DNA of 64,000 bases from Chloroflexota bacterium (GTDB lineage: Bacteria; Chloroflexota; Anaerolineae; Anaerolineales; DRMV01): positions 1 to 64,000 of the forward strand of contig DRMV01000032.1 in the NCBI GenBank assembly GCA_011322445.1, given 5' to 3'. Shown here piece after piece: positions 1 through 64,000 of the stretch (position 1 is the stretch's first letter; every line of letters begins with the position of its first letter). The notes under the pieces are model-generated. The model did no database searches and was not told the origin of the DNA. It saw only the letters and a program-made list of their open reading frames with translations. The position numbers and the translations under genes are program-made.

Positions 1-478
1 CGCTATCGTCAGGGCGAATGTGCACCTGCTGCTGAACTTCCAGCGCCGCGGCCAGTGGTTCGGTAAACACCGCCATTTCATCGGGCACCTCATCGGGCAC
101 AGGGTGCAGGTTGGCGATGGGCAGGGTGGTATATTCGGCAAACACACCGTTGCGCCCCCAAATACCCAACACGGTGCGGTTCTCGCAGTGGGTGGGGCGC
201 CCGGCAAGGCACTGGGCACAATGCCCACAAGCCGCATTGATTTCGCCCACCACGCGGCGGCCTTCCCATGCCGGGGCAGCGGGCGCTCGCACCACCTCAC
301 CCACAAATTCATGCCCCAGCACACCGGTAAAGGGGTAATAACCCTTCACCATCTCCAGGTCGGTCGCACAGATACCCGCCAGCCGCACCCGCAGCAGCGC
401 CTCTCCTGGCTGCAAGTCGGGCATGGGCAGGTCGGTGCGGTAAGTCAGCGTGCGATCTTCCAACCACAAGCCGCGCAT
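1..478 (-). CDS. zinc-binding alcohol dehydrogenase, MDR family (3' end cut by window)
   Basis: This is the N-terminal 159 residues of a medium-chain dehydrogenase/reductase; the gene runs off the left edge. The start ATG at 478 follows GGGAGGTG. A GHEFVGEV segment holds the catalytic zinc His-Glu pair. Four cysteines spaced C-x2-C-x2-C-x7-C, in CGHCAQCLAGRPTHC, form the structural zinc lobe. An early Cys in GICATDLE is the first catalytic zinc ligand. The NAD-binding half lies outside the window, so the substrate cannot be inferred; alcohol, sorbitol or threonine dehydrogenase are all possible. It lies 25 nt downstream of a membrane protein gene and may share its transcript. Confidence 0.9.
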   Translation of the reverse strand, partial: MRGLWLEDRTLTYRTDLPMPDLQPGEALLRVRLAGICATDLEMVKGYYPFTGVLGHEFVGEVVRAPAAPAWEGRRVVGEINAACGHCAQCLAGRPTHCENRTVLGIWGRNGVFAEYTTLPIANLHPVPDEVPDEMAVFTEPLAAALEVQQQVHIRPDDS

Positions 479-503
479 GGGCACCTCCCGGGGCGGAAGC
501 CCC

Positions 504-1010
504 TTAGAGCCGGGTCAACGCCAACGCGCTGCCCAGCGCCAGGAACGCCAGCCCCACAAAAGCCATCAGCGGCGAATTGAGCAGGCTGGCAATGACCGAA
601 AGAAAGATCAACCCGCCCGGCAACATCATCGGTACGCCGAGCACTTTCTGCAAATCATACAAGACCAAGCTAAACCCTGCCAGCGCCAGCGCCTGAAGTG
701 CCGCGCCCAGAAACGGCGAAGGGGGCACAAACGTAAACACCGCACTCATCGCCAACACCGCCGCCACCGCGCCCCACCGCGCCGCCCGCTGGCGGCGGTA
801 AAGGCAAAAAACCCCATACGCCAGCACAGCCTGCGCCACGCCCCAAACCACCACCGTCCCCTGGCCTAAACCACGCCACCCCCACACCGTGATGCTCATC
901 ATCAAGACGGCATACACCACCGCCAGCACCAACCCTGCTGCCAGCCCGCCGCGGCAGGCCGCCAAACGAGGGCGCCGCGCAATGCTTGCCTTTCGACGCT
1001 TCTTTGCCAT
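504..1010 (-). CDS. small polytopic membrane protein, unknown function
   Basis: The 168-residue product has a basic N-terminus (MAKKRRKA) followed by about five hydrophobic segments, near residues 22-45, 52-70, 78-96, 100-118 and 125-165. The arrangement implies an inner-membrane protein with a cytoplasmic N-terminus. AAGGAGGT lies 7 nt before the ATG and settles the start. I see no catalytic motif and do not recognise the family. The partial zinc dehydrogenase follows 25 nt downstream on the same strand. Confidence 0.7.
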   Translation of the reverse strand: MAKKRRKASIARRPRLAACRGGLAAGLVLAVVYAVLMMSITVWGWRGLGQGTVVVWGVAQAVLAYGVFCLYRRQRAARWGAVAAVLAMSAVFTFVPPSPFLGAALQALALAGFSLVLYDLQKVLGVPMMLPGGLIFLSVIASLLNSPLMAFVGLAFLALGSALALTRL

Positions 1011-1123
1011 CGTGTGACCTCCTTAATGACGCTCCCCCGGTTACGGCCCCTCGCACGCCGTTGGTGGCACACTGGGCTCTCCATAACCGAGGCTACTCTA
1101 ATTGTACCCGCAACAACGCGTGA

Positions 1124-1146
1124 GGGGCGGGAGAATCTCCCGCCCC
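1124..1146. repeat. GC-rich inverted repeat downstream of the YeeE gene
   Basis: GGGGCGGGAGA and its exact complement are separated by one base. It lies about 36 nt past the stop of the minus-strand transporter gene and could fold in its 3' UTR. No U-tract follows, so it is not a convincing intrinsic terminator. It resembles the GGGCGGGATG palindromes elsewhere in the window. Confidence 0.6.
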
Positions 1147-1182
1147 CACACAAGGCTTCCCGTCCTGGCATCGTCAGGTCGC

Positions 1183-2793
1183 CTATTTCTGAGCCATCTC
1201 GTAGAGTTCTTTCTCCAGCCGGTCGATCTCTTCCATGCGGCCCTCGGCTTCCAGTTTCTCCAACCGAGAGAGATACATGTCTTCGGAAGACATCTTCACA
1301 ATCTCGCTCGGTTTCACACCCACATTGCGGGCACCCCGGCGCACAGCCCAGAAGAACATGTAGAGCCAGAACGCCAGATAGAGAGCATAGATCAACACCT
1401 GCAGCACATGGCTGTGCGGGGCCAACAAGGCGGGCACGAAAGTGGTCGGAGCGTAAGGCATGCTCGCCATCAAGCCATCCCAGAAATCGCGGGCCAGCGT
1501 GTAGGGCAGGTAGCCGACATAGAAGAACGGCCAGATCAGCAAGCCCGTGATGTAAAGCAGGCCGGTGCGGCCGTAGTTACGGAACTCGCAGCCAATCATG
1601 AAGATGGTGCCCAAACCAAGCAGCAGGCCGCCGAAAATATCCATCGGCAGGGTGGTTTGCACCCGGATGCTGCTGGCGCTAATGCCCACCGTGTGGAATT
1701 CAGGGCCGACATAAGTGGCCGCAAACGCCTCAGTAGCCCAGTGGTGGCCTTCCATAATGCCGAAGAAGGCAAAAGCGATGAACATCACCAGGCCAGTGAG
1801 GAAGATGTGCAAACTCAGCGCCGAGAAAGGCTGGAACGAAACGAACACCGTGCGCAGCGAGTAGGGGATGCGCCAGCGGCGAGCCGACTGCACTTCACCC
1901 TTCTCCACTTCTCGCCCCAGTTCGGGGTTGATCAGGCCGCATTCGGTGCCGAAGCCGGTCTTGGCAACCGAAGTGCCCAGCAGCATCCCGACCACCAACA
2001 GCATGAAAATGTTGCCCAAATTCTTGCCGATGAGCATGCTGCCATAAATTTTGGTCTTCTCAATGCTGTCGGCCCATCCCATCTTCAGCGCGTAGCCGTT
2101 GCCAGCAAAGGCGTTGTAGATCACAACGACGACGATCACGCCCAAAATCACATACAAGGCATAGCGCAAGCCCTTGGAGTCTTTGACATCATCCGAGGCC
2201 GTCAGGCCATCGGCCCAGCCACGCTTTGCCGCCTCGAGGGTAAACCAAAGGGTTTCCTGACTCTTGAAATACTGCGAAAGGTTGAGGTTACGCAGCACCA
2301 CAAACCCTACCAGGGCGCCGATGGTCGCCGAGGTCATCACGACCCAGCTTTTGAGGTTCATCGCCGCAAAGCCGCCCAAGAGGTGGTGCAGCGTGCAGCC
2401 GCCGGCTACACGGGTGCCCCATGCGAAGAGAAAAGCACCCAAAGCGACGAAGAAGAGCCCCTTCTTGGGATACTTCGCCCACGAGCGGAACTCGCCCTCC
2501 AGCCAGGCAAACGCCAGCGCCGCAACCATCGCGCCGATGATGACCCACTGAATGGAAGGCTGATAATCGGGCCTGGTGGCAATCAGGCTGCCACCGAAGA
2601 GGGTGCTTTCCACCCCTGCCAACATGCGGGCCATACCACTGGTGACCCCCACAAACTTGTGCTTGGGATGCCCCAAAGGCAAAAAGAGAAAGTTGATGAT
2701 TTCAGCACTGGCCGTCAGCACACCTGCCGTCCACCACGGCCATTGGCGCTTCAGCCATCCCACGCCTTCATAACCGTTCTTGAACTTCGCCAT
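1183..2793 (-). CDS. YeeE/YedE family (thiosulfate-type) sulfur transporter
   Basis: The 536-residue protein is highly hydrophobic, with roughly a dozen membrane segments. The segment GTRVAGGCTLHHLLGG near residues 125-140 matches the conserved Gly-Cys signature of the YeeE/YedE (TsuA) family, whose cysteines relay thiosulfate through the membrane. A second such segment, GLGTIFMIGCEFRNYGRTG, lies in the C-terminal half. The family imports thiosulfate or related sulfur species. An upstream in-frame codon at 2835 is possible, but AGGAGGAGGT lies just before ATG 2793, so I use that start. The charged C-terminal tail (last 50 residues) is predicted helical. A divergent LysR gene is the likely regulator (inference). 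Confidence 0.88.
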   Translation of the reverse strand: MAKFKNGYEGVGWLKRQWPWWTAGVLTASAEIINFLFLPLGHPKHKFVGVTSGMARMLAGVESTLFGGSLIATRPDYQPSIQWVIIGAMVAALAFAWLEGEFRSWAKYPKKGLFFVALGAFLFAWGTRVAGGCTLHHLLGGFAAMNLKSWVVMTSATIGALVGFVVLRNLNLSQYFKSQETLWFTLEAAKRGWADGLTASDDVKDSKGLRYALYVILGVIVVVVIYNAFAGNGYALKMGWADSIEKTKIYGSMLIGKNLGNIFMLLVVGMLLGTSVAKTGFGTECGLINPELGREVEKGEVQSARRWRIPYSLRTVFVSFQPFSALSLHIFLTGLVMFIAFAFFGIMEGHHWATEAFAATYVGPEFHTVGISASSIRVQTTLPMDIFGGLLLGLGTIFMIGCEFRNYGRTGLLYITGLLIWPFFYVGYLPYTLARDFWDGLMASMPYAPTTFVPALLAPHSHVLQVLIYALYLAFWLYMFFWAVRRGARNVGVKPSEIVKMSSEDMYLSRLEKLEAEGRMEEIDRLEKELYEMAQK

Positions 2794-2875
2794 CTTCCGA
2801 ACCTCCTCCTTGAATCTTGGGCAAAAATGAGGCAAAATAAGACTTACCGATGCCAGGCTCTCATTTTGCTCTCAC

Positions 2876-2881
2876 ATTATA
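2876..2881 (-). promoter_or_regulatory. putative -10 box for the YeeE/YedE gene
   Basis: TATAAT reads on the minus strand about 83 nt upstream of the transporter start. No good -35 hexamer is visible, as expected if an activator such as LysR assists. It lies 45 nt from an opposing TATAAT, so the promoters would be back to back. Confidence 0.4.
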
Positions 2882-2926
2882 GAAGGGAAGCCCCCAAAAG
2901 CGTCGTCCCCAACTGCTTACAGATGC

Positions 2927-2932
2927 TATAAT
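2927..2932 (+). promoter_or_regulatory. putative -10 box for the LysR gene
   Basis: TATAAT lies 34 nt upstream of the LysR ATG, in the divergent intergenic region shared with the transporter gene. The -35 region is poor. Confidence 0.4.
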
Positions 2933-2965
2933 TGAAACTTATACCCTGCCCCTTGTGAGGCCCCC

Positions 2966-3943
2966 ATGTCCCTCCTAACACCTTCCTGGCTGCGCGTCTT
3001 TCTGGCCGTCGCCGAGCACGGCAGTTTCAACAAAGCCGCCGAAGCCCTGTTGTTGACCCAGCCTGCCGTCAGCCAAAAAGTGCGCCAGTTGGAAGCCCTG
3101 CTGGGGGTAAAACTGTTCGAGCGCACGCCCCACGGCGCCCGGCTGACCAGTGAGGGGCACACCCTCCAGCGATACGCCCACGCGGTGCATTGGCTGCTGC
3201 TGGCCGCGGAAGACGCGCTGGCCGCGGGGCTGCACGACGCGCCGCTTACCCGCCACCTTCACCTCGGCAACACTCCTTCCCTCTCAGCCCACTGCTTCCC
3301 CGCGTGGCTCAAAACCTTCGTCGCCCAGCACCCCCACATCATGGTGCACCTGCACACAGCCACTACTTCTGAAATCGTGGCCGCGGTTGCCCGCCACACC
3401 CTCCACCTCGGCCTCATCGAGGGGGAACTTCCCGACGAAAAAGCGGTTGCCTACACCGTGTTGCAAGAGAGCCCCTTCGTGCTCATCACTCCACCCTCCG
3501 AGCCATGGATCGCCCATCAAACCCTACCCCTCAGCAGCCTGCACCAACAGCCTTTCATCGCGCGTCCCCCGCAGGCGCAAACGCGCCGCTGGATGGAAAA
3601 CCTCTTCGCTCAACACCACACCCACCCCCGCATCATCGCCGAACTCGACCAACCCGACGCCATCAAAAAAGCAGTTTCCCACGGCATCGGCGTCTCGCTG
3701 CTGCCGGAGTGCATGCTCACCCCCGAAGACGCCCACCGCCTGCACATCATCACCCTCACTGACGCCCCGCTCAAACGCTACCTCAAAGCCATCTGGCCAC
3801 AGGATATGCCCCTGCACCCTGCTGCGCTGGCTTTTCTGGAAACCCTGACATCCGAATTCCCTCACCTGCGCGAAGTCATCCAGCAGGCTCGCCACCCCGA
3901 CTTCAAAGCCCTCTATCACCTGCTGGAACAAGGCAAAGCCTAA
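2966..3943 (+). CDS. LysR-type transcriptional regulator
   Basis: The 325-residue protein has the LysR layout: a winged helix-turn-helix over residues 1-62 (FLAVAEHGSFNKAAEALLLT, then QPAVSQKVRQLEALLGVKLF) and an effector-binding domain from about residue 90 to 300. A short C-terminal extension follows. GAGG precedes the ATG. It is transcribed away from the YeeE/YedE transporter, the usual arrangement when a LysR protein controls its neighbour, so a sulfur-related effector is plausible but unproven. The aroA ATG comes immediately after its stop codon, so aroA may be co-transcribed. Confidence 0.93.
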   Translation: MSLLTPSWLRVFLAVAEHGSFNKAAEALLLTQPAVSQKVRQLEALLGVKLFERTPHGARLTSEGHTLQRYAHAVHWLLLAAEDALAAGLHDAPLTRHLHLGNTPSLSAHCFPAWLKTFVAQHPHIMVHLHTATTSEIVAAVARHTLHLGLIEGELPDEKAVAYTVLQESPFVLITPPSEPWIAHQTLPLSSLHQQPFIARPPQAQTRRWMENLFAQHHTHPRIIAELDQPDAIKKAVSHGIGVSLLPECMLTPEDAHRLHIITLTDAPLKRYLKAIWPQDMPLHPAALAFLETLTSEFPHLREVIQQARHPDFKALYHLLEQGKA

Positions 3944-5272
3944 ATGCAACTGACCGTCTCCCCCGCCAGCCGCCCCTTGCGCGGCGAACTGACCCTGCCG
4001 GGCGACAAATCGCTTTCCCATCGTGCGGCGCTCTTTGCCGCCCTGGCTCACGGCGAAAGCCGCATTGCCAACTTCCTGAACGCCGGTGTGACCCACCCCC
4101 TGCTGGAAGCCCTGCAAACACTCGGCATCCCGTGGAAGATGGAAGCCACGGCCCTGCGGGTGCGCGGCCGCGGCCTGGAAGGCATCCCACGCGCTGCCAG
4201 GGCGCCCAGGCTGCACTGCGGCCATTCGGCCACCACCATGCGCCTGCTGGCAGGCTTTCTGGCCGCCGCGGGGGCGCCCGCCGTGTTGGACGGCTCGCCA
4301 GGGCTGCGACGCCGCCCCATGCGGCGCGTCACAGCCCCCTTGCAGGCCATGGGTGTTCCCATTCACGACGCCGACGGCCACGCGCCGTTGATTTTAGAAG
4401 CCCGCCCTGCCAACCAGCCGCTACGCGGCCTGACCTACCGCCTGCCGGTGGCTTCAGCGCAGGTCAAAACCGCGCTCTTATTGGCCGCCCTGGCCGCTAA
4501 CGCCCCCACCACCCTGACCGAACCCGCGCTTTCGCGCGACCACACCGAGCGCATGTTTGCTGCCTTAGGGCTGCCAGTGGAACGCCCTGCCCCCTTGACC
4601 GTGCGCCTCTCGCCGCCGATCCCCTCCCACATCCCGCCCCTGAATCTCAGCCTCCCGGGCGACATTTCCTCCGCGGCCTTCCCCCTCGCGGCCGCGGCCA
4701 TTACCCCCGGCAGCCGCATCACCTTACGGGGGGTGCTCCTCAACCCCGGCCGCACCGGCTTCCTGGATGCGCTGCAACACATGGGTGCCGCGCTGGAAGT
4801 GACCCCGCGCGGCGAAACCTACGGCGAACCTTACGGCGACATTACCATCGCCTATACCCCCCACTTGCACGGCATCACCATCACAGGCGACCTGGTGGTA
4901 CGCATGGTGGACGAATTTCCGGCTTTTGCGGTGGTGGCAGCCTTCGCCGAGGGAGAAACCGTCGTCCATGACGCAGCCGAACTCCGCCACAAGGAAAGCG
5001 ACCGCATTGCCGCCATCGTCGGACGCTTGCAAACGCTGGGGGTCAACGCCGAAGCCTTGCCCGACGGCTTCCGCATTCACGGCGGGCAGCCGTGGCACGG
5101 CGGCGTGCTGGATGGCGGCGGCGACCATCGCATTGCCATGGCTTTTGCCGTGGCCGGGCTGGCGGCGCGTGCACCCATCACCGTGCAAGGGGCGGAAATC
5201 ATCGCACAATCGTTCCCTTCTTTTGCCGAAAGCCTGCGCACTCTGGGTGCTCCCCTCACCCTCACCCCCTGA
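3944..5272 (+). CDS. aroA: 5-enolpyruvylshikimate-3-phosphate synthase (EPSP synthase)
   Basis: This enzyme joins shikimate-3-phosphate and phosphoenolpyruvate in the sixth step of aromatic amino acid synthesis. At 442 residues it is full length. The N-terminal LPGDKSLSHRA motif, the SAQVK segment near residue 170 and the RDHTERM segment near residue 197 match class II (glyphosate-tolerant type) enzymes. In the usual N-x-x-T-x-x-R loop the first position is His (GHSATTMR). The start directly follows the LysR stop, and aroE follows 53 nt downstream, so consecutive shikimate-pathway genes are clustered. Confidence 0.96.
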   Translation: MQLTVSPASRPLRGELTLPGDKSLSHRAALFAALAHGESRIANFLNAGVTHPLLEALQTLGIPWKMEATALRVRGRGLEGIPRAARAPRLHCGHSATTMRLLAGFLAAAGAPAVLDGSPGLRRRPMRRVTAPLQAMGVPIHDADGHAPLILEARPANQPLRGLTYRLPVASAQVKTALLLAALAANAPTTLTEPALSRDHTERMFAALGLPVERPAPLTVRLSPPIPSHIPPLNLSLPGDISSAAFPLAAAAITPGSRITLRGVLLNPGRTGFLDALQHMGAALEVTPRGETYGEPYGDITIAYTPHLHGITITGDLVVRMVDEFPAFAVVAAFAEGETVVHDAAELRHKESDRIAAIVGRLQTLGVNAEALPDGFRIHGGQPWHGGVLDGGGDHRIAMAFAVAGLAARAPITVQGAEIIAQSFPSFAESLRTLGAPLTLTP

Positions 5273-5322
5273 GACCCCACACCCGACCCTTGCCCCTTGA
5301 CACCTGACGCCCGACACCTCCC
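5273..5322. repeat. degenerate tandem repeat after aroA stop (CCTGACRC-like units)
   Basis: The aroA-aroE gap is filled with variations on an 8-base unit such as CTTGACAC, CTGACGCC and CGACACCT. It starts at the aroA stop codon and has no coding potential. It parallels other short-unit tandem blocks in the window that also abut stop codons. Confidence 0.5.
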
Positions 5323-5325
5323 CTC

Positions 5326-6186
5326 ATGCCCTCCCCCCGAACTTTCTACGCCCTGGGCCTTCTCGGCTACCCGCTAAGCCACAGCCGCTCGCCGGAACTG
5401 CACCGCGGCTTTCTCAGGCGCTGCGGCCTCGCGGGGGAATACCGGCTATACGAAGTGCCGCCGGGACACCCCGAGGCACTTCGTGCCCACCTGGAAGCCC
5501 TCCGGCGCGAGGAAATCCACGGGTTGAACGTCACCATTCCCCACAAACAGCGCGTGCTGCCGTGGCTCGACGATTTCACCCCCGCAGCGGCTGCCATCGG
5601 CGCGGTCAACACCCTCTGGGCCGACCACGGCCGCCTGTGGGGCGACAACACCGATGCCCCCGGCTTCCTACACGACCTGCAGGCGCACTTCGGCGCCTGG
5701 GCAACCCGCCCCCACCGGGCGCTGGTGCTCGGCGCGGGCGGCGCGGCGCGCGCCGTCACTTACGCACTGCTGCAGGCAGGCTGGGAAGTAACCGTCGCCG
5801 CCCGGCAGCCTGCGCAAGCCGCCACGCTGTGCGCCGCCCTGAAAGCCGCCGCAAGCCATCCTTCCGGCGCGCTGTGCCGCCCTCTGCCGTGGGCGCAGCG
5901 CGCCACCCTCCTCCCACCGCCCGACCTTATCGTGAACGCCACCCCCCTGGGCATGGCCCCGCGCGCCGAAACCAGCCCCTGGCCTTCCGCAGCCGCTTTC
6001 CCGCCCCAGGCGCGAGTGTACGACCTGGTGTACAACCCTGCCGAAACCCGCCTGCTGCAACAGGCACGCGCCGCCGGCCTCGCGGCGGCCAACGGCTGGG
6101 GTATGCTGGTCGCCCAGGCCGCGCTGGCCTTTCGGCGCTGGACAGGCTGCGCTCCACTGGTTGACAACCTTCCCCAAAAGCCTTAA
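5326..6186 (+). CDS. aroE: shikimate dehydrogenase
   Basis: The product reduces 3-dehydroshikimate to shikimate with NADPH. Its 286 residues carry every family landmark: GYPLSHSRSPELH at the N-terminus (substrate binding), NVTIPHK with the catalytic lysine near residue 74, NTDAPGF, and the nucleotide-binding GAGGAARAV near residue 137. No strong ribosome binding site precedes the ATG, consistent with read-through translation from aroA. The 3' end contains a TTGACA promoter element for the RNase P RNA gene. Confidence 0.95.
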   Translation: MPSPRTFYALGLLGYPLSHSRSPELHRGFLRRCGLAGEYRLYEVPPGHPEALRAHLEALRREEIHGLNVTIPHKQRVLPWLDDFTPAAAAIGAVNTLWADHGRLWGDNTDAPGFLHDLQAHFGAWATRPHRALVLGAGGAARAVTYALLQAGWEVTVAARQPAQAATLCAALKAAASHPSGALCRPLPWAQRATLLPPPDLIVNATPLGMAPRAETSPWPSAAAFPPQARVYDLVYNPAETRLLQQARAAGLAAANGWGMLVAQAALAFRRWTGCAPLVDNLPQKP

Positions 6187-6189
6187 GAT
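6161..6189 (+). promoter_or_regulatory. promoter for the RNase P RNA gene
   Basis: TTGACA at 6161-6166, 17 nt, then TAAGAT at 6184-6189: a near-consensus housekeeping promoter. The predicted start site is just ahead of the RNase P RNA. The -35 and spacer lie within the last codons of aroE. Confidence 0.75.
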
Positions 6190-6200
6190 TACAGCGGAAG

Positions 6201-6604
6201 CTTTGGGGCGGCCGGGTGGTCGCGGCAGCCGTCAGGGCTGTCGAGGAAAGTCCGCACTCCACAGGGCATGGCGCCGGGTAACGCCCGGGAGGGGGTAACC
6301 CCTCGGATAGGGCCACAGAAACAAACCGCCAGCGGCCTGCGCTGCGGCGCAGGTGCGGGCAAGGGTGAAAAGGTGGGGTAAGAGCCCACCGGCGCGTCGG
6401 GTAACCGGCGCGGCCAGGCAACCCCCGCCAGGAGCAAGGCCAAGCAGGGGCAAAGGCGGCCGCGTGCCGCCGGGGTGTGGCCCGCACCCCTCGAGCCCCG
6501 GGTAGGCCGCACCGAGCCGAGGCGGTAACGCCCCGGCCCAGACAGATGACCACCCAGGCAGGTTCCCCTGCTGGACAGAATGCGGCTTACAGGCCGCCCC
6601 AGGG
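6201..6604 (+). ncRNA. rnpB: RNase P RNA
   Basis: This is the catalytic RNA that removes 5' leaders from tRNA precursors. The conserved GAGGAAAGTCCGCACTCC element lies near the 5' end and ACAGAATGCGGCTTACAG near the 3' end, both hallmarks of bacterial RNase P. The ends pair (GGGGCGGCC at 6205-6213 with GGCCGCCCC at 6592-6600), giving helix P1. About 400 nt is normal for the A-type (ancestral) architecture. Boundaries are accurate to a few bases. Confidence 0.95.
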
Positions 6605-6636
6605 CTTTCCCCTACGCTGATGCGCGAGGCATACCC

Positions 6637-7305
6637 ATGACTTCATCGCCTGAAGACCTGCTTTTCATGCTCATCGCCCAAGGCGGCCCGCTGGACGGCA
6701 TGCGCTGGACGGTAGAACGCCCCATCACCATCGGGCGCGACCCGGCCTGCGACATCGTCATTCCCGACCGGCAGGTCTCGCGCCGCCATGCTCGCCTTGC
6801 CCCCACCTCGCGCGGGCTGCTGCTCGAAGACCTGCGCAGCAAAAACGGCACCCACCTGAACGGGACGCGCGTGGCCGCGCCAGTGCGCTTAGAAGACGGC
6901 GACGTGGTGCAAATTGCCCTCGCCCAACGCTTTCTGGTCGCCAGTTCCGACGCCACGCTGCCGCTGGATGCCGCCGAGAGCGCCTCGCCACCCACCCACA
7001 AAGCCCTGCGCCTCGACCCGGCAACCCACCAGGTGTGGCTGCGCGGGCAGGAAATCTTTCCGCCGCTCTCCGCAGCCCAGTTCCGCCTGCTCACCACGCT
7101 CTACCGGCGGGAAGGCGAGGTCGTGCCGCGCGAAGAAATCATCCGCGCGGTGTGGGGCGAAGAAGCCATCGGCATCTCTAACCAGGCGCTGGATGCCCTG
7201 GTGCGCCGTCTGCGCGACCGCCTGGCTGCCGTCGACCCCGCTCACGCCTACATCGTTACCGTGCGCGGGCACGGCCTGCGCCTGGACAACCCGGAAATCC
7301 CTTAA
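6637..7305 (+). CDS. FHA domain protein with C-terminal winged-helix DNA-binding domain
   Basis: Residues about 10-95 form a forkhead-associated domain (TIGRDPACDIVI, then VSRRHARL and LRSKNGTHLNG), which binds phosphothreonine. Residues about 125-220 form an OmpR-type winged helix (LTTLYRREGEVVPREEI, ISNQALDALVRRLRDRL, VRGHGLRL). The combination suggests a phosphothreonine-responsive transcription factor, perhaps acting with the Hanks-type kinase at 11838-13685 (inference). An in-frame ATG at 6580 lies inside the RNase P RNA, so I start at 6637, giving 222 residues. Confidence 0.88.
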   Translation: MTSSPEDLLFMLIAQGGPLDGMRWTVERPITIGRDPACDIVIPDRQVSRRHARLAPTSRGLLLEDLRSKNGTHLNGTRVAAPVRLEDGDVVQIALAQRFLVASSDATLPLDAAESASPPTHKALRLDPATHQVWLRGQEIFPPLSAAQFRLLTTLYRREGEVVPREEIIRAVWGEEAIGISNQALDALVRRLRDRLAAVDPAHAYIVTVRGHGLRLDNPEIP

Positions 7306-7357
7306 TCGCCACAGGGCCGAGCCACAGGAAGACCACGGCAGCAATCCCTCAACCTCT

Positions 7358-7387
7358 AAAAAACAGCCCCTCGTTGTGAGGGGCTGT
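7358..7387 (-). terminator. intrinsic terminator after the bactofilin gene
   Basis: CAGCCCCTC and GAGGGGCTG pair around a 5-nt loop, and on the minus strand the stem is followed by TTTTTT. It lies 3 nt past the bactofilin stop and ends the minus-strand run. The convergent FHA gene may also use the hairpin. Confidence 0.85.
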
Positions 7388-7390
7388 GCT

Positions 7391-7864
7391 CTATTCTTCG
7401 GCTTCAGTGGCGTCCGCCTTGGCTTCGGGCGGGGCTTCCGCTTCGGCAGGCGGGGCTTCCTCGGCGGGCAACTGCTCTTCCATGCGAATCTGCCCGCGCA
7501 AGAAAGCGCCCTCCTCGGTGGCAAACGAAGTGGTCACCACATCACCCCACACACGGCCGGTGCGCCGAATTTCCACCCGTTCTGCCACAATGTTGCCCTT
7601 GAAAATGCCCGCCACGATGATCGTTTTCGCGCGAGCCTCTTCACACGTCACACGCCCGCTTTCTGCCACCACCAGCAGGCCATCGAAATCAATCTCACCT
7701 TCAAACGAGCCTTCCACTCGAATGCCACCGCGGCCGGTGATGCGGCCCTTGACCCGCACCTCCGGCCCCAGCACCGAGGTCACCCGCCCTAACGGCGCGG
7801 CGGGGGGTGGGGCAGCAGTGGCTTCTTCACTTGCAGGAATGCGGCGTCCACCACGACGAAACAT
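7391..7864 (-). CDS. bactofilin family cytoskeletal protein
   Basis: The 157-residue protein has a central beta-helix region (residues about 28-125) of short hydrophobic repeats such as VKGRITGRGGIRVEGSFEGE and IIVAGIFKGNIVAERVEI, the pattern of DUF583/bactofilins that polymerise into filaments. Disordered flanks are Ala/Pro-rich at the N-terminus and Glu/Ala-rich at the C-terminus. It starts 2 nt after the fabI stop. A role in cell shape or envelope organisation is known for the family; the specific role here is unknown. Confidence 0.88.
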   Translation of the reverse strand: MFRRGGRRIPASEEATAAPPPAAPLGRVTSVLGPEVRVKGRITGRGGIRVEGSFEGEIDFDGLLVVAESGRVTCEEARAKTIIVAGIFKGNIVAERVEIRRTGRVWGDVVTTSFATEEGAFLRGQIRMEEQLPAEEAPPAEAEAPPEAKADATEAEE

Positions 7865-7866
7865 GT

Positions 7867-8679
7867 TCAGTCACTCACCTTTTCCACGAGTTTTTCGAGG
7901 GCATCCGGGTCGGGGAAACCCATCACATTATACCCCGCATCCACATACAGCACCTCGCCGGTAATGCGGCGCGCCATATCGGAAGCCAGGAACACCGCCG
8001 CGTGGCCGATATCTTCGGTGGTGATGTCTTCCTTGAGGGGCGAAAGTTCCAAAATGGTCTTGTAAAGCGAGCGGAACCCCGCAATCCCCGCGGCCGAAAG
8101 GGTGCGGATGGGCCCGGCGGAAATGGCATTGACCCGCAGCCCCATCCTGCCCAGGTCATAAGCCAGATAGCGCACACTGGCTTCCAGTGCGGCTTTGGCA
8201 ACGCCCATGACGTTGTAGTGCGGCACCACCTTGACCCCGCCGTAATAAGTCATGGTCAGCAAAGCACCGCCCGGCGGCATCAGCGGCTGGAAAGCCCGGG
8301 CCAGGGCGGTGAACGAATAGACGCTCACGTCCATTGCCGTGTGGAAGCCGCTGCGGCTGGTCTGGTAATACGGCCGGGCAAGGTCTTCCCGCTCGGCATA
8401 AGCCACCGCATGCACGAGGATGTCGATATGCCCAAAATAGGCCTTGGCCTTTTCCACCAGGGCTTCAATCTGGTCGTCTTGGGTCACATCGCACGGTTCG
8501 ACGAAAGTGCAGCCGATTTCATCGGCCAGTTTACGCACCCGCCGCTCCAACGCCGGGCCAGCGTAGCTCAGGCCAATGTGTGCGCCTTCCCGCTGGAATG
8601 CCTGCGTAATGCCCCAGGCAATGGAACGGTTGTTTGCAACGCCGAAAATCAAGGCATTTTTGCCTTCCAGTAAACCCAT
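7867..8679 (-). CDS. fabI: enoyl-[acyl-carrier-protein] reductase (NADH), FabI type
   Basis: The enzyme catalyses the last reduction of each fatty acid elongation cycle. Its 270 residues begin with the FabI-type nucleotide loop FGVANNRSIAWGI rather than the GxxxGxG of ordinary SDRs. The catalytic pair is Y-x6-K in YNVMGVAK near residue 155. ISAGPIRTLSAAGI, the segment around the substrate loop, is also typical. AAGGAGG precedes the ATG. It is followed 2 nt later by the bactofilin gene. Confidence 0.95.
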   Translation of the reverse strand: MGLLEGKNALIFGVANNRSIAWGITQAFQREGAHIGLSYAGPALERRVRKLADEIGCTFVEPCDVTQDDQIEALVEKAKAYFGHIDILVHAVAYAEREDLARPYYQTSRSGFHTAMDVSVYSFTALARAFQPLMPPGGALLTMTYYGGVKVVPHYNVMGVAKAALEASVRYLAYDLGRMGLRVNAISAGPIRTLSAAGIAGFRSLYKTILELSPLKEDITTEDIGHAAVFLASDMARRITGEVLYVDAGYNVMGFPDPDALEKLVEKVSD

Positions 8680-8697
8680 CTTTGCCTCCTTGTTTCG

Positions 8698-9288
8698 TCA
8701 GGGCTGGGTGATATGCACGCGAAACCGCCAGGGGATGCTCTTCCACGGCTCCGGCACTGTGTTTAAACCCACACGCGGCCCAATGGTCACGCTTTCGTCG
8801 GAGAAAGTGCGGTCGAACTCCAGAAAGAGGTCGGCATCAGGGGCGCAGAGGTCTGCACCGTGGTAGCGGCCATCAATGGCCAGGGCCTGGCAGAGTTTGG
8901 CGGGGCCATTGGTCCATTCGCGGCGGGGGCGGCCGCGGCGGCGGGCGGCGATGAGGTCTAACCCTTCCAGCGGCCACAGCGCCCGCACCAGCACCGCCGC
9001 GGGGAAGCCTTCCCGCTCGGTGACGACATTGAAAAGCCAGTGCATGCCGTAAGTGAAGTAAACGTAAGCATGCCCCGGCGGGCCATACATCACCGCGGTG
9101 CGCGGCGTGCGCCCGGCGCGGGCATGGCAGCCCTGGTCTTCCTCGCCGATGTAGGCTTCAGTTTCCACGACGATGCCCGCCACCCGGCGGCCATCGGCTT
9201 CCCGATGCACCAGGCGCGCCCCCAAAAGGTCACGCGCCACTTCCAGCGTGGGGCGGGCGAAAAAAGCCCGGGGAACGCGTTCACCCAT
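8698..9288 (-). CDS. 3-methyladenine DNA glycosylase (AAG/MPG family)
   Basis: This base-excision repair enzyme removes alkylated purines. The 196-residue length and the motifs FFARPTLEVARDLLG, VETEAYIGEEDQGCHA (with the catalytic Glu), MYGPPGHAYVYFTYGMHWLFNVV and TNGPAKLCQAL are diagnostic of the AAG/MPG fold, which is unrelated to AlkA. Its ATG directly follows the TGA of the HAD gene, so translation is probably coupled. Confidence 0.94.
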   Translation of the reverse strand: MGERVPRAFFARPTLEVARDLLGARLVHREADGRRVAGIVVETEAYIGEEDQGCHARAGRTPRTAVMYGPPGHAYVYFTYGMHWLFNVVTEREGFPAAVLVRALWPLEGLDLIAARRRGRPRREWTNGPAKLCQALAIDGRYHGADLCAPDADLFLEFDRTFSDESVTIGPRVGLNTVPEPWKSIPWRFRVHITQP

Positions 9289-10002
9289 TCAGTGCGCCTC
9301 CAGCACGCGCGGCAACTCGCCAATCCGGCGGATGACCGGGTTTTGTGCTTCGGGGAACAGCGCCAAAGGATCGAGCAACACCGGCAGCAACCCGGCACGT
9401 CGCGCACCCACAATGTCGGCGTAGTAGTTGTCGCCTACATAGGCGGCCTGGTGAGGCGGCACGCCGGCCGTTTCGGCAGCCTTCAGGAAGGCTTCCGGTG
9501 CCGGTTTCCACACCCCCACCTCGCCCGCCACCAGGGCAAAATCGAGGTAATCGGCCAGACCGATCTCTTCCAGGTAGCCGTTGAGGGGCTCGCGGCGGTT
9601 GGTAAACAACCCCAACCGATAGCCTTGCTGCCGCAGCCTTTGCAGGGTGGGGAGGACGTCTTCGGGCACCACGTCTTGCACAATCTCTTGCAAATGGTTG
9701 AGGCGGTGGAACAGTGGCTCGGCCAGGCGGTCGGCACAGGCGGCGTCGCAGCCCAGGCGAAGCAAACGCTCGCGATTGTAGCCAATCCAGAACTTGTCGC
9801 TTTCGCCATAGGTGCGCAACAAGCGGTGCAACTCATCGGAACCTGCCCAAAAGTAATGCGCCCAGCGTTGCACCCTCCATTCGTCTTCAGGCGTGGGGTG
9901 CGCTCCCAGCGCCTTGGCCTCGCGGATGAAAATTTCCTCCCAACGCGGGCGGGAAACGCGCAAAGTGCCATCCAGGTCGAAGATTACGGCTTGGATACTC
10001 AA
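9289..10002 (-). CDS. HAD superfamily hydrolase (phosphoglycolate phosphatase-like)
   Basis: The N-terminal FDLDGTLRV carries the nucleophile and acid/base aspartates. LFTNRREPLNG supplies motif II, VWKPAPEAF the lysine, and YVGDNYYADIVGARRAG the motif III/IV acidic residues. The mostly helical insert between motifs I and II marks a C1 cap, as in phosphoglycolate phosphatases. I start at TTG 10002 because GGGAGG sits 6 nt upstream; the longer ATG at 10035 would overlap moaA and lacks a site. The protein is then 237 residues. The substrate is unknown. Confidence 0.85.
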   Translation of the reverse strand: MSIQAVIFDLDGTLRVSRPRWEEIFIREAKALGAHPTPEDEWRVQRWAHYFWAGSDELHRLLRTYGESDKFWIGYNRERLLRLGCDAACADRLAEPLFHRLNHLQEIVQDVVPEDVLPTLQRLRQQGYRLGLFTNRREPLNGYLEEIGLADYLDFALVAGEVGVWKPAPEAFLKAAETAGVPPHQAAYVGDNYYADIVGARRAGLLPVLLDPLALFPEAQNPVIRRIGELPRVLEAH

Positions 10003-10024
10003 GAAAAACCTCCCAACAGCGGCA

Positions 10025-11005
10025 TCAGCCGCCAATTTGGCTCATGGTACGGTCCTGCGGGGCTTCCCCTTGGGCCAGGCCATGCCCCCAAGGCTTGCGC
10101 CAGGCTGCAGTAGCTATCAAGCGGCGCAAGTCTTCATCCGAAGCGCCTTCCCGCAGCGGTGTGAGGAGATCCACTTCGTCTTCCCGCAACAGGCAAAGGC
10201 GCAGGTGGCCGTCGGCGGTCAGACGCAGACGGGTGCAGGCCGCGCAAAACGGCTGGCTGACGGAGGCAATGAAGCCGACCTGCCCACGCGCTCCCGGCAG
10301 CCGAAAGAGGCGGGCTTCGCCGTCCAGCCGCCCGCCATCCACCGGCTCCAGCGGCCCTAACGCGGCCTCGATGCGCACTTTCATCTGCTCAGCCGTGACC
10401 AACATCAGCCGCTGGAAGTCGGTAGCCCCGGCAAACGGCATCATCTCAATGAAACGCACCTGCCAGGGGTGTTCCACCGTCAAGCGCGCCATTTCCACGA
10501 CGTCTTCCTCGTTATAGCCGCGCACCACCACCGCGTTGATTTTGACGGGCTGCAACCCGGCCTCTTCGGCAGCGTGGATGCCATCGAGCACGTCTTCGAT
10601 GTCGCCCCAACGGGTCAAACGGCGGAACTTGCCTGCGTGCAGCGTATCGAGGCTGACATTGACGCGGTTCAACCCCGCCTCGGCGAGCGGTTGCGCCAGC
10701 CGGCTCAACAAGATGCCGTTGGTCGTCATCGTGATTTCGCGAATGCCGGGCGTGTGACGAATGCCGCGCACCAGTTCCACCACGTTCGGGCGCACGGTCG
10801 GCTCACCGCCCGTAAGGCGAATTTTATCCACACCCAGCGAGGCAAAAATACGCACCAGGCGCAAGATTTCGTCATCCTGCATCAGCGCCGCGTTGGGCAC
10901 GAAGGTCATATCTTCGGGCATGCAATACACGCAGCGCAGGTTGCAGCGATCGGTCAGGCTAATGCGAAGGTAATGTAAACGGCGTCCAAAGCGGTCGTAG
11001 GGCAT
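10025..11005 (-). CDS. moaA: GTP 3',8-cyclase (molybdenum cofactor synthesis)
   Basis: This radical-SAM enzyme performs the first step of molybdopterin synthesis. C21, C25 and C28 (CNLRCVYC) bind the SAM-linked 4Fe-4S cluster. A C-terminal cysteine set (FCAACTRLRL and LRLCLL) binds the second cluster that holds GTP. RLTGGEPTVR is the SAM-binding glycine motif. The protein ends in Gly-Gly, the conserved MoaA tail needed for catalysis. Its 326 residues are full length. No other moa gene is nearby. Confidence 0.95.
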   Translation of the reverse strand: MPYDRFGRRLHYLRISLTDRCNLRCVYCMPEDMTFVPNAALMQDDEILRLVRIFASLGVDKIRLTGGEPTVRPNVVELVRGIRHTPGIREITMTTNGILLSRLAQPLAEAGLNRVNVSLDTLHAGKFRRLTRWGDIEDVLDGIHAAEEAGLQPVKINAVVVRGYNEEDVVEMARLTVEHPWQVRFIEMMPFAGATDFQRLMLVTAEQMKVRIEAALGPLEPVDGGRLDGEARLFRLPGARGQVGFIASVSQPFCAACTRLRLTADGHLRLCLLREDEVDLLTPLREGASDEDLRRLIATAAWRKPWGHGLAQGEAPQDRTMSQIGG

Positions 11006-11040
11006 GGGGGTCCATTCGGCCAGAGGGGTTGGCGCAGGTT

Positions 11041-11805
11041 TCAGGCGTTCTCAGCAGCAGCGGCGGCGATGGCAACGAACTGGTCGGCTTTCAGGCTGGC
11101 GCCGCCTACCAGCGCGCCGTCAATGTCGGGCTGGGCAAAGAAAGGCGCTGCGTTGTGAGGCTTCACCGAGCCACCGTAAAGCACCCGCACAGCCTCGGCG
11201 GTTTCGGCCCCAAACAGGTCGGCCAGGGTGGCGCGAATGATATCTTTGACCACCCGGTTGGCCTCTTCGGGCGTGGCAGCCTTGCCCGTGCCAATGGCCC
11301 ACACCGGCTCGTAGGCCAGCACCATCGCGGCCACCGCGTCGGCAGGGAAGCCGGCCAAAGCACCGCGCACCTGCCGCGTGATGACCGCCTCGGTCTGCCC
11401 GGCTTCGCGCTCGGCCAGGGTCTCACCCACGCAAACAATGGGGGTCAGGTCGTGCTTCAAAGCCGCCTCCACCTTACGGTGCACGGTTTCGTCGGTTTCC
11501 CCAAAGTAGGCCCGGCGCTCAGAGTGCCCCAAGATCACGAAGCGGGCAAACTCGGCCACCATGCGCGGGGAAACCTCGCCGGTGAACGCCCCTTCCTCTT
11601 CCCAGTGCATGTTTTGGGCGCCCAGGCCAATGTCGGTGCCGGCCAGCATGGCGGCCACAGGCAGCAGCGCGGGGAAAGGCGGGCAAAGCACCTTCTCCAC
11701 GCCCTCCACAGCCTGCAGGCCATCCAGCATTTCGGAAACCAGCAGGCGGGCCTCTTCCACAGTTTTGTGCATCTTCCAGTTTCCAGCAACAAAGGGCTTA
11801 CGCAT
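11041..11805 (-). CDS. tpiA: triose-phosphate isomerase
   Basis: This glycolytic enzyme interconverts glyceraldehyde-3-phosphate and dihydroxyacetone phosphate. The catalytic residues are all present: Lys in AGNWKMHKT at the N-terminus, His in ILGHSERRAYFGE, Glu in AYEPVWAIGTGKAAT, and the phosphate-binding YGGSVKPHN. AGGAGGT precedes ATG 11805, giving 254 residues; an upstream in-frame codon at 11841 is rejected because it lies at the kinase stop and lacks a site. Confidence 0.96.
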   Translation of the reverse strand: MRKPFVAGNWKMHKTVEEARLLVSEMLDGLQAVEGVEKVLCPPFPALLPVAAMLAGTDIGLGAQNMHWEEEGAFTGEVSPRMVAEFARFVILGHSERRAYFGETDETVHRKVEAALKHDLTPIVCVGETLAEREAGQTEAVITRQVRGALAGFPADAVAAMVLAYEPVWAIGTGKAATPEEANRVVKDIIRATLADLFGAETAEAVRVLYGGSVKPHNAAPFFAQPDIDGALVGGASLKADQFVAIAAAAAENA

Positions 11806-11837
11806 CGCAACCTCCTGAAAAGGGCGCGCGGTGGGCA

Positions 11838-13685
11838 TCAAGGCTGCTTAGAAAACAACGCTTTGTCTTCACGAGCCACCTTGAACGCCCACGCGGGCAT
11901 CTGTTCGGCATGGTCAAACACCCTTTGCAACAAAGCAAGGGCTCTCCGACTATCGTGTTCCACGAAAAACGCCCGCTCGGCATCGACCAGCAACACTTCG
12001 GGCAGGTCGGGGTGGGCCTTCTTCAAAGGCAAGAAAAAGCGGTCGCCGGTTTCGACATTGCCAGCGACAAGGTAATTGTAACGGGCATAGGCTGCCGCCG
12101 CCAGTTGCGGGTTGACGGCGCTTAAAGCCTGGAAAGGCAAATGGCGGGGGAAATCCTGGGTGAGGGCAGCGTCGAAAACCAGCCCCCGCAACGCCTCTTC
12201 GCGGTCGCGACGGTCCTGCGGCGGAGAAACGGTATAAGCCGCCAGGCCAAGCCGGGCTGCTGGCAAAGTGTAACCATCGTGTGCCAGTTCCTCGGCTGTA
12301 TCGGCCAGCACCTGCCAGTCGCGACGCTGGCGCGCCAGGGTAATGCCCTCTTCCAACGTCTCCCACGCGGGGTGCTGGTGTTCCCACGCCTGGGCCGCCA
12401 AAGCCAGCCAGACCTCGGGCGACTGTGGGGCGTCTTTCACAGCCTGCACAGCGCCCGCCAGGGCTGGGTCGTCGAGCACCGCCGCAGGGATTGCATCCAA
12501 CGCCGCCGAAGGCTGTGCCGTGGCAGTATGGTGAGGCGCTTCTGAGGAAGGCAGGGCAGTGTGCGAAGTCTGGCGCGCCCACCACAGCGCGCCAGCGGCC
12601 AACCCCACCAGCACCACGACACCCAACACCCCCCACACCCAGCGGCGGCTGCGGCGCGACGAAGCGGCAGGCTCCGGCGGTGTTTCAGCAGAGGGGCGCT
12701 CCCCCGAAGATGCGCCCGCTGACGCTGCCGGCAATGTCGCCACGGTTGGGGCAACGGAGGTTCCCGTGGCCGGCAACGTGGCCGCACCAGCAGGTGCATT
12801 GCCGAGGGTGTTCACCAGACCGCGCGGCGGCTCTGCCGGCATGGCCTGGAAACCGTCGGCTTCGGCCAGGGCCTGCTGCAAGGCTTCCATCAAGGCGGGC
12901 ACATCGGCAAAGCGGTCTTCGGGCTGCTTCGCCAACGCTTTGAGCAACACCCGTTCAAGCGCAGGCGGCAGGTTGGGGTTGAGGTCGCGCGGGCGGGGCA
13001 GGGGGGCGTAAATGTGGTCGTGGATGATGGCATAAGGTGTATCGGCATTGTAAGGCACCCGCCCCAGCAGCATTTCGTAGAGCATCACCCCAAAAGCATA
13101 GATGTCGGTGCGGGCATCGAGATCGCCCTTGCCCAACGCCTGCTCAGGGGAAATATACTGCGGCGTGCCCAGCAAACGGTCGCTGGAAAGGGTAGATTCC
13201 CCGGCCTGGGCGATGCGCGCCAGCCCAAAATCGGTGAGGTAAATGCGGCCATCGGTGCTGAGGAGCACATTGGAAGGCTTGACATCGCGGTGAAGCACGC
13301 CCTGCTCGTGAGCATACGTCAATGCCGCGCCGACTGCTTCGGCAATTCGGCCAATTTCATCCAGGGTCAGGGGACCGCGTTGCAAGCGCGCTTTCAGCGT
13401 CTCGCCTTCCACAAACTTCATCACCAAATAAGGGCGTCCCTCGTGCTCGCTGAAGTCATACACCGGCACAATGTTGGGGTGGTCGAGGCGCGCGACCACC
13501 CGCGCCTCACGCCGGAAGCGTTCCAGAAAATTGGGGTCTTCCATAAACGCAGGGTGCAATGCCTTCAGCGCGACATAGCGGTCCAGTGCGGGATGATACG
13601 CTTTGTACACCGTCGCCATGCCGCCCTGCCCCAATTGTTCCAAAATCTGATAAGGGCCGACTTGAGCACCTGGCATGAAAGCCAT
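11838..13685 (-). CDS. Hanks-type serine/threonine protein kinase with extracytoplasmic domain
   Basis: The N-terminal 270 residues are a complete kinase domain: glycine loop LGQGGMATV (18-26), Lys41, HRDVKPSN (132-139) with catalytic Asp134, and DFG at 152-154. A Pro/Ala/Thr-rich juxtamembrane linker leads to one membrane helix near residue 350 (WVWGVLGVVVLVGLAAGALWW). About 230 residues then lie outside; their Ala/Leu-rich helical pattern suggests TPR-like repeats. It shares a strand with two small anchored proteins whose genes precede it. Targets may include the FHA proteins in this window (inference). ATG 13685 is chosen for its AGGAG; GTG 13688 is possible. Confidence 0.93.
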   Translation of the reverse strand: MAFMPGAQVGPYQILEQLGQGGMATVYKAYHPALDRYVALKALHPAFMEDPNFLERFRREARVVARLDHPNIVPVYDFSEHEGRPYLVMKFVEGETLKARLQRGPLTLDEIGRIAEAVGAALTYAHEQGVLHRDVKPSNVLLSTDGRIYLTDFGLARIAQAGESTLSSDRLLGTPQYISPEQALGKGDLDARTDIYAFGVMLYEMLLGRVPYNADTPYAIIHDHIYAPLPRPRDLNPNLPPALERVLLKALAKQPEDRFADVPALMEALQQALAEADGFQAMPAEPPRGLVNTLGNAPAGAATLPATGTSVAPTVATLPAASAGASSGERPSAETPPEPAASSRRSRRWVWGVLGVVVLVGLAAGALWWARQTSHTALPSSEAPHHTATAQPSAALDAIPAAVLDDPALAGAVQAVKDAPQSPEVWLALAAQAWEHQHPAWETLEEGITLARQRRDWQVLADTAEELAHDGYTLPAARLGLAAYTVSPPQDRRDREEALRGLVFDAALTQDFPRHLPFQALSAVNPQLAAAAYARYNYLVAGNVETGDRFFLPLKKAHPDLPEVLLVDAERAFFVEHDSRRALALLQRVFDHAEQMPAWAFKVAREDKALFSKQP

Positions 13686-13709
13686 CACAATCTCCTTTTG
13701 CTTTCGCGG

Positions 13710-14582
13710 CTACGGCTGCACGAAAGTCAACGTCCAGCCGCCCCAAAAACGGGAGCCTTCGTCGGTCTGACACTCGCGGGGGCGCAAATCGGTCACCGCC
13801 ACGCCATAAGCTGGGCGCACCTGATACACCTCATCCTGCACCATGAGAAAATCGGCATAACCGAGGTCCACATCGGGCTTGAGGCCCGTGTAAATGCGCT
13901 CATCACCGCCCAGCCAGTGGATGTTGATTTCCACGCCGGGCAAAGGGTTGCCGGCCGCATCGCGCACGAAAATGCGCAACAGCGGGCCACCGTCGGGGTC
14001 GCAATAGGGCTTGAGCGCCCGCAGCACCAACGGCGCGCCGGCCGTGCTGACGGGCTGAGGGGTGCGGGTGGGCAAGGGGGTCGGCGTAGGGGGCAAGGTA
14101 GGGAAGCCCGAAGGCACCGGGGAAGGCGTCGCGCCGCGGGTAGGGGAAGCCATCGCCACCAGGGTGGGCGTGGCCGCAGGGGGCGCGGTCGCCGAGGCGC
14201 TTGCAGTCCCCACCGCGAGGGAAGCCGTCACAGGCAGCCGCGCGCCTGGCGCCTGCCCCAGCGCAGCCGCCAATTCTCCCAACGCGTGGACTTCTGCCGG
14301 GGGCCTGCCAGCGGCCAGCGCCCGCTGCGCCTGGGCTGCTAACGCCTCGGCAGGCTGGCTTTCCCCTAACAAACGCAACCGAGCCCGCGCACGCGGCAGG
14401 TTGTGGTCATAAGCATACGCCCGGGCAATCAACGCCCGGTAGGCTTCTTTGAAATCCGGCCGCAGGGTATCGGGCGCCGTTTCGGTGTAACGCACCGGAA
14501 ACACCACCCACGCCAGGAACAACCCCACCCCCAGCCCCAGCAGCAAGCCGGTCAGCAAAAACCACGGCCGACGACGGTTCAT
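13710..14582 (-). CDS. membrane-anchored protein of unknown function, paralogue of its upstream neighbour
   Basis: The 290-residue protein has one N-terminal membrane helix (residues 8-28), then a motif W-V-V-x-P-V-x-Y-x-E-T-A-P-D-T-L-R-P-D-F-K shared with the 119-residue protein encoded just upstream. A helical segment (about 40-110) is followed by a Thr/Pro-rich linker (about 120-175) and a compact C-terminal domain ending in WGGWTLTFVQP. The start overlaps the upstream stop by 4 nt. I do not know the family. Its place before the kinase gene hints at a shared envelope function. Confidence 0.72.
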   Translation of the reverse strand: MNRRRPWFLLTGLLLGLGVGLFLAWVVFPVRYTETAPDTLRPDFKEAYRALIARAYAYDHNLPRARARLRLLGESQPAEALAAQAQRALAAGRPPAEVHALGELAAALGQAPGARLPVTASLAVGTASASATAPPAATPTLVAMASPTRGATPSPVPSGFPTLPPTPTPLPTRTPQPVSTAGAPLVLRALKPYCDPDGGPLLRIFVRDAAGNPLPGVEINIHWLGGDERIYTGLKPDVDLGYADFLMVQDEVYQVRPAYGVAVTDLRPRECQTDEGSRFWGGWTLTFVQP

Positions 14583-14938
14583 GGGCTGCTTCCCTCCACC
14601 GGCTGGGATTGCAACGCGGCAAGCAATTGCTGCAGGGCGTAGAGATCTTGTGAAGCATAGCCATGCGCTGTGCCAAAAGTGATGGCCGCCTGCACCGAAG
14701 CAGCAGGGTCGTCTCCCAACAACGCCAGCGCCCGGCGGGCAGCGGGCAAATCGCCATCGGCCTGGTAGGCTTCCGCGACCATGAGAACGTAATCGGCCTT
14801 GTAGTCGGCCCGCAGCGTATTGGGCGCGGTATCCACATACGCCACCGGGCTGACCACCCAGCCGTAATACAACCCCAGCCCCACCCCCACCGCTATTGCT
14901 ACCAGGAAAGCCAGCCAGCGCGCACTTCGGGATTGCAT
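14579..14938 (-). CDS. short membrane-anchored protein, paralogue of the 13710-14582 product
   Basis: The 119 residues comprise one membrane helix (residues 9-28) and a helical periplasmic part. The stretch W-V-V-S-P-V-A-Y-V-D-T-A-P-N-T-L-R-A-D-Y-K aligns with its downstream neighbour at the same distance from the membrane, so the two are duplicates with different C-termini. It begins 1 nt after the stop of the holin-like gene and ends in a 4-nt overlap with its paralogue. Function unknown. Confidence 0.7.
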   Translation of the reverse strand: MQSRSARWLAFLVAIAVGVGLGLYYGWVVSPVAYVDTAPNTLRADYKADYVLMVAEAYQADGDLPAARRALALLGDDPAASVQAAITFGTAHGYASQDLYALQQLLAALQSQPVEGSSP

Positions 14939-14939
14939 T

Positions 14940-15347
14940 TCACTTATCCTTCACAACCACAACCTTGACCTCGCCGTGGGCTTCATCTTCATCCTTGACG
15001 AACAGCCCCAACACAATGGCAACCAGGCTGGTCACCACGCCACCCCAAAAGGCCGCCCAAAAGCCATCAACCGTGAAGCCCACCCCGAAACGAGAGCCAA
15101 TCCATCCGGCCAGGGCAAACATCGACGCGTTGATAATCAGCGTAAACAGTCCCAGCGTCAGCACAATCAGCGGGCAGGTAAGAAGTTTGAGCAACGGGCG
15201 CAGCAAGGCATTGACCACCCCAAAAATCAACGCCAGCCACAGGTAAGCGTACCAGTGGGTGCTTTGCGGATGCACCCCCGGCACAATTTTGACCGCAACG
15301 TAGAGTGCGATGGCGTTGACAACCAGTCGAAGAAGAAAGCGCTTCAT
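14940..15347 (-). CDS. phage holin family / YvlD-like membrane protein
   Basis: The 135-residue protein has four hydrophobic segments with glycine-rich motifs typical of the YvlD/phage-holin-4-superfamily-2 group: an N-terminal helix (LLRLVVNAIALYVAVKIVPG), then YLWLALIFGVVNALLRPLLKLL, LIVLTLGLFTLIINASMFAL and a last helix before a charged tail (VKDEDEAHGEV). GGAGG precedes the ATG. Despite the name, chromosomal members are not phage genes. Function is unknown in most hosts. Confidence 0.8.
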   Translation of the reverse strand: MKRFLLRLVVNAIALYVAVKIVPGVHPQSTHWYAYLWLALIFGVVNALLRPLLKLLTCPLIVLTLGLFTLIINASMFALAGWIGSRFGVGFTVDGFWAAFWGGVVTSLVAIVLGLFVKDEDEAHGEVKVVVVKDK

Positions 15348-15369
15348 AAACAGCCTCCGTCAAGGGGCA

Positions 15370-15454
15370 GGTTGCAGGATACAAGTTGCAGGATGCAGGA
15401 TGCAGGATGCAAGTTGCAAGGTGCAGGTTGCAAGGTGCAGGTTGCAAGGTGCAG
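15370..15454. repeat. heptamer tandem repeat (GNTGCAR units)
   Basis: About twelve consecutive 7-base units such as GTTGCAG, GATGCAG, GATGCAA and GGTGCAG fill the gap between the holin-like gene and nadD. The block ends directly against the stop codon of nadD. The same unit, reverse complemented, makes the block at 35446-35526. Confidence 0.85.
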
Positions 15455-15455
15455 A

Positions 15456-16064
15456 TTAGCGGTAAAGCCGCCATTCCTGAATGAGCGCGTAAACCGCTTC
15501 CGGCAGGTAATAGCGAATGGGCGCGCCCTTGGCAGCGCGTTCCCGCAGTTCACGGGCGGCAATTTGCAATAACGGCGCATTGACAAAACGCACCTTGCTC
15601 ACCACGCCCGGAAGGCAAGATTCCGCGATCGTCAAATCAATTTCATCACCGGGGCGGCGCATGATGCCGAGTTCGTCGCACAGGTCCAGGAATTCCCGCA
15701 CACGGTGCCATGTAGGTAGGCCGTGGAGGGAATCACCGCCCATCAAATAGACCCACTGGGCGTGCGGCTGAGACGCCCGCAGCAGGCGCATGGTATCCAC
15801 GGCGTAGTGGGGGCCCGGGCGCTCAATATCCACCGTGCTGAGTTCAAAGGCCGGATTATCGCCAATGGCAGCCAGCACCATTGCCGCACGCCGCGGCCAG
15901 GGCGTATGTGGCATGTTGCGCTTGTGCGGTGGGTCGGGCGTGAGCACCCACAGCACCTTGTCCAACCCCAACTGGAAATGCGCCTCGGCGGCCAGAATGA
16001 GGTGCCCGAGATGCGGCGGATCGAACGTGCCACCGAACACACCAATCCGCATCGGTCGGCTCAT
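15456..16064 (-). CDS. nadD: nicotinate-nucleotide adenylyltransferase
   Basis: The enzyme forms deamido-NAD from nicotinate mononucleotide and ATP. GGTFDPPHLGHL at the N-terminus is the nucleotidyltransferase phosphate loop with the H-x-G-H pair. MGGDSLHGLPTWHR is the family's substrate loop, and IRYYLPEAVYALI ends the protein with the usual YLP motif; the ISSTxIR-type region is poorly conserved. The start at ATG 16064 has AGGAGG 7 nt upstream and overlaps the obgE stop by 4 nt. The product is 202 residues. Its stop codon abuts a heptamer repeat block. Confidence 0.93.
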   Translation of the reverse strand: MSRPMRIGVFGGTFDPPHLGHLILAAEAHFQLGLDKVLWVLTPDPPHKRNMPHTPWPRRAAMVLAAIGDNPAFELSTVDIERPGPHYAVDTMRLLRASQPHAQWVYLMGGDSLHGLPTWHRVREFLDLCDELGIMRRPGDEIDLTIAESCLPGVVSKVRFVNAPLLQIAARELRERAAKGAPIRYYLPEAVYALIQEWRLYR

Positions 16065-17344
16065 AGGGAAGCCTCCTCGCGCCATTCCAGTTCATAATCG
16101 CCGATGAAGACGGTATCGCCTTCCTGCACACCGGCCTCGCGCAGCGCCGCCTCAATGCCCAAAGCAGCCAAAATGCGGTGAAAACGCCGCACCGACTCAT
16201 CGTATTCCCAATAAGTCATCGCCGCAGCGCGTTCCAGCGCAGGGCAATGCACCCGGAAGCCCTCCGACAGGCGCTCGATGGTAAACGCCCGCGGGTCTTC
16301 TTCGGGGCGATAAACCGGCACAGCATCGGCTTCAGCAGGAGGCACCGGCGGCAAGGTATCCAAAATCTCGGCCGCTCGCCACAGCACTTGCTTCACCCCT
16401 TCGCCGGTCACCGCCGAAACAGGGAAAACCTGATAGCCGCGCGCCTTCAGCGCGGCTTCCACCTCGGGCCAGCGCTCGGCCACTTCGGGCAAATCCATCT
16501 TGTTGAAAGCCACCACTTGCGGCTTTTCTGCCAGATCGGGGTCAAACAACGCCAGTTCGGTGTTGATCTGCGCGAAATCAACCAGGGGGTCGGTCGAAAG
16601 GCCATCGAGCAAATGAATGAGCACCCGCGTCCGCTGAACGTGGCGCAGGAAGTCGTGCCCCAACCCAATGCCCTGGTGCGCGCCCTCAATCAGGCCGGGA
16701 ATGTCGGCCAGCACGAGGGTTTTATCAACATCCAGTTGCGCCACACCCAAATTAGGGGTAATGGTCGTAAAGGGGTAAGGGGCGATCTTGGGCTTGGCGT
16801 TGGTGACCCGGCTCAGGAAAGTCGATTTACCGGCATTTGGCACCCCCACAAGCCCCACGTCGGCGATGAGTTTGAGTTCCAGCCGCAGGTGCCGTTCCTG
16901 GCCTGGCTCGCCGCGCTCGGCCAGGCGGGGCACCCGGTTGCGGGAGGAGGCAAAATGCACGTTGCCCCGTCCGCCGCGACCGCCTCTGGCCACCACGAGG
17001 CGCTGGCCTGGCTCGGTCAGGTCGCCCAGCAGTTCACCGGTGTCGGCGTCGTACACCACGGTGCCGGGAGGCACAGGCACCACCAGCGGCGAGGCCGACT
17101 TCCCGCTCATGCGTGCCGGGCCGCCGCGCCCGCCATCTTTGGCGATGAAGCGCTTCTGAAAACGAAAATGTGCCAAAGTGTTGAGGTGCGGGTTGACCTC
17201 CAGCACCACATCGCCGCCACGGCCCCCATCGCCGCCATCAGGACCGCCCTTAGGCACGTACTTCTCACGGCGAAAATGCACCATCCCATCGCCGCCTTTA
17301 CCCGAGCGGACGAGAATTTGCGCTTCGTCAATAAACTGCGTCAT
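16061..17344 (-). CDS. obgE: GTPase Obg (ribosome assembly)
   Basis: The 427-residue protein has the three Obg domains: a glycine-rich Obg fold (residues 1-158, e.g. GGPDGGDGGRGGDVVL), a G domain (about 160-330, with GVPNAGKST, DIPGLIEGA and FNKMDL) and a C-terminal OCT domain (about 350-420). It acts in large ribosomal subunit maturation and stress responses. ATG 17344 begins the family's standard MTQFIDEAQI-type sequence; the longer reading from 17404 adds non-homologous residues. It is coupled to nadD. Confidence 0.95.
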   Translation of the reverse strand: MTQFIDEAQILVRSGKGGDGMVHFRREKYVPKGGPDGGDGGRGGDVVLEVNPHLNTLAHFRFQKRFIAKDGGRGGPARMSGKSASPLVVPVPPGTVVYDADTGELLGDLTEPGQRLVVARGGRGGRGNVHFASSRNRVPRLAERGEPGQERHLRLELKLIADVGLVGVPNAGKSTFLSRVTNAKPKIAPYPFTTITPNLGVAQLDVDKTLVLADIPGLIEGAHQGIGLGHDFLRHVQRTRVLIHLLDGLSTDPLVDFAQINTELALFDPDLAEKPQVVAFNKMDLPEVAERWPEVEAALKARGYQVFPVSAVTGEGVKQVLWRAAEILDTLPPVPPAEADAVPVYRPEEDPRAFTIERLSEGFRVHCPALERAAAMTYWEYDESVRRFHRILAALGIEAALREAGVQEGDTVFIGDYELEWREEASL

Positions 17345-17427
17345 AACAGCCAAAACCTTCTGGGGCGTAAGCGGTTGCAGCGTGCGCCAGCCGGTACAGC
17401 GCACACTGCGAAATCGCGGGCATCTTG

Positions 17428-19305
17428 CTATGCTTTCAGCGAGGTAGGGTGAATGCGCACCTGCACCGGTTCATCGGGCTTGAGGCGGAAACGGAAACCC
17501 ACCCGCCCCAGATGCACCAGGTCGCCTTCTTGCACACGCGCGCCCTCAGGCGAGACCGGTGCGTAGTTCACCCACGTGCCCGCCGCCGAACGCTGATCGG
17601 CAATGAAAAACACGCCTTCATCGGTGCGCCACAACCGCGCGTGCAGTGGCTCGACAGACGGGTCGGCCACCACCACATCGGCCTGCGCGGGGTCAGAGCC
17701 GAGCGTCACCTCCGTGGCCTCAATGCGCAGGGTCGTCAAGTCGGGCATCTCGGCCACGGCCGAGGCCAACGGCACCAAATAAGCCAGTGCCCCGCTTGTG
17801 GGGACAGGCGTGGCGGCCTGACGCCGAGGCACCCAAGACCACCAGCGAGGCCGGCTGTGCGGGGCAACATGCGCCTCCGCAGGGGAAGGTGTTGCAGCGG
17901 GAACCGTTGCCCGTCGCGGCCGCCGTCGGCCACCCCACCAGAGTACTGAAAGCAACACCAACCCGGCCAACACCACAATGGCAATGGTCAACGGTTGCCG
18001 ATACGCCGCCAGGGTGACCGTCAGCGTGGTGGCAGGCTGCGGCACCGAAATCTGCACCGTGACCGGCTGGCTACGGGCCACCAGCCCGTACATATCTTCC
18101 ACTTCGGCCTGAAGGGTGTGGGCGCCGCCATGTTGATATGCCGTCAGGTCCCATCTCAACGTGTCATAGGGCGGTTCGGTGCGCACGTCAACGGGCTTCC
18201 CATCAACCAGCAGCGCCACCCGCTGCAGGCTGCGGGGGTGGTCATCGGGGAAACTGACACCCACCCGCACCGTCACCGAGGCGGGCCGGCGCTTCGCGGG
18301 GTCGGTCTCGCCTTCCGGTAGCACGCGGGTGATTTCCTGCGGTGGGTCGAGCAAGGCCACTTCCGGCGGCTTCAAAGCAAACCGGAAGTTCACCGGCCTG
18401 GCGGTGAGGGTTTCGCCCTGCGGCGTATGCACGGTCAGGCGCAGGGTATGGTTCTCGCCATGCACGGCTTCGCTGATATAGGTCAGGCGGTAAATGTGCG
18501 TCAGGGGCGCAAAAAGGTCCTTCAGCAGCGGCAACGTTTCAGCGCCGGAAAAGAAATACAACCGCCCCAGCGTGTTGTTCGCGAACTCGGCCAACTGCTG
18601 GGCTTCGGGGTTCTGCTGCAATTCCGGCGGCCCCACCAACCAGATATACACCCGCACGCGCGACTGCTGCGCGAGGGAAAGGTACTGCGGCAAATCCTTA
18701 AGCGCCTGTTGGCTCGGCAGAGGCGTAATCCAGAGCAGGGCGCGCCCCATGCCAGGGTGCGGCGTCGGGTCCACGGCCAGTTTCAAACCGGCGGAAAGCG
18801 CCTTGAGGCCGGTTTCCTCGGGCTTGGTGTCGGGCTTGTAAGCATCCAGCGCCTGCTCAAAGGTGGGAAAATCGGCCAAGTGAGCCGTTTGTGTGCCATC
18901 GGAAGTCACCAGGCTGAGGTCGTAAGGGACGTCATGGGGCTGGTCAGCCCAGGAGCGGACCTGGTTGTAGATGTATTGGTAGCGGCTAACGCCGAGGTTA
19001 TCGCGCACCCCAAGGGCCCGCCCGGCTTCCACCGCAATCACCACCTGGGCGCCAGGCTGCTGCTCTTGCCACGCGGCCAACGCGCGCGGGTGGCCGTCTT
19101 CGCTCACCTGCACGTCGGCCGGGCGAATGTGAGCAATGAACTGCCCCTGCGCGTCCCAGGCTTCAACCCAGGCGCTCACGCGCGGGAAATCGGCAGTGTC
19201 GAGGCCAAAGACGGCAATCCAGGCTTGTGGCTGCGCCGCGGACACCCGCGCTGCAGCCACCGCGGCCATCAGCCCAACGGCCAACCAGAGGAAAATTTTG
19301 CGCAT
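17428..19305 (-). CDS. secreted, membrane-anchored protein with C-terminal cytoplasmic FHA domain
   Basis: A signal peptide (residues 1-24, ending VSAAQA-like) precedes a long extracytoplasmic part whose first 280 residues resemble a von Willebrand factor A fold (VVIAVEAGRALGVRD, ALLWITPLPS), followed by Ig-like beta segments. A membrane helix near residues 435-455 (LTIAIVVLAGLVLLSVLWWGG) leads to a basic linker and an FHA domain at about 525-610 (VTLGSDPAQADVVVADPSVE, then LHARL). The layout suggests an envelope sensor or organiser read by a Ser/Thr kinase on the inside. The exact role is unknown. Confidence 0.78.
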   Translation of the reverse strand: MRKIFLWLAVGLMAAVAAARVSAAQPQAWIAVFGLDTADFPRVSAWVEAWDAQGQFIAHIRPADVQVSEDGHPRALAAWQEQQPGAQVVIAVEAGRALGVRDNLGVSRYQYIYNQVRSWADQPHDVPYDLSLVTSDGTQTAHLADFPTFEQALDAYKPDTKPEETGLKALSAGLKLAVDPTPHPGMGRALLWITPLPSQQALKDLPQYLSLAQQSRVRVYIWLVGPPELQQNPEAQQLAEFANNTLGRLYFFSGAETLPLLKDLFAPLTHIYRLTYISEAVHGENHTLRLTVHTPQGETLTARPVNFRFALKPPEVALLDPPQEITRVLPEGETDPAKRRPASVTVRVGVSFPDDHPRSLQRVALLVDGKPVDVRTEPPYDTLRWDLTAYQHGGAHTLQAEVEDMYGLVARSQPVTVQISVPQPATTLTVTLAAYRQPLTIAIVVLAGLVLLSVLWWGGRRRPRRATVPAATPSPAEAHVAPHSRPRWWSWVPRRQAATPVPTSGALAYLVPLASAVAEMPDLTTLRIEATEVTLGSDPAQADVVVADPSVEPLHARLWRTDEGVFFIADQRSAAGTWVNYAPVSPEGARVQEGDLVHLGRVGFRFRLKPDEPVQVRIHPTSLKA

Positions 19306-19365
19306 GGCCTCATTTTAGCACGAATTGGGGTAGTTTCAGAAAATCCGCGGGGGCACCAAAACGCC

Positions 19366-19393
19366 GTAGGGCGGGATGGCGTCCCGCCCTGCA
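19366..19393. repeat. GGGCGGGATG palindrome next to the lon-like stop
   Basis: GTAGGGCGGGATG and an imperfect complement (GCGTCCCGCCCTGC) form a hairpin 1 nt past the stop codon of the Lon-like gene. Closely related palindromes occur at 48288-48314 and 55394-55421. This is a REP-like element; it may protect the mRNA 3' end. Confidence 0.75.
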
Positions 19394-19394
19394 C

Positions 19395-21857
19395 TTACTT
19401 TTTTCCTTCCCCGTCCCCGGCCGGGCGGGAAGGCTTGCTGCCCTCGCTTTCGCCTTCCCCTTCCTCGCTGTCGCCGTCTTCCTCCCCGTCTTCCCGCTTC
19501 AGGGCTTCGGCAAAGGCGTCTAACCCATCCTGTACGGCGCGGTTGAAGGTGCCTTCGGGGAAGTTGCCTTCTTCATCGGGCTCGCCGGAGGGCATGTCGG
19601 TCAGCAGCGCGATGGCCTCGTCCACGGTGCGCACCGCCCAAATGTGGAAACGGCCTTCCGCTACGGCCTGGCGGACTTCTTCCCGCAGCATGAGGTGGCG
19701 CACATTGGCTTCGGGAATGATGACGCCCTGCTCGCCGGTCAGCCCTTTGGCCTGGCAGGTGGCGAAAAAGCCTTCAATTTTCTCGTTCACGCCGCCGATG
19801 GCCTGAATCTGGCCGTGCTGGTTGATGGAGCCGGTGATGGCGCGATCCTGGCGCAGGGGCACCTGGGCGATGGCCGAGAGCAGCGCGAGCAGTTCGGCAG
19901 CCGAGGCGCTGTCGCCTTCCACGCCGCCGTAGGATTGTTCAAAGGTGAGCCGGGCCAGGAGGTTGAGGGGGCGGCGGCGGCCATAGCGCCAGCCCAGGAA
20001 GCCGCCCAGAATGAGCACGCCTTTGGTGTGAATCGGGCCGCCGAGTTCGGCGCGGCGTTCAATGTCCACGACATCGCCTTCCCGCGAAGGGTAGGCGGTG
20101 GCGCTGACCCGCGTTGGGTAGCCAAAGGCGTAATCGCCCAACATGACGACCGAAAGGGCATTGATGCGCCCCACCGCCTTGCCTTCCACGTCAATCAACA
20201 GTACGCCGTGGGCAATTTCTTCCTGAATGCGCTCTTCCAGCAGGTTGGCGCGGTAAATTTGCTCGCGAATGGCGCGGGAAACATCCTCGGCGGTCACCTG
20301 CTCGTGCCCGGCCTGCTGAGCCCAGTAAGCCGCTTCGTGGAGCAGGTCCACCACCTGGCCAAAGCGGGTGGAAAGTTTGCTCTGGTCTTCGGCCAGGCGC
20401 GCCCCATGCTCAATGACCCGCGCCAGCGCGTCGCTGCGGAAGTGCGGCAGCCCTTCCCGTTCCACCACCGTGCGGATGAAAAGGGCATATTCCCGCTCGC
20501 TGGCCTCGGTGCGGGGCATGGTATCGGCAAATTCCGCCCGCACCTTGAACAGCCGCCCGAAATCTTCATCGTAAGCCCGCAGCAGGTAATACATCATCGG
20601 CGTCCCGATGAGCACCACTTTGAGGTGCAGGGGCACGGGTTCGGGGTCGAGGGTAACGGTGCTCACCCAGCCCATCTGCGCGCCGAGTTCCAGAATGCGG
20701 ATTTTGCCGGTCCGCAGGGCGCGCTTGAGGCCATCCCAGGCATAAGGGTGCACGAGCAGGTCGTACATGGGCAGCAGCAGGAAGCCGCCGTTGGCGCGGT
20801 GCAGGGCGCCGGCGCGAATGAGGGTGTGGTCGGTGCGGGTGGCGCCCATGATGACTTCGTGCTCGATGCGCCCCAGCAGGTTGTAGTACGAAGGGTGGGT
20901 TTCCAGCACCACCGGCGCGCCCTGCTGCTCGCCGTTGTCCACCACCACGTTGACGCGGTAGCGCCGCGCCCACATTTCCCAGGCCGGGCCGTCGTTCTCG
21001 TCATCCTTCAGAAAACGCTGGGCGTTGGCGATGATGTCTTCCCGCACGGCATCCAGGAAGGCCTCCACGGGCGGGTAGGGGAACTCGGCTTTGAGTTTTT
21101 CTACCAGATGGCCGACCACGAACTCGGTGGTGCGGCGGTTGAGTTCCTGCAGGCGCTCGCGGGCTTCCTGCTCCATCTTGCGGATGTGCTCCAGGGTTTT
21201 CTCCACCTCGCCCTGCAGCGTCTCGCGGATTTTCTCCAGTTTGGCTTTCTTTTCCTCATCCAGTTTTTCCAGTTCTTCCGGCGAGAGGGGCTTGCCCTCC
21301 ACGGCGGGCACCAGGGCGAGGCCAAAAGGCGTCTGCACGATGGCGAAGTTGAGTTTGGAAGCCTTGATTTGCAGTTGGGTGAGGGCTTCTTCCTGCTTTT
21401 TCTGCAATTGGGAAGCCAGGCGGTCGCGCTCGCGACGGTAAGCCTCGGCGGAAAAAGCGCGGCGCATTTCCTGGCGCACCGTCGTCACGAAAGTATCCAG
21501 GGCGCTGCGCAGGCGACTGCCCTGGCCGGCCAGAAGGCGCAACATGCGCGGGTGGTCGGGGGCAGCGAAGTTGTGGACATAGCATAGGTCGTCGGGGGAA
21601 GGCAAATCGGCGGCCTTGCGGGCGAGGTAATCTTGCACGAGGGTGGTGCGCCCGCTGGAAGGCAGGCCGAGGACGAAAATGTTGAACCCCTCACCGCGCA
21701 CGGCGGTGCCCACCTCCAGGGCGCGGAAAGCGCGCGGCTGACCGACCACGCCTTCCAGCGGCGGCAAAGCGGCGGTGCTTTCTGCGCCCAGCGCGGCGGG
21801 GTCAGTGGCGCGGTAGAGGTCGGCAGGGGCGAGTTCACGACCAAAGGAAGTTGCCAT
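19395..21857 (-). CDS. Lon-like ATP-dependent protease (AAA_32/LonB-type)
   Basis: The 820-residue protein has an N-terminal AAA+ part with a P-loop variant GLPSSGRTT (64-72, Arg replacing Lys), a coiled coil near residues 170-260, and a C-terminal Lon (S16) protease domain. Ser650 in EGDSAS and Lys693 in GGVNEKIEG are 43 residues apart, the same as Ser679/Lys722 of E. coli Lon, so the catalytic dyad is intact. There is no LAN substrate domain. AAGGAGG fixes ATG 21857. The acidic C-terminus is low complexity. Probable role: protein quality control. Confidence 0.9.
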   Translation of the reverse strand: MATSFGRELAPADLYRATDPAALGAESTAALPPLEGVVGQPRAFRALEVGTAVRGEGFNIFVLGLPSSGRTTLVQDYLARKAADLPSPDDLCYVHNFAAPDHPRMLRLLAGQGSRLRSALDTFVTTVRQEMRRAFSAEAYRRERDRLASQLQKKQEEALTQLQIKASKLNFAIVQTPFGLALVPAVEGKPLSPEELEKLDEEKKAKLEKIRETLQGEVEKTLEHIRKMEQEARERLQELNRRTTEFVVGHLVEKLKAEFPYPPVEAFLDAVREDIIANAQRFLKDDENDGPAWEMWARRYRVNVVVDNGEQQGAPVVLETHPSYYNLLGRIEHEVIMGATRTDHTLIRAGALHRANGGFLLLPMYDLLVHPYAWDGLKRALRTGKIRILELGAQMGWVSTVTLDPEPVPLHLKVVLIGTPMMYYLLRAYDEDFGRLFKVRAEFADTMPRTEASEREYALFIRTVVEREGLPHFRSDALARVIEHGARLAEDQSKLSTRFGQVVDLLHEAAYWAQQAGHEQVTAEDVSRAIREQIYRANLLEERIQEEIAHGVLLIDVEGKAVGRINALSVVMLGDYAFGYPTRVSATAYPSREGDVVDIERRAELGGPIHTKGVLILGGFLGWRYGRRRPLNLLARLTFEQSYGGVEGDSASAAELLALLSAIAQVPLRQDRAITGSINQHGQIQAIGGVNEKIEGFFATCQAKGLTGEQGVIIPEANVRHLMLREEVRQAVAEGRFHIWAVRTVDEAIALLTDMPSGEPDEEGNFPEGTFNRAVQDGLDAFAEALKREDGEEDGDSEEGEGESEGSKPSRPAGDGEGKK

Positions 21858-21885
21858 GCGAGCCTCCTTGAGGGCAAGGGAAGTA

Positions 21886-22632
21886 TCAACGGGCGTTGGC
21901 TGCAGCGTTGAAAGCGACCAGTTTTTCCCAGTCAATCAGGCCATTGGCATGACAGAAGTCTTGAAGGAAGTCTCGCGTCAGCCGGTTGATCAATTGAGCA
22001 TAGGCTTGTTGAAAAACTGCATTGCGCTGTTTGGCCTGGTGCCCCAGCGGTTCAATGATGTCCAAATAGAGCCGCTCATTGCCGGAAATGAATTCCCAAA
22101 ACCGTTGCCCACAGAGTTTGAGATAATCCCCCTTATCAGGATGGTTGTCACGGCCATAAGCACAGCCGTTAACGGCTACGACTGTACCTACCCCTGCATT
22201 TTGCCGCAAGCGCCGGATGGCCTGCTGAAAGTTGCGTTTCATGCGCTGGATCTGGCTGGAGTTACCCCAGTTAGGGCCGGATTTGATAGAGACAAGGTAG
22301 TAAGTGCCCTCGCGCTGGAATTCCAGATCAATGCCTTCAGCAGTGGATTTGTGCCCTCCAAAAGTCTGCTGGCACACGAAAATCGCCAGGCCCTCCAGAA
22401 ATTCACCAAAAAGTGTCTCTTCCTGTGAAGAGAGGTGGGCATCCAGAATGCTTCGGATGAGTGCCTCGGCGGTAAGGATATTCTTGGCGCGAAAGAGATA
22501 GGGGTTCTTCCGCCGCAAAATCTGGTGCAAACGTAGCCGTTCCAGGCTTTCCAAACGACGCTGGTGGAACGTGCCGATGTGCTCGGCAATATAATCTCGG
22601 ACACTTTCAAGATTCAGAGGTTTTGGTGTCAT
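21886..22632 (-). CDS. type II restriction endonuclease (PD-(D/E)xK-like)
   Basis: The 248-residue protein carries EGIDLEFQREGTYYLVSIKSG at about residues 98-118: an acidic residue, then a beta strand ending in S-I-K. This fits a PD-(D/E)xK nuclease with Ser at the variable acidic position. GPNWGNSSQIQRMKRNF and VAVNGCAYGRD follow and recall a family of type II enzymes that includes EcoO109I-like members (from memory, not certain). Its start overlaps the methyltransferase stop by 26 nt, which is strong support for a restriction-modification pair. Codon use looks less GC-rich than the neighbours. Confidence 0.75.
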   Translation of the reverse strand: MTPKPLNLESVRDYIAEHIGTFHQRRLESLERLRLHQILRRKNPYLFRAKNILTAEALIRSILDAHLSSQEETLFGEFLEGLAIFVCQQTFGGHKSTAEGIDLEFQREGTYYLVSIKSGPNWGNSSQIQRMKRNFQQAIRRLRQNAGVGTVVAVNGCAYGRDNHPDKGDYLKLCGQRFWEFISGNERLYLDIIEPLGHQAKQRNAVFQQAYAQLINRLTRDFLQDFCHANGLIDWEKLVAFNAAANAR

Positions 22633-23482
22633 AAGTGGCAGGCTCCTCAGCCAGCAGGTAGGGTTGCATAGCGGCTAAAGTGCGTTTGACCTGCTCGTAA
22701 TATTCCGGCATGATGTCAATGCCAATAGAATTGCGCCGTAAGCGGTAGGCCACCCTCAGGGTGGTTCCCGACCCCATGAAAGGGTCCAGCACCCAATCGC
22801 CTTCGCGCGTGAACAGTTTAATGAAAAACTCCGGCAAGGCTTCGGGGAAAACGGCACTGTGGTTGCGGTTGCGGGTTTCTGTGGCAAGGTGTAGCACGTT
22901 GGTGGGGTAAACTTTCTCCCGCCCTACCCAGTTGGCCACACGCTTGCCAAAACCGCTCCCCACACGAGAGACATCACGGATTTTGTCGGTAGGGCTGAGG
23001 TTGCGAAGTCGTTTTTGCGCCCAGTCTCCTACCGGCACCATCACGGCTTCCTGGTACATGTGAAAACGGCGCTGTTTGTTGAATTGCAGGAGGCGTTCCC
23101 AGGCATCCCGAAAGCGGTTTGGCCACTTGCCAGGGTAGGAATTCTTCTTGTGCCAGATGAACTCTTCCGTCCACAGCCAACCCTGTTCCCGCAAGGCGAG
23201 GATGAGTTCCAAGACATAGGTGTGTCGTTCACCGTTGACCACGCGTTCTTTGATGTTAAGAATGAAAGTTCCCGTGGGCTTCAAAACGCGCTTCAATTCG
23301 GCGCTAATGGGCAAAAACCATTCTACATACTGGTCAGGATGCACGCCGCCGTAGGTGTGTTTCCGCCGGTCGGCATAAGGCGGAGAGGTCACAATTAAAT
23401 CAATAGACTCATCCGGAAGCGTTTTCAGCACTTCCCGGCAGTCACCGAGCAGAGGACGGGCAATAATTCCTGACAAAGGCAT
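22607..23482 (-). CDS. DNA methyltransferase of a type II R-M system (N4-cytosine or N6-adenine)
   Basis: The catalytic motif TSPPY at residues 32-36 lies before the SAM-binding motif LDPFMGSGTT near residue 245, the beta-class order. TSPPY is commonest in N4-cytosine enzymes but also occurs in adenine enzymes. The 291-residue length is typical for a stand-alone modification enzyme. I use ATG 23482 with GAGG 6 nt upstream; GTG 23494 in frame is possible. The downstream overlapping gene is the restriction enzyme, so modification is made first. Recognition site unknown. Confidence 0.9.
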   Translation of the reverse strand: MPLSGIIARPLLGDCREVLKTLPDESIDLIVTSPPYADRRKHTYGGVHPDQYVEWFLPISAELKRVLKPTGTFILNIKERVVNGERHTYVLELILALREQGWLWTEEFIWHKKNSYPGKWPNRFRDAWERLLQFNKQRRFHMYQEAVMVPVGDWAQKRLRNLSPTDKIRDVSRVGSGFGKRVANWVGREKVYPTNVLHLATETRNRNHSAVFPEALPEFFIKLFTREGDWVLDPFMGSGTTLRVAYRLRRNSIGIDIMPEYYEQVKRTLAAMQPYLLAEEPATYDTKTSES

Positions 23483-23532
23483 GGTTTTCCTCACAAAGGC
23501 GTTCTCCTATCCCCATTTTAACACGGCCGTGG

Positions 23533-24864
23533 CTATGGGGGCCCTGCGGTGCCCGGCAGCAGGGCGGGCAAAGCCTGGGGCGCATAGCGGGCGACGGTGT
23601 CGGTGTCCAGGGCGTTGGCGCGGCAGATGGCGGCGTAGAAGTCGGCGCTGGGGCGCGGCGTGCGGCGCTGGGTTTCCCGTTCCAGCGCCCAGAGGCCAAA
23701 GCGGCGCGTCCAGCCGCGGTCCCATTCAAAATTGTCCACCAAAGTCCAGTGGAAATAGCCTTTGACCGTTCCGTAAAGGTTCAAAGCACGCCACATCTGG
23801 TGGATGTGTTCGGCCAGATAGCGCGGGCGCAGGGTGTCTTCGCCGTCTTCCACGCCGTTTTCGGTGACGATGACCGGCGCGCCGAAGCGCTGCGCCCAGC
23901 GGATGCCCTGGAACATCCCCTGGGGGGCGTGGGCGATGTCGCCGTGCTCGCTGAGGGGGGCTTCCGGGGGGAAGACCCGGCGGGCATAACCCGGCCGGTG
24001 GGGGGCAAAGGCCAGCCTGTCGGAAGTGTAGTAGTTCAGGCCGAAGAAATCCAGCGAAGGCCCCAGGCGGCGGTCGCGGCGGCTGCCGACGGGCAGCAAG
24101 CGCCGCCCCAGCCCGGCTGCCCAGGCAAAGTAGTGGTTGAACCAGCGGTGCTGGGCGCGCGCCACGGCCACATCGGGCGGGAACCACGGGCGGGCGGGCG
24201 TCATCGGGCGGTAGTAGAGCACCAGCCCCACCCGCGCCTCGGGCTGCAAGCGGTGGATGACTTCGTAGGCCGCAGCGTGCCCCAGCGCCAGATGTTCGGC
24301 CACCTGCAGCGCGAGACGCACATCTTGCTTGCCCGGCGGGAAAATGCCTTCGACGTAACCCAGCGCCGTATAGACATTCGGCTCGTTGATGGTGCACCAG
24401 TCGGCCACGTAGGCTTTGAGGGCATCCACCACCCGGCCCACAAAGCGGGCGAAGTGCTGCGGGGCTTCGGGGTTTTCCCAGCCGCCCATTTCAGCCAGCC
24501 AGAGCGGGTCGGTGAAATGATGCAGGGTGACGAAGGGCATCATCCCCCGCTCGCGCAGGCCGCGCACCATCTGGCGGTAATGTTCCAGCGCGTCTTCGTC
24601 CCAGCGGTCGGGGGCGGGCTGGATGCGGCTCCATTCCACCGAAAGGCGGTGGGCGTTCTGCCCGGCTTCGGCGGCGCGGTCAAAGTCTTCTCGCCACCTG
24701 CCGCTCCACCAATCGCAGGCGCGCCCGGCGGTGTGGCCTTCCAGCACCCGCCCGGCCTGCTCCCAGGCGTGCCAGGTGTTGTTGGTGTTGCCGCCCTCCA
24801 CCTGGTGGGCGGCGGTGGCCGTGCCCCACAAGAAGCCCGGCGGGAAAACGTAGCGCGCCCGCAT
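23533..24864 (-). CDS. glycoside hydrolase family 1 beta-glucosidase
   Basis: The 443-residue protein is a GH1 (beta/alpha)8 barrel that hydrolyses beta-glucosides or beta-galactosides with retention. FLWGTATAAHQVEG opens the barrel. The acid/base is Glu161 in TINEPN and the nucleophile is Glu335 in VTENG. WSRIQP and the C-terminal GYFHWTLVDNFEWDRGW complete the sugar-binding site. There is no signal peptide, so it acts in the cytoplasm. ATG 24864 follows GAGGG; the preceding gene stops 9 nt before. Confidence 0.94.
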   Translation of the reverse strand: MRARYVFPPGFLWGTATAAHQVEGGNTNNTWHAWEQAGRVLEGHTAGRACDWWSGRWREDFDRAAEAGQNAHRLSVEWSRIQPAPDRWDEDALEHYRQMVRGLRERGMMPFVTLHHFTDPLWLAEMGGWENPEAPQHFARFVGRVVDALKAYVADWCTINEPNVYTALGYVEGIFPPGKQDVRLALQVAEHLALGHAAAYEVIHRLQPEARVGLVLYYRPMTPARPWFPPDVAVARAQHRWFNHYFAWAAGLGRRLLPVGSRRDRRLGPSLDFFGLNYYTSDRLAFAPHRPGYARRVFPPEAPLSEHGDIAHAPQGMFQGIRWAQRFGAPVIVTENGVEDGEDTLRPRYLAEHIHQMWRALNLYGTVKGYFHWTLVDNFEWDRGWTRRFGLWALERETQRRTPRPSADFYAAICRANALDTDTVARYAPQALPALLPGTAGPP

Positions 24865-24872
24865 CCCGGCCC

Positions 24873-25505
24873 TCAAGCGACCACTTCGCCCAGCGCGTCC
24901 AGCACGCTGGTGAGGCGGTCGTAGTCATCCCGCAAGAGGGTGATCAGGTGGCGGGTGGCCTGGGCCACCCATTCGGCGTCGTCGCCCGTTTCGGCGTGGG
25001 CCTGCCGCGCCTGGCGGAAGTGAACGGCCAGGAGTTCATCGGCGGGCACGTCGGCGGCGCGCAGGATGTGCCGGAAGTAGCCCAGCCGCCCGGCGCGGGT
25101 GAATTCGCGCACTTCGGCGGGCGAGCAGAGGTAGAGGTTCGCCAGGGTCAGCGGGGGGCGGGGCGGCAGCAGGTGCACAATGCGTCCCTCGGCCGTGCGG
25201 TAGCCCAGCGAAAGCACGCCGATTTCCACCGGCAGGTTGCGCTGGTGCTGGTCGGCGTGGATGCTGGGGGGCACTTCGGGGGCAATGGTCAACTGCCGCA
25301 CCAGGTTGTCGCCCGGCAGGCGGATTTCGGAGATGATGCCGAAAATCTCCGAGGCAGGCGCGGCGTCTTGTTCAGGCGCGGCGACGCGCACCAGCGCGCC
25401 GAAGGCCAGGCCGCTTTCCTGCAGTTGCGGCACCCGGCAGCCTACCAGGGAAGCGGTGGCGGAAGCCTCTAACACGCGTCCGACGAATTGCGGCGAGGCG
25501 GTCAT
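24873..25505 (-). CDS. conserved protein with a possible N-terminal HAS-barrel domain
   Basis: The N-terminal 90 residues (FVGRVLEAS, FGALVRVAAPE, IFGIISEIRL) resemble the HAS barrel found at the start of HerA-type ATPases and F-type ATPase subunits. Here no ATPase domain follows. The last 100 residues are helical (FTRAGRLGYFRHILRAAD, LITLLRDDYDRLTSVLDAL). GAGGTG precedes ATG 25505; GTG 25511 is possible. It is read together with the GH1 gene 9 nt downstream, but I see no functional link. Confidence in the domain is moderate. Confidence 0.65.
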   Translation of the reverse strand: MTASPQFVGRVLEASATASLVGCRVPQLQESGLAFGALVRVAAPEQDAAPASEIFGIISEIRLPGDNLVRQLTIAPEVPPSIHADQHQRNLPVEIGVLSLGYRTAEGRIVHLLPPRPPLTLANLYLCSPAEVREFTRAGRLGYFRHILRAADVPADELLAVHFRQARQAHAETGDDAEWVAQATRHLITLLRDDYDRLTSVLDALGEVVA

Positions 25506-25579
25506 AAGCACCTCACAATCAAGGGGGAATGCGAACCCACGGGAACCGCGGGGGGAACAGCCTCAACAAAGCAAGGGAA

Positions 25580-25740
25580 CTGTTCAGCCTTGGAAGGGAG
25601 AACTACAGATTTCACAGATTAGCACAGAAAACACGGAAATGCTCTTTGCGCCTTTTGCCTTCTGCGCGCTTTGGCGTTAACCTCTTGGCGTCCTGGCCTT
25701 CTTTGCGCTTCTGCGCGCTTATCGCAGGCAGGCTGAACAG
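25580..25740. repeat. 161-bp element with terminal inverted repeats (MITE-like), copy 1
   Basis: CTGTTCAGCCT at 25580-25590 is the exact inverted complement of AGGCTGAACAG at 25730-25740. Between them are CACAGATTAGCACAGA, then tracts such as TTTGCGCC, CTTTGGCG and CTTGGCG. The element ends 3 nt from the tmk stop codon. A second copy with the same order of parts lies at 53051-53255. There is no open reading frame of note. Confidence 0.65.
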
Positions 25741-25743
25741 GGG

Positions 25744-26379
25744 CTACTTCGCAGGGGAAGGCTGCGTCAGCCGTCTCAGCACCGCGGCGCGCACATCGGC
25801 CTGGACGGCTTCCCGCGGGCGGTGAGCAGGAATGCGCACCCAGCGTTGCGGCTCGGCAGCGGCCAGTTGGGCATACCCGGCCTGCACCCGGCGGTGGAAG
25901 GCCAGGGCTTCGGCATCGAGGCGGTTGCGGCGCGTCGGTGCAATGCGCGCCAGCCCGGCTTCCACCGGCAGGTCAAGCCACAGCGTCAGGTCGGGCCACA
26001 GGCCGCCGGTGGCATAGTCAATCAGGCGGCGCAGTTCGGCAACATCCTCACCGCGGCCATAGCCCTGATAGGCTAAAGTGGAATCGGCATAGCGGTCGCA
26101 AATCACGATTTTGCCCGCTTTGAGCGCCGGGGAGATGAGTTCTTCCACATGCTGGGCGCGAGAGGCCTGGAAGAGCAGCACCTCGGTGCGGGGGTGCATG
26201 GCCTGGTTGGTGCGGTTGAGCAATACCTGACGAATCTGGTCGCCGATGGGCGTACCCCCCGGTTCGCGCGTCAGCACGACGGTGTAACCCTGGCGTTCCA
26301 GAAATTCGGCCAGCAAGCGCGCCTGCGTGCTCTTGCCGCTACCTTCCGGCCCTTCAAAGGTGATGAACAGCCCCCCCAT
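25744..26379 (-). CDS. tmk: thymidylate kinase
   Basis: The enzyme phosphorylates dTMP to dTDP. FITFEGPEGSGKSTQARLL is the P-loop, VLTREPGGTPIGDQIR the DRX-type substrate motif, and DRYADSTLAYQGYGRG the next conserved block. The LID region is ARIAPTRRNRLDAE. The 211-residue length is normal. It starts 1 nt after the stop of the R3H ATPase gene, so the two are co-transcribed. The TIR element lies immediately downstream. Confidence 0.95.
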   Translation of the reverse strand: MGGLFITFEGPEGSGKSTQARLLAEFLERQGYTVVLTREPGGTPIGDQIRQVLLNRTNQAMHPRTEVLLFQASRAQHVEELISPALKAGKIVICDRYADSTLAYQGYGRGEDVAELRRLIDYATGGLWPDLTLWLDLPVEAGLARIAPTRRNRLDAEALAFHRRVQAGYAQLAAAEPQRWVRIPAHRPREAVQADVRAAVLRRLTQPSPAK

Positions 26380-26380
26380 G

Positions 26381-27973
26381 TTACCCTTCCCGCGTAATCC
26401 GCACCCGGCGGAAAGGCTCGCGCCCGTAGGAGCGGGAAGCCAGGTGGGCCTCTTCGGCCAGGCGATGTTGCAGGCGGCGGATGTCGGCAGGCGCCGGGGT
26501 AAGGTCTACCCAGTCGGCGCCCTCCAGCACGGCTTCAATGGCGGCCTGGGTTTCGGCCAGGATCTGGTCGATGGTCATGCTGTCGGCGCGGGCTTCCAGG
26601 TGGAAGAGGTTTTCCAGGAAGGTCTCCATCTGTTTGACGGTGTTGGAGCGCAGCACATGGATGGGGAGGCCGCGGTTTTCGGCGTCCACGATGACCCGCG
26701 GGCGCTTGCGATAGTAGGAGCGCAAAGTCACCAGCACCTGCGCATCGCCGAGGTTATCCACCACGCGGGCGGGCACATGCAAGTATTGGGCGGCTTTGCG
26801 CAGCCGGTTGCGGGCCACGCCGTGGGGGTAAATGCGAATCGGCCGCAAGCCGCGCCCGCCCTGCGCCGCGGGCTGGGCGTAGCGCGCTTCCTCTTCCATT
26901 TCCTCGCCCCCCGCAAAGGAAGGCACACCGCGGCGCTTCGGCCCGCGACGGTCGCGGTTGTTCTCTTGCTTGAGGGTGATTTCCTCAATATGGATTTCGC
27001 CGTCTGCGTCACGGGAACGCAGTTCCGCCCGCAGCGGTGCCCCGCGCAGGAGGGCATCCACCGCCTCAGCCACATCTTTGTGCACCAGCAGGCGGTCGCG
27101 GTCCTGGATTTCCACCAGGATGTCGAAGGTGGGCGGCGAGCGGCGTTCCAGCACGGTTTTCTGGGTGCCGCGGCGGCGGGCTTCCTCGTCGGAAAGCGTG
27201 ACCGATTCGATGCCGCCGACCAAATCGGAAAGCGTGGGGTTGAGGAGCAGGTTTTCCAGCGCGTTGCCGTGGGCGGTGGCGATGAGTTGCACGCCGCGCT
27301 CGGCAATCGTGCGCGCGGCCAGGGCTTCCAGTTCACGCCCGATTTCGTCAATGACGATGACCTCGGGGTTGTGGTTTTCCACCGCCTCGATCATCACCTC
27401 GTGCTGCAACGAGGGCATGGGCACCTGCATCCGGCGGGCGCGCCCCACGGCCGGGTGAGGCACATCGCCATCGCCGCCGATTTCGTTGGAGGTATCCACA
27501 ATGACGACGCGCTTTTTCTCAGCCAGGATGCGGGCGGCTTCCCGCAGCAGGGTGGTCTTGCCCACACCGGGGCGGCCCAGCAGGAGCACACTCTTGCCGC
27601 TCTCGATGAGGTCTTGAATGATATCCACCGTGCCGTAAACCGCGCGCCCCACGCGGCAGGTCAGGCCCACCACATCGCCGCGGCGGTTGCGGATGGCCGC
27701 GATGCGGTGCAGGGTGCGCTCGATGCCGGCGCGGTTGTCTTCATCGAACGCACCGACCCGCGCCACGACGTAGTCAATCTCCTCACGGGTGACTTCGCTT
27801 TCCCGCAAGACGATTTCGCCGTGGGTAAAGCGCGCCGTGGGCACCCGCCCGAGGTCGAGGATGACTTCCAGGAGGTTGTCGCTGTCGTCGGCGTTCTCGA
27901 CAGCGCGGGCAATTTCAGGGGGCAGCACGGCCAAAAGGGCGTGCAGATCGTCGGTGATTTTACGGGTGGTCAT
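26381..27973 (-). CDS. R3H domain AAA+ ATPase (SpoIIIAA/Ycf45-like)
   Basis: The 530-residue protein has a P-loop (LLGRPGVGKTTLLREAAR, near residue 130), Walker B (EVIVIDEIGRELEAL) and a HGNALENLLLNPTL segment typical of the SpoIIIAA/Ycf45 family. A charged variable linker follows. An R3H motif (R-x3-H in RRLQHRL) sits in the last 40 residues, implying single-stranded nucleic acid binding. Start ATG 27973 follows GAGGG; the open frame extends 92 codons further upstream but lacks homology there and overlaps the preceding gene. Cellular role unknown. Confidence 0.88.
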   Translation of the reverse strand: MTTRKITDDLHALLAVLPPEIARAVENADDSDNLLEVILDLGRVPTARFTHGEIVLRESEVTREEIDYVVARVGAFDEDNRAGIERTLHRIAAIRNRRGDVVGLTCRVGRAVYGTVDIIQDLIESGKSVLLLGRPGVGKTTLLREAARILAEKKRVVIVDTSNEIGGDGDVPHPAVGRARRMQVPMPSLQHEVMIEAVENHNPEVIVIDEIGRELEALAARTIAERGVQLIATAHGNALENLLLNPTLSDLVGGIESVTLSDEEARRRGTQKTVLERRSPPTFDILVEIQDRDRLLVHKDVAEAVDALLRGAPLRAELRSRDADGEIHIEEITLKQENNRDRRGPKRRGVPSFAGGEEMEEEARYAQPAAQGGRGLRPIRIYPHGVARNRLRKAAQYLHVPARVVDNLGDAQVLVTLRSYYRKRPRVIVDAENRGLPIHVLRSNTVKQMETFLENLFHLEARADSMTIDQILAETQAAIEAVLEGADWVDLTPAPADIRRLQHRLAEEAHLASRSYGREPFRRVRITREG

Positions 27974-27980
27974 ACGACCC

Positions 27981-28898
27981 TCATTTGGCAAACAGAGTAG
28001 GCTGAGGCGCTTCCCGCTGCGCGGCCGCAGGCACCGCCTCGGCCACGGGTTGGGGCTGCACAGCCCAACGCGCCAGCAACGCCAGCGGCTCGCTGGGGCG
28101 GGCATCCAGCCTTTCGAGGGGGCCTTCCAGCCACACCTGGGCTTCGCGCACGGCAATGTAGAGGGGCTTTTCGCCCGTGCGCAGGAAGGCCACCAGCGCG
28201 CGTAAGGCCTCGCACGGGGCAGCAATGTCGGGGTCGAGCCAGGGAACAACCCAAATACCCTGCGGGCCGGCTTCCCAGCGGGCGACGCCCCGCACCTCGC
28301 CGTCCTCCAGATACACCACCGCGGTAGGAGCCGCGGCAGGCGGCGGCAAAAGATGCCGCACCAGCGGCGGCGTCAGGTTGGTGTAAAGCCTGTCGGCAGC
28401 CCAACGCTCATCGGCACGCGGCCACCGCCAGCGGCCTGCGCGGGCTTCGGCATGTTCTGTGGGCATCTGCCACAACCGCTGCCGGGCAAACACTCGAAAG
28501 CTCGCCCGCCGCAACGCGGGCAGCCACGGTGCCTGCTGGGGGGCGTCGGCCAGCAACGCGCGCGCGCCGCGCAGCGCGGGGTGCGCCAGCAAGGCTTCCA
28601 CCAGCGGGGTCAGCGCAGTTTCAGGCGAGAGGGCGGTTTTGGGGGCCAGGTAGAGCAGGCGTGCAATGCCTTCCTGGGGATTGTATTCGGCCAGGCCTAC
28701 CAACGGCGCCCCCTCGGCCGCTTCATCGGCCACCACCGCCATCCCCGTGGCAGCGGAAAACAATGCCACCAACGCGCCGCTTACCAGCCCCGCGCCGCCA
28801 ATGACCGCGCGACGGCTATCCAGGCAAAGCGCCTGTTCGCGGTAACGATACAACAGCGGCAGGTCGCGCCAGGTCAACGCGCGGGGCAAAGTGCTCAC
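27981..28898 (-). CDS. uncharacterised protein, possibly GNAT-like
   Basis: The 305-residue protein starts at GTG 28898, overlapping the pdxT stop by 4 nt (GTGA). An N-terminal half with [17 protein letters not shown] and [12 protein letters not shown], and a C-terminal half with [19 protein letters not shown], read like the strands of an acyltransferase (GNAT) fold, but I see no clear acetyl-CoA loop. The Pro/Ala-rich C-terminal 35 residues look disordered. It lies between pdxT and the R3H ATPase; the order may be conserved in related genomes (not checked). Confidence 0.6.
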
Positions 28899-29551
28899 CG
28901 GTCAGGTTCCCATCCGGCCAGGTGCAGGAAGTAGCGGTGAAAGCGGGTGTCGTCGGTCAGTTCGGGGTGAAAGGCCGTAGCCAGCAGATGCCCTTGGCGG
29001 GCGGCTACAATGCGGCCGTCTTCCAACGTCGCCAGCACCTCCGCGGGCGGGGTGACGGTTTCGATGAGCGGCGCCCGGATGAAAATGGCATGGAACGGGC
29101 GGTCGTCGTCGGGGGCGACGGCTTTGAGGGCAGGCACCGGAATATCCACCTCGAAACTGGCGACCTGACGGCCAAAGGCATTGCGCTCCACGGTGATGTC
29201 CATCAGACCAAGGAGCGGCTGGTCACGGCGGGCATCCTTCGAGAGGAAAATCGCCCCCGCGCACGTGCCCCATATGGCGTGGTCGCGGCCAAAGGCCCGC
29301 AACGGCTCCAGCAGGTCAAAAGCCACGGCCAGTTTACCAATGGTGGTCGATTCACCGCCGGGGATGATGAGGCCCGCCAGCCCATCCAGGTCGGCGGGGC
29401 GGCGCACTTCGCGCACGGCGACGCCGATTTCGCGAAGCACCACTTCATGCTCCCAAAACGAGCCTTGCAGTGCGAGCACGCCCACGGTGAAGTCGGTGCG
29501 CGGGGGCGGCACTTTCTCAGGGGGAAGAAGGTTCGGAGCAGGCATGGGCAT
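28895..29551 (-). CDS. pdxT: pyridoxal 5'-phosphate synthase glutaminase subunit PdxT
   Basis: This class I glutamine amidotransferase feeds ammonia to PdxS. The signature [10 protein letters not shown] lies near residue 66. The nucleophile Cys sits in GTCAGAIFL, and His/Glu in [11 protein letters not shown] complete the triad. The N-terminal 22 residues (Pro-rich) are atypical, and the start is uncertain: TTG 29557, ATG 29551 and ATG 29545 all lack a clear ribosome binding site. I give 29551. It follows pdxS by 33 nt. Confidence 0.93.
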
Positions 29552-29584
29552 AGGCAATGGCGAATAGCAAACTGCGAGGGTAAA

Positions 29585-30472
29585 TTACCAGCCGCGGCCG
29601 GCCAGGCGGGCTTCAGCGGGCAGGTCGGCGGCCTGTTGGCCGCGCATCGGCTCGCCCAGGCCCTTGCTCACTTCGGCCAGGATGGCGGGGTCGTTGTAGT
29701 GGGTCACAGCCTTGACAATGGCCGCGGCGCGCTTGGGCGGGTCTTCCGACTTGAAGATGCCGGAACCCACGAAGATGCCGTCCATGCCGAGTTGCATCAT
29801 CAGGGCCGCGTCGGCGGGCGTCGCGATGCCGCCCGCGGCGAAGTTGACCACCGGCAGGCGGCCGAGTTCCTTCACCTCGCGCACCAGATCCAGCGGCGCG
29901 CCGATTTCCTTGGCGTAGGTGTAGAGTTCTTCGTCGGCCATCGTCTGCAAGCGGCGGATTTCACCCAACACCGCCCGGGCGTGCCGCACGGCTTCCACCA
30001 CGTCGCCGGTGCCTGCTTCGCCTTTGGTGCGGATCATGGCCGCGCCTTCGGCAATGCGGCGCAGGGCTTCGCCCAGATTGCGCGCCCCGCACACGAAGGG
30101 CACTTTGAACTGGTGCTTGTCGATGTGGTGCTCTTCGTCGGCGGGGGTCAGCACCTCGGATTCGTCGATGTAATCCACGCCGAGGGCTTCCAGAATCTGG
30201 GCTTCCACGAAATGCCCGATGCGCACCTTCGCCATCACCGGAATGCTGACCGCATCCATGATTTTGAGAATGAGTTCGGGGTCGCTCATGCGCGCCACGC
30301 CGCCCTGCTTCCGAATATCGGCAGGGACGCGCTCCAGCGCCATCACGGCCACCGCGCCCGCGTCTTCGGCAATTTTGGCCTGTTCGGGCGTCACCACATC
30401 CATAATCACGCCGCCTTTGAGCATTTGCGCCAGGCCAACTTTCACTTTGTAAGAACCGGTTTGGGCTTCCAT
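29585..30472 (-). CDS. pdxS: pyridoxal 5'-phosphate synthase lyase subunit PdxS
   Basis: PdxS makes PLP directly from ribose-5-phosphate, glyceraldehyde-3-phosphate and ammonia. The conserved segments include [36 protein letters not shown] with an active-site lysine, [10 protein letters not shown] (phosphate loop) and [17 protein letters not shown]. The 295-residue protein is full length. GGAGG just before ATG 30472 rejects a long in-frame extension. Together with pdxT it gives this organism the DXP-independent route to vitamin B6. Confidence 0.96.
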
Positions 30473-30561
30473 TTTGAACCTCCGAGAATCATCCAATCTA
30501 TCCTGCGCGTTTATTCTATCACGGGAAGGCAAGGGCGGGGAGTTTCGGCCACCGCCTGCGG

Positions 30562-30567
30562 TATAAT
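30562..30567 (+). promoter_or_regulatory. -10 box of the yqeY gene, giving a near-leaderless start
   Basis: TATAAT lies only 7 nt before ATG 30575, with a weak -35 (TTTCGG). A transcript from this box would start at or next to the ATG, implying a leaderless or nearly leaderless mRNA. Confidence 0.5.
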
Positions 30568-30574
30568 GAAGGCC

Positions 30575-31024
30575 ATGAACACCAAACAGCAACTTCAAGA
30601 GGCCTTGAAAGAGGCCATGCGCCAGCGAGATGACCTGCAGAAGCGCACGCTGCGCCTCGCGTTGGCAGCGATCAAGCTCGCGGAAGTGGAGCACGGCGGC
30701 GAGTTGGACGAAAATGCGGTGCTCGGCGTACTGCAAAAGGAAATCAAAGCCCGTCGGGAAACCATCGAAGGCGCCCGGCGCGCTGGCCGCGACGACCTGA
30801 TTGCCGACGCAGAAGCAGAAACTGCGGTGCTGCAGGAATTCCTCCCGCCGCCGCTCACCCCCGAAGCACTGGAAGCCCTGGCGCGTGAGGTCATCGCCGA
30901 AGTGGGTGCCACCTCGCCCCGCGAGATGGGCAAGGTGATGGCCGCGCTGATGCCGCGCCTGCAGGGCCGCGCCACCGGCAAGGAAGCCAGCCAGGTGGTG
31001 CGTCGCCTGCTGCAAGGCTCCTGA
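30575..31024 (+). CDS. GatB/YqeY domain-containing protein
   Basis: The 149-residue protein matches the stand-alone YqeY family, related to the C-terminal tRNA-binding domain of Gat[17 protein letters not shown] opens it; [20 protein letters not shown] and [12 protein letters not shown] follow, and [19 protein letters not shown] lies near the C-terminus. A role in tRNA amidation quality control is suggested for the family only. It is divergent from pdxS, with a TATAAT directly in front. The next gene starts 5 nt downstream. Confidence 0.9.
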
Positions 31025-31029
31025 TTTTT

Positions 31030-33267
31030 ATGTCCGGCCTGACACCCCCTACGGCATCCCCTGCTTCCGCTTCCATCCACCCCTCGGCCAAGGCGTGGCG
31101 GCTGCGGCGCGCCCTGCTCGCGCTGCTGATGCTCGCCGCGGTTGCAGGCATCATGTGGTTGAGCACCGCCGAAGACAACCTCGCCCTGCACGCGGGCGAA
31201 GTCGCGCCGCGCGACATCCTTGCCCCTTACAGCCACACCTACGAAAGCGCCGTCCTCACCGAAAAGCGCCGCGAGGCCGCCGCGCAGGCGGTTTCCAAAG
31301 TCTATGCTCCGCCCGACGCCAGCATCGGACGCCGCCAGTTGGAACGGCTGCGCGCCGCGCTGACCTTCATTACCGCGGTGCGCGCCGACCCTTACGCCAC
31401 CCAGCAACAAAAACTTGCCGACCTCGCGGCCATCCAGGGGTTGCACCTTTCTGCCAGCGAGGCACGCTACCTCCTCACCCTCGACGACGAACGCTGGCAA
31501 AACATCCAGCAAGAAGCCCAACGCGTGCTGGAAACCATGATGCGCGCGCCTATCCGTGAAGACCAGTTGGAAGAAGCGCGCCGCAACATCCCCGCGTTCA
31601 TCACCCTCACCATGCCCGAGCGCCAGGCCGACCTGGTCGAGCGGCTGGTCGAAGCCTTTCTCGCCCCCAACAGCCTTTACAGCGCCTCGCTCACCGAGGC
31701 GGCCCGCGAAAAGGCGCGGGAAGCCGTGCCCCCCGTGGTGCGGGCCTTCCGACGGGGCGAAACCATCGTCCAGCGCGGGCAGGTCCTGACCCCTGAAGAC
31801 ATTGAAGCACTGAAAGAATACGGCCTGCTGCAAGGCACGGCTCGCTGGCAAGCCATCCTCGCGCCGCTGTTGCTGGTGCTGATTGCTTTCCTGGTGCTGG
31901 CGGCCTACATCCGCCTGCGCCGCCCCATGTTGGGCGAAAACATCACCGCGCTGACGATTGCCGGGGGGCTGGGCATTCTCTTCCTGGTGGGGGCGCGCAT
32001 CACCATCCCTGGGCACATCGTGCTGCCCTACGTCTACCCCTTTGCCGCCTACCCGCTGGTGATGTTCCTGCTGTTCGACGCCGAAAGCGCGCTGGTATTT
32101 CTGCTGCCGTTGCTGGCGTTGGGGCTGTATCACCTGCCCCACGGCTTTGAGTTGATGACCTACCACGCCTTTCTGGGCATTGCGGGCGTGGTGCTGCTCA
32201 GCCAGGTGCAGCGCATGCGCACCTTCTTCCTCGCCAGCGCGGGCATGGCCCTGACAGGGGGCACGGTGCTGCTCGCCACCCGCCTGGCCTCGCCTTCCAC
32301 CGACCTGCCGGGCATGATCACCTTGCTGGGGGCAGCGGCGACCAACGGCGTGCTGGCTTCCAGCCTGGCCCTGGTGTTGCATTACTTCCTTGCGCCGCCC
32401 CTCGGGCAGATTACGCCCATCCAACTGCTGGAACTTTCCCGCCCCGACCAACCTTTGCTGCAAGAACTGCTGCAAAAAGCGCCAGGCACTTACCAGCACA
32501 GCCTGCAAGTCGCCAACCTGGCCGAACAAGCCGCCCGGGCCGTGCACGCCGATGCGCTGCTGGTGCGGGTCGGTGCGTTGTATCACGACATCGGCAAGGT
32601 GCTGCGGCCCCAGTTCTTCATTGAAAATCAGCCCCCCGGCAGCACCAACCCCCACGAGCGCCTCTCGCCCGAAGAGAGCGCCCGTATCATCATCGCCCAC
32701 GTGAGCGACGGGCTGGCGCTGGCGAAAGAACACCGTCTGCCCCGCCGCATTCAAGATTTCATCGCCGAGCATCACGGCACGCTGATCACCCGCTATCAGT
32801 ATGCCCGCGCGGTGCAAGAGGCCGGCGGCGATGCCAACAAGGTAGACATCGAACATTTCCGCTACCCCGGCCCGCGCCCCCAAAGCAAGGAAACCGCCCT
32901 CGTGATGCTGGCCGACGGCTGCGAGGCGCGCGCCCGTGCCGAGCATCCCCCCGACAAACACGAACTGCGCCGCCTGGTGCACGACACCATCACCACCCGC
33001 ATCCGCGAAGGGCAACTCAGCGACACCCAACTTACCCTGCACGACCTGAAAACCATCGAAGACACCTTCGTCGCCGCGTTGCAAGGGGTTTACCACCCCC
33101 GCATCCAATACCCCCAACTGCAGGAAAACCGCGGCCAGGCGACCATTCCTGCTTCCGAAGCGCGGGCGCTGGCCACGGGCGACCCTGAGCCCCCCGCAAC
33201 GGAAGACGCCGAGGCTTCTCCTCCGCCGGAAAACGACGACCATGCCCACCATTCATCTGACGATTGA
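31030..33267 (+). CDS. 7TM-HD domain phosphohydrolase (PgpH-like, cyclic di-AMP type)
   Basis: The 745-residue protein has an N-terminal membrane helix (about 26-46), a 7TMR-HDED extracytoplasmic domain (about 50-260), a 7TM block (about 272-460) and a cytoplasmic HD domain (about 480-640). The metal-binding HD pair is His519-Asp520 in LYHDIGKVLRPQFF, with further histidines in IIIAHVSDGL and EHHGTLITRYQY. Relatives such as PgpH cleave cyclic di-AMP; that activity is inferred. It overlaps ybeY by 26 nt, a pairing common in other bacteria. Confidence 0.92.
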   Translation: MSGLTPPTASPASASIHPSAKAWRLRRALLALLMLAAVAGIMWLSTAEDNLALHAGEVAPRDILAPYSHTYESAVLTEKRREAAAQAVSKVYAPPDASIGRRQLERLRAALTFITAVRADPYATQQQKLADLAAIQGLHLSASEARYLLTLDDERWQNIQQEAQRVLETMMRAPIREDQLEEARRNIPAFITLTMPERQADLVERLVEAFLAPNSLYSASLTEAAREKAREAVPPVVRAFRRGETIVQRGQVLTPEDIEALKEYGLLQGTARWQAILAPLLLVLIAFLVLAAYIRLRRPMLGENITALTIAGGLGILFLVGARITIPGHIVLPYVYPFAAYPLVMFLLFDAESALVFLLPLLALGLYHLPHGFELMTYHAFLGIAGVVLLSQVQRMRTFFLASAGMALTGGTVLLATRLASPSTDLPGMITLLGAAATNGVLASSLALVLHYFLAPPLGQITPIQLLELSRPDQPLLQELLQKAPGTYQHSLQVANLAEQAARAVHADALLVRVGALYHDIGKVLRPQFFIENQPPGSTNPHERLSPEESARIIIAHVSDGLALAKEHRLPRRIQDFIAEHHGTLITRYQYARAVQEAGGDANKVDIEHFRYPGPRPQSKETALVMLADGCEARARAEHPPDKHELRRLVHDTITTRIREGQLSDTQLTLHDLKTIEDTFVAALQGVYHPRIQYPQLQENRGQATIPASEARALATGDPEPPATEDAEASPPPENDDHAHHSSDD

Positions 33268-33694
33268 GCCTCCCTACCAGGAAGCCGTGGACGCCGACCT
33301 GCTGCGCCGGGCCGCGGTGGCAGCGTTGCAGCAACAGGAAGCCCCGCCCGCGGCGCTAAGCCTGCTCATTACCGACGACGAAACCGTCCGCCGCCTGAAC
33401 GCGCGCTATCGCGGCATCGACGCGCCGACCGACGTCCTCTCTTTTGAAGACGGCAGCACCGACCCCGAAACGGGCGCGCTCTACCTCGGCGACATCGTGA
33501 TCGCTTACCCTCGCGCGGCGGCGCAGGCCGCACGCGGCGGCCACCCCATCGCCTGGGAACTTTGCCTGCTGACCGTCCACGGCGTGCTGCACCTGCTGGG
33601 GCACGACCATGCCAACCCCGACGAAAAAGCCCGCATGTGGGCAGCCCAACGCCGCATCCTGGAAAGCCTGGGCTGCCCCCTCTCACCACCCTAA
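33242..33694 (+). CDS. ybeY: endoribonuclease YbeY
   Basis: This zinc-dependent RNase acts in 16S rRNA maturation and ribosome quality control. The HGVLHLLGHDH metal site (His-x3-His-x5-His pattern) lies near residue 115, and RGIDAPTDVLSFEDG is the other family signature. The 150-residue length is normal. It begins inside the 3' end of the HD-domain gene, with no own ribosome binding site, so translation is probably coupled. A dgkA-like gene follows 42 nt downstream. Confidence 0.95.
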   Translation: MPTIHLTIEPPYQEAVDADLLRRAAVAALQQQEAPPAALSLLITDDETVRRLNARYRGIDAPTDVLSFEDGSTDPETGALYLGDIVIAYPRAAAQAARGGHPIAWELCLLTVHGVLHLLGHDHANPDEKARMWAAQRRILESLGCPLSPP

Positions 33695-33736
33695 GCCTGT
33701 CCGCCCCGTTGTCGGGCGGCTTCTGACCACACACGC

Positions 33737-34117
33737 ATGTCTAAAACGCCTTCCCGAATCCAGGCCTTCCGCCACGCCTTCGAGGGGCTGGGCTACCTGC
33801 TGCACACCCAGCCCAACGCGCGCATCCATGCCGCGGCCACGGTGGGCGTGGTGGCGCTGGGGCTATGGCTGCGCTTAGAGGCGCGCTCATGGGCGCTGCT
33901 GGCCGCTGCCATCACCGTCGTGTGGGCCGCCGAAGCAGGCAACACCGCGCTCGAAGCCCTGGTCGACCTGGTTTCGCCCGAAGTCCACCCCACTGCCAAA
34001 GCTGCCAAAGACACCGCCGCCGCCAGCGTGCTGCTGGCCGCCAGTGGGGCTGTGGTCATCGGCCTGTTGGTGCTGGGGCCACCCTTGTGGCACCGCCTGG
34101 CCGCCTTCCTGCCTTGA
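33737..34117 (+). CDS. diacylglycerol/undecaprenol kinase (DgkA-like)
   Basis: The 126-residue integral membrane kinase has three helices. Family residues are seen in EAGNTALEALVDLV (catalytic Glu and Asn) and HPTAKAAKDTAAASVLLAA. In Gram-positives the family phosphorylates undecaprenol; in E. coli diacylglycerol. Clustering with ybeY and the HD gene is common elsewhere and supports the undecaprenol kinase reading. The ATG at 33737 starts MSKTPSRIQ. Confidence 0.9.
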   Translation: MSKTPSRIQAFRHAFEGLGYLLHTQPNARIHAAATVGVVALGLWLRLEARSWALLAAAITVVWAAEAGNTALEALVDLVSPEVHPTAKAAKDTAAASVLLAASGAVVIGLLVLGPPLWHRLAAFLP

Positions 34118-34126
34118 GAAAAGCCC

Positions 34127-34597
34127 ATGCCTTCTTCAGACGCTCTCCCCCTCGATTACCGCGCGGCTGGCGGCGTCATCGTCCGCCCCTCGCAAGAAGT
34201 GCTGGTACTGGAACGCCCCGCACGCGGCGAAATCCGCCTGCCGAAAGGCCACATCGACCCCGGTGAAGCCCCTTTGCAAACCGCGCTGCGGGAAATCGCC
34301 GAAGAAAGCGGCTTCCAACGCCTTCGCCTGCTGGCCGACCTCGGCACGCAGCGGGTAGCCTTCCCCTACCAGGGCCGCACGTGGGTGCGCGAAGAGCACT
34401 ATTTCCTCTTCCTGCGGGAAGGCCCCACCGAACCGGACACCGCGGCCGAAAGCCAGTTCATCCCTCGCTGGGTCTCGTGGGAAACTGCCGAAGAGATACT
34501 GAGTTTTGAGCCCGAGCGGGAATGGGTACGCCGCGCCCGCGCGGCCTGGGCCCGCCACCTGCCCCCCGCCCCTTTTCACGCTGGAGGTCACGCATGA
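34127..34597 (+). CDS. NUDIX hydrolase
   Basis: The 156-residue protein has a clear NUDIX box (G-x5-E-x7-R-E-x2-E-E-x-G) in GHIDPGEAP through REIAEESGF, residues about 45-67. Such enzymes hydrolyse nucleoside diphosphates linked to another group; substrates here could be dinucleoside polyphosphates or NTPs. It follows dgkA by 9 nt. Its last codons contain GGAGG, the ribosome binding site for the next gene, which overlaps its stop by 4 nt. Confidence 0.92.
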   Translation: MPSSDALPLDYRAAGGVIVRPSQEVLVLERPARGEIRLPKGHIDPGEAPLQTALREIAEESGFQRLRLLADLGTQRVAFPYQGRTWVREEHYFLFLREGPTEPDTAAESQFIPRWVSWETAEEILSFEPEREWVRRARAAWARHLPPAPFHAGGHA

Positions 34598-35445
34598 CCC
34601 TTTCTTTCCGTTTTGGCACCGTGGGCACGCCCAAATCGGCGCCGAAAAAGCCCGGCGGCAGCGTAGGTGCGATTTTGCGCCTGCGCGAACTCGGCCTCGA
34701 CGCACTGGAACTCGGCTGGGTGCGCGCCGTGCGCGTGAGCGAAAAAACCTGCGCCGCCATCAAAGCCACCGCCGCCGAGCACGACGTCGCGCTCAGCGTG
34801 CACGCGCCCTACTTCATCAACCTCAACGCCGACGACGAAGAATGGCCGAAATCGCGCAAGCGGCTGATGGACGCCGCTTATTACGGCTTCCTGGCCGGTG
34901 CGACCGATATTGTGTTCCACCCGGGTTCGTACTTTGGCCGCCCGCCCGCTGAGGTGCTGCCCAAGGCCATCGCCCGCCTGGAAGCCGTGGCTGCCGAACT
35001 GCGCGAGATGGGCGTGGAAGTCACCCTGCGCCCGGAAACCATGGGCAAAAGCGCGGTCATCGGCTCGGTGGAAGACACCCTCGCGATGAGCCAGGCCGTG
35101 CCCAGCGTGGCCCCTTGCCTCGATTTCGCCCACCTGCATGCCCGCCCCGGCGACGGCAGCATGAATTCCTACGACGAGTGGGCCCGCGTGCTGGAAGCCT
35201 ACGGCAACGCCCTCGGCGCTGACGCCTTACGCCATCTGCACATCCACCTTTCGGGCATCGAATACGGCCCCAAAGGCGAGCGCAACCACCTCAAATTTGA
35301 GGAAGCCGACCTGGACGTGCAGGCTATCTTCCGCGCCCTCAAAGATTTCGACGCCGCGGGGCGCATTTTATGCGAAAGCCCTGTGCTGGAAGAAGACGCC
35401 CTCTTGCTCAAGCAATGGTGGCAACAACTTGTCGCTGCATCCTGA
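34594..35445 (+). CDS. endonuclease IV-like TIM-barrel protein (AP endonuclease 2 family)
   Basis: The 283-residue protein shows the xylose-isomerase-like/Nfo barrel: SVHAPYFINLNADDEE, DIVFHPGSYFG, VTLRPETMGKSAVIGS, CLDFAHLHARPGDGS and HIHLSGIEYG supply the His, Glu and Asp metal ligands of endonuclease IV. It is probably an AP endonuclease. Start ATG 34594 overlaps the NUDIX stop, with GGAGG upstream; a longer frame from 34522 lacks support. The last codons and the stop are already part of the CTGCAT-type repeat that follows. Confidence 0.88.
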   Translation: MTLSFRFGTVGTPKSAPKKPGGSVGAILRLRELGLDALELGWVRAVRVSEKTCAAIKATAAEHDVALSVHAPYFINLNADDEEWPKSRKRLMDAAYYGFLAGATDIVFHPGSYFGRPPAEVLPKAIARLEAVAAELREMGVEVTLRPETMGKSAVIGSVEDTLAMSQAVPSVAPCLDFAHLHARPGDGSMNSYDEWARVLEAYGNALGADALRHLHIHLSGIEYGPKGERNHLKFEEADLDVQAIFRALKDFDAAGRILCESPVLEEDALLLKQWWQQLVAAS

Positions 35446-35526
35446 CCTGCAACCTGCAACCTGCATCTTGCACCCTGCAACCTGCATCTTGCATCTTGCA
35501 TCTTGCATCTTGCACCCTGCACCCTG
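35446..35526. repeat. heptamer tandem repeat (YYTGCAN units), inverted copy
   Basis: About eleven 7-base units (CCTGCAA, CCTGCAT, CTTGCAT, CTTGCAC) fill the gap between the endonuclease IV-like stop and the cupin ribosome binding site. The block begins at the stop codon. It is the reverse complement of the repeat at 15370-15454. Confidence 0.85.
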
Positions 35527-35544
35527 ATTTCCGGAGGAAACCCC

Positions 35545-35898
35545 ATGCCCGTCAAACATGCTCATGAAGTCCCCTACCAACCCGTCAACGCCGGCAAGGA
35601 CACCACCATCCAGATTCTGATTTCTCCCGAAGAAGGGCCGCACTTCGCCATGCGGCGCTTCACCATGAAGCCCGGCGGCGGCATGCCCCGGCACACCAAC
35701 GCGGTGGAGCATGAACAGTACGTCCTTCAAGGGCACGCCCGCATTACCTTGGGCAACGAAACCTACGAAGTGCATGCCGGCGATGTGGTGTTCATCCCCG
35801 CTGGCGTGCCGCACTCTTACGAAAACATCGGCAGCGAAGACTTTGTCTTCCTCTGCCTGGTGCCCAACCTGCCCGACGAAATCAAAATTCTGGAATAA
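35545..35898 (+). CDS. cupin domain protein
   Basis: The 117-residue protein is a single cupin barrel. Motif 1 (MPRHTNAVEHEQYVLQG) has the metal-binding His, His and Glu, and motif 2 (VHAGDVVFIPAGVPHSYENIG) supplies the last His. Such small cupins are isomerases, dioxygenases or binding proteins; function cannot be told. CCGGAGGAA before ATG 35545 sets the start. The product is cytoplasmic and ends with a conserved LVPNLPDEIK. Confidence 0.88.
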   Translation: MPVKHAHEVPYQPVNAGKDTTIQILISPEEGPHFAMRRFTMKPGGGMPRHTNAVEHEQYVLQGHARITLGNETYEVHAGDVVFIPAGVPHSYENIGSEDFVFLCLVPNLPDEIKILE

Positions 35899-35940
35899 AT
35901 TCTGAACCCAGCCCCAACCTGCGGCTTCAAGGCGGGGGAT

Positions 35941-35970
35941 TTGACAAAACCCGCCCGGTCGCGGTATGCT
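35941..35970 (+). promoter_or_regulatory. promoter of the SRP RNA gene
   Basis: TTGACA at 35941-35946 and TATGCT at 35965-35970, separated by 18 nt: a strong housekeeping promoter. The RNA begins within a few bases of the expected start site. Confidence 0.8.
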
Positions 35971-35972
35971 TG

Positions 35973-36087
35973 GGGCGTCCCCGAGTGGGTCCGACGCGGC
36001 AACGCCCTCCGAACCGGGTCAGGTCCGAGAGGAAGCAGCCCTAAGGAGGTTCCGTTGGGTGCCGTCGGGTTGCCTGCTCGGGGGCTT
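35973..36087 (+). ncRNA. ffs: signal recognition particle RNA (small bacterial type)
   Basis: The conserved domain IV core GGTCAGGTCC-GAGA-GGAAGCAGCC is present, with an asymmetric loop and a four-base cap. Flanking arms pair: CCCCGAG with CTCGGGG at the ends, CCGACG with CCGTCGG, and GGAGG with CCTCC inside. The RNA guides Ffh to nascent membrane proteins. At about 115 nt it is the small 4.5S-type without an Alu domain. The apical tetraloop is GAGA rather than the usual GGAA. No clear terminator follows; the 150 nt after it hold nothing I recognise. Confidence 0.93.
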
Positions 36088-36240
36088 TGACGTCAATCGA
36101 AACCCCACGGCGATCCCATTACAGGCCCTCTGAGGGAACAGGTGAAGGGAACACCGTCATCTCCAAAGCCTGCTGCGGCTGGCTTCGACACTCCCCAGCC
36201 CCTCTCGGGCATTTCGACAGGCTCTTATAAAACAAACACA

Positions 36241-36268
36241 CAGCGCCCTCTCGGCTGAGAGGGCGCTG
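36241..36268 (-). terminator. intrinsic terminator of the DUF5667/DUF5666-type gene
   Basis: AGCGCCCTCT pairs perfectly with AGAGGGCGCT around a 6-nt loop. On the minus strand a T-rich run (TGTGTTTGTTTT) follows, 24 nt past the gene's stop. It ends the sigma factor operon. Confidence 0.75.
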
Positions 36269-36292
36269 TTGCATTTTCAAGCGTGATAGAGA

Positions 36293-37786
36293 TTAGTGGT
36301 TGCCTTCGTGTTCGTGCTCACCTTCAGGGGTGGCGGTAGGGTTGCCCATGCCCCACATGAAGGGCGGTTCCGGAGTCTCGGTCGGCTCCATCGTTTCAGT
36401 AGGTTCCGGGGTCTCGGTCTGCTCTTCCATCGTCTCGGTGGATTCCGGGCTCATGGTGGGCTGACCATTTTGTTCTTCGTAGCGGTTGGTGTTTTGCTCC
36501 TGGCGGCTCATGAAGTTGATGGCTTTGGCGTTCAGGCTGCCGTCGCTTTCGGCCTCAGCGACCACCATCACCCGGTCACCCGGCACGATCTGACCCTGAA
36601 TCTTCGTGTCTTCGGTGATGTTGAGGGTCCGCCCGGCGACCACCCACTGGTCAGCGTTCTGGGCTTCGACCACGCCCTGGAAAGTGATCACCTGCTTCAT
36701 CTCACCCTGGTGGGTTTCCTGGTTGCCCTCGGTCTGAGGGATGACCTTGGCCTGCACTACCATGGCCTGCCCATCGGGGTCAACATAGCCGTGCACTTCG
36801 ACCATATCACCGACCTGCACATCGCCTTTCACTTTGGCGTCTTCGGGGACCACCACGCTCTTCCCGTTCACGACCCAGGTGTTGCCGTCGATGCTTTCCA
36901 CGGTGCCTTCCACTTTGAAGATCTCGCCTTCGGCATGGCTGCCCGCTGCGCTCATGGCTTCACCAGCGTGCTGCTCGGCCTGCTTGGCGGCCTCTTCACC
37001 CTGCTGGGCGGCTTCCTGTTGCATCTCGCCAGCCTGTTCCTGAGCCTGTTTCTCAGCCTGCGTGGCGTGGCGCTCGGCTTCGGCGTAGGCTTCCATTGCC
37101 CGCATCTGCGCTTCTTCAGTGTGCTGCAACGCTACTTGCAAGGCTTGCTTACTATGCTCGTCGGCATGGGCTTCCGCTTGCCGCAGCATTTGGGCAGCGA
37201 CATCGGTCATCACAGCCACCCGGGCGGCTGCATCGGCCTGGCCTCGCTGGGCCATTTGCTCGGCAATCTGCTCAGCGGCCTGCAGGTGCTCGGCCATGTT
37301 CTGCGTCGCCTGCGGGATCATGTCGGTGCGGCCTTCCGCCACCAGGGTTTGAATCTCGGCCGCGCGTTCCTGGGCAAATTCCAGGTGCAGTTCGGCCTTC
37401 GCTTGCGGATTGGTGGTGAATGCCAGTTCGGCTTGTTCGACCACCTCTTTCACGGGGTACAAAGTATCCCCAGGCAATGCGTCCTGCGACGCGTAGGCTG
37501 CGGCTGCGCCGCCGCCGAAGATGACACTGATTGCCATCAGGGCTGCTACTAAAATGTTGACCATTTTCAGGCCCTCCTTTCGCAATTGGGGTTTTGGCTG
37601 AATCCACTTCTTGAGACGCCAAAACAGCCCAGAGGATACGGCCTGCTCGGGCAATTTTTCGGGTTTCATTTCCGCCGCCATCTGCAGAAACCGGGCGCGC
37701 CCCTCTGCTGCCCGCCGCGGGTCGCGCGGGGGCACATTCTGCAAAGCAGCCAGTTGTTTCCGCAGGCGGGGGTCCAATTCACTCAT
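36293..37786 (-). CDS. membrane-anchored DUF5667/DUF5666-like protein, probable anti-sigma partner
   Basis: The 497-residue protein begins with about 75 cytoplasmic residues (LRKQLAALQNVPPRDPRRA), then one membrane helix (residues 76-98). Residues 100-270 are long amphipathic helices rich in Ala, Glu and Gln, opening with LPGDTLYPVKEVVE (DUF5667-like). Two beta-barrel repeats follow, near 290-350 and 365-425 (VEGTVESIDGNTWVVNG; FQGVVEAQNADQWVVAG), which look like DUF5666. The tail is Glu/Pro/Thr-rich. It overlaps the sigma factor gene by 8 nt, which argues for sigma control, though a classical zinc anti-sigma motif is absent. Confidence 0.8.
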   Translation of the reverse strand: MSELDPRLRKQLAALQNVPPRDPRRAAEGRARFLQMAAEMKPEKLPEQAVSSGLFWRLKKWIQPKPQLRKEGLKMVNILVAALMAISVIFGGGAAAAYASQDALPGDTLYPVKEVVEQAELAFTTNPQAKAELHLEFAQERAAEIQTLVAEGRTDMIPQATQNMAEHLQAAEQIAEQMAQRGQADAAARVAVMTDVAAQMLRQAEAHADEHSKQALQVALQHTEEAQMRAMEAYAEAERHATQAEKQAQEQAGEMQQEAAQQGEEAAKQAEQHAGEAMSAAGSHAEGEIFKVEGTVESIDGNTWVVNGKSVVVPEDAKVKGDVQVGDMVEVHGYVDPDGQAMVVQAKVIPQTEGNQETHQGEMKQVITFQGVVEAQNADQWVVAGRTLNITEDTKIQGQIVPGDRVMVVAEAESDGSLNAKAINFMSRQEQNTNRYEEQNGQPTMSPESTETMEEQTETPEPTETMEPTETPEPPFMWGMGNPTATPEGEHEHEGNH

Positions 37787-38333
37787 GGGGTTCCTCCTCC
37801 AAAATCCTTCGCAACGCAGCCAGGGCTCGGTGCTGCAAGGCTTTGACTGCTCCGACCGGTTTCTGCATCACCTCGGCGACTTCTTTGAGCGACCACTCCT
37901 CCAAAAATCGGAGCACAATCACCTGCCGTTGTTCCGGGGTGAGCAGCCGCAGCGCCGCACGCACCCGCTGCTGCTCTTCCTGTAAAAGCACCTGACTGCT
38001 CAACGTCTGCTCATCGCTGCTCAGCGCGTGCGCCAGGTCATCGACGTTCACTTCGGGGGGCGGCTGGCGACGATAATAGTCGGTGATCCAGTTGTGCGCC
38101 ACCCGATACAAATATGCTTTGAGATGCGTCTTCGGCCCACCGCCATTTCGCAGCGCCTGCAAAAACCGGGCGAACGTTTCGGCCACACATTCCTCGGCAA
38201 CATCTTGATCGCCTAAAAAACGCATGGCGTAGCGATACAACAGTGGGCTGTAAGCGTCGTAGATGGCAGCCAGAGCGTCCATATCCCATGCACGCGCTGC
38301 CGCCAACCATTGAGCCTCATTGTTTGCAGCCAT
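37779..38333 (-). CDS. RNA polymerase sigma factor, ECF-type
   Basis: The 184-residue sigma-70 factor has region 2 at about residues 20-90 (LYRYAMRFLGDQDVAEECVAETFARFLQAL; KAYLYRVAHNWITDYYRR) and region 4 at about 125-175 (LTPEQRQVIVLRFLEEWS; VGAVKALQHRALAALR). It lacks regions 1 and 3, as in extracytoplasmic-function sigmas. Its downstream neighbour is a single-pass membrane protein with extracytoplasmic domains, so the pair probably senses an envelope signal (inference). Confidence 0.93.
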   Translation of the reverse strand: MAANNEAQWLAAARAWDMDALAAIYDAYSPLLYRYAMRFLGDQDVAEECVAETFARFLQALRNGGGPKTHLKAYLYRVAHNWITDYYRRQPPPEVNVDDLAHALSSDEQTLSSQVLLQEEQQRVRAALRLLTPEQRQVIVLRFLEEWSLKEVAEVMQKPVGAVKALQHRALAALRRILEEEPHE

Positions 38334-38379
38334 AGGCCTTCCTACTCTCTATGACGCCCCAAAAGGGCAAAGGATACGG

Positions 38380-39936
38380 CTAACCTGAAGGTACGATGAG
38401 CACAAAATGATAAGGGAAGCGGGGATTGTACCGAATCACCCGCCGCTGAGGAAAAGCCGCCCGCACCCGGGCATCGGCGCGCGGCCCGCGGCTCCACGCG
38501 AAAATGAACGGAGTGGTCAGCCACGGGTCTTCCAGCGTAAGCAGCGCACCGTAAGGCATCCAATGCTCGGTATGAACAAAAACCACAGCAGGGGTCAGGG
38601 CCTGGGCTTCCGGCGTCAGGAAAGGCGCCAGCCGCTCTCGGCTAATGCCGTAAAGGCCGTGCATCATTTGCAGGCGAGGCGGCAAATACCACCGGGCGTT
38701 GGCAATCACCAGGAAGGCCAACATGCCGGCCACCATCGCCCCCCGCAGGAAAGCCCAACGGCTACGCGGCGTCCGCGGCGATGGTGCCTTCCCCCGCTTG
38801 AGCGGCCAACCTGCCAGCCAGAAAATACCGGTGGCAGTCAGCAAGGTCAGGCTATACAACCCTTCGTAGTAATATCGCGGGCCAAACAACCAGGCCCCCA
38901 CCCAATAAGCGAGATACACCACCACCAAAGAGGGAAACACCCCCAGCACAGGCCAGGCAAGCACATCACGCCGCACGGCCCAGAGGCCCAAAGGCAGGAA
39001 AATCCACGAAAAGCGACCCCACCCGAACAGATCGCCCATGCCCACCTGCAGGCTGAAACGGGTGTTGATCCACCCCATGTGAAGCGTATGGCCGTAACGC
39101 CCGTGGCCCGGGCCAAAGCCAATTTTATCGTAAGGCCACCAAAGGGTGTAAGGGTTCCGCAAGGGGTCGCCGGTAAGCGCCCATTGCCAGGCGAAATGCA
39201 GCGAAGCCACCCCCGCGGCCGTAACGCCCACGGCCAGCACAGCCTTTCGCTGCCGGGGCGTGCCGCGCCACAGCAGCCAGAGGCCGTGCAAAGCAAAAGG
39301 CAGCGCCACGCCCACCGCCGTCCAGGGGCGGGTCAACGCCAGCGCCCCCAAAGTCGCCCCCGTCAGCCAGGGCAGGAAAGCCGGAGGCGGCGCGCCATCA
39401 TGCCGCGCCAGCCGCGCCCACAAAAGCGCAAAAGCCGCGCTCAGTGCCAACTCCAACGGATGCGAAAGCAGCGAGCCGCTGTTCAGCCAGAAAAAAGGCG
39501 AAGTCAGCGTCAGCGCGGCGGCCAACACGCCAACCTCGGGCCGCCAGAGCGCCGCGCCCAGCCTGAAAGTCAGCCACACAGCCAGCCCAGCCAGCAAAGC
39601 ATTCGCACACGCGGCGCAGCCCAACCGCATCGCCAGCCCCAGCACCACCGGCCACCCCAGGGGATATTTGCCAAACCGCCGCCCGTGCCAATCGACCACA
39701 AAGGGCACCAAGAAACTTTGCGGGTCGCCCGGCGGGCTGGGCACGGTCAGTTGGCCGTGAGCCGCCACTTCGGCCTGCCACCAATAGGCAATTTCATCTT
39801 CCAGATGGGGCAGGCGCTCGTAAACGTGCGCCGAAACCCACAACGAGCCGGCCACAGCCAGCACGCTGAGCAACAACGCCACTGCTTCCCAGCGGTAGCG
39901 GGCAAGAAAACGCTTCACAGCGCTCAAAAACACCAT
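38380..39936 (-). CDS. GT-C type membrane glycosyltransferase-like protein
   Basis: The 518-residue protein has about ten membrane helices. Near residue 45, LPHLEDEIAYWWQAEVAAHG has the D-x-E motif of lipid-linked glycosyltransferases (ArnT/PMT group, GT-C fold), and RRFGKYPLGWPVVLGL in the next loop resembles the PxY region. A periplasmic C-terminal domain of about 120 residues follows. The donor is probably a polyprenyl-phosphate sugar, which the GT2 protein at 41704-42417 could make (inference). Confidence 0.82.
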   Translation of the reverse strand: MVFLSAVKRFLARYRWEAVALLLSVLAVAGSLWVSAHVYERLPHLEDEIAYWWQAEVAAHGQLTVPSPPGDPQSFLVPFVVDWHGRRFGKYPLGWPVVLGLAMRLGCAACANALLAGLAVWLTFRLGAALWRPEVGVLAAALTLTSPFFWLNSGSLLSHPLELALSAAFALLWARLARHDGAPPPAFLPWLTGATLGALALTRPWTAVGVALPFALHGLWLLWRGTPRQRKAVLAVGVTAAGVASLHFAWQWALTGDPLRNPYTLWWPYDKIGFGPGHGRYGHTLHMGWINTRFSLQVGMGDLFGWGRFSWIFLPLGLWAVRRDVLAWPVLGVFPSLVVVYLAYWVGAWLFGPRYYYEGLYSLTLLTATGIFWLAGWPLKRGKAPSPRTPRSRWAFLRGAMVAGMLAFLVIANARWYLPPRLQMMHGLYGISRERLAPFLTPEAQALTPAVVFVHTEHWMPYGALLTLEDPWLTTPFIFAWSRGPRADARVRAAFPQRRVIRYNPRFPYHFVLIVPSG

Positions 39937-39960
39937 TTCATGCCCTACAGCCCCAAGGCA

Positions 39961-40971
39961 TCACACGCCCACGGCCCGCAGCGCATCCAATACTGCCGCG
40001 TGCAGCACGCCGTTGGTCGCCACCACCCCGCGGTTGGCCTCTAACCGACGGCCGCGGCTGAAATCGAGGGGGCGGCCTTCCATGTCGGTGACCGTGCCGC
40101 CGGCCTCTTGCACCACCAACGCCCCGGCAGCCTGGTCCCAAATCTTTTCCCGATAATCGGGGCGGTCGGCCGTAGGCAAACGCAAATACACCTCCGCACC
40201 GCCGGCCGCCAGCACGGCATACTTGGCCTGGCTGTCCATCCGTACCGGCTCGGCGGCGCTGCCCAAAGCCTGCATCACGGCCTCGATTTGCGCACCGTTG
40301 GTATGCGCGTCCTCAAAGGAACGCAGCACTCGCGCCCTGGCCGGGTCGGTTTCCCCAGAAACCCGCAAACGCCGCCAGGCTACGGGGGCATCCAAAGCCC
40401 CCAGCCAGGCCCCGCCCCCGCGCACCGCCACGGCCAGGCAGCCGCCCGGCGCGCCTTCCAGCGAAAGTTCGGGGCAGGCCAGCACCCCCACCTGCACCTG
40501 GCCGTCTTCCACCAGGGCAAAGGCCACCGCATACTGGCCGCCCCGCAGGAAGCCTTTGGTGCCGTCAATGGGGTCGAGCACCCAAAAACGCCCCTCGGCA
40601 GGGGCTGCGCCGCGGTCAATCCACGCCAGCACCGCCTCGTCATCCACGCCGGGCCGCACCGTGCGCACATATTCGGCCACCTTGGCCGCGACAGCGGCAT
40701 GGTCGGCGGTGCGCAAAGCCGCGGCGGCCTCTTCGGCCACCAGCGCCTCACCGGGGAAGGCTTCCCCCAACATGGCGGCCACCACCGCCTGGGCGGCAAA
40801 GTCGGCCACGGTCACCGGCGAGCGGTCGGATTTGGCAAAGGCTTCGGCGGCCAGGTCGCGCTGAATGCGGCGCACCAGCAGCCCCGCCTGCCGCGCTGCG
40901 GCGGCTGCAAAACAGGCCTCTTCCCGCCGTTGTTGCAGCGGGAAGGCTTCACAAAGCGTGACGTCGTTCAC
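39961..40971 (-). CDS. 3'(2'),5'-bisphosphate nucleotidase (CysQ/HAL2-like)
   Basis: The 336-residue protein belongs to the lithium-sensitive inositol monophosphatase-like fold. DRSPVTVADFAAQ, EEAAAAL, WVLDPIDGTKGFLRGGQYAVAFALVE and WDQAAGALVVQEAGG are the metal-binding and substrate motifs. The DPIDGTKGF form with Lys favours the PAP phosphatases (HAL2) over inositol monophosphatases. It degrades 3'-phosphoadenosine 5'-phosphate, a product of sulfotransferase reactions; a sulfotransferase gene lies at 53353-54513. The N-terminal 18 residues are variable. Confidence 0.88.
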   Translation of the reverse strand: MNDVTLCEAFPLQQRREEACFAAAAARQAGLLVRRIQRDLAAEAFAKSDRSPVTVADFAAQAVVAAMLGEAFPGEALVAEEAAAALRTADHAAVAAKVAEYVRTVRPGVDDEAVLAWIDRGAAPAEGRFWVLDPIDGTKGFLRGGQYAVAFALVEDGQVQVGVLACPELSLEGAPGGCLAVAVRGGGAWLGALDAPVAWRRLRVSGETDPARARVLRSFEDAHTNGAQIEAVMQALGSAAEPVRMDSQAKYAVLAAGGAEVYLRLPTADRPDYREKIWDQAAGALVVQEAGGTVTDMEGRPLDFSRGRRLEANRGVVATNGVLHAAVLDALRAVGV

Positions 40972-40999
40972 AGCATCCTCCTCAGCAGGCGCGTGTGGC

Positions 41000-41644
41000 T
41001 CATTGCCCCGCCGTCAGAATCACGCGCGCCGGCGCACCTTCGCTGCCCACCAGTTTGAGCGGCAGGCAGTAAAGCGTGTAAGCGCCCGCGGGCACCCCCG
41101 AAAGATCCAGGGTTTCGATGACCACCACGCCCGCCCCCAGCAAAATGCGGTGCGTGGGCACGGGGTCGTCGTAAGGCGCCACCGAAAGGTAATCCACCCC
41201 CACCAGCCGCACGCCGCGGGCCACCAGGTATTCCGCTGCGTCGGCGGTCAGGGCCACGAAATCGGTGTGGAAGGCCGTATCGCCCCGCGCCCACCAGCGC
41301 GAGTTACGCGTTTTGAAAAGCACGCGCTCGGCATCGGCAGGCAGGTGAGCGGCTGCCAGCGCCGCGGCGGTAATGTGGCCTTCCAGCCCCGTCAGGTCGA
41401 CCACATAGGCCTTGCCTGTCAAGGCGCCCAGCGGCAGGGTTTCCACCGTTGCGCCTTCGGCCAGAAAATGGTAAGGCGCATCCACATGAGTGCCCAGGTG
41501 CACGCACGCCGCCAGGCGCGACACATTGGCGTCGTGGCCGTCTTCCATCCTGAGGAAGCGTTCCAGCACCGGCTCGGGGTCGCCCGGCCAAACAGGCATG
41601 TGCCCCGGGGCAATGGGAATGGTGACATCGTAGATTTTAGACAT
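41000..41644 (-). CDS. cyclase family protein (kynurenine formamidase-like)
   Basis: The 214-residue protein belongs to the PF04199 fold. The hallmark CVHLGTHVDAPYHFLAEGATVE (metal-binding H-x-G-T-H-x-D-x-P-x-H) lies near residues 48-60. DVTIPIAPGHMPVWPGDPEP opens the protein and VGVDYLSVAPYDDPVPTHRILL is the later conserved block. The family contains arylformamidases and other cyclic amide or ester hydrolases; I cannot assign the substrate. It is followed by the BPNT gene on the same strand, 28 nt away. Confidence 0.88.
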   Translation of the reverse strand: MSKIYDVTIPIAPGHMPVWPGDPEPVLERFLRMEDGHDANVSRLAACVHLGTHVDAPYHFLAEGATVETLPLGALTGKAYVVDLTGLEGHITAAALAAAHLPADAERVLFKTRNSRWWARGDTAFHTDFVALTADAAEYLVARGVRLVGVDYLSVAPYDDPVPTHRILLGAGVVVIETLDLSGVPAGAYTLYCLPLKLVGSEGAPARVILTAGQ

Positions 41645-41655
41645 GGGTCAAGGTG

Positions 41656-41703
41656 GTTAGATAGTCGGGTAGTCAGATAGTCGGGTGGTCGGATAGTCGG
41701 GGG
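41656..41703. repeat. octamer tandem repeat (AGTCGGGT units)
   Basis: Six units of an 8-base motif (GGTTAGAT, AGTCGGGT, AGTCAGAT, AGTCGGGT, GGTCGGAT, AGTCGGGG) end directly at the stop codon of the GT2 gene. The same octamer occurs at 61365-61427. Confidence 0.8.
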
Positions 41704-42417
41704 TCAATCCACGAAACGGTATTTCAACAGCGTCCACAAGGCGATGATACCATCGTGGGCTTTGATTTTCTTGCCTTCGGTGTAGTCGCGCGGGTTGAAG
41801 GCTATTGGCACCTCGAAAATGCGGTAGCCGCGCTTGAGCACCTTGGCGGTGAATTCCGGCTCGAAATCGAAACTGCGAGCATGTAAGGGCATATCAGCCA
41901 CCACTTCACGCTTGAACACCTTGTAGCCGGTTTCCATATCGGAAAGGATGGTGTTGTAAAGGATGTTGGTAATCAGCGTGAGGATTTTGTTGGCGACCAT
42001 GTTCCAGAAAAGAATCGGCCGCCGCGGCGCGCCCAGAAAGCGCGAACCATAGACCACATCGGCCTTGCCTTCGTAAATGGGCTGCAGCAGTTGGGGGTAA
42101 TGGCGGGGGTCGTATTCCAGGTCGGCGTCCTGAATGATGATCAGGTCGCCGGTGGCATGCCGGAAGCCGGTGCGCAGCGCCGCGCCTTTGCCCTGGTTCC
42201 TCTCGTGGTAGTAGACCTTGAGGTGGGGAATTTCGCCGCTGGCTTCCAGTGCCCGCAAAATCTCGCGGGTGCGGTCGGTCGAGCCGTCATCCACCACGAC
42301 AATTTCGGTGGGGATGCCGGTCGCGGCCACCTGCTGCAAAATGTCGCGAATGGTCTCTTCCTCGTTGTAGGCCGGAATGACCACGGTGACGGTGTGGTTG
42401 GATTGCGTTTCAGCCAT
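41704..42417 (-). CDS. glycosyltransferase family 2 (polyprenyl-phosphate hexose synthase type)
   Basis: The 237-residue cytoplasmic enzyme has GT2 motifs [24 protein letters not shown] and [25 protein letters not shown] and the C-terminal [17 protein letters not shown] are typical of dolichol-phosphate mannosyltransferase/glucosyltransferase relatives. It lacks the C-terminal membrane helices of longer members. It may load sugars on a polyprenyl phosphate used by membrane glycosyltransferases such as that at 38380-39936 (inference). Confidence 0.9.
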
Positions 42418-42444
42418 AGAACTCCTCGAAAACGTTGTCAGAGA

Positions 42445-43404
42445 TCAACTCAAAGCCGCGCGCACCGTGGTGTAGAGGGTTTCGGCGCGCAGGTCGGCCA
42501 GAGTGCGGCAGGGGGCTTTGAGGTGCTCGGCCAGCGCGCGAGCATAGCCCTGGTCAAATTCGGCGACTTCCATGTTGAGCACCAGGCTCTGAATGCCTTC
42601 GGCGGCAATCTGCTCGGCGATGGTGTAGGCTTCTTCCAGCGGCGGCACGTCAGGGTTGATAGCCACATTGGCCGCGCCGTCGGTGAGCACAATCAGCAGC
42701 GGACGGACGTCGGGATGCGCCACTTTTTCGCGCCGCAGCACTTCATAGGCCAGCAGCAACCCTGCCGAGAGCGGCGTTTTCCCGCCAATGGGGATGTTTT
42801 GCAGCGCCCGCGAGGCCAGGTCCACCGAATGGGTAGGCGGCAGCACCAGCGTGGCGCGGTTTTTCTGGAAAACGATCAGCCCCACCCGGTCACGGTGCTG
42901 GTAGGCATCGGTGAGCAGCGAGAAAATCGCCCCTTTCGTCGCGGCCATGCGCTCGGCCACCGCCATCGACCAGGAAGCATCGACCACGAAGAGAATGAGG
43001 TTGGCCGCCTTGCGGACGCGCACCTTTTCGCGCAGGTCGTGGGGTTTGAGGATGAGCGCGGGGGCGTCTGCGGGTGCGTGGGCACGGCGTTCCTGTTGGT
43101 ACGGCGCCGCCGCGCGCACGGTGGCATCGAAAGCAAGGTCGGTCACTTTGCCGCGGGGCACGCGCGCCCGAATGTAGCGCCCGCTTTTGCGGTCGGTGAG
43201 GGTTTGCGAGCGGCGACCGCTTTGGCGGCGGGTGCGGGCATCTTGCGGTGTGGTGAGGGTATGGGGCGTGAGCGCTGCTTGCTGAACGAGGCCGCTGCGC
43301 TGGCCGCCTTCCCACCAGCGCCCGTCGCCGGTCTGGAAGACCTCTTGCGGCGCGGCGCGCAGGCTGTCGGCGGCGGCAGGCTGCGCCCCGCCGTCGGCCG
43401 TCAC
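42445..43404 (-). CDS. VWA-domain protein, magnesium-chelatase D subunit-like
   Basis: The 319-residue protein has a charged variable region (1-125) and a von Willebrand factor A domain with an intact MIDAS (D-x-S-x-S in VVDASWSMA, then a Thr in GGKTPLS and Asp in VLTDGAANVA). The integrin-I domain and preceding linker match the C-terminal half of ChlD/BchD. It starts at GTG 43404, overlapping the ChlI-like stop by 4 nt. No chelatase large subunit is present nearby, so the metal and substrate are unknown. Confidence 0.85.
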   Translation of the reverse strand: MTADGGAQPAAADSLRAAPQEVFQTGDGRWWEGGQRSGLVQQAALTPHTLTTPQDARTRRQSGRRSQTLTDRKSGRYIRARVPRGKVTDLAFDATVRAAAPYQQERRAHAPADAPALILKPHDLREKVRVRKAANLILFVVDASWSMAVAERMAATKGAIFSLLTDAYQHRDRVGLIVFQKNRATLVLPPTHSVDLASRALQNIPIGGKTPLSAGLLLAYEVLRREKVAHPDVRPLLIVLTDGAANVAINPDVPPLEEAYTIAEQIAAEGIQSLVLNMEVAEFDQGYARALAEHLKAPCRTLADLRAETLYTTVRAALS

Positions 43405-44513
43405 GCCCCGAGGACTTTTTTTGCCTTTTCGGCCTCCTGCCGATGCCGTCTTGGCGTGGTGGAAGGCTGGCTTTCCCGCTGGCCGACCAGTTCGTTGAGC
43501 CGCTCTTGCAATTCTGCAAAGGTCACTTCGCTCTGGCCGAGGGGCGTGCGCTTGAGGCGGTGCGGCAACGCCAGTTCCGCCGCCAGCATGATGTCGTCGG
43601 TGGTAATGGCCGTGCGGCCTTCGTAAGCCGCCTGCGCCCGCGCCGCCTTGAGGATGACCATGTCGGCGCGGTGGCCGTCCACGCCCAGGGAAGCGGTGAA
43701 AGTGGCAATCGTGAGCAGGTCGCGGCTGGTATAAGTCACATTGGGCAACAGTTCACGGGCGCGCACGATGCGTTCGGCCAGCACCTTTTCATGCGGCTGC
43801 CATGCCTCGCGGAAGCCTTCCGGCGAGGCTTCGAAAGCAATGTTGCGCTCGATGATTTCCACCCGCTGGGCCGGGTCGCTCACGCCGCGGATGTCTACCG
43901 CCAGGGCAAAGCGGTCGAGCAACTGCGGGCGCAGGTCGCCCTCTTCGGGGTTCATCGTGCCCACGAGGATGAAGCGCGCCGGATGCCAGAAGGAAATGCC
44001 TTCCCGCTCGACGATGTTGACGCCCATCGCGGCAGCGTCGAGCAACAGGTCGACCACGTGGTCGTCCAGCAGGTTGACTTCGTCAATGTAAAGAATGCCC
44101 CGATTGGCGGCGGCCAGCACCCCCGGCTCGAAATGGCGCTCGCCGCGCTGGATGGCGCGCTCGATATCCAGGGTGCCCACCACGCGGTCTTCCGTGGCCG
44201 AAACCGGCAGGTTGACAAAAGGCACCGGCTTCCAGACCCACTGGTGCGCCAGGTCTTCCCCGGCCTCGGCGCGCGCCTGGCACTCAGTGCACCAGGTTTC
44301 CGGCTGGTCGGGGTCACAGCCAAAGCGGCAGCCCTTCACCACCTTGACCTGGGGCAGTAAGGCGGCCAGTGCCCGCGCCGCGGTAGACTTGGCCGTGCCG
44401 CGCTCGCCGCGAATGAGCACGCCCCCAATCCGCTGGTCAATGGCGTTCAAAATCAAGGCGCGCTTCATGCGTTCCTGATTGACAATCGCTGTAAAAGGAA
44501 AAATCGCCGTCAC
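43401..44513 (-). CDS. magnesium-chelatase I subunit-like AAA+ ATPase
   Basis: The 370-residue protein carries AAA+ Walker A (IRGERGTAKSTAARAL), Walker B (RGILYIDEVNLL) and sensor segments (ATEDRVVGTLDIERAI; VGTMNPEEGDLRPQLLDRF), the ChlI/BchI set. A cysteine cluster (CRFGCDPDQPETWCTEC) near residue 67 is shared with many ChlI homologues. GTG 44513 has AAGGA 6 nt upstream and begins VTAIFPFTAIV, the family's usual N-terminus. It forms an operon with the VWA partner. Cofactor metalation is likely; MoxR-like chaperoning is possible. Confidence 0.9.
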   Translation of the reverse strand: MTAIFPFTAIVNQERMKRALILNAIDQRIGGVLIRGERGTAKSTAARALAALLPQVKVVKGCRFGCDPDQPETWCTECQARAEAGEDLAHQWVWKPVPFVNLPVSATEDRVVGTLDIERAIQRGERHFEPGVLAAANRGILYIDEVNLLDDHVVDLLLDAAAMGVNIVEREGISFWHPARFILVGTMNPEEGDLRPQLLDRFALAVDIRGVSDPAQRVEIIERNIAFEASPEGFREAWQPHEKVLAERIVRARELLPNVTYTSRDLLTIATFTASLGVDGHRADMVILKAARAQAAYEGRTAITTDDIMLAAELALPHRLKRTPLGQSEVTFAELQERLNELVGQRESQPSTTPRRHRQEAEKAKKVLGA

Positions 44514-44743
44514 ACAACATCCTTTGAGAGAAAGATTATCGGGCACCCCACAGCCACCCCCGGCCACTCTCTCGCGGCGAGGGCTTCAAAAGCTCCAATC
44601 GGCATCATGCGTTGCGGAAAACCACTTCAACGGCTTGCCACCGCTCGCGACAACAGCCCGGGAAGCCGCTGTGCGCGCCCCGATATAGAAATCATCGCAC
44701 TGCACCTCTGCTATGCCGTGCTTCCGCAGTTATACCACAAAGG

Positions 44744-44773
44744 TTGCCAACTTTTCTCATCACCTGTTATAAT
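44744..44773 (+). promoter_or_regulatory. promoter of the S1-domain protein gene
   Basis: TTGCCA at 44744-44749 and TATAAT at 44768-44773, spaced by 18 nt. The transcript would have a leader of about 25 nt before the GGAG site. The rest of the 290-nt divergent gap upstream has nothing else I recognise. Confidence 0.7.
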
Positions 44774-44804
44774 TACCCCATCTTTCAACAACGGAGTTGG
44801 TCTT

Positions 44805-46187
44805 ATGGAATGGAATGAAGCCCCTACGGGGCAGGAGGTTGCACCTGAACCCACAGCACCAGAAGCACACGAAGAAGAACCCCAAATGACCATGGAAGAC
44901 CTTCTGGAAGCAGAAGGCTTTTCCCTGGAGTTTCCCAAAGCGGGGGAAATTCGCACAGGCGTCATCACCAGCATCACCGATAACGAAGTTCTGGTCGGCA
45001 TTGGCGCGAAATCCGAAGGCGTCATCCCCAAGCGAGACCTGGAACGCTTGAGCGAAGAAGAAAGTGCGGCAATCCAAATCGGGAACGAAATTTCGGTCTA
45101 TGTGGTTTCGGTAGATAGCGACGGCACGGCCAAGTTGTCGTACACCCGCGCCTTAGAAGCCAAAGACTGGGACGAAGCCGAGCGGATGCGCGACAGCAAG
45201 GAAACTTTCCACGGCACTGTTGCCGGGGTCAACAAAGGCGGTTTGGTCGTGCGCTTCGGGCGGTTGCGCGGCTTCATTCCTGCTTCGCAAGTCAGCCGAG
45301 AGCGGCGGCTTTCGGTGGGCGGTGGACGCCCCGACAAAGACCTGGAAGCCTGGAAGGCCCTCATCGGGCAGCCCATCGCCGTCCGGGTCATTGAGGTAGA
45401 TCGCGAGCGCCGTCGGCTCATCCTCTCGGAACGCGCCGCGGCCCGCGAATCGCGCGAAGTGCTCAAAGAGCAACTGCTGGAAACCCTCCAGGTGGGCGAT
45501 GTGCGTACCGGACGCGTGACCAGCCTGACCAACTTCGGCGCTTTCGTCAACATCGACGGTGCCGACGGCCTGGTGCACCTCTCCGAAATCTCGTGGGAGC
45601 GCGTGGGCAAGGCCAGCGACGTGCTCAAAGTCGGCCAGGAAGTCACCGTCAAGGTCATCGAGGTCGATCGCGAGCGCAAGCGCATCGGTCTCTCCATCCG
45701 TCAGTTGCAGGAAGACCCCTGGAAGCAGAAGACCAAGGGGCTGCGCGAAGGCATGCTGGTCAACGCGGTTATCACCCGGTTGGAAAAGTTCGGCGCCTTT
45801 GCTCGCCTGGAAAACGGCCTGGAAGGGCTGATTCACATTTCCGAACTGAGCACCCAGCATGTAGAGCACCCGCGTGAGGTCGTCCACGAGGGCGACGAGG
45901 TCACCCTGCGCATCGTGCGCATCGACCCTGAGCGCCGCCGCATCGGCCTGAGCCTGAAGAAGGTGGATTCCCTCGCCTACGCCGACCTTGACCTGCGGCT
46001 TGCAATGGAAGAAGCCGAAGAGGTGCTGGAAGGCATCTTGCAGGAAGGCGAGGCCGCCGAAGCCGAGGCTGCCGAAGCCCCAGCAGAAGAAGCCGCCCCC
46101 GAAGCCGAAGTCGAAGCGCCCGAAGCCGAAGCAGAGGCCAGGGCGGAAGAAGAAACCGAAGCCAGCGAGGAAGCGGCGAGCGAATAA
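44805..46187 (+). CDS. rpsA: 30S ribosomal protein S1-like, four S1 domains
   Basis: The 460-residue protein has four OB-fold S1 domains, beginning near residues 47, 132, 232 and 315. The third and fourth are most typical (VRTGRVTSLTNFGAFVNI, GLVHLSEIS; VITRLEKFGAFARLENG, GLIHISELS). The acidic C-terminal 55 residues are Ala/Glu-rich and probably disordered. Such proteins bind mRNA at the ribosome; shorter S1 forms with four domains are common in Gram-positive and Chloroflexota genomes. It has its own promoter and a strong terminator, so it is monocistronic. Confidence 0.9.
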   Translation: MEWNEAPTGQEVAPEPTAPEAHEEEPQMTMEDLLEAEGFSLEFPKAGEIRTGVITSITDNEVLVGIGAKSEGVIPKRDLERLSEEESAAIQIGNEISVYVVSVDSDGTAKLSYTRALEAKDWDEAERMRDSKETFHGTVAGVNKGGLVVRFGRLRGFIPASQVSRERRLSVGGGRPDKDLEAWKALIGQPIAVRVIEVDRERRRLILSERAAARESREVLKEQLLETLQVGDVRTGRVTSLTNFGAFVNIDGADGLVHLSEISWERVGKASDVLKVGQEVTVKVIEVDRERKRIGLSIRQLQEDPWKQKTKGLREGMLVNAVITRLEKFGAFARLENGLEGLIHISELSTQHVEHPREVVHEGDEVTLRIVRIDPERRRIGLSLKKVDSLAYADLDLRLAMEEAEEVLEGILQEGEAAEAEAAEAPAEEAAPEAEVEAPEAEAEARAEEETEASEEAASE

Positions 46188-46217
46188 CGCCACCCGCACC
46201 TTCCCCCAAACAAACAC

Positions 46218-46248
46218 AAGCGCACCCGCGAAGGGTGCGCTTTTTTTT
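46218..46248 (+). terminator. intrinsic terminator of the S1-domain gene
   Basis: AAGCGCACCC pairs with GGGTGCGCTT over a 5-nt loop, followed by a run of eight T. It starts 31 nt past the stop codon. The DedA gene converges on it. Confidence 0.92.
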
Positions 46249-46269
46249 GAATGGCCCGGATGGAAAACC

Positions 46270-46923
46270 TTACTTCGCTGCCGCGCCGCGGCGCGCCCGC
46301 CAGGCTTTGTAATATTCCCACACGCCCGGCAACACCGAGACCGCAATGATGCCGATGATCACCAGACTAAAGTTGTCTTTCACCACCGGAATGTTCCCAA
46401 AGAAATAACCCAGTCCCAGGAACAAGCCCGTCCATGCCACCGCCCCCAAGACGTTGTACGTGATGAAGTGGCTATAAGTCATGGTGCCAATGCCCGCCAC
46501 AAAAGGCACGAACGTGCGCACAATCGGCACAAAGCGCCCCACCACAACGGCAAAACCGCCGTACTTCTCATAAAACTCGTGCGTACGGTCGAGGTGCTCT
46601 TTTTTGAGGTATTTGATTTCACCTGAAAATGCCCGAGGGCCAATGAAATGCCCCACCCAGTAATTGACCGTATCGCCCAAAATCGCGCCCGAGGCCATCA
46701 CGAGGAACAACAGCGCCAGGTTGAGGTCGCCCAGGGCGGCAAACGTGCCCGCGGCAAAAAGCAGCGAATCGCCGGGCAAAAAAGGCGTCACCACAAAGCC
46801 GGTTTCCAGAAAGAGCGTGAAGAACAACAGCGCGTACGTCCAGCCGCCGAACGTTTGCAGCACCGTGGCAAGGTGCTTGTCGAGGTGCAGAAAAACATCA
46901 ATCACAAACTGAAGCCAGTTCAT
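46270..46923 (-). CDS. DedA family membrane protein
   Basis: The 217-residue protein has four to five helices and the DedA signature regions: ETGFVVTPFLPGDSLLFAAGT, GAILGDTVNYWVGHFIG, FYEKYGGFAVVVGRFVPIVRTFVPFVAGIGTM and VAWTGLFLGLGYFFGN. Members are implicated in undecaprenyl-phosphate or phosphatidylethanolamine flipping and membrane energetics. Conserved Arg, Glu and Pro residues in the re-entrant loops are intact. It stands alone, 40 nt downstream of the DsbA-cyclophilin gene. Confidence 0.93.
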   Translation of the reverse strand: MNWLQFVIDVFLHLDKHLATVLQTFGGWTYALLFFTLFLETGFVVTPFLPGDSLLFAAGTFAALGDLNLALLFLVMASGAILGDTVNYWVGHFIGPRAFSGEIKYLKKEHLDRTHEFYEKYGGFAVVVGRFVPIVRTFVPFVAGIGTMTYSHFITYNVLGAVAWTGLFLGLGYFFGNIPVVKDNFSLVIIGIIAVSVLPGVWEYYKAWRARRGAAAK

Positions 46924-46963
46924 CGTCCCTTCCTTGAAACAAGATGAGCGGCATTATAGCACA

Positions 46964-48220
46964 TTACGGCCAATGCGCACCATTGAGCCGAATTTTAACG
47001 CTCAACAGGTGGTCACCCACGGTCAACGCGCGCACCACATCCATCCCCGTCACCACCTCCCCAAAAATCGTCGCGTGCCCATCATACTGCGGCAAGGCTT
47101 TCAAAGTGATGAAGAACTGGCTGCTGTTCGTTTCGCCGCCCGCGCTGTAAAGGGCAACCACGCCGGGATGGTCGAATTTCAAATCGGGGGCAATTTCCAG
47201 CCCGAAAGTATACCCCGCATTCCCGTAGCCGGTGCCGGAAGGATCGCCCGTGCGGACGAGGTCGGCCGTGGCTTCCAGAATCGGGCTGTTGTCGTACCAC
47301 CCGTGAGCAGCCAGGAAAGCGAAACTGTTGACGGCCGCGGGGGCCTGATCAGGGAAGAGCCGCAGCGTGACCACGCCGCGGGTGGTGAGCAGGTCGGCTT
47401 CCACCTTCGCATCGGGCGAAATGGCTCGCGGGGGGCAGGCGTGAAACTGGTGGGCTTCCAAAATCTTCAGCCGCACCACCGCATCCAGATCCTTGAAATC
47501 CAGCGGGCCGGTGTAAAGTTGGGTGTTGATGTAGAGCATGGGCACGGCGGGCAGGTTGTGGTTGATGCCGTTTTGCCAGGCGCGCTGTATCAGGTCGCGA
47601 ATCTCCTGGCTTTGCAGGTCGTGCTGAAAACGGTTGGTGTCCAGCCCCAGGCGTTGAGCCGCATTTTGCAGGTCAGCCAGGAAAGCCTTGCCGTCCATCC
47701 CCGTCCACCGCGTCTGTTCGGCGAAGAGCAGGTCGTGCATCTCCCAGAACTTGCCCTGACGGGCCGCGGCTTCGGCAGCCTGAGCAGCCAGGGCAGCCTT
47801 GTCGTGCAGGTTGAGCAGCGGGAAATGGCGGAAAACCAGCACAACCTCTTGCGAATGCGCCTGCTGCACATGCCGCAACACCGGCGCGAGTGCAGCGCAC
47901 GAAGTGCATTGGAAATCGCTATACACCACCAGAAACACCGCCGCCTGCTGGGGATTGCCGAGAATGTGGTCGTAAGCGGTCAGATATTCCTGGGCCTCAC
48001 GCGCCGGTGAAACGCCTTGCCGCGAAGCGCGGCAGGGAATGGTGGGCACAGGCGTCGGTGTGGGCGTGGCGGCCGGGGCAGCGGTCGGCGGAGGAAGCGG
48101 GGTTGGCGACGGCGTGGCAGGGGGTGTGGCAGGCGCACAGGCGCCCAACAGCACCGCAATTCCTGCGGCCATCAGCCAGCGCCCCAGGTGGTGAGCAATG
48201 AGCAAACGGAAGGCTCTCAT
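46964..48220 (-). CDS. lipoprotein with DsbA-like thioredoxin domain fused to cyclophilin domain
   Basis: The 418-residue protein starts with a lipoprotein signal (lipobox LLGAC near residue 27) and a Thr/Pro linker. A DsbA-family thioredoxin domain (about 85-265) follows, with active-site CTSC in VYSDFQCTSCAAL. A cyclophilin-type domain (about 290-418) ends it (GDPSGTGYGNAGYTFGLEI; FFITLKALPQYDGHATIFGEVV). In the latter the usual F-H-R catalytic segment reads P-I-L-E, so the active-site Arg is replaced. ATG 48220 has AAGGAAG; a longer frame begins at 48304. It is a predicted outward-facing folding factor. Confidence 0.85.
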   Translation of the reverse strand: MRAFRLLIAHHLGRWLMAAGIAVLLGACAPATPPATPSPTPLPPPTAAPAATPTPTPVPTIPCRASRQGVSPAREAQEYLTAYDHILGNPQQAAVFLVVYSDFQCTSCAALAPVLRHVQQAHSQEVVLVFRHFPLLNLHDKAALAAQAAEAAARQGKFWEMHDLLFAEQTRWTGMDGKAFLADLQNAAQRLGLDTNRFQHDLQSQEIRDLIQRAWQNGINHNLPAVPMLYINTQLYTGPLDFKDLDAVVRLKILEAHQFHACPPRAISPDAKVEADLLTTRGVVTLRLFPDQAPAAVNSFAFLAAHGWYDNSPILEATADLVRTGDPSGTGYGNAGYTFGLEIAPDLKFDHPGVVALYSAGGETNSSQFFITLKALPQYDGHATIFGEVVTGMDVVRALTVGDHLLSVKIRLNGAHWP

Positions 48221-48287
48221 CGGCAACTTCCTTTTCCAGAAAGGGCAAAGGTCTGCCACGATTTTACCGCACCCCCCAGGCGTCGTC

Positions 48288-48314
48288 GTAGGGCGGGATG
48301 GCATCCCGCCCTAC
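48288..48314. repeat. GGGCGGGATG palindrome upstream of the DsbA-cyclophilin gene
   Basis: GTAGGGCGGGATG meets GCATCCCGCCCTAC to form a perfect hairpin. It is a better-matched version of the copies at 19366-19393 and 55394-55421. A half-site with GGCATGCCGTCCTACGG follows at 48357-48372, against the SIMPL gene's stop. Confidence 0.75.
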
Positions 48315-48372
48315 GAGGGAGAAGTAAGCCTGCCACACCACGACCGGCAGCGCCGCGACGTGGCATGCCGTC

Positions 48373-49131
48373 CTACGGCGAAGTCAGTGCAAACACCATC
48401 GAAACCGTCGCCGTCACGGTCAACTGGCCTCCACTGACCGGCACTTCACCCGCGGCTTTCGGCGCAGCCATCATCACCTCAGCCCGTTCCACAGGCTGCA
48501 CCAAACTCTGGAACGAAATGGTCTGCACCTCACCCAGTTTTGCCCCTGCGGCTTCGGCAATGGCTGCCGCCTGCGCCTTGCCCTGCTTCACGGCTTCCAG
48601 CCGCGCCTGCTCCAGCAAGGCCGCCCGGTCGCTGACATCAAAGCGGATGCCCTGCAGGCGGTTCGCGCCGTTTTGCACCACGGCGTCCAGCACCTGCCCT
48701 AACTTGTCCAGGTTGCGCACGGTGATCTGCATGGTGTTGTCCACCACATAGTAGCGGGCAATGACCTTGCCGTTCTTATCCCGCTCTTCGCGCTGGTAGA
48801 GGGACACCGAAGTGGTGCGGATGTCTTTCTTTTCAATGCCGAACTGCCCCAGGGTTTGATACACTTTGGCGGCCTGGGCGTTGTTGGCGCTGAGGGCATC
48901 GGCCGCCTGCCTGGCCTGGGTGTGCACACCCACAGTAATGTAGGCCACGTCGGGCGTGGCCGTCACCGAGGCCTGCCCACTGACCGTGATGGTGCGTTGC
49001 GGGGGGCAGTTCGTGGCTTCCGGCAAGGGCGCAGCCTGCACGCGATGAGAAAACGCCCCCACCGCCGCAGCGAAGGCTAACGCCAGCACGACAACGCCTG
49101 CAGCGATTCCTGCCATCCATTGCTTGGACAT
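48373..49131 (-). CDS. SIMPL domain-containing (DUF541) protein
   Basis: The 252-residue protein has an N-terminal membrane helix (residues 6-28) and a SIMPL/DUF541 domain (about 45-250): TITVSGQASVTATPDVAYITVGV, then SLYQREERDKNG and a C-terminal VTATVSMVFAL. Family members form periplasmic oligomers with a stress-related but unclear role. AGGAGGTG fixes ATG 49131. It is divergent from the phosphoribosyltransferase gene across a 198-nt gap with a possible TACAAT. Confidence 0.88.
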   Translation of the reverse strand: MSKQWMAGIAAGVVVLALAFAAAVGAFSHRVQAAPLPEATNCPPQRTITVSGQASVTATPDVAYITVGVHTQARQAADALSANNAQAAKVYQTLGQFGIEKKDIRTTSVSLYQREERDKNGKVIARYYVVDNTMQITVRNLDKLGQVLDAVVQNGANRLQGIRFDVSDRAALLEQARLEAVKQGKAQAAAIAEAAGAKLGEVQTISFQSLVQPVERAEVMMAAPKAAGEVPVSGGQLTVTATVSMVFALTSP

Positions 49132-49329
49132 AAGACACCTCCTGAAAAGGGTTCCGGTATTCTTGTGAGTGCGTGTTGCGATGGATAGACGCTCCACGGC
49201 GGGAAAAGGTTCCGGTGATGGTACAATTTGTGTCGCCTACCCACAAAGACGAAGCCCAGGCAACCGGGCGGCCCACCAACAAAACGCCGGCCACCCTTTC
49301 CTATTGTATTCCCTTTTGCGAGCGAGAAG

Positions 49330-49836
49330 ATGCGCAAAGAAGTGCTCACGTGGAACGACGTCGATGCTCTGATTGACCACCTCATCCCCCAGTTTGATGT
49401 GGCCTTCGACGCGATGGTGATGATCAGCCGCGGGGGCATTGTGCCCGGCGGCATCCTGGCCGAAGCCCTCGGCCTGACCCACATTCTGCTGGCGGCGGTG
49501 GACTTTCCGGCGCAGATGGCCATGGCCCGCGCCAAACTGGTCGCCTGGCCGAAATTCATCCAGTTCCCCGATGAGCCGCTGCTGGAAGGCCGCCGCACGC
49601 TCATCGTGGACGATGTGTGGGGCTCCGGCCGCACAATGACCGCGGTACGGGCGCGGGTGGAAGCCGCCGGCGGCATCCCCTACACCTGCGTGCTGCACTT
49701 CAACCCCCATCGCAGCCTGTTCGGCGCGTTGCGCCCCGACTTCTACGCCGCAATGACCGATGCCTACATCGTCTACCCGTGGGAAATCCAGCGCGGCGGC
49801 GACAAAGTGCTCGCCGACCCGGCGGGTGTGGGGTAA
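49330..49836 (+). CDS. phosphoribosyltransferase (xanthine-guanine type)
   Basis: The 168-residue protein has the PRPP-binding loop LIVDDVWGSGRTM near residues 95-107 and the pyrophosphate motif MVMISRGGIVPGGILAEAL near 29-47. Together they fit the type I purine or XGPT-like phosphoribosyltransferases. The hood is short and the substrate uncertain. Upstream in-frame codons exist to 49228, but homology begins at ATG 49330, which has only a weak site (GCGAG). The CydD-like gene starts 10 nt downstream. Confidence 0.82.
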   Translation: MRKEVLTWNDVDALIDHLIPQFDVAFDAMVMISRGGIVPGGILAEALGLTHILLAAVDFPAQMAMARAKLVAWPKFIQFPDEPLLEGRRTLIVDDVWGSGRTMTAVRARVEAAGGIPYTCVLHFNPHRSLFGALRPDFYAAMTDAYIVYPWEIQRGGDKVLADPAGVG

Positions 49837-49845
49837 GCGGAAGCC

Positions 49846-51609
49846 ATGAACATCGACCGTCGCCTGATGGCACTGCTGCGCGGCCCCCGCGTGGCCTTCG
49901 GCATCACCGTAGGGCTGGGCATCCTGGGCGGCTTCCTCATCGTAGCCCAGGCCGCGCTGGCGGCGTGGATGGTCAACGCCGTCTTTCTGGAAAAAGCCGC
50001 CCTGACCGACCTGCGCTGGGCAGCCCTTGCCTTCGTCGGCGTGTTGGCGGCGCGGGGGGCGGCTTCCTGGGGGGCTGAGGTGAGCGCCTTCCGGGTCGCT
50101 GCCGACGTCAAACGCACCCTGCGGGAACGCCTGCTCGCCCACCTGGCCGCCCTGGGGCCGGTTTACACCCACGGCGAGCGCACCGGCGAACTCACCAACA
50201 CCCTCACCGAGGGGCTGGAAGAACTGGAAACCTACTTCCGCCACTACCTGCCCCAGGTGGTGCTCGCCGCCGCCGTGCCGCTGCTCGTGCTGGTGCTGGT
50301 CTTCCCGCGCGATTGGTTCTCCGGGCTGATTTTGCTGTTCACCGCCCCGCTCATCCCCCTCTTCATGAACCTCATCGGCAGCATCGCGCAAAGCCTGACC
50401 GAAAAGCAATGGAAACAACTCAACCGCATGAGCGCCTTCCTGCTGGATGCGCTGCAAGGGCTGACCGCGCTGAAAATTTTGGGGCGCAGCCGTGAATACA
50501 TCCGGCGGGTGGAAGAGGTGAGCGACCGCTTCCGCCAGACCACTTTGGAAGTGCTGCGGGTGGCCTTCATCTCGGCGCTGGTGCTGGAATGGGTGGGCAC
50601 GCTGAGCACGGCGGTGGTCAGCGTGGGTATCGGCCTGCGGCTGCTCTACGGACGGCTAACCTTTGAGCAGGCGTTTTTCGTGCTGCTCCTCACGCCGGAA
50701 TTCTACTTCCCGCTGCGGCAGTTGGGGGCGCGCTTTCATGCCGGCATGGGCGGTGTGGCCGCCGCGGAGCGCATCTTCGGCGTGCTGGAAACCCCACCCC
50801 TGGCCGCCGCGCCCGAGGCCGCAAGCAGGGAAAGCCCCCCGGCGGCGCGGCTTTCCCCCGCCGCGGCGGCTGCCATCTTCCCGCTGCGGCTGGAAAACGT
50901 CACCTACACCTACCCCGACGGCGGCGAAGCAGCCTTGCAAGGGGTGAGTTTCACCATTGAAGAGGGGATGCAGGTGGCGCTGGTAGGGCCAAGCGGGGCG
51001 GGCAAGAGCACCATTGCCTACCTGTTGCTGCGGTTCATCGTGCCCCAAAGCGGCGAAATCCTGGCCGGTGCGCAACGCCTGGCCGAAATTCCGGCAGAAG
51101 CCTGGCGGCAATGGGTGGCCTGGGTGCCGCAGCAGCCCTACCTCTTCAACACCACCGTGGAAGCCAACATCCGCCTGGCCCGCCCCGACGCCTCCCGCGA
51201 AGAGGTGGTGCAGGCGGCGAAAATTGCCCGCGCCGACGAATTCATCCGCGCCCTGCCCGAGGGGTACGAAACCGTGGTCGGCGAGCAAGGGGCGCGCCTG
51301 AGCGGCGGGCAGGCGCAGCGCATTGCCCTCGCGCGGGCGCTGCTGAAGAACGCGCCCTTCCTCATCCTCGACGAACCCACTGCCAGCCTCGACCCGGAGC
51401 ACGAAGCCGCCATCCAGGAAGGCCTGCAGGCGCTGCTGGCCCGCCGCACCGCGCTCATCATCGCCCACCGGCTGCACACCATCACTGCAGTTGACCGGGT
51501 GGTGGTGCTGGAAGGCGGCCGGGTGGTGCAGGTCGGCGCGCCCGACGCCCTGGCCGCGCAGGAGGGGCTTTTCCGGCGGCTGCTGGAAGCGCGAAACACC
51601 ACCCCATGA
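49846..51609 (+). CDS. ABC exporter, CydD-like ATPase/permease
   Basis: The 587-residue protein has an N-terminal six-helix exporter domain (about 20-310) and an ATPase (about 345-575) with Walker A GPSGAGKST, signature LSGGQAQRIALARALL and Walker B FLILDEPTASLD. The membrane part (AAWMVNAVFLEKA; HYLPQVVLAAAVPLLV; PLFMNLIGSIAQSL) matches CydD, which exports cysteine or glutathione and supports cytochrome bd assembly. No CydC partner is beside it; plsY overlaps its end by 4 nt instead. It could work as a homodimer. Confidence 0.85.
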   Translation: MNIDRRLMALLRGPRVAFGITVGLGILGGFLIVAQAALAAWMVNAVFLEKAALTDLRWAALAFVGVLAARGAASWGAEVSAFRVAADVKRTLRERLLAHLAALGPVYTHGERTGELTNTLTEGLEELETYFRHYLPQVVLAAAVPLLVLVLVFPRDWFSGLILLFTAPLIPLFMNLIGSIAQSLTEKQWKQLNRMSAFLLDALQGLTALKILGRSREYIRRVEEVSDRFRQTTLEVLRVAFISALVLEWVGTLSTAVVSVGIGLRLLYGRLTFEQAFFVLLLTPEFYFPLRQLGARFHAGMGGVAAAERIFGVLETPPLAAAPEAASRESPPAARLSPAAAAAIFPLRLENVTYTYPDGGEAALQGVSFTIEEGMQVALVGPSGAGKSTIAYLLLRFIVPQSGEILAGAQRLAEIPAEAWRQWVAWVPQQPYLFNTTVEANIRLARPDASREEVVQAAKIARADEFIRALPEGYETVVGEQGARLSGGQAQRIALARALLKNAPFLILDEPTASLDPEHEAAIQEGLQALLARRTALIIAHRLHTITAVDRVVVLEGGRVVQVGAPDALAAQEGLFRRLLEARNTTP

Positions 51610-52229
51610 CCCTTTGGCACTGGCTTTTCCCGCTCGTCGGTTACCTGCTGGGCTCGCTGGCGTTTGCCGTCTGGCTGCCCCGCTGCGTCGCGGGCGTCGA
51701 CATCCGCACGAGCGGCTCAGGGCACGCCGGTGCCACCAACACCATGCGGCACATCGGCTGGGGGTGGGGGCTGGTCGTCTTTGCGCTCGATGTGCTCAAA
51801 GGTTACGTCGCCGTAGCGGTGGCACAGGCAGCCGGAGCAGGCCCCCTCATCGTGGCGCTCACCGCCGCGGCAGCGGTGGCCGGGCACATCTGGCCGGTGT
51901 TCGCCGGTTTTCGCGGCGGCATGGGGAACGCCCCCACCTTCGGCGCGCTGCTGGCCGTTTCTCCGCTGGGCGCGCTGCTGGCCGTGGGATGGCTGATTGC
52001 CTGGGTGCTTTTGCTGCACCACACGGCGCGTGGCAACGCCCTCGCCGCGGCCACCGCCTGGGCGCTCTTTTGGGCTGTGGGATTGACCGGCGCGCCGCTG
52101 GCCGTGGCCATTGCCCTGGCACCGGTGGTCACCCTGCGCTTTGCTCAAGACTGGCAACGCCAGTATCGTGAACTGTGGCTCGACCGCCCCGCCAGGGAAC
52201 CCGACGAGGGGCGCACACCCCCATCGTAA
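51606..52229 (+). CDS. plsY: glycerol-3-phosphate acyltransferase PlsY-like
   Basis: The 207-residue membrane enzyme would acylate glycerol-3-phosphate with acyl phosphate in phospholipid synthesis. Motif 1 appears as GSGHAGATNTMR (usually GSGNxGATN). Motif 2 appears as GHIWPVFAGFRGGMGNAPTFG (usually GHxxPxFxxFxGGKGVAT), so the Lys-Gly of the GGKG loop is replaced by Met-Gly. Five or six helices are predicted. The substitutions make activity less certain. Its ATG overlaps the CydD-like stop. Confidence 0.8.
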   Translation: MTLWHWLFPLVGYLLGSLAFAVWLPRCVAGVDIRTSGSGHAGATNTMRHIGWGWGLVVFALDVLKGYVAVAVAQAAGAGPLIVALTAAAAVAGHIWPVFAGFRGGMGNAPTFGALLAVSPLGALLAVGWLIAWVLLLHHTARGNALAAATAWALFWAVGLTGAPLAVAIALAPVVTLRFAQDWQRQYRELWLDRPAREPDEGRTPPS

Positions 52230-52248
52230 AGCCCCCGCGCTGGGAAGT

Positions 52249-53025
52249 TTATTCCCACCCCTGCAAGCGGAACGCCCGCACTGCCCAGTCGGCCAGGCGG
52301 GGGGCGAAGCACTGCGCCCAATAGAGCAAGCGCGCCTGAAAGGGCACGATGACCTCGGCGCGGTTGCGCTGCACCGCCCGCACGATGGCCTGCGCCACGG
52401 CTTCCGGCGGAATCTTGGCCGAGATCCACGGCACTTTGAGGTCGGCAATCATCGGCGTATCTACCCGCCCGGGGAACACGGTGCTGACGCCCACGCCGGT
52501 GCCGTGGAGTTCCTGCCGCAGCACATCGCCAAAGCCGCTGAGGGCAAACTTGGCCGCGACGTAAGGAGCATCGGGGGGCAGCCCCTTTTTGCCATCCATG
52601 GAAGTGACCAGCACGATATGGCCTTCGCCCCGCGCCAGCAGGTGCGGCAGGGCTTCCAGCACCAGATACACCCCACCATAGAAGTTGACGGCCAGGGAAC
52701 GTTCCAGCAAATCGGGGGTGAGGTCGCGAATTGGGCTGCGGAGGTACACCCCGGCATTAGCCACCACGCCATCCAGGCGCCCAAAGTGCTCACGGGTGCG
52801 CGCCACCAGCGCGGCTACATCGGCGCGGCGGGTAACATCGGTGGGCACGGTCAGGGCTTCCCGGCCCAGGGCGCGCACCCGCGCGGCCACGACTTCCAGC
52901 GCTTCAGGACGGCGCGCGGCCAGCGCCACATGCGCCCCGACACGCGCGAAAGCCCGCGCTGCGGCAGCACCAATGCCGCCAGAAGCGCCGGTGATGATGA
53001 TGACACGGTCATGGAGATCTTTCAT
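52249..53025 (-). CDS. short-chain dehydrogenase/reductase
   Basis: The 258-residue protein is a classical SDR: TGASGGIGAAAARAF for NAD(P) binding, NAG in VVANAGVYL, Ser in VLVTSMDGKKG and the Y-x3-K pair in PYVAAKFAL. Arg residues after the first strand (AARRPEAL) suggest NADP. The 18-residue extension at the C-terminus (FAPRLADWAVRAFRLQGWE) is hydrophobic and resembles ketoacyl or sphinganine-type reductases. Substrate unknown. It faces the plsY gene tail to tail. Confidence 0.9.
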   Translation of the reverse strand: MKDLHDRVIIITGASGGIGAAAARAFARVGAHVALAARRPEALEVVAARVRALGREALTVPTDVTRRADVAALVARTREHFGRLDGVVANAGVYLRSPIRDLTPDLLERSLAVNFYGGVYLVLEALPHLLARGEGHIVLVTSMDGKKGLPPDAPYVAAKFALSGFGDVLRQELHGTGVGVSTVFPGRVDTPMIADLKVPWISAKIPPEAVAQAIVRAVQRNRAEVIVPFQARLLYWAQCFAPRLADWAVRAFRLQGWE

Positions 53026-53050
53026 CGCACCCTCATAGCAAGGAAAAACC

Positions 53051-53255
53051 GTAACTGCTCAGCCTCGGTAAGGAGAAACCACAGATTACGCAGAAAAACA
53101 TCCACCAATTGCACAGATTAGCACAGATTGGGAAAAAACGCTGAAAAGCCCAACGCTCCCGTCCGTTTCTTGGCGGCCTTGGCGCCCTAAAAATCCGCGG
53201 CCATCCGTTTTATCCGCGTGATTCGCGGCCTGTTTTTCCAGAGCTGAACAGTTAC
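53051..53255. repeat. 205-bp element with terminal inverted repeats (MITE-like), copy 2
   Basis: GTAACTGCTCAGC at the left and GCTGAACAGTTAC at the right pair with one mismatch. Inside, ACCACAGATT and CACAGATTAGCACAGATT are followed by CTTGGCGGCCTTGGCGCC. Parts and order match the element at 25580-25740. It lies in the 327-nt gap between the SDR and sulfotransferase genes; another ACCACAGATTGCACAGA and a short ACCGACTAACC tandem follow it up to 53335. Confidence 0.65.
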
Positions 53256-53352
53256 GAAAAACCACAGATTGCACAGACTCCGCAGAGCACCACCCACCAA
53301 TGGACTAACTAACCGACTAACCGACGAACCGCCTCATTGCCGCCCCTCCCTA

Positions 53353-54513
53353 TCAAAACGTGAAACCGTACATCTCGGCCACGCCGGCACACAGGCGGGC
53401 CAGGTCTTCCCGGCTCAGCCCCCACTGTTCCAGCGTGTATTTGTTCGGGCTGCGGTAAGCCCGCACGCGGGCGTCTTCGGCTTCCAGATAGCGCGCCAGC
53501 GCGGGCGGCATGGCGAGTTCCAGTTGCTCGTAAATGCGGTGCACCGTCTGGCGGTAATTTTGCGTCAGGTCGCGAAAGCCAACCCGCACATAACGGTTCG
53601 GGGGCAGGTCGGCCAGGTCTTCGTGTAAACGGCGATACCAGAGGCAATACACCTCAGCCAGGATACGGGCCTCCCGCCGCACATCGCCGGGGCAGCCGTT
53701 CATGCGCCAGTGGCCGTACCACAGCGCCACCGCCGAAGGGATGACTTCGGCCGGATGGCGCACCAGATGGATGAATTTGGCATCGGGGAAGGCGGCGCGC
53801 AGGTCGGGCATGGCCGAAGAGAAGGTGGGCGGTTTGCTCAGATGCCGCCCGCCGCCGTGCGCGTAGAGGTGACGCTGCAACATGCTGCGGTAGAAGGCCA
53901 TTTCCTGGCGGCGGCGCTTTGCGGGCACCCGGCGGGAATAATCGGCGTAATCGGCCAGCAGTTCCGGGAAAGGGAAGAACGCCAGCAGGTCGTAGCAGGC
54001 CGCCTGGTGCAGCAGCAGTTGGACGTCTTCCTCAGGCTGCAGAAAACTCAGGCGATGGACGCGAAAGTAATCGCGTGCGTTGGGCATCTGGCTCCAACGG
54101 GCTTCCAGACGCACCCAGCCACGCTGCAAAGGCTGCCCCAGCCGATCATCCAGCGCTTTTACCGCCCAGGCAAGTTTGCGCTGCACCACCGAGGGCGCCA
54201 GCAGGCTTTCCCACAAATCCATCGGCACGAACTGGGGGTCGCGCTGCAAGGTACGCATGAGCAAGGTGGTGCCGGAACGCTGGGTTGCGGCAATGAAAAC
54301 CGGCTCGCGCACTTCCTGCCGCCGAAAACCGGGGAAGAGCAGGCGGTCGGCTGCCCAGGCAAGGCGGTGCGCCGCCCCTAGCAGGGGGTAGAACAGCAGC
54401 ATTTGGGTAACGAGGAAACCCACGCGCTGCGGGCACAGCCGCCCGGGCGTGTTGCGAGAGCGGAAGAAACTATGGGAAAGCAAGCGCAGCATCAGGCGGG
54501 CGTTGAAGGTCAT
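53353..54513 (-). CDS. sulfotransferase family protein
   Basis: The 386-residue protein has the 5'-phosphosulfate loop PVFIAATQRSGTTLLMRTL near residue 72 and the 3'-phosphate-binding segment FIHLVRHPAEVIPSAVALW near residue 245. A C-terminal helix-rich tail ends with SREDLARLCAGVAEMYGF. It would transfer sulfate from PAPS to an unknown acceptor, producing PAP, the substrate of the BPNT enzyme at 39961-40971. GGAGG precedes the ATG. The uppP gene is 21 nt upstream. Confidence 0.88.
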   Translation of the reverse strand: MTFNARLMLRLLSHSFFRSRNTPGRLCPQRVGFLVTQMLLFYPLLGAAHRLAWAADRLLFPGFRRQEVREPVFIAATQRSGTTLLMRTLQRDPQFVPMDLWESLLAPSVVQRKLAWAVKALDDRLGQPLQRGWVRLEARWSQMPNARDYFRVHRLSFLQPEEDVQLLLHQAACYDLLAFFPFPELLADYADYSRRVPAKRRRQEMAFYRSMLQRHLYAHGGGRHLSKPPTFSSAMPDLRAAFPDAKFIHLVRHPAEVIPSAVALWYGHWRMNGCPGDVRREARILAEVYCLWYRRLHEDLADLPPNRYVRVGFRDLTQNYRQTVHRIYEQLELAMPPALARYLEAEDARVRAYRSPNKYTLEQWGLSREDLARLCAGVAEMYGFTF

Positions 54514-54534
54514 GCCGCTTTCCTCCGGCGAAGA

Positions 54535-55350
54535 TCAGGGCAGGGTCACCAAAATGAGTGTGCCTACCAAAACGCAATAAACGGCGAAAACATACAAACT
54601 GTGGCTGCCGAGGTAGCGCAGCAGCCAGCGGATGGCGAGATAGCCCACCGCGGCGGCCGTCAGGAAACCCACCAGCACCGGCAGCCAGGCGGCGCCCAGG
54701 GCAGGCAGGGTGAGCAAGTCCTTGAGCGCGACCACCCCCGCCCCCAGCATCACCGGCACGGACATGAGGAAGGAAAAGCGCGCCGCGGTCGGGCGGTCCA
54801 GGTGGCGCACCATGCCGCCGCTGATGGTGCTGCCGCTGCGCGAAACGCCGGGAAACAGCGCCAACACCTGGAACAGCCCCATCACGAGGGCGTCGCCCCA
54901 GTTGAGTTGAGCCAGGTTGCGGCGACGGCGGCCGACGAGTTCCCCCAGCACCAGCAGCGCCGCCGTGCCCCAGAGGAAAAAGCCCACCGCTCGCGGCGAG
55001 GAAAACGCCGCTTCCACCGAATCTTTCAGCCACAGCCCCCCGGCCACCGCGGGCAGCGTTGCCAGGATGAGATACCACCCCAAACGGGCCTCGGCGGTTT
55101 CCAACGGGCGGCGGCGGGCCAGGGCTTCCAGAAAGCCCACCGTGATGCCCCAGAGGTCATCCCAGAAATAGACAATGACCGCCAGCAGGGTGCCCATTTG
55201 CACCAGCACATCGAACACAAAGGCCACATCTTTCGGGAAGTGCCAGCCCAGCAGGTGCGGCACCAGCACCAGATGGCCGGAACTGGAAATCGGCAGGAAC
55301 TCGGTCAGACCCTGCACGATGCCCAAAACGAAAGCCTGGAAAAGCGTCAT
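54535..55350 (-). CDS. uppP: undecaprenyl-diphosphatase (BacA/UppP)
   Basis: This membrane enzyme recycles undecaprenyl diphosphate during peptidoglycan synthesis. The 271-residue protein has the two signature loops, GLTEFLPISSSGHLVLV near residue 15 (E and S residues) and FPGVSRSGSTISGGMVRHL near residue 167. About eight helices are predicted. GGAGG precedes the ATG. The gene is upstream of the sulfotransferase gene by 21 nt. Confidence 0.96.
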   Translation of the reverse strand: MTLFQAFVLGIVQGLTEFLPISSSGHLVLVPHLLGWHFPKDVAFVFDVLVQMGTLLAVIVYFWDDLWGITVGFLEALARRRPLETAEARLGWYLILATLPAVAGGLWLKDSVEAAFSSPRAVGFFLWGTAALLVLGELVGRRRRNLAQLNWGDALVMGLFQVLALFPGVSRSGSTISGGMVRHLDRPTAARFSFLMSVPVMLGAGVVALKDLLTLPALGAAWLPVLVGFLTAAAVGYLAIRWLLRYLGSHSLYVFAVYCVLVGTLILVTLP

Positions 55351-55393
55351 CTCAACCTCCGGGGGCCCGGTATGCAGTGTTCCTTACCATGCA

Positions 55394-55421
55394 GGCGGGG
55401 CAGGATGCCATCCCGCCCCGC
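55394..55421. repeat. GGGCGGGATG-like palindrome after the S41 protease gene
   Basis: GGCGGGGCAGGATG pairs with CATCCCGCCCCGCC. It lies 8 nt past the stop of the S41 protease. It has the same core as the copies at 19366 and 48288. Confidence 0.65.
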
Positions 55422-55429
55422 CCCCAGGG

Positions 55430-57955
55430 TTACGGCTTGACATAGACATTGTAGGCCAAAATGTAATCGCCGGCGGGGTAGTCATCCTGGCCATCGTTGA
55501 TTTTCTGCGTGAAAGTGGCCTTGATGCTGAGGTGGTGCTCGCCGGCAGGCCAGTCTTTCAACACGGCATACACCAGGCGGCACGAAAGGCCCTGCCTGGT
55601 CTGATACTCGTAAGTCGAGAGGGCGTCAGCAGGCACGACCTGGCCGTCCAGGGTGAACGTCAGTTGAATGTGCTTGAAGTTGTCGGCGAGGGTGTCTTTG
55701 TCGCTGGCGCACCAGCCATACGACCACACCAACGGCTTGGTGCCATCGCTCACCGGCACGGTGTAGGTGATGGTGCCCGGCCTGGCAAAGTCTTCTGCCG
55801 TGGGTTTCTCGCGCGCCAGGTCTTCCAGGAACTTGGTGCCGCTCAGCAAATACCCTTGCGCTTTGTCGGGGGCCACCAACTGCGGCGGGCCCGAAGGTTC
55901 AATGCCCGCGCCCGCGGGCTTGAGGATGGCTTCCTCGGCGACCTTGAGCACGACGTCGTCGTCCCGCAGCAGGGTCTTGGGGGTCAATGGCACCCGCAGG
56001 GTGGGCTGCACGCCCTGGCCTTCCAGGAAGAGCGAACCGTCGGGGTTCACAAAGCGCCCCGTGGGAATCTGCATAGAAAGGCCATCGGGCATCTTGATTT
56101 GCCCGCGGGAAACCTCGGCTTCCGTGCCGCTGGTGGGGTATTCCCCAATCACCATCGCGCCGGGCACTTTGCTGAAGCCATAGGCTTCCAACTCACAGGC
56201 GCTGTAACACGCGGGCCCCACCAGCACGGCCAGTTTATCGAAGTGATATTGTTCTTCGTTGGGCAGGAACTTGTCCGGCTCGCCTTCCGGCTCGAACTTG
56301 CCGGTCTTGTCGCTGTAGTATTCCAGTTGACCGAGGGTGATGGTCTTTTTGGTGAAGAAACCCGCCAGCCCCAGCGGTGCGCCGCCGCTGTTGTAGCGCA
56401 TGTCGATGATCAGCCCCGGCACCTTCTTCGCCTGGAACTGCTTCAGCGCCCGCTCGAACAGCCGGATGATGAGGTTGAGGTCGTCGTAGTTGGAATTGAT
56501 GCGGATGTAACCCACACCGGAATCCAGAATGCGGTAGTCCACCGGCAGGTAGGTTTGCTTGGGGGCATTGTGGTAAATGGAAGTGTAGTTGAAACTGTCG
56601 CGCTCGGCAACGGCGGTCAGTTTCACCGTCTTGGGCTGCTGTGTGCCGGGGTTGATGAAGGTCACCGTGGCTTTGTCGCCGGGCTGGGCGCGCAGCAGGT
56701 AACGCGCCTGCTGGTAGCGCAGCGCCCATTCGGTGGACATCGGCAGCGACCACGGCTTGATCTTTTTCAGCGCCTCGTCAATCGGCTGGCCGTTGAACTC
56801 GGTCACGATCGCGCCCTTCTGGATCCCCGCCTCATCGGCCGGGCCGCCCTTGAGCACATACACCACCAGATAGCGGCCATCGTCCATCCGCCGAATGGCG
56901 AAGCCATAGCCGCCTTCAGTGGCCTTCATGAAGAGCTGATAGCCGTACTCGGTCATGCTGAGGCCCACGTGGCCGTCTTTGAAAGCCCAGGTGAAATCGC
57001 GCAGCGCCAGCCAGAAGGCGTTGGGGTCGTTGTTCTTTTGAGCCTCCTCGACCCGCGGCTTGAGTTCTTTGTAAAGGGCGTCCCAATCCGGTTCTTTGTT
57101 GGGATACCCATTGAAGGCGTACTCCTTGCGGGCAAACGCGAACAGTTTGTCGAAGGCTTCGGTATAGGAAAGTTTAGAGAAGTCCTTGATTGCCGCCTCT
57201 TTCGGCTCGTAGAGCGTCAGGTCGGCCACCTCGGCGCGGATGAATTTGAAAGGCTTCTGGTTGAGGTCGACGATGGTATAACCCGCCGGAATGGGCGCGA
57301 CGGGGTCGTCTTTGGTAAAGAGTTTGCCATCGGGGCCAAAGCCGGTGGGGAATTCCTGCTGGCTGTCAGGCGCCCACACCACCAGTTTGCCGCCGATGAC
57401 TTCATCCTGATTTTCCGAATCGGTTTTCACGGAAGCCAGATACCCCGGCCAGCCGTAAGAGCGGTCGTCGCCTACCGAATAAGGGCCGCCGGTCAGGTTG
57501 GGCCAGTAACTGACGGCGAAAATCTGCACGCCTTTGTCCTTGTGGCCGTTGTTGTCCACATCGGCAAAGTGGGCTTCAGGGCGCGCCGGCAATTCGATTT
57601 CATAAGTGCCATGCTTGGCTTTGGGGTCGAGTTTGAGATACCCCAGCACCTGCGATTCCACCGGGATTTCCCAATCGCGGTTGCGGGTGACAAAGCCGTA
57701 CATATCCACCAGCGCCACGGCCTGCTCGACGTAGTAGGTCGTAATGATGTCGTTGGTGTAATCGAATTCGCCGGTAACCTTCACGGCGCTGGGGCCGCTG
57801 ATGGCAGGCAGCGGCGTCGGCGAAGCCGCGGCAGCGGGAGCAGCCGTTGCCTCAGACGGCGTCGGCGAAGGAATGGGCGTCGCCGGACCGCAAGCAGCCA
57901 GCAAAAGCGCCGCGGCCACCACAACAAAGAAGACCAAACGCCAAGATTTATGCAT
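55430..57955 (-). CDS. S41 family C-terminal processing peptidase-like lipoprotein
   Basis: The 841-residue protein has a lipoprotein signal (LLLAACG, residues 16-23) and a Thr/Pro linker. A PDZ-like segment (about 350-420; LKGGPADEAGIQKGAIVTEFNGQPID) precedes the S41 protease core with VLVGPACYSACELEAYGF carrying the likely catalytic Ser. A beta-rich C-terminal domain follows. The large N-terminal domain (residues 50-250) is unassigned. ATG 57955 has GAGGAG upstream; the open frame continues 1.1 kb further but is antisense to the M16 gene there. Confidence 0.82.
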   Translation of the reverse strand: MHKSWRLVFFVVVAAALLLAACGPATPIPSPTPSEATAAPAAAASPTPLPAISGPSAVKVTGEFDYTNDIITTYYVEQAVALVDMYGFVTRNRDWEIPVESQVLGYLKLDPKAKHGTYEIELPARPEAHFADVDNNGHKDKGVQIFAVSYWPNLTGGPYSVGDDRSYGWPGYLASVKTDSENQDEVIGGKLVVWAPDSQQEFPTGFGPDGKLFTKDDPVAPIPAGYTIVDLNQKPFKFIRAEVADLTLYEPKEAAIKDFSKLSYTEAFDKLFAFARKEYAFNGYPNKEPDWDALYKELKPRVEEAQKNNDPNAFWLALRDFTWAFKDGHVGLSMTEYGYQLFMKATEGGYGFAIRRMDDGRYLVVYVLKGGPADEAGIQKGAIVTEFNGQPIDEALKKIKPWSLPMSTEWALRYQQARYLLRAQPGDKATVTFINPGTQQPKTVKLTAVAERDSFNYTSIYHNAPKQTYLPVDYRILDSGVGYIRINSNYDDLNLIIRLFERALKQFQAKKVPGLIIDMRYNSGGAPLGLAGFFTKKTITLGQLEYYSDKTGKFEPEGEPDKFLPNEEQYHFDKLAVLVGPACYSACELEAYGFSKVPGAMVIGEYPTSGTEAEVSRGQIKMPDGLSMQIPTGRFVNPDGSLFLEGQGVQPTLRVPLTPKTLLRDDDVVLKVAEEAILKPAGAGIEPSGPPQLVAPDKAQGYLLSGTKFLEDLAREKPTAEDFARPGTITYTVPVSDGTKPLVWSYGWCASDKDTLADNFKHIQLTFTLDGQVVPADALSTYEYQTRQGLSCRLVYAVLKDWPAGEHHLSIKATFTQKINDGQDDYPAGDYILAYNVYVKP

Positions 57956-58068
57956 CACACGCTCCTCATTCGGACTGAATCGAAAAGGGAACAAAAACCA
58001 GCGGGCGCGTTTGTACCTTCCCATCGCGCGCCATGCTCGATTATACACGAACTTGCCAGGAAAGCGTT

Positions 58069-58074
58069 TATAAT
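58069..58074 (+). promoter_or_regulatory. putative -10 box of the M16 peptidase gene
   Basis: TATAAT lies 32 nt before ATG 58106 in the divergent gap to the S41 gene. The -35 is weak. Confidence 0.4.
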
Positions 58075-58105
58075 GGGAACCACCACTCTCTCCCGCGGAG
58101 GTTCC

Positions 58106-59380
58106 ATGCTCACCACCACCCTGTCCAACGGCCTCACCGTTTTCCTCAAAGAAATCCACACCGCGCCCATCATCAGCCACTGGGTGTGGTACCGCGTCGG
58201 CTCGCGCGACGAAATCCCCGGCATCACCGGCATTTCCCACTGGGTCGAGCACATGCAGTTCAAGGGCACGCCCAAATTCCCCGCGGGCGTGCTCGACAAG
58301 GCCATCTCCCGCACCGGCGGCACCTGGAACGCCTTCACCTACCTGGACTGGACCACCTTCTACGAAACCCTGCCCGCCGACCAGGTGCAACTGGCCCTCG
58401 ACCTGGAAAGCGACCGCATGGTCAACAGCCGCTTCGACCCCGACGAGGTGGCTTCCGAGCGCACCGTGGTGATTTCCGAGCGGCAGGGCAACGAAAACGA
58501 GCCTTCCTTCCTGCTGGCCGAAGAGGTGCAGGCCGCGGCCTTTCGGGTGCATTCCTACCACCACGAGGTCATCGGCGACCTGGCCGACCTGGAAACCATG
58601 ACCCGCGACGACCTCTACCGCCACTACCGCACCTACTACATCCCCAACAACGCGGTGCTGGCCATCGCGGGCGACTTCCAGGCCGAAGCCATGCTCCAGC
58701 GGGTGCAGGAAGCCTACGGCAGCATCCCTGCGGGGGAAGCCCCGCCCCGCCGCGCCCGCCCGGAACCGCCCCAGCGCGGCGAGCGCCGCGTCACCGTGGA
58801 AGGCCCCGGCGAAACCGTCTTCCTGCAGGTGGCCTACCACGCCCCCAACGCCACCCACCCCGACTTCTTCCCGCTGCTGGCGCTGGACAGCCTCCTCAGC
58901 GGCCCCACCAACCTCAACCTGTTCGGCAGCGGCCTGACCAACAAGACCTCGCGCCTCTACCGCGCCCTGGTAGATACGCAATATGCCGTCAGTGTGGGCG
59001 GCGTGCTGCACCCCACCATCGACCCCTACCTCTACACCCTGCACGCCATCGTGCACCCCGACCGCACCGCCGAAGAAACCCTGCAAGCCTTAGACGGCGA
59101 AATCGCCCGCCTGCAAGACGCCCCGCCCCCCGAAGACGACCTGCAGCGCGCCCTCAAACAGGCGCGCGCCCTCTTTGCCTACGGCAGCGAGAGCATCTCC
59201 AATCAGGCCTTCTGGATGGGCTACAGCGCCATGTTCGCCGACTACGCATGGTACACCCGCTTCCTGGAACGCCTGGAAGCCGTCACGCCGGAAGACGTCC
59301 AGCGGGTTGCCCAAACCTACCTGCGCCCGCAGAACCGCGTCGTCGGCGTGTATCTCCCCGCCAACGAGGTTTCCCAATGA
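58106..59380 (+). CDS. M16 family zinc peptidase
   Basis: The 424-residue protein has one complete M16 half: the inverted zinc motif H-x-x-E-H in GISHWVEHMQFKGT (residues near 45-58), with the third ligand Glu about 75 residues later in NENEPSFLLAEEV. LDLESDRMVNSRFDPDEVASE and HSYHHEVIGDLADLETM match the family. It lacks a signal peptide and is likely cytoplasmic. GGAGG precedes the ATG. It overlaps the M19 gene by 4 nt. Confidence 0.93.
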   Translation: MLTTTLSNGLTVFLKEIHTAPIISHWVWYRVGSRDEIPGITGISHWVEHMQFKGTPKFPAGVLDKAISRTGGTWNAFTYLDWTTFYETLPADQVQLALDLESDRMVNSRFDPDEVASERTVVISERQGNENEPSFLLAEEVQAAAFRVHSYHHEVIGDLADLETMTRDDLYRHYRTYYIPNNAVLAIAGDFQAEAMLQRVQEAYGSIPAGEAPPRRARPEPPQRGERRVTVEGPGETVFLQVAYHAPNATHPDFFPLLALDSLLSGPTNLNLFGSGLTNKTSRLYRALVDTQYAVSVGGVLHPTIDPYLYTLHAIVHPDRTAEETLQALDGEIARLQDAPPPEDDLQRALKQARALFAYGSESISNQAFWMGYSAMFADYAWYTRFLERLEAVTPEDVQRVAQTYLRPQNRVVGVYLPANEVSQ

Positions 59381-60456
59381 TCATCGATGCCCATGAAGAT
59401 TTAGCCTGGAACATGCTCACCTTCGGGCGCGACTACACCCGCAGCGCCGCCGAAACCCGCCGCGCCGAAGCCGAAACCGGCAGCACTGCCCCGCAGGTCA
59501 ACGGCAACACCCTGCTGGGCTACCCCGACTACCTGCGCGGGCAGGTGGGCATCGTGTTCGGCACCCTCTTTGCCGCCCCCAACCGCCGCAAAGCCGGTCA
59601 GTGGGATACGCCCACCTACGCCAACGCCGAAGAGGCCCACCGCCTCTACCGCGCCCAGGTGGAAGCCTACCACCGCCTGACCGCAGAGCATCCCGACAAA
59701 TTCCGCCTGCTGCGCACCCGCGCCGACCTGAACGCCCACATCGCCGAATGGAAGCAAAAGCCCGCCGAAGCCGCCAAACCCATTGGGCTGGTGATTTTGA
59801 TGGAAGGCGCCGAGGGCGTCCGCACGCCCGACGAACTGCCCGCGTGGTGGGAAAGCGGCGTGCGCGTCATCGGCCCCGCGTGGGCAGGCACCCGCTTCTG
59901 CGGCGGCACCGGCGAGCCGGGCCCCCTCACCGACGAAGGCCGCGCCCTGCTGCGCGGCATGGCCGCGGCGGGCTTCCTGCTGGATCTCAGCCACATGGAC
60001 GCCGAGGCCGCCCGGGAAGCCGTGGAAACCTACGAAGGCGGCGTGATCGCCAGCCACGCCAATCCCGCCGCGCTGCTGCCCGAAAGCAACAGCAACCGCT
60101 TCCTGCCCGACGATGTCATCGACGCCCTCGCCGCCCGCGACGGCGTGATCGGCATCGTGCCCTTCAACCGCTTTTTGGATGCCGCCTGGAAGCCCGGCGA
60201 CCCGCGCCTCCCGCTGGAAAAGGTCGTAGAGCACATCGACTACATCTGCCAGCGCACCGGCAGCAGCCGCCATGTGGCCCTCGGCTCCGATTTCGACGGC
60301 GGCTTTGGGGTAGAAAGCGTGCCCGCGGGCATTGACACCGTGGCCGATTTGCAAAAACTCGCGCCCTTGCTGGAAGCCCGCGGTTATACCAACGACGACA
60401 TCGCCGCCATCTTCGCCCACAACTGGCTGCGCAAACTCAAAGCGATCTTGCCCTAA
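59377..60456 (+). CDS. membrane dipeptidase (peptidase M19)
   Basis: The 359-residue (beta/alpha)8 metallopeptidase has its first metal motif in IIDAHEDLAWNML (family usually H-x-D), an EGAEGVRTPDEL segment with the bridging Glu, LDLSHMDAEAAREAV, VIASHANPAAL and the C-terminal GSDFDGGFGVES. The family cleaves dipeptides and related cyclic compounds; some members have no proteolytic role. The start is in the 4-nt overlap with the M16 gene. Confidence 0.92.
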   Translation: MIIDAHEDLAWNMLTFGRDYTRSAAETRRAEAETGSTAPQVNGNTLLGYPDYLRGQVGIVFGTLFAAPNRRKAGQWDTPTYANAEEAHRLYRAQVEAYHRLTAEHPDKFRLLRTRADLNAHIAEWKQKPAEAAKPIGLVILMEGAEGVRTPDELPAWWESGVRVIGPAWAGTRFCGGTGEPGPLTDEGRALLRGMAAAGFLLDLSHMDAEAAREAVETYEGGVIASHANPAALLPESNSNRFLPDDVIDALAARDGVIGIVPFNRFLDAAWKPGDPRLPLEKVVEHIDYICQRTGSSRHVALGSDFDGGFGVESVPAGIDTVADLQKLAPLLEARGYTNDDIAAIFAHNWLRKLKAILP

Positions 60457-60559
60457 TTGATTGTGGGCTGACCCCCGCAGGGGAGCGCCCGAAGCCAGGT
60501 ACGATCTCTCCCTACCCCCGCTCCGGCGAGGCTTCGGCTTCGCTCAACCCGCCGGAGCC

Positions 60560-60596
60560 GCCCCCTTCCCTCCCTTACGAAGGGAGGGAAGGGGGC
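60560..60596. repeat. perfect 17-bp inverted repeat, CCCTTCCCTCCC type
   Basis: A 17-bp arm (GCCCCCTTCCCTCCCTT) pairs perfectly over a 3-nt loop. It lies 103 nt past the M19 stop in the 255-nt gap to the nucleoside kinase gene. No T-run follows. The rest of the gap shows no gene. Confidence 0.8.
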
Positions 60597-60711
60597 AGAT
60601 GAGCCGAGTGTCAGCGAGGCTCTTCGGGGGATGGGTGAGATTCGCCATCAGGGGCTGATGGCGCTTTCTGAATGACCAAATCCAGCTTGAGAATATCCTA
60701 ACGAGGTTCCC

Positions 60712-61368
60712 ATGAGCGCCGCTTCTTCCCCCTTTTACATCGCCATCGAAGGCGTCATCGGCGTGGGAAAGACCACCCTCGCCCGCCTGCTGCAGCCCCG
60801 CCTGGAGGCCGACGAACTGCTGCTGGAAGTTTTTGAAGAAAACCCCTTCCTTGCCAAATTCTACGAAGACCGCGCCCGCTACGCCTTCCAGACGCAGATT
60901 TTCTTCCTGCTCAGCCGCTACCACCAGCAAAACCGCGCCGTGCCCGGCTCCCTGGAAAGCGGCAAGAGCCTGATTGCCGACTACACCTTCGAAAAAGACG
61001 CCCTCTTCGCCCGCATCAACCTGGAAGGCGACGAACTCGCGATGTATTATCGCGTCCACGAGGCGCTGGCGGAAAAGATCCCCCGCCCCGACCTGGTAGT
61101 GTATTTGCGCGCCGAGCCCGAAGTGCTCATGCAGCGCATCGCCCTGCGCGACCGCCCTTACGAGCGCAACATGGACCCGGCTTACATCACCCAACTGCAC
61201 GCGGCTTACGAAGACCACTTCGCCAACCACCATCGCGGCGAGCCGGTGCTCACCATCGACACGACCGCGATGGATTTCGTGCGCTACCCCGAGCATTTGG
61301 AAGACATCGAGCACCGCATTCGGCGGGCGTTGCAAATGCCGCCGTATCAGAGCCGGTTGCCGATATAG
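60712..61368 (+). CDS. deoxynucleoside kinase (deoxyadenosine/deoxyguanosine type)
   Basis: The 218-residue protein has the dNK P-loop FYIAIEGVIGVGKTTLARL, EENPFLAKFYED (substrate loop with catalytic Glu) and the ERS/LID segment RDRPYERNMDPAYI. FLLSRYHQQ and IADYTFEKD are also typical of the dCK/dGK group. It salvages deoxynucleosides. Its TAG stop begins the octamer repeat. Confidence 0.93.
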   Translation: MSAASSPFYIAIEGVIGVGKTTLARLLQPRLEADELLLEVFEENPFLAKFYEDRARYAFQTQIFFLLSRYHQQNRAVPGSLESGKSLIADYTFEKDALFARINLEGDELAMYYRVHEALAEKIPRPDLVVYLRAEPEVLMQRIALRDRPYERNMDPAYITQLHAAYEDHFANHHRGEPVLTIDTTAMDFVRYPEHLEDIEHRIRRALQMPPYQSRLPI

Positions 61369-61427
61369 CCGGGTCGTCAGATAGTCGGGTAGTCAGGTAG
61401 TCGGACAGTCGGGTCGTCGGGGCATCG
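61365..61427. repeat. octamer tandem repeat (GGGTAGTC units), second copy
   Basis: Seven or eight units (GGGTCGTC, AGATAGTC, GGGTAGTC, AGGTAGTC, GGACAGTC) begin within the stop codon of the nucleoside kinase gene. It is the same octamer as at 41656-41703. Confidence 0.8.
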
Positions 61428-61479
61428 CCGTTTTGTGCTATCATAAAGCCAGCTGCCCTTTGCGGCCAGCCTGGAAACC

Positions 61480-62151
61480 ATGAACCTCAACTGGAAACGC
61501 GCCCTCTTTTACCTCGCCCTCAACGTGGTGGTCTCAGCCTGCACCGCGTGGGGCGTGCTGACGCTGTGGGGGCGTTCTCACCTGCCACCGCCCCCGCCCA
61601 CGCCCGCGGTGGCCGCCGCCACCGTGCATCCCCTCGCTGCCGCCACGCCCACCCTGCCGCGCTTCGTCTACACCGTGCGCGCCGGCGATACTTTGGGCAG
61701 CATCGCTGCCCGCTTCGGCACAGATGTTGAAACCCTGCTTGCCCTCAACAACATGACCGCCGATACGCCCCTCGCGGTGGGGCAGGCACTCCTCATCCCC
61801 GGCCGCGCCCCCACCCCCACGCCGGTGGCGCTTTCCCCCGGCGACCTCGTCATCTCAGGCGTGCTGGGCGCAGGCATTTTAGACGACGAGCGGGTCATCC
61901 TTGCCTACCACGGCAAGCACAGCCTCAACCTGCAGGGCTGGCAACTGGACGACGGGCGCGGCCACACCTACATCTTTCCTGCCGTCCAGTTAGAACAGGG
62001 CGGCGCGCTGCAGGTGTGGACGAAAGGCGGCTTCCAGAACACGCCCGTCGACCTGTACTGGGGGCTCAACAAAGCCATCTGGACGAGCGGCGCGACGGTT
62101 TCCCTGCGCACGCCCCAGGGCAAAGTGGCAGCCACCTATCAGGTGCCCTGA
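61480..62151 (+). CDS. LysM and lamin-tail-domain (LTD) membrane-anchored protein
   Basis: The 223-residue protein has one N-terminal membrane helix (residues 9-30) and a Pro/Ala-rich linker. A LysM domain (about 65-110; YTVRAGDTLGSIAARFGTDVETLL) binds glycan chains. A C-terminal lamin-tail domain (about 130-223) has the HSLNLQGWQLDDGRGHTYIF and GATVSLRTPQGKVA strands. It probably sits in the envelope as an attachment protein. dnaX follows after 24 nt. Confidence 0.85.
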   Translation: MNLNWKRALFYLALNVVVSACTAWGVLTLWGRSHLPPPPPTPAVAAATVHPLAAATPTLPRFVYTVRAGDTLGSIAARFGTDVETLLALNNMTADTPLAVGQALLIPGRAPTPTPVALSPGDLVISGVLGAGILDDERVILAYHGKHSLNLQGWQLDDGRGHTYIFPAVQLEQGGALQVWTKGGFQNTPVDLYWGLNKAIWTSGATVSLRTPQGKVAATYQVP

Positions 62152-62175
62152 GCGCCCCCAAAGCGAGGTGAAAGC

Positions 62176-63774
62176 ATGACGCAAGCCCTTTACCGCAAAT
62201 GGCGTCCCCGCACATGGGATGACGTCGTCGGCCAGCAGCACGTCATCCAGACGCTGCGGAATGCCGTCGCCGCCGAGCGGGTGGCGCACGCTTACCTGTT
62301 CGCCGGGCCGCGCGGCACCGGCAAGACCACCACCGCCCGCTTGCTTGCCAAAGCCGTCAACTGCCTGGAACCCGACCCCGCCCAGCGCCCCTGCGACCAT
62401 TGCAACCACTGTGAAGCCATCAACGCCGGGCGCTTCATGGACCTGATTGAAATCGACGCTGCCTCCAACACCAGCGTGGACGACATCCGCGAACTGCGCG
62501 ACAAAATCGCCTTCGCCCCCAGCCAGGGGCGCTACAAGGTCTACATCATCGACGAAGTGCACATGCTTTCTACCGCGGCCTTCAACGCGCTGCTCAAAAC
62601 CCTGGAAGAGCCGCCCGCCCACGCAATCTTCGTGCTCGCCACCACCGAAATCCACAAAATTCCGGCCACGGTGCTTTCCCGCTGCCAGCGTTACGAGTTT
62701 CGGCGCATCCCCGTAGCCGAGATGACGGCCTATTTGCAGCGCATCGTGGAAGGCGAAGGGCTGGAAGCCGAACCGCAGGCGCTGCAATGGCTGGCGCGGC
62801 AGGCCACCGGCAGCCTGCGCGACGCCATCTCGCTGCTCGACCAGATGGCCTCGACCGGCAAGCCCATCACGGTGAGGCTGGCGCGCGAGGTGCTGGGCAC
62901 CGCCGAAGACCAGACGGTGGTCTCGCTGGTAGAAGCCCTCCTCGCTCAGGAAAGCGCCCGCGGCCTAAGCATCATCCACACCGCGCTCGACAGCGGCGCC
63001 GACCCGCGCCAACTGGCCCGGCAGGTAGTGGCCTACCTGCGGCAACTGCTACTCACCAAAACCGGCAACGCCGACCTGCTGGACCTGCCCCCTGAAAGCC
63101 GCCCCACATTGGCCCAACAGGCCCAGGCGCTGGCGCTGCCCGACCTGCTGCGGGCCATCCGCGCCTTCACCCACGCGGCGGCAGAAGCCCGCGCCGACTG
63201 GCACCCCGGCCTGCCGCTGGAAATCGCCTTCCTGGAAACCCTCACCCCCCAGGAAGCCTCTGCCGCGCCGCCATCCACGCCGCGCGCTGCCAGAAACACC
63301 GCCTCCCCCGCGGGAAATTCTTCCCCGCCGCCAGCAGCGCCCCCTTCCCGGCAGAGCGCCGCGGCCCCACAAACCCCTGCCCTGGCCCTGGCCCTGGAAA
63401 CCGTCGCCCAGCGGTGGGAAGCCATCCTCGCCGCGGTGGATGACGGCCTGCGGGCGCTGCTCAAACAACAGGCCGCCGCCCCGGTGGCGGTCTCCCACAA
63501 CACCATCACCATCGGCCTGCGGGGCGAACCCGGCACCCGCGGCCTGCTGCTGCAACCCGCTCGCCAGGAAGCCCTGCGTCGCGCGTGCGAGCAGGTGCTG
63601 GGCTTTCCCGTCGCGGTGGTGCTCAAAACCATGCCCGGCAAAGGCGAAATCGACCCCGAAGTGCTGGCCGAGCACCCCCTCGCGCGGGTTGCGGTAGAAT
63701 TGGGCGGCAAAATCGTGCAAACCCAGCCCCGAAAAACAGGAGGAACCTCGCATGGCGAAATACCGCCCCTCTAA
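62176..63774 (+). CDS. dnaX: DNA polymerase III subunit gamma/tau
   Basis: The 532-residue clamp-loader ATPase has Walker A FAGPRGTGKTTTARLLAK near residue 43, a zinc module CDHCNHCEAI, DEVHMLSTAAFNALLKTLEEPP with Walker B, and sensor regions. Residues 370-410 form a Pro/Ala-rich linker; a C-terminal domain III-V-like part follows. GAGGTGAAAGC precedes the ATG at 62176. It overlaps ybaB by 23 nt, the classical dnaX-ybaB(-recR) operon. Confidence 0.96.
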   Translation: MTQALYRKWRPRTWDDVVGQQHVIQTLRNAVAAERVAHAYLFAGPRGTGKTTTARLLAKAVNCLEPDPAQRPCDHCNHCEAINAGRFMDLIEIDAASNTSVDDIRELRDKIAFAPSQGRYKVYIIDEVHMLSTAAFNALLKTLEEPPAHAIFVLATTEIHKIPATVLSRCQRYEFRRIPVAEMTAYLQRIVEGEGLEAEPQALQWLARQATGSLRDAISLLDQMASTGKPITVRLAREVLGTAEDQTVVSLVEALLAQESARGLSIIHTALDSGADPRQLARQVVAYLRQLLLTKTGNADLLDLPPESRPTLAQQAQALALPDLLRAIRAFTHAAAEARADWHPGLPLEIAFLETLTPQEASAAPPSTPRAARNTASPAGNSSPPPAAPPSRQSAAAPQTPALALALETVAQRWEAILAAVDDGLRALLKQQAAAPVAVSHNTITIGLRGEPGTRGLLLQPARQEALRRACEQVLGFPVAVVLKTMPGKGEIDPEVLAEHPLARVAVELGGKIVQTQPRKTGGTSHGEIPPL

Positions 63775-64000
63775 ACGCTCTAACCCCATGGCGATGCTGC
63801 AACAAATGCAGCAACAGTTGATGGAAGCCCAGCAAAAACTGGCCGAAGAAACCGTCACCGGCACGGCAGGCGGCGGCGCGGTTTCGGTAGTGCTCACCGG
63901 CGCCAACAAATGCGTCAGCGTCACCATTGACCCCGACCTGCTGGCCGACGGCGATGCAGAAATGCTGCAAGACCTGCTGGTGAGCGCCTTCAACAACGCC
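63752..64000 (+). CDS. YbaB/EbfC nucleoid-associated protein (3' end cut by window)
   Basis: The first 83 residues are seen: MAKYRPSKRSNPMAMLQQMQ, the typical YbaB coiled start, then VTGTAGGGAVSVVLTGANKC and VTIDPDLL, the family beta strands. AGGAGG precedes ATG 63752, inside dnaX's last codons. The family binds DNA as a dimer and is usually followed by recR. Confidence 0.95.
   Translation, partial: MAKYRPSKRSNPMAMLQQMQQQLMEAQQKLAEETVTGTAGGGAVSVVLTGANKCVSVTIDPDLLADGDAEMLQDLLVSAFNNA

Follow-up and report, generated by a model that had tools for sequence, protein, structure and literature searches.

The window, by which we mean the whole stretch of 64,000 nucleotides analysed here, belongs to a 2.63 Mb Anaerolineales genome in 53 contigs (G000) and carries two short elements, A and B, each flanked on both sides by minus-strand genes (Table 1). 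Neither element has an open reading frame of its own of at least 100 amino acids, and the frames listed across them merely run through from outside.

Table 1. Positions in the window of elements A and B, their parts, their neighbours and an empty site of the same family
Feature	Position	Strand	Remarks
ORF without Pfam match	24873..25511	-	other side of A
Element A, eroded copy	25576..25744	+	left end GGAACTGTTCAGCC, right end GGCTGAACAGGGGC; interior with CACAGATT, CTTTGCGC and TTGGCG units; same site filled in G003
Thymidylate kinase gene	25744..26379	-	PF02223; stop codon abuts A
Empty site 2	42431..42451		filled in G003 (L141:298-512); joined flanks align through junction in window
Short-chain dehydrogenase gene	52249..53025	-	PF00106; start codon 25 bp from B
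B left target-site duplication GAAAAACC	53043..53050	+	from sequence; scored 8/8 as L013
B left terminal inverted repeat GTAACTGCTCAGCC	53051..53064	+	
B interior	53065..53241	+	CRCAGATTN units 53080-53130; TTGGCG units 53170-53188; ATCCGYG-type units ~53193-53229
B right terminal inverted repeat AGCTGAACAGTTAC	53242..53255	-	
B right target-site duplication GAAAAACC	53256..53263	+	
Solo 9-bp-unit module AACCACAGATTGCACAGACTCCGCAGAG	53260..53287	+	just outside B, overlaps target duplication; near-identical in sister species G003
Sulfotransferase-family gene	53353..54513	-	PF13469; end 97 bp from B

The initial annotation had described two copies of a MITE-like element with shared terminal inverted repeats, and both are indeed present: convergent pairs of CTGYTCAGC and GCTGARCAG with a spacing of 100-300 bp occur exactly twice in the window, at A and at B, whereas 300 dinucleotide-preserving shuffles of the window gave a mean of 0.003 such pairs, a maximum of one and never two. 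The inverted arms are 11 nt long and 100% matched in A (25580-25590 / 25730-25740), and 14 nt long and 93% matched in B (53050-53063 / 53243-53256). The full family end is 14 bp, GTAACTGYTCAGCC, so that B spans 53051-53255 and A, in which the outermost bases are degenerate, spans 25576-25744. The target duplication of B is a perfect 8 bp; around A there is none, one of the eight flanking bases being alike. The string CACAGATT occurs exactly five times in the window (once in A, three times in B and once directly adjoining B, at 53263), where shuffles lead one to expect 1.1.

It had also been proposed that A and B share an internal order of two modules. The common order is real, but it comes from 9-bp repeat units that follow one another and not from two fixed modules. 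In an alignment of 45 elements, namely those of no more than 300 bp with at least seven of eight duplicated target bases, the left-hand units read CRCAGATTN, the central ones CTTGGCGNC and the right-hand ones ATCCGYGNN, and there are frequent gaps of about 9 or of 18-20 columns, as would be expected if whole units had been lost or gained. The two arms are complementary except that CAGAT on the left stands opposite CGGAT on the right, which leads to A-C mismatches on the plus strand and G-U pairs on the minus strand. The 45 elements fold better than their shuffles (mean z -3.1 for the plus strand and -4.2 for the minus), the minus strand being the better one in 40 of them; with the ends trimmed, the means are -1.98 for the minus and -0.71 for the plus strand, with the minus better in 41 of 45. 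On the plus strand B reaches z -2.2, and A, at z -0.19, folds no better than its shuffles. Covariation is weak, with both sides changed in 3 of 21 consensus pairs and a covariation term of -0.45 in a later alignment of 30 of the 45 elements that left out the divergent ones, and for this reason we claim no RNA function. A search of the window from 25000 to 54000 against Rfam gave no family at A or B; elsewhere in the searched region, the gene for the bacterial small signal recognition particle RNA (Rfam RF00169) lies at 35983-36082 on the plus strand. Selection at the RNA level was considered and set aside on the weak covariation and the lack of an Rfam match at A or B, as was a built-in promoter or terminator, since sites resembling either are not more frequent than in shuffles.

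The description of "two copies" holds for the window but not for the genome. Searching G000 for the terminal inverted repeats, as the annotation had advised, gave GTAWCTRYTCAGCC exactly at 10 places, with three one-mismatch places also lying in family members, and a total of about 10 loci. Three congeners have many more, with exact counts of 165 in G002, 216 in the sister species G003 and 68 in G004. Two genomes of another genus, G009 and G012, have 4 each, G001 and G005 have none, and the same string read backwards is absent from all seven genomes counted. As a DNA query, element B matched 8 of 61 genomes, its own included, the matches in G005 and G032 being weak. The family end together with the CACAGATT unit was found in one of 400 genomes sampled from the phylum, namely G000 itself, and in at least 80 stretches of a named-genome collection; among the matches listed, 70 are Anaerolineales MAG contigs and the other 10 (six Photorhabdus and one each from a Thermoplasmata archaeon, Bosea, a Rhodobacteraceae bacterium and Treponema) are taken for chance. 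Plasmid and phage collections held no match to element B, and viral contigs no instance of the end-plus-module pattern.

Some copies are young: pairs at different places are up to 98.7% identical, and the median best identity is 89.8% over the 52 elements, of 110, that have a match of nearly full length. A 154-bp subfamily of G003 (L139:1062-1215, L140:206-359, L146:321-474 and L149:351-504) is 97-99% identical, which suggests recent activity; its target duplications are 8/8 in L140 and 2-5 of 8 in L139, L146 and L149, and the flanks of L149 resemble the interior of element B.

Target-site duplications, which the annotation had named as something to look for, are found across the family and are of one length. 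After an earlier, first set of 53 end pairs had been scored, 110 distinct pairs of ends with a spacing of 100-500 bp were drawn from 264 loci fetched by similarity or end motif, and they are therefore no census; each distinct element with its 30-bp flanks was counted once, and those in which the flank on either side fell short of 30 bp were dropped. The 264-locus set leaves out 30 IS66 loci (L138, L159-L187) and 10 pattern loci with titles that are not Anaerolineales (L226, L229, L230, L235, L238, L242, L243, L260, L263, L274). Eight of eight bases are duplicated in 32 of the 110 pairs and seven of eight in 21, whereas mismatched flanks, taken from the left and right of different elements, reach 7/8 in 0.09% of cases and 8/8 never. 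At lengths other than eight there is a single perfect repeat, of 7 bp, and none of 5, 6, 9, 10 or 11 bp. Fewer than seven of eight bases are duplicated in the remaining 57 pairs, which counts against the explanation that we favour below. The elements measure 120-488 bp, mostly 180-250, and 92 of 110 are no longer than 300 bp.

Comparison with the sister species adds two empty sites. The joined flanks of L145:3053-3278 in G003, which has the duplication CGTATTTT, align through the junction with contig C53 of G000, where the element is absent, and a second such site lies in the window itself (Table 1). The duplication is 8/8 at the first site and 6/8 at the second, and at both the target octamer differs between the two species. 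The comparison of empty sites that had been proposed thus succeeded for the family but not for A and B, both of which occupy the same sites in G003, so that neither is itself a polymorphic insertion; the left end of B is replaced there by other sequence near a contig end. The open reading frame beside A forms its gene pair in 2 of 16 loci examined (G000 and G003), and the same is true of the dehydrogenase next to B in 1 of 6 (G000; the G003 contig ends too early). Since no other locus was found to have these neighbouring genes together, the recurrence of A and B in G003 only is a weak point of the comparison. These elements are short and multicopy, contain no transposase gene, and have terminal inverted repeats, a fixed-length target duplication, empty sites and, as set out below, ends shared with an autonomous element, which are the features of a MITE.

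A second MITE family came to light in the same loci and has no member in the window. It has the ends GTAATTACCTACC / GGTAGGTAATTAC in 38 end pairs of 100-400 bp (in L024, L070, L131, L139, L142, L218, L234, L236, L239, L273, L278, L301 and others), with 8-bp duplications of 8/8 in 24 of the 38 and 7/8 in 4. At L131:1596-1791 in G003 a member of this second family is nested in a copy of the first, with the 8-bp duplication GTTTTTTG, and the ortholog of the host copy on contig C39 of G000 is without the insertion. Two IS66 loci, L175 and L176, have the end GTAACTACCTACCC.

The annotation had asked for a full-length transposon with matching ends, and such elements exist elsewhere in the order but were not found in the six MITE carriers tested. 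A profile search with PF03050 found no IS66 transposase in G000, G002, G003, G004, G009 or G012, all of which are drafts. Among 201 genomes of the order 30 have a PF03050 match, 29 of them above the curated cut-off. Taking one best locus for each genome and not counting L138, the MITE end motif occurs with no more than one mismatch in 8 of 29 IS66 loci, and the reversed motif in none. In L162 (1505 bp) and L163 (1569 bp) the motif is exact at one end and has one mismatch at the other; L169, with a 7/8 duplication, differs from the motif by one base at each end, and L170, with an 8/8 duplication, by three. L162 and L163 contain single transposase open reading frames of 483 and 489 amino acids, which, like the 488-amino-acid frame of L170, pass the NCBIfam model NF033517 for IS66 family transposases. 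Neither L162 nor L163 has an 8-bp duplication of its own (3/8 and 0/8), and this slightly lowers our confidence in the explanation given below. In the loci examined no end pairs 0.7-4 kb apart have a duplication of at least 7/8. The sole IS66 locus of G001, L138, does not visibly match the MITE ends, and the exact motif is absent from that genome; L138 also has extra small open reading frames ahead of the transposase and other ends, and our impression is that it may be foreign to the G001 draft, perhaps a contaminating contig.

The MITE end motif is also on record in an element that has been seen to transpose. For ISDge4, of the ISBst12 group of IS66, the description in PMC12898284 gives GTGACTACTCAGCA and GTAACTGCTCAGCA as the ends and CCTCGATG as the direct repeat, which is eight letters long. 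The account in PMC11946415 describes IS66 ends as GTAAGCG, with 8-bp repeats; of this string only GTAA is common to the family ends, which again counts against our explanation. On the yardstick of 5'-GTAA ends together with 8-bp direct repeats, the family agrees with IS66. It thus shares the end motif GTAACTRYTCAGC and the 5'-GTAA terminus with ISBst12-group elements (ISDge4, L162, L163 and L169) and the 8-bp target duplication with ISDge4 and L169 (7/8 in the latter), but, unlike them, it has no transposase, is mostly no longer than 300 bp and has an unrelated interior. Beyond the ends, 92 MITEs compared with 30 IS66 loci of other genomes gave four short matches of 22-32 nt (E 0.001-0.005), and these marginal matches do not support the interior as an IS66 deletion product; by all appearances the interior is no IS66 sequence and consists of 9-bp units that form an imperfect hairpin.

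We consider it highly probable that A and B belong to one MITE family with IS66 (ISBst12-like) ends and a hairpin-repeat interior, mobilised by IS66 in trans. In this mechanism an IS66 transposase, which judging from the ends is most likely the mover, would recognise about 14-19 bp at each end and move the element in trans, every insertion duplicating 8 bp of target. The simplest account of the interior would be that IS66 ends came to enclose an already existing hairpin repeat of 9-bp units, as is probable, and that it then diversified by whole-unit loss and gain. Some congeners went through a burst of copies, and the helper transposase would have been lost from the carriers. As the six carriers show no IS66 transposase, the helper looks lost and mobilisation in trans is what we infer; with about 10 loci and no IS66 transposase found, the copies in G000 are probably immobile relics. 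The annotation's reading of a non-autonomous mobile element is therefore borne out by the duplications, the two empty sites, the high copy number in congeners and the matching IS66 ends in the order, there is no need to invoke its alternative, a mobile 3'-UTR module, and the combination that was to speak against it, no matching transposase ends together with conservation in distant relatives, was not what we found.

The most serious competitor concerns the mover, which might be another DDE transposase, not of IS66, whose insertions are likewise marked by 8-bp duplications and whose ends are similar by coincidence. The empty PF03050 search in the carriers and the unrelated interior would agree with this, and an 8-bp repeat is listed for a member of another family, ISPpa9 (IS6), in a table row of PMC3281130. 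Coincidence is, however, hard to square with the presence of the end motif in 8 of 29 IS66 loci against none for its reversed form, nor with its presence on ISDge4 (as described in PMC12898284), and we regard this alternative as unlikely. It is very unlikely that the elements are a conserved RNA or DNA structure, such as a terminator, an attenuator or a 3'-UTR module, and no transposon at all. In favour of such a structure, the genes beside A and B have the minus strand as their sense strand, and this strand folds better, even with the ends trimmed. Against it, there is little covariation, no Rfam family at A or B, no folding of the plus strand of A beyond shuffles and no excess of promoter- or terminator-like sites, and there are empty sites and target duplications.

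Less probable again is that these are palindromes of the REP/REPIN type, spread by a RAYT (IS200/IS605-like) transposase. The elements are imperfect intergenic palindromes with an interior of repeat units and fold beyond shuffles. REP/REPINs, however, are small palindromes not known to have a target duplication, and RAYT-type transposases are not known to leave one of 8 bp, so that 8-bp duplications beside terminal inverted repeats contradict this reading for the family that the repeats bound; for solo hairpins it may still apply. Chance inverted repeats in a GC-rich genome can be dismissed almost entirely. The window has only a mild excess of CTGYTCAGC with no more than one mismatch (52 against 38.8 expected, a count reached by 3 of 100 shuffles), yet the excess of convergent pairs and the family-wide duplications have already refuted this explanation.

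The CACAGATT units of the hairpin also occur without IS66 ends, both in G000 and in viral contigs. Among loci chosen by similarity or pattern, AACCRCAGAT starts lack an end motif within 45 bp upstream in 17 cases and have one in 8 in G000; the loci of G009 and G012 give 13 without and 8 with, and viral contigs 18 without and none with. Viral contigs contain the string AACCRCAGATTNCRCAGATTNCRCAGA in 12 stretches, none of which has an IS66 end in the segment examined, and they do not contain its reversed form; four of the 12 look near-duplicate, which leaves about eight. Solo arrays or hairpins of AACCRCAGATTNCRCAGATT units without IS66 ends are seen in the viral contigs L305, L307, L309 (which has several copies) and L310 and in L003, L007 and L051 of G000, and at L093 (G009) hairpin units arrayed head to tail, with a repeat about every 105 bp, take the place of a single hairpin. 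A CGCCAAG 9-mer pattern was uninformative, with 26 stretches in viral contigs against 30 for the reversed control. Hairpins of 9-bp units seem to be recurrent in bacterial intergenic DNA; we have come across neither a name nor a mechanism for them, and six unit strings had no match in the papers searched. It is possible, if somewhat doubtful, that the CACAGATT-type hairpin represents an interspersed repeat class, widespread in unrelated genomes but undescribed, that can spread by itself, of which the MITEs would represent a capture by IS66 ends. We are equally tentative about the corollary that a repeat family gained transposon ends and not that a transposon lost its middle.

As a kind, the MITE is known. 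MITEPsy1 and MITEPsy2 (PMC3189936) and MITEPye1 (PMC11578231) are, as far as these accounts describe them, also short and non-coding, with terminal inverted repeats and direct repeats, and are thought to be mobilised in trans, and MITEPye1 likewise forms a long stem-loop. They are tied to the ends of IS5-like (the assignment being uncertain), Tn3-family and IS1182 elements, whereas the present family is tied to IS66, and it differs from them in its interior of 9-bp units and in its far higher copy number in some congeners. From the accounts in PMC3733652 and PMC2817692, REP/REPIN sequences share with it a palindromic nature, an intergenic location and a high copy number, but REPs are palindromes of 20-40 bp, whereas the elements described here are bounded by transposon ends and accompanied by 8-bp duplications as a family. 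No description of MITEs with IS66 ends was found in the literature searched, which covered few subscription papers and did not extend to ISfinder, and a family with IS66 ends and a repeat-built interior seems not to have been described before.

The finding adds a MITE family with IS66 ends whose interior resembles no IS66 examined. The sister pair, with about 10 loci in one genome and more than 200 end motifs in the other, is a natural experiment in which one may follow the beginning of a MITE burst and its end after the helper is lost, and the presence of 9-bp hairpins inside known transposon ends provides one handle on how such hairpins spread.
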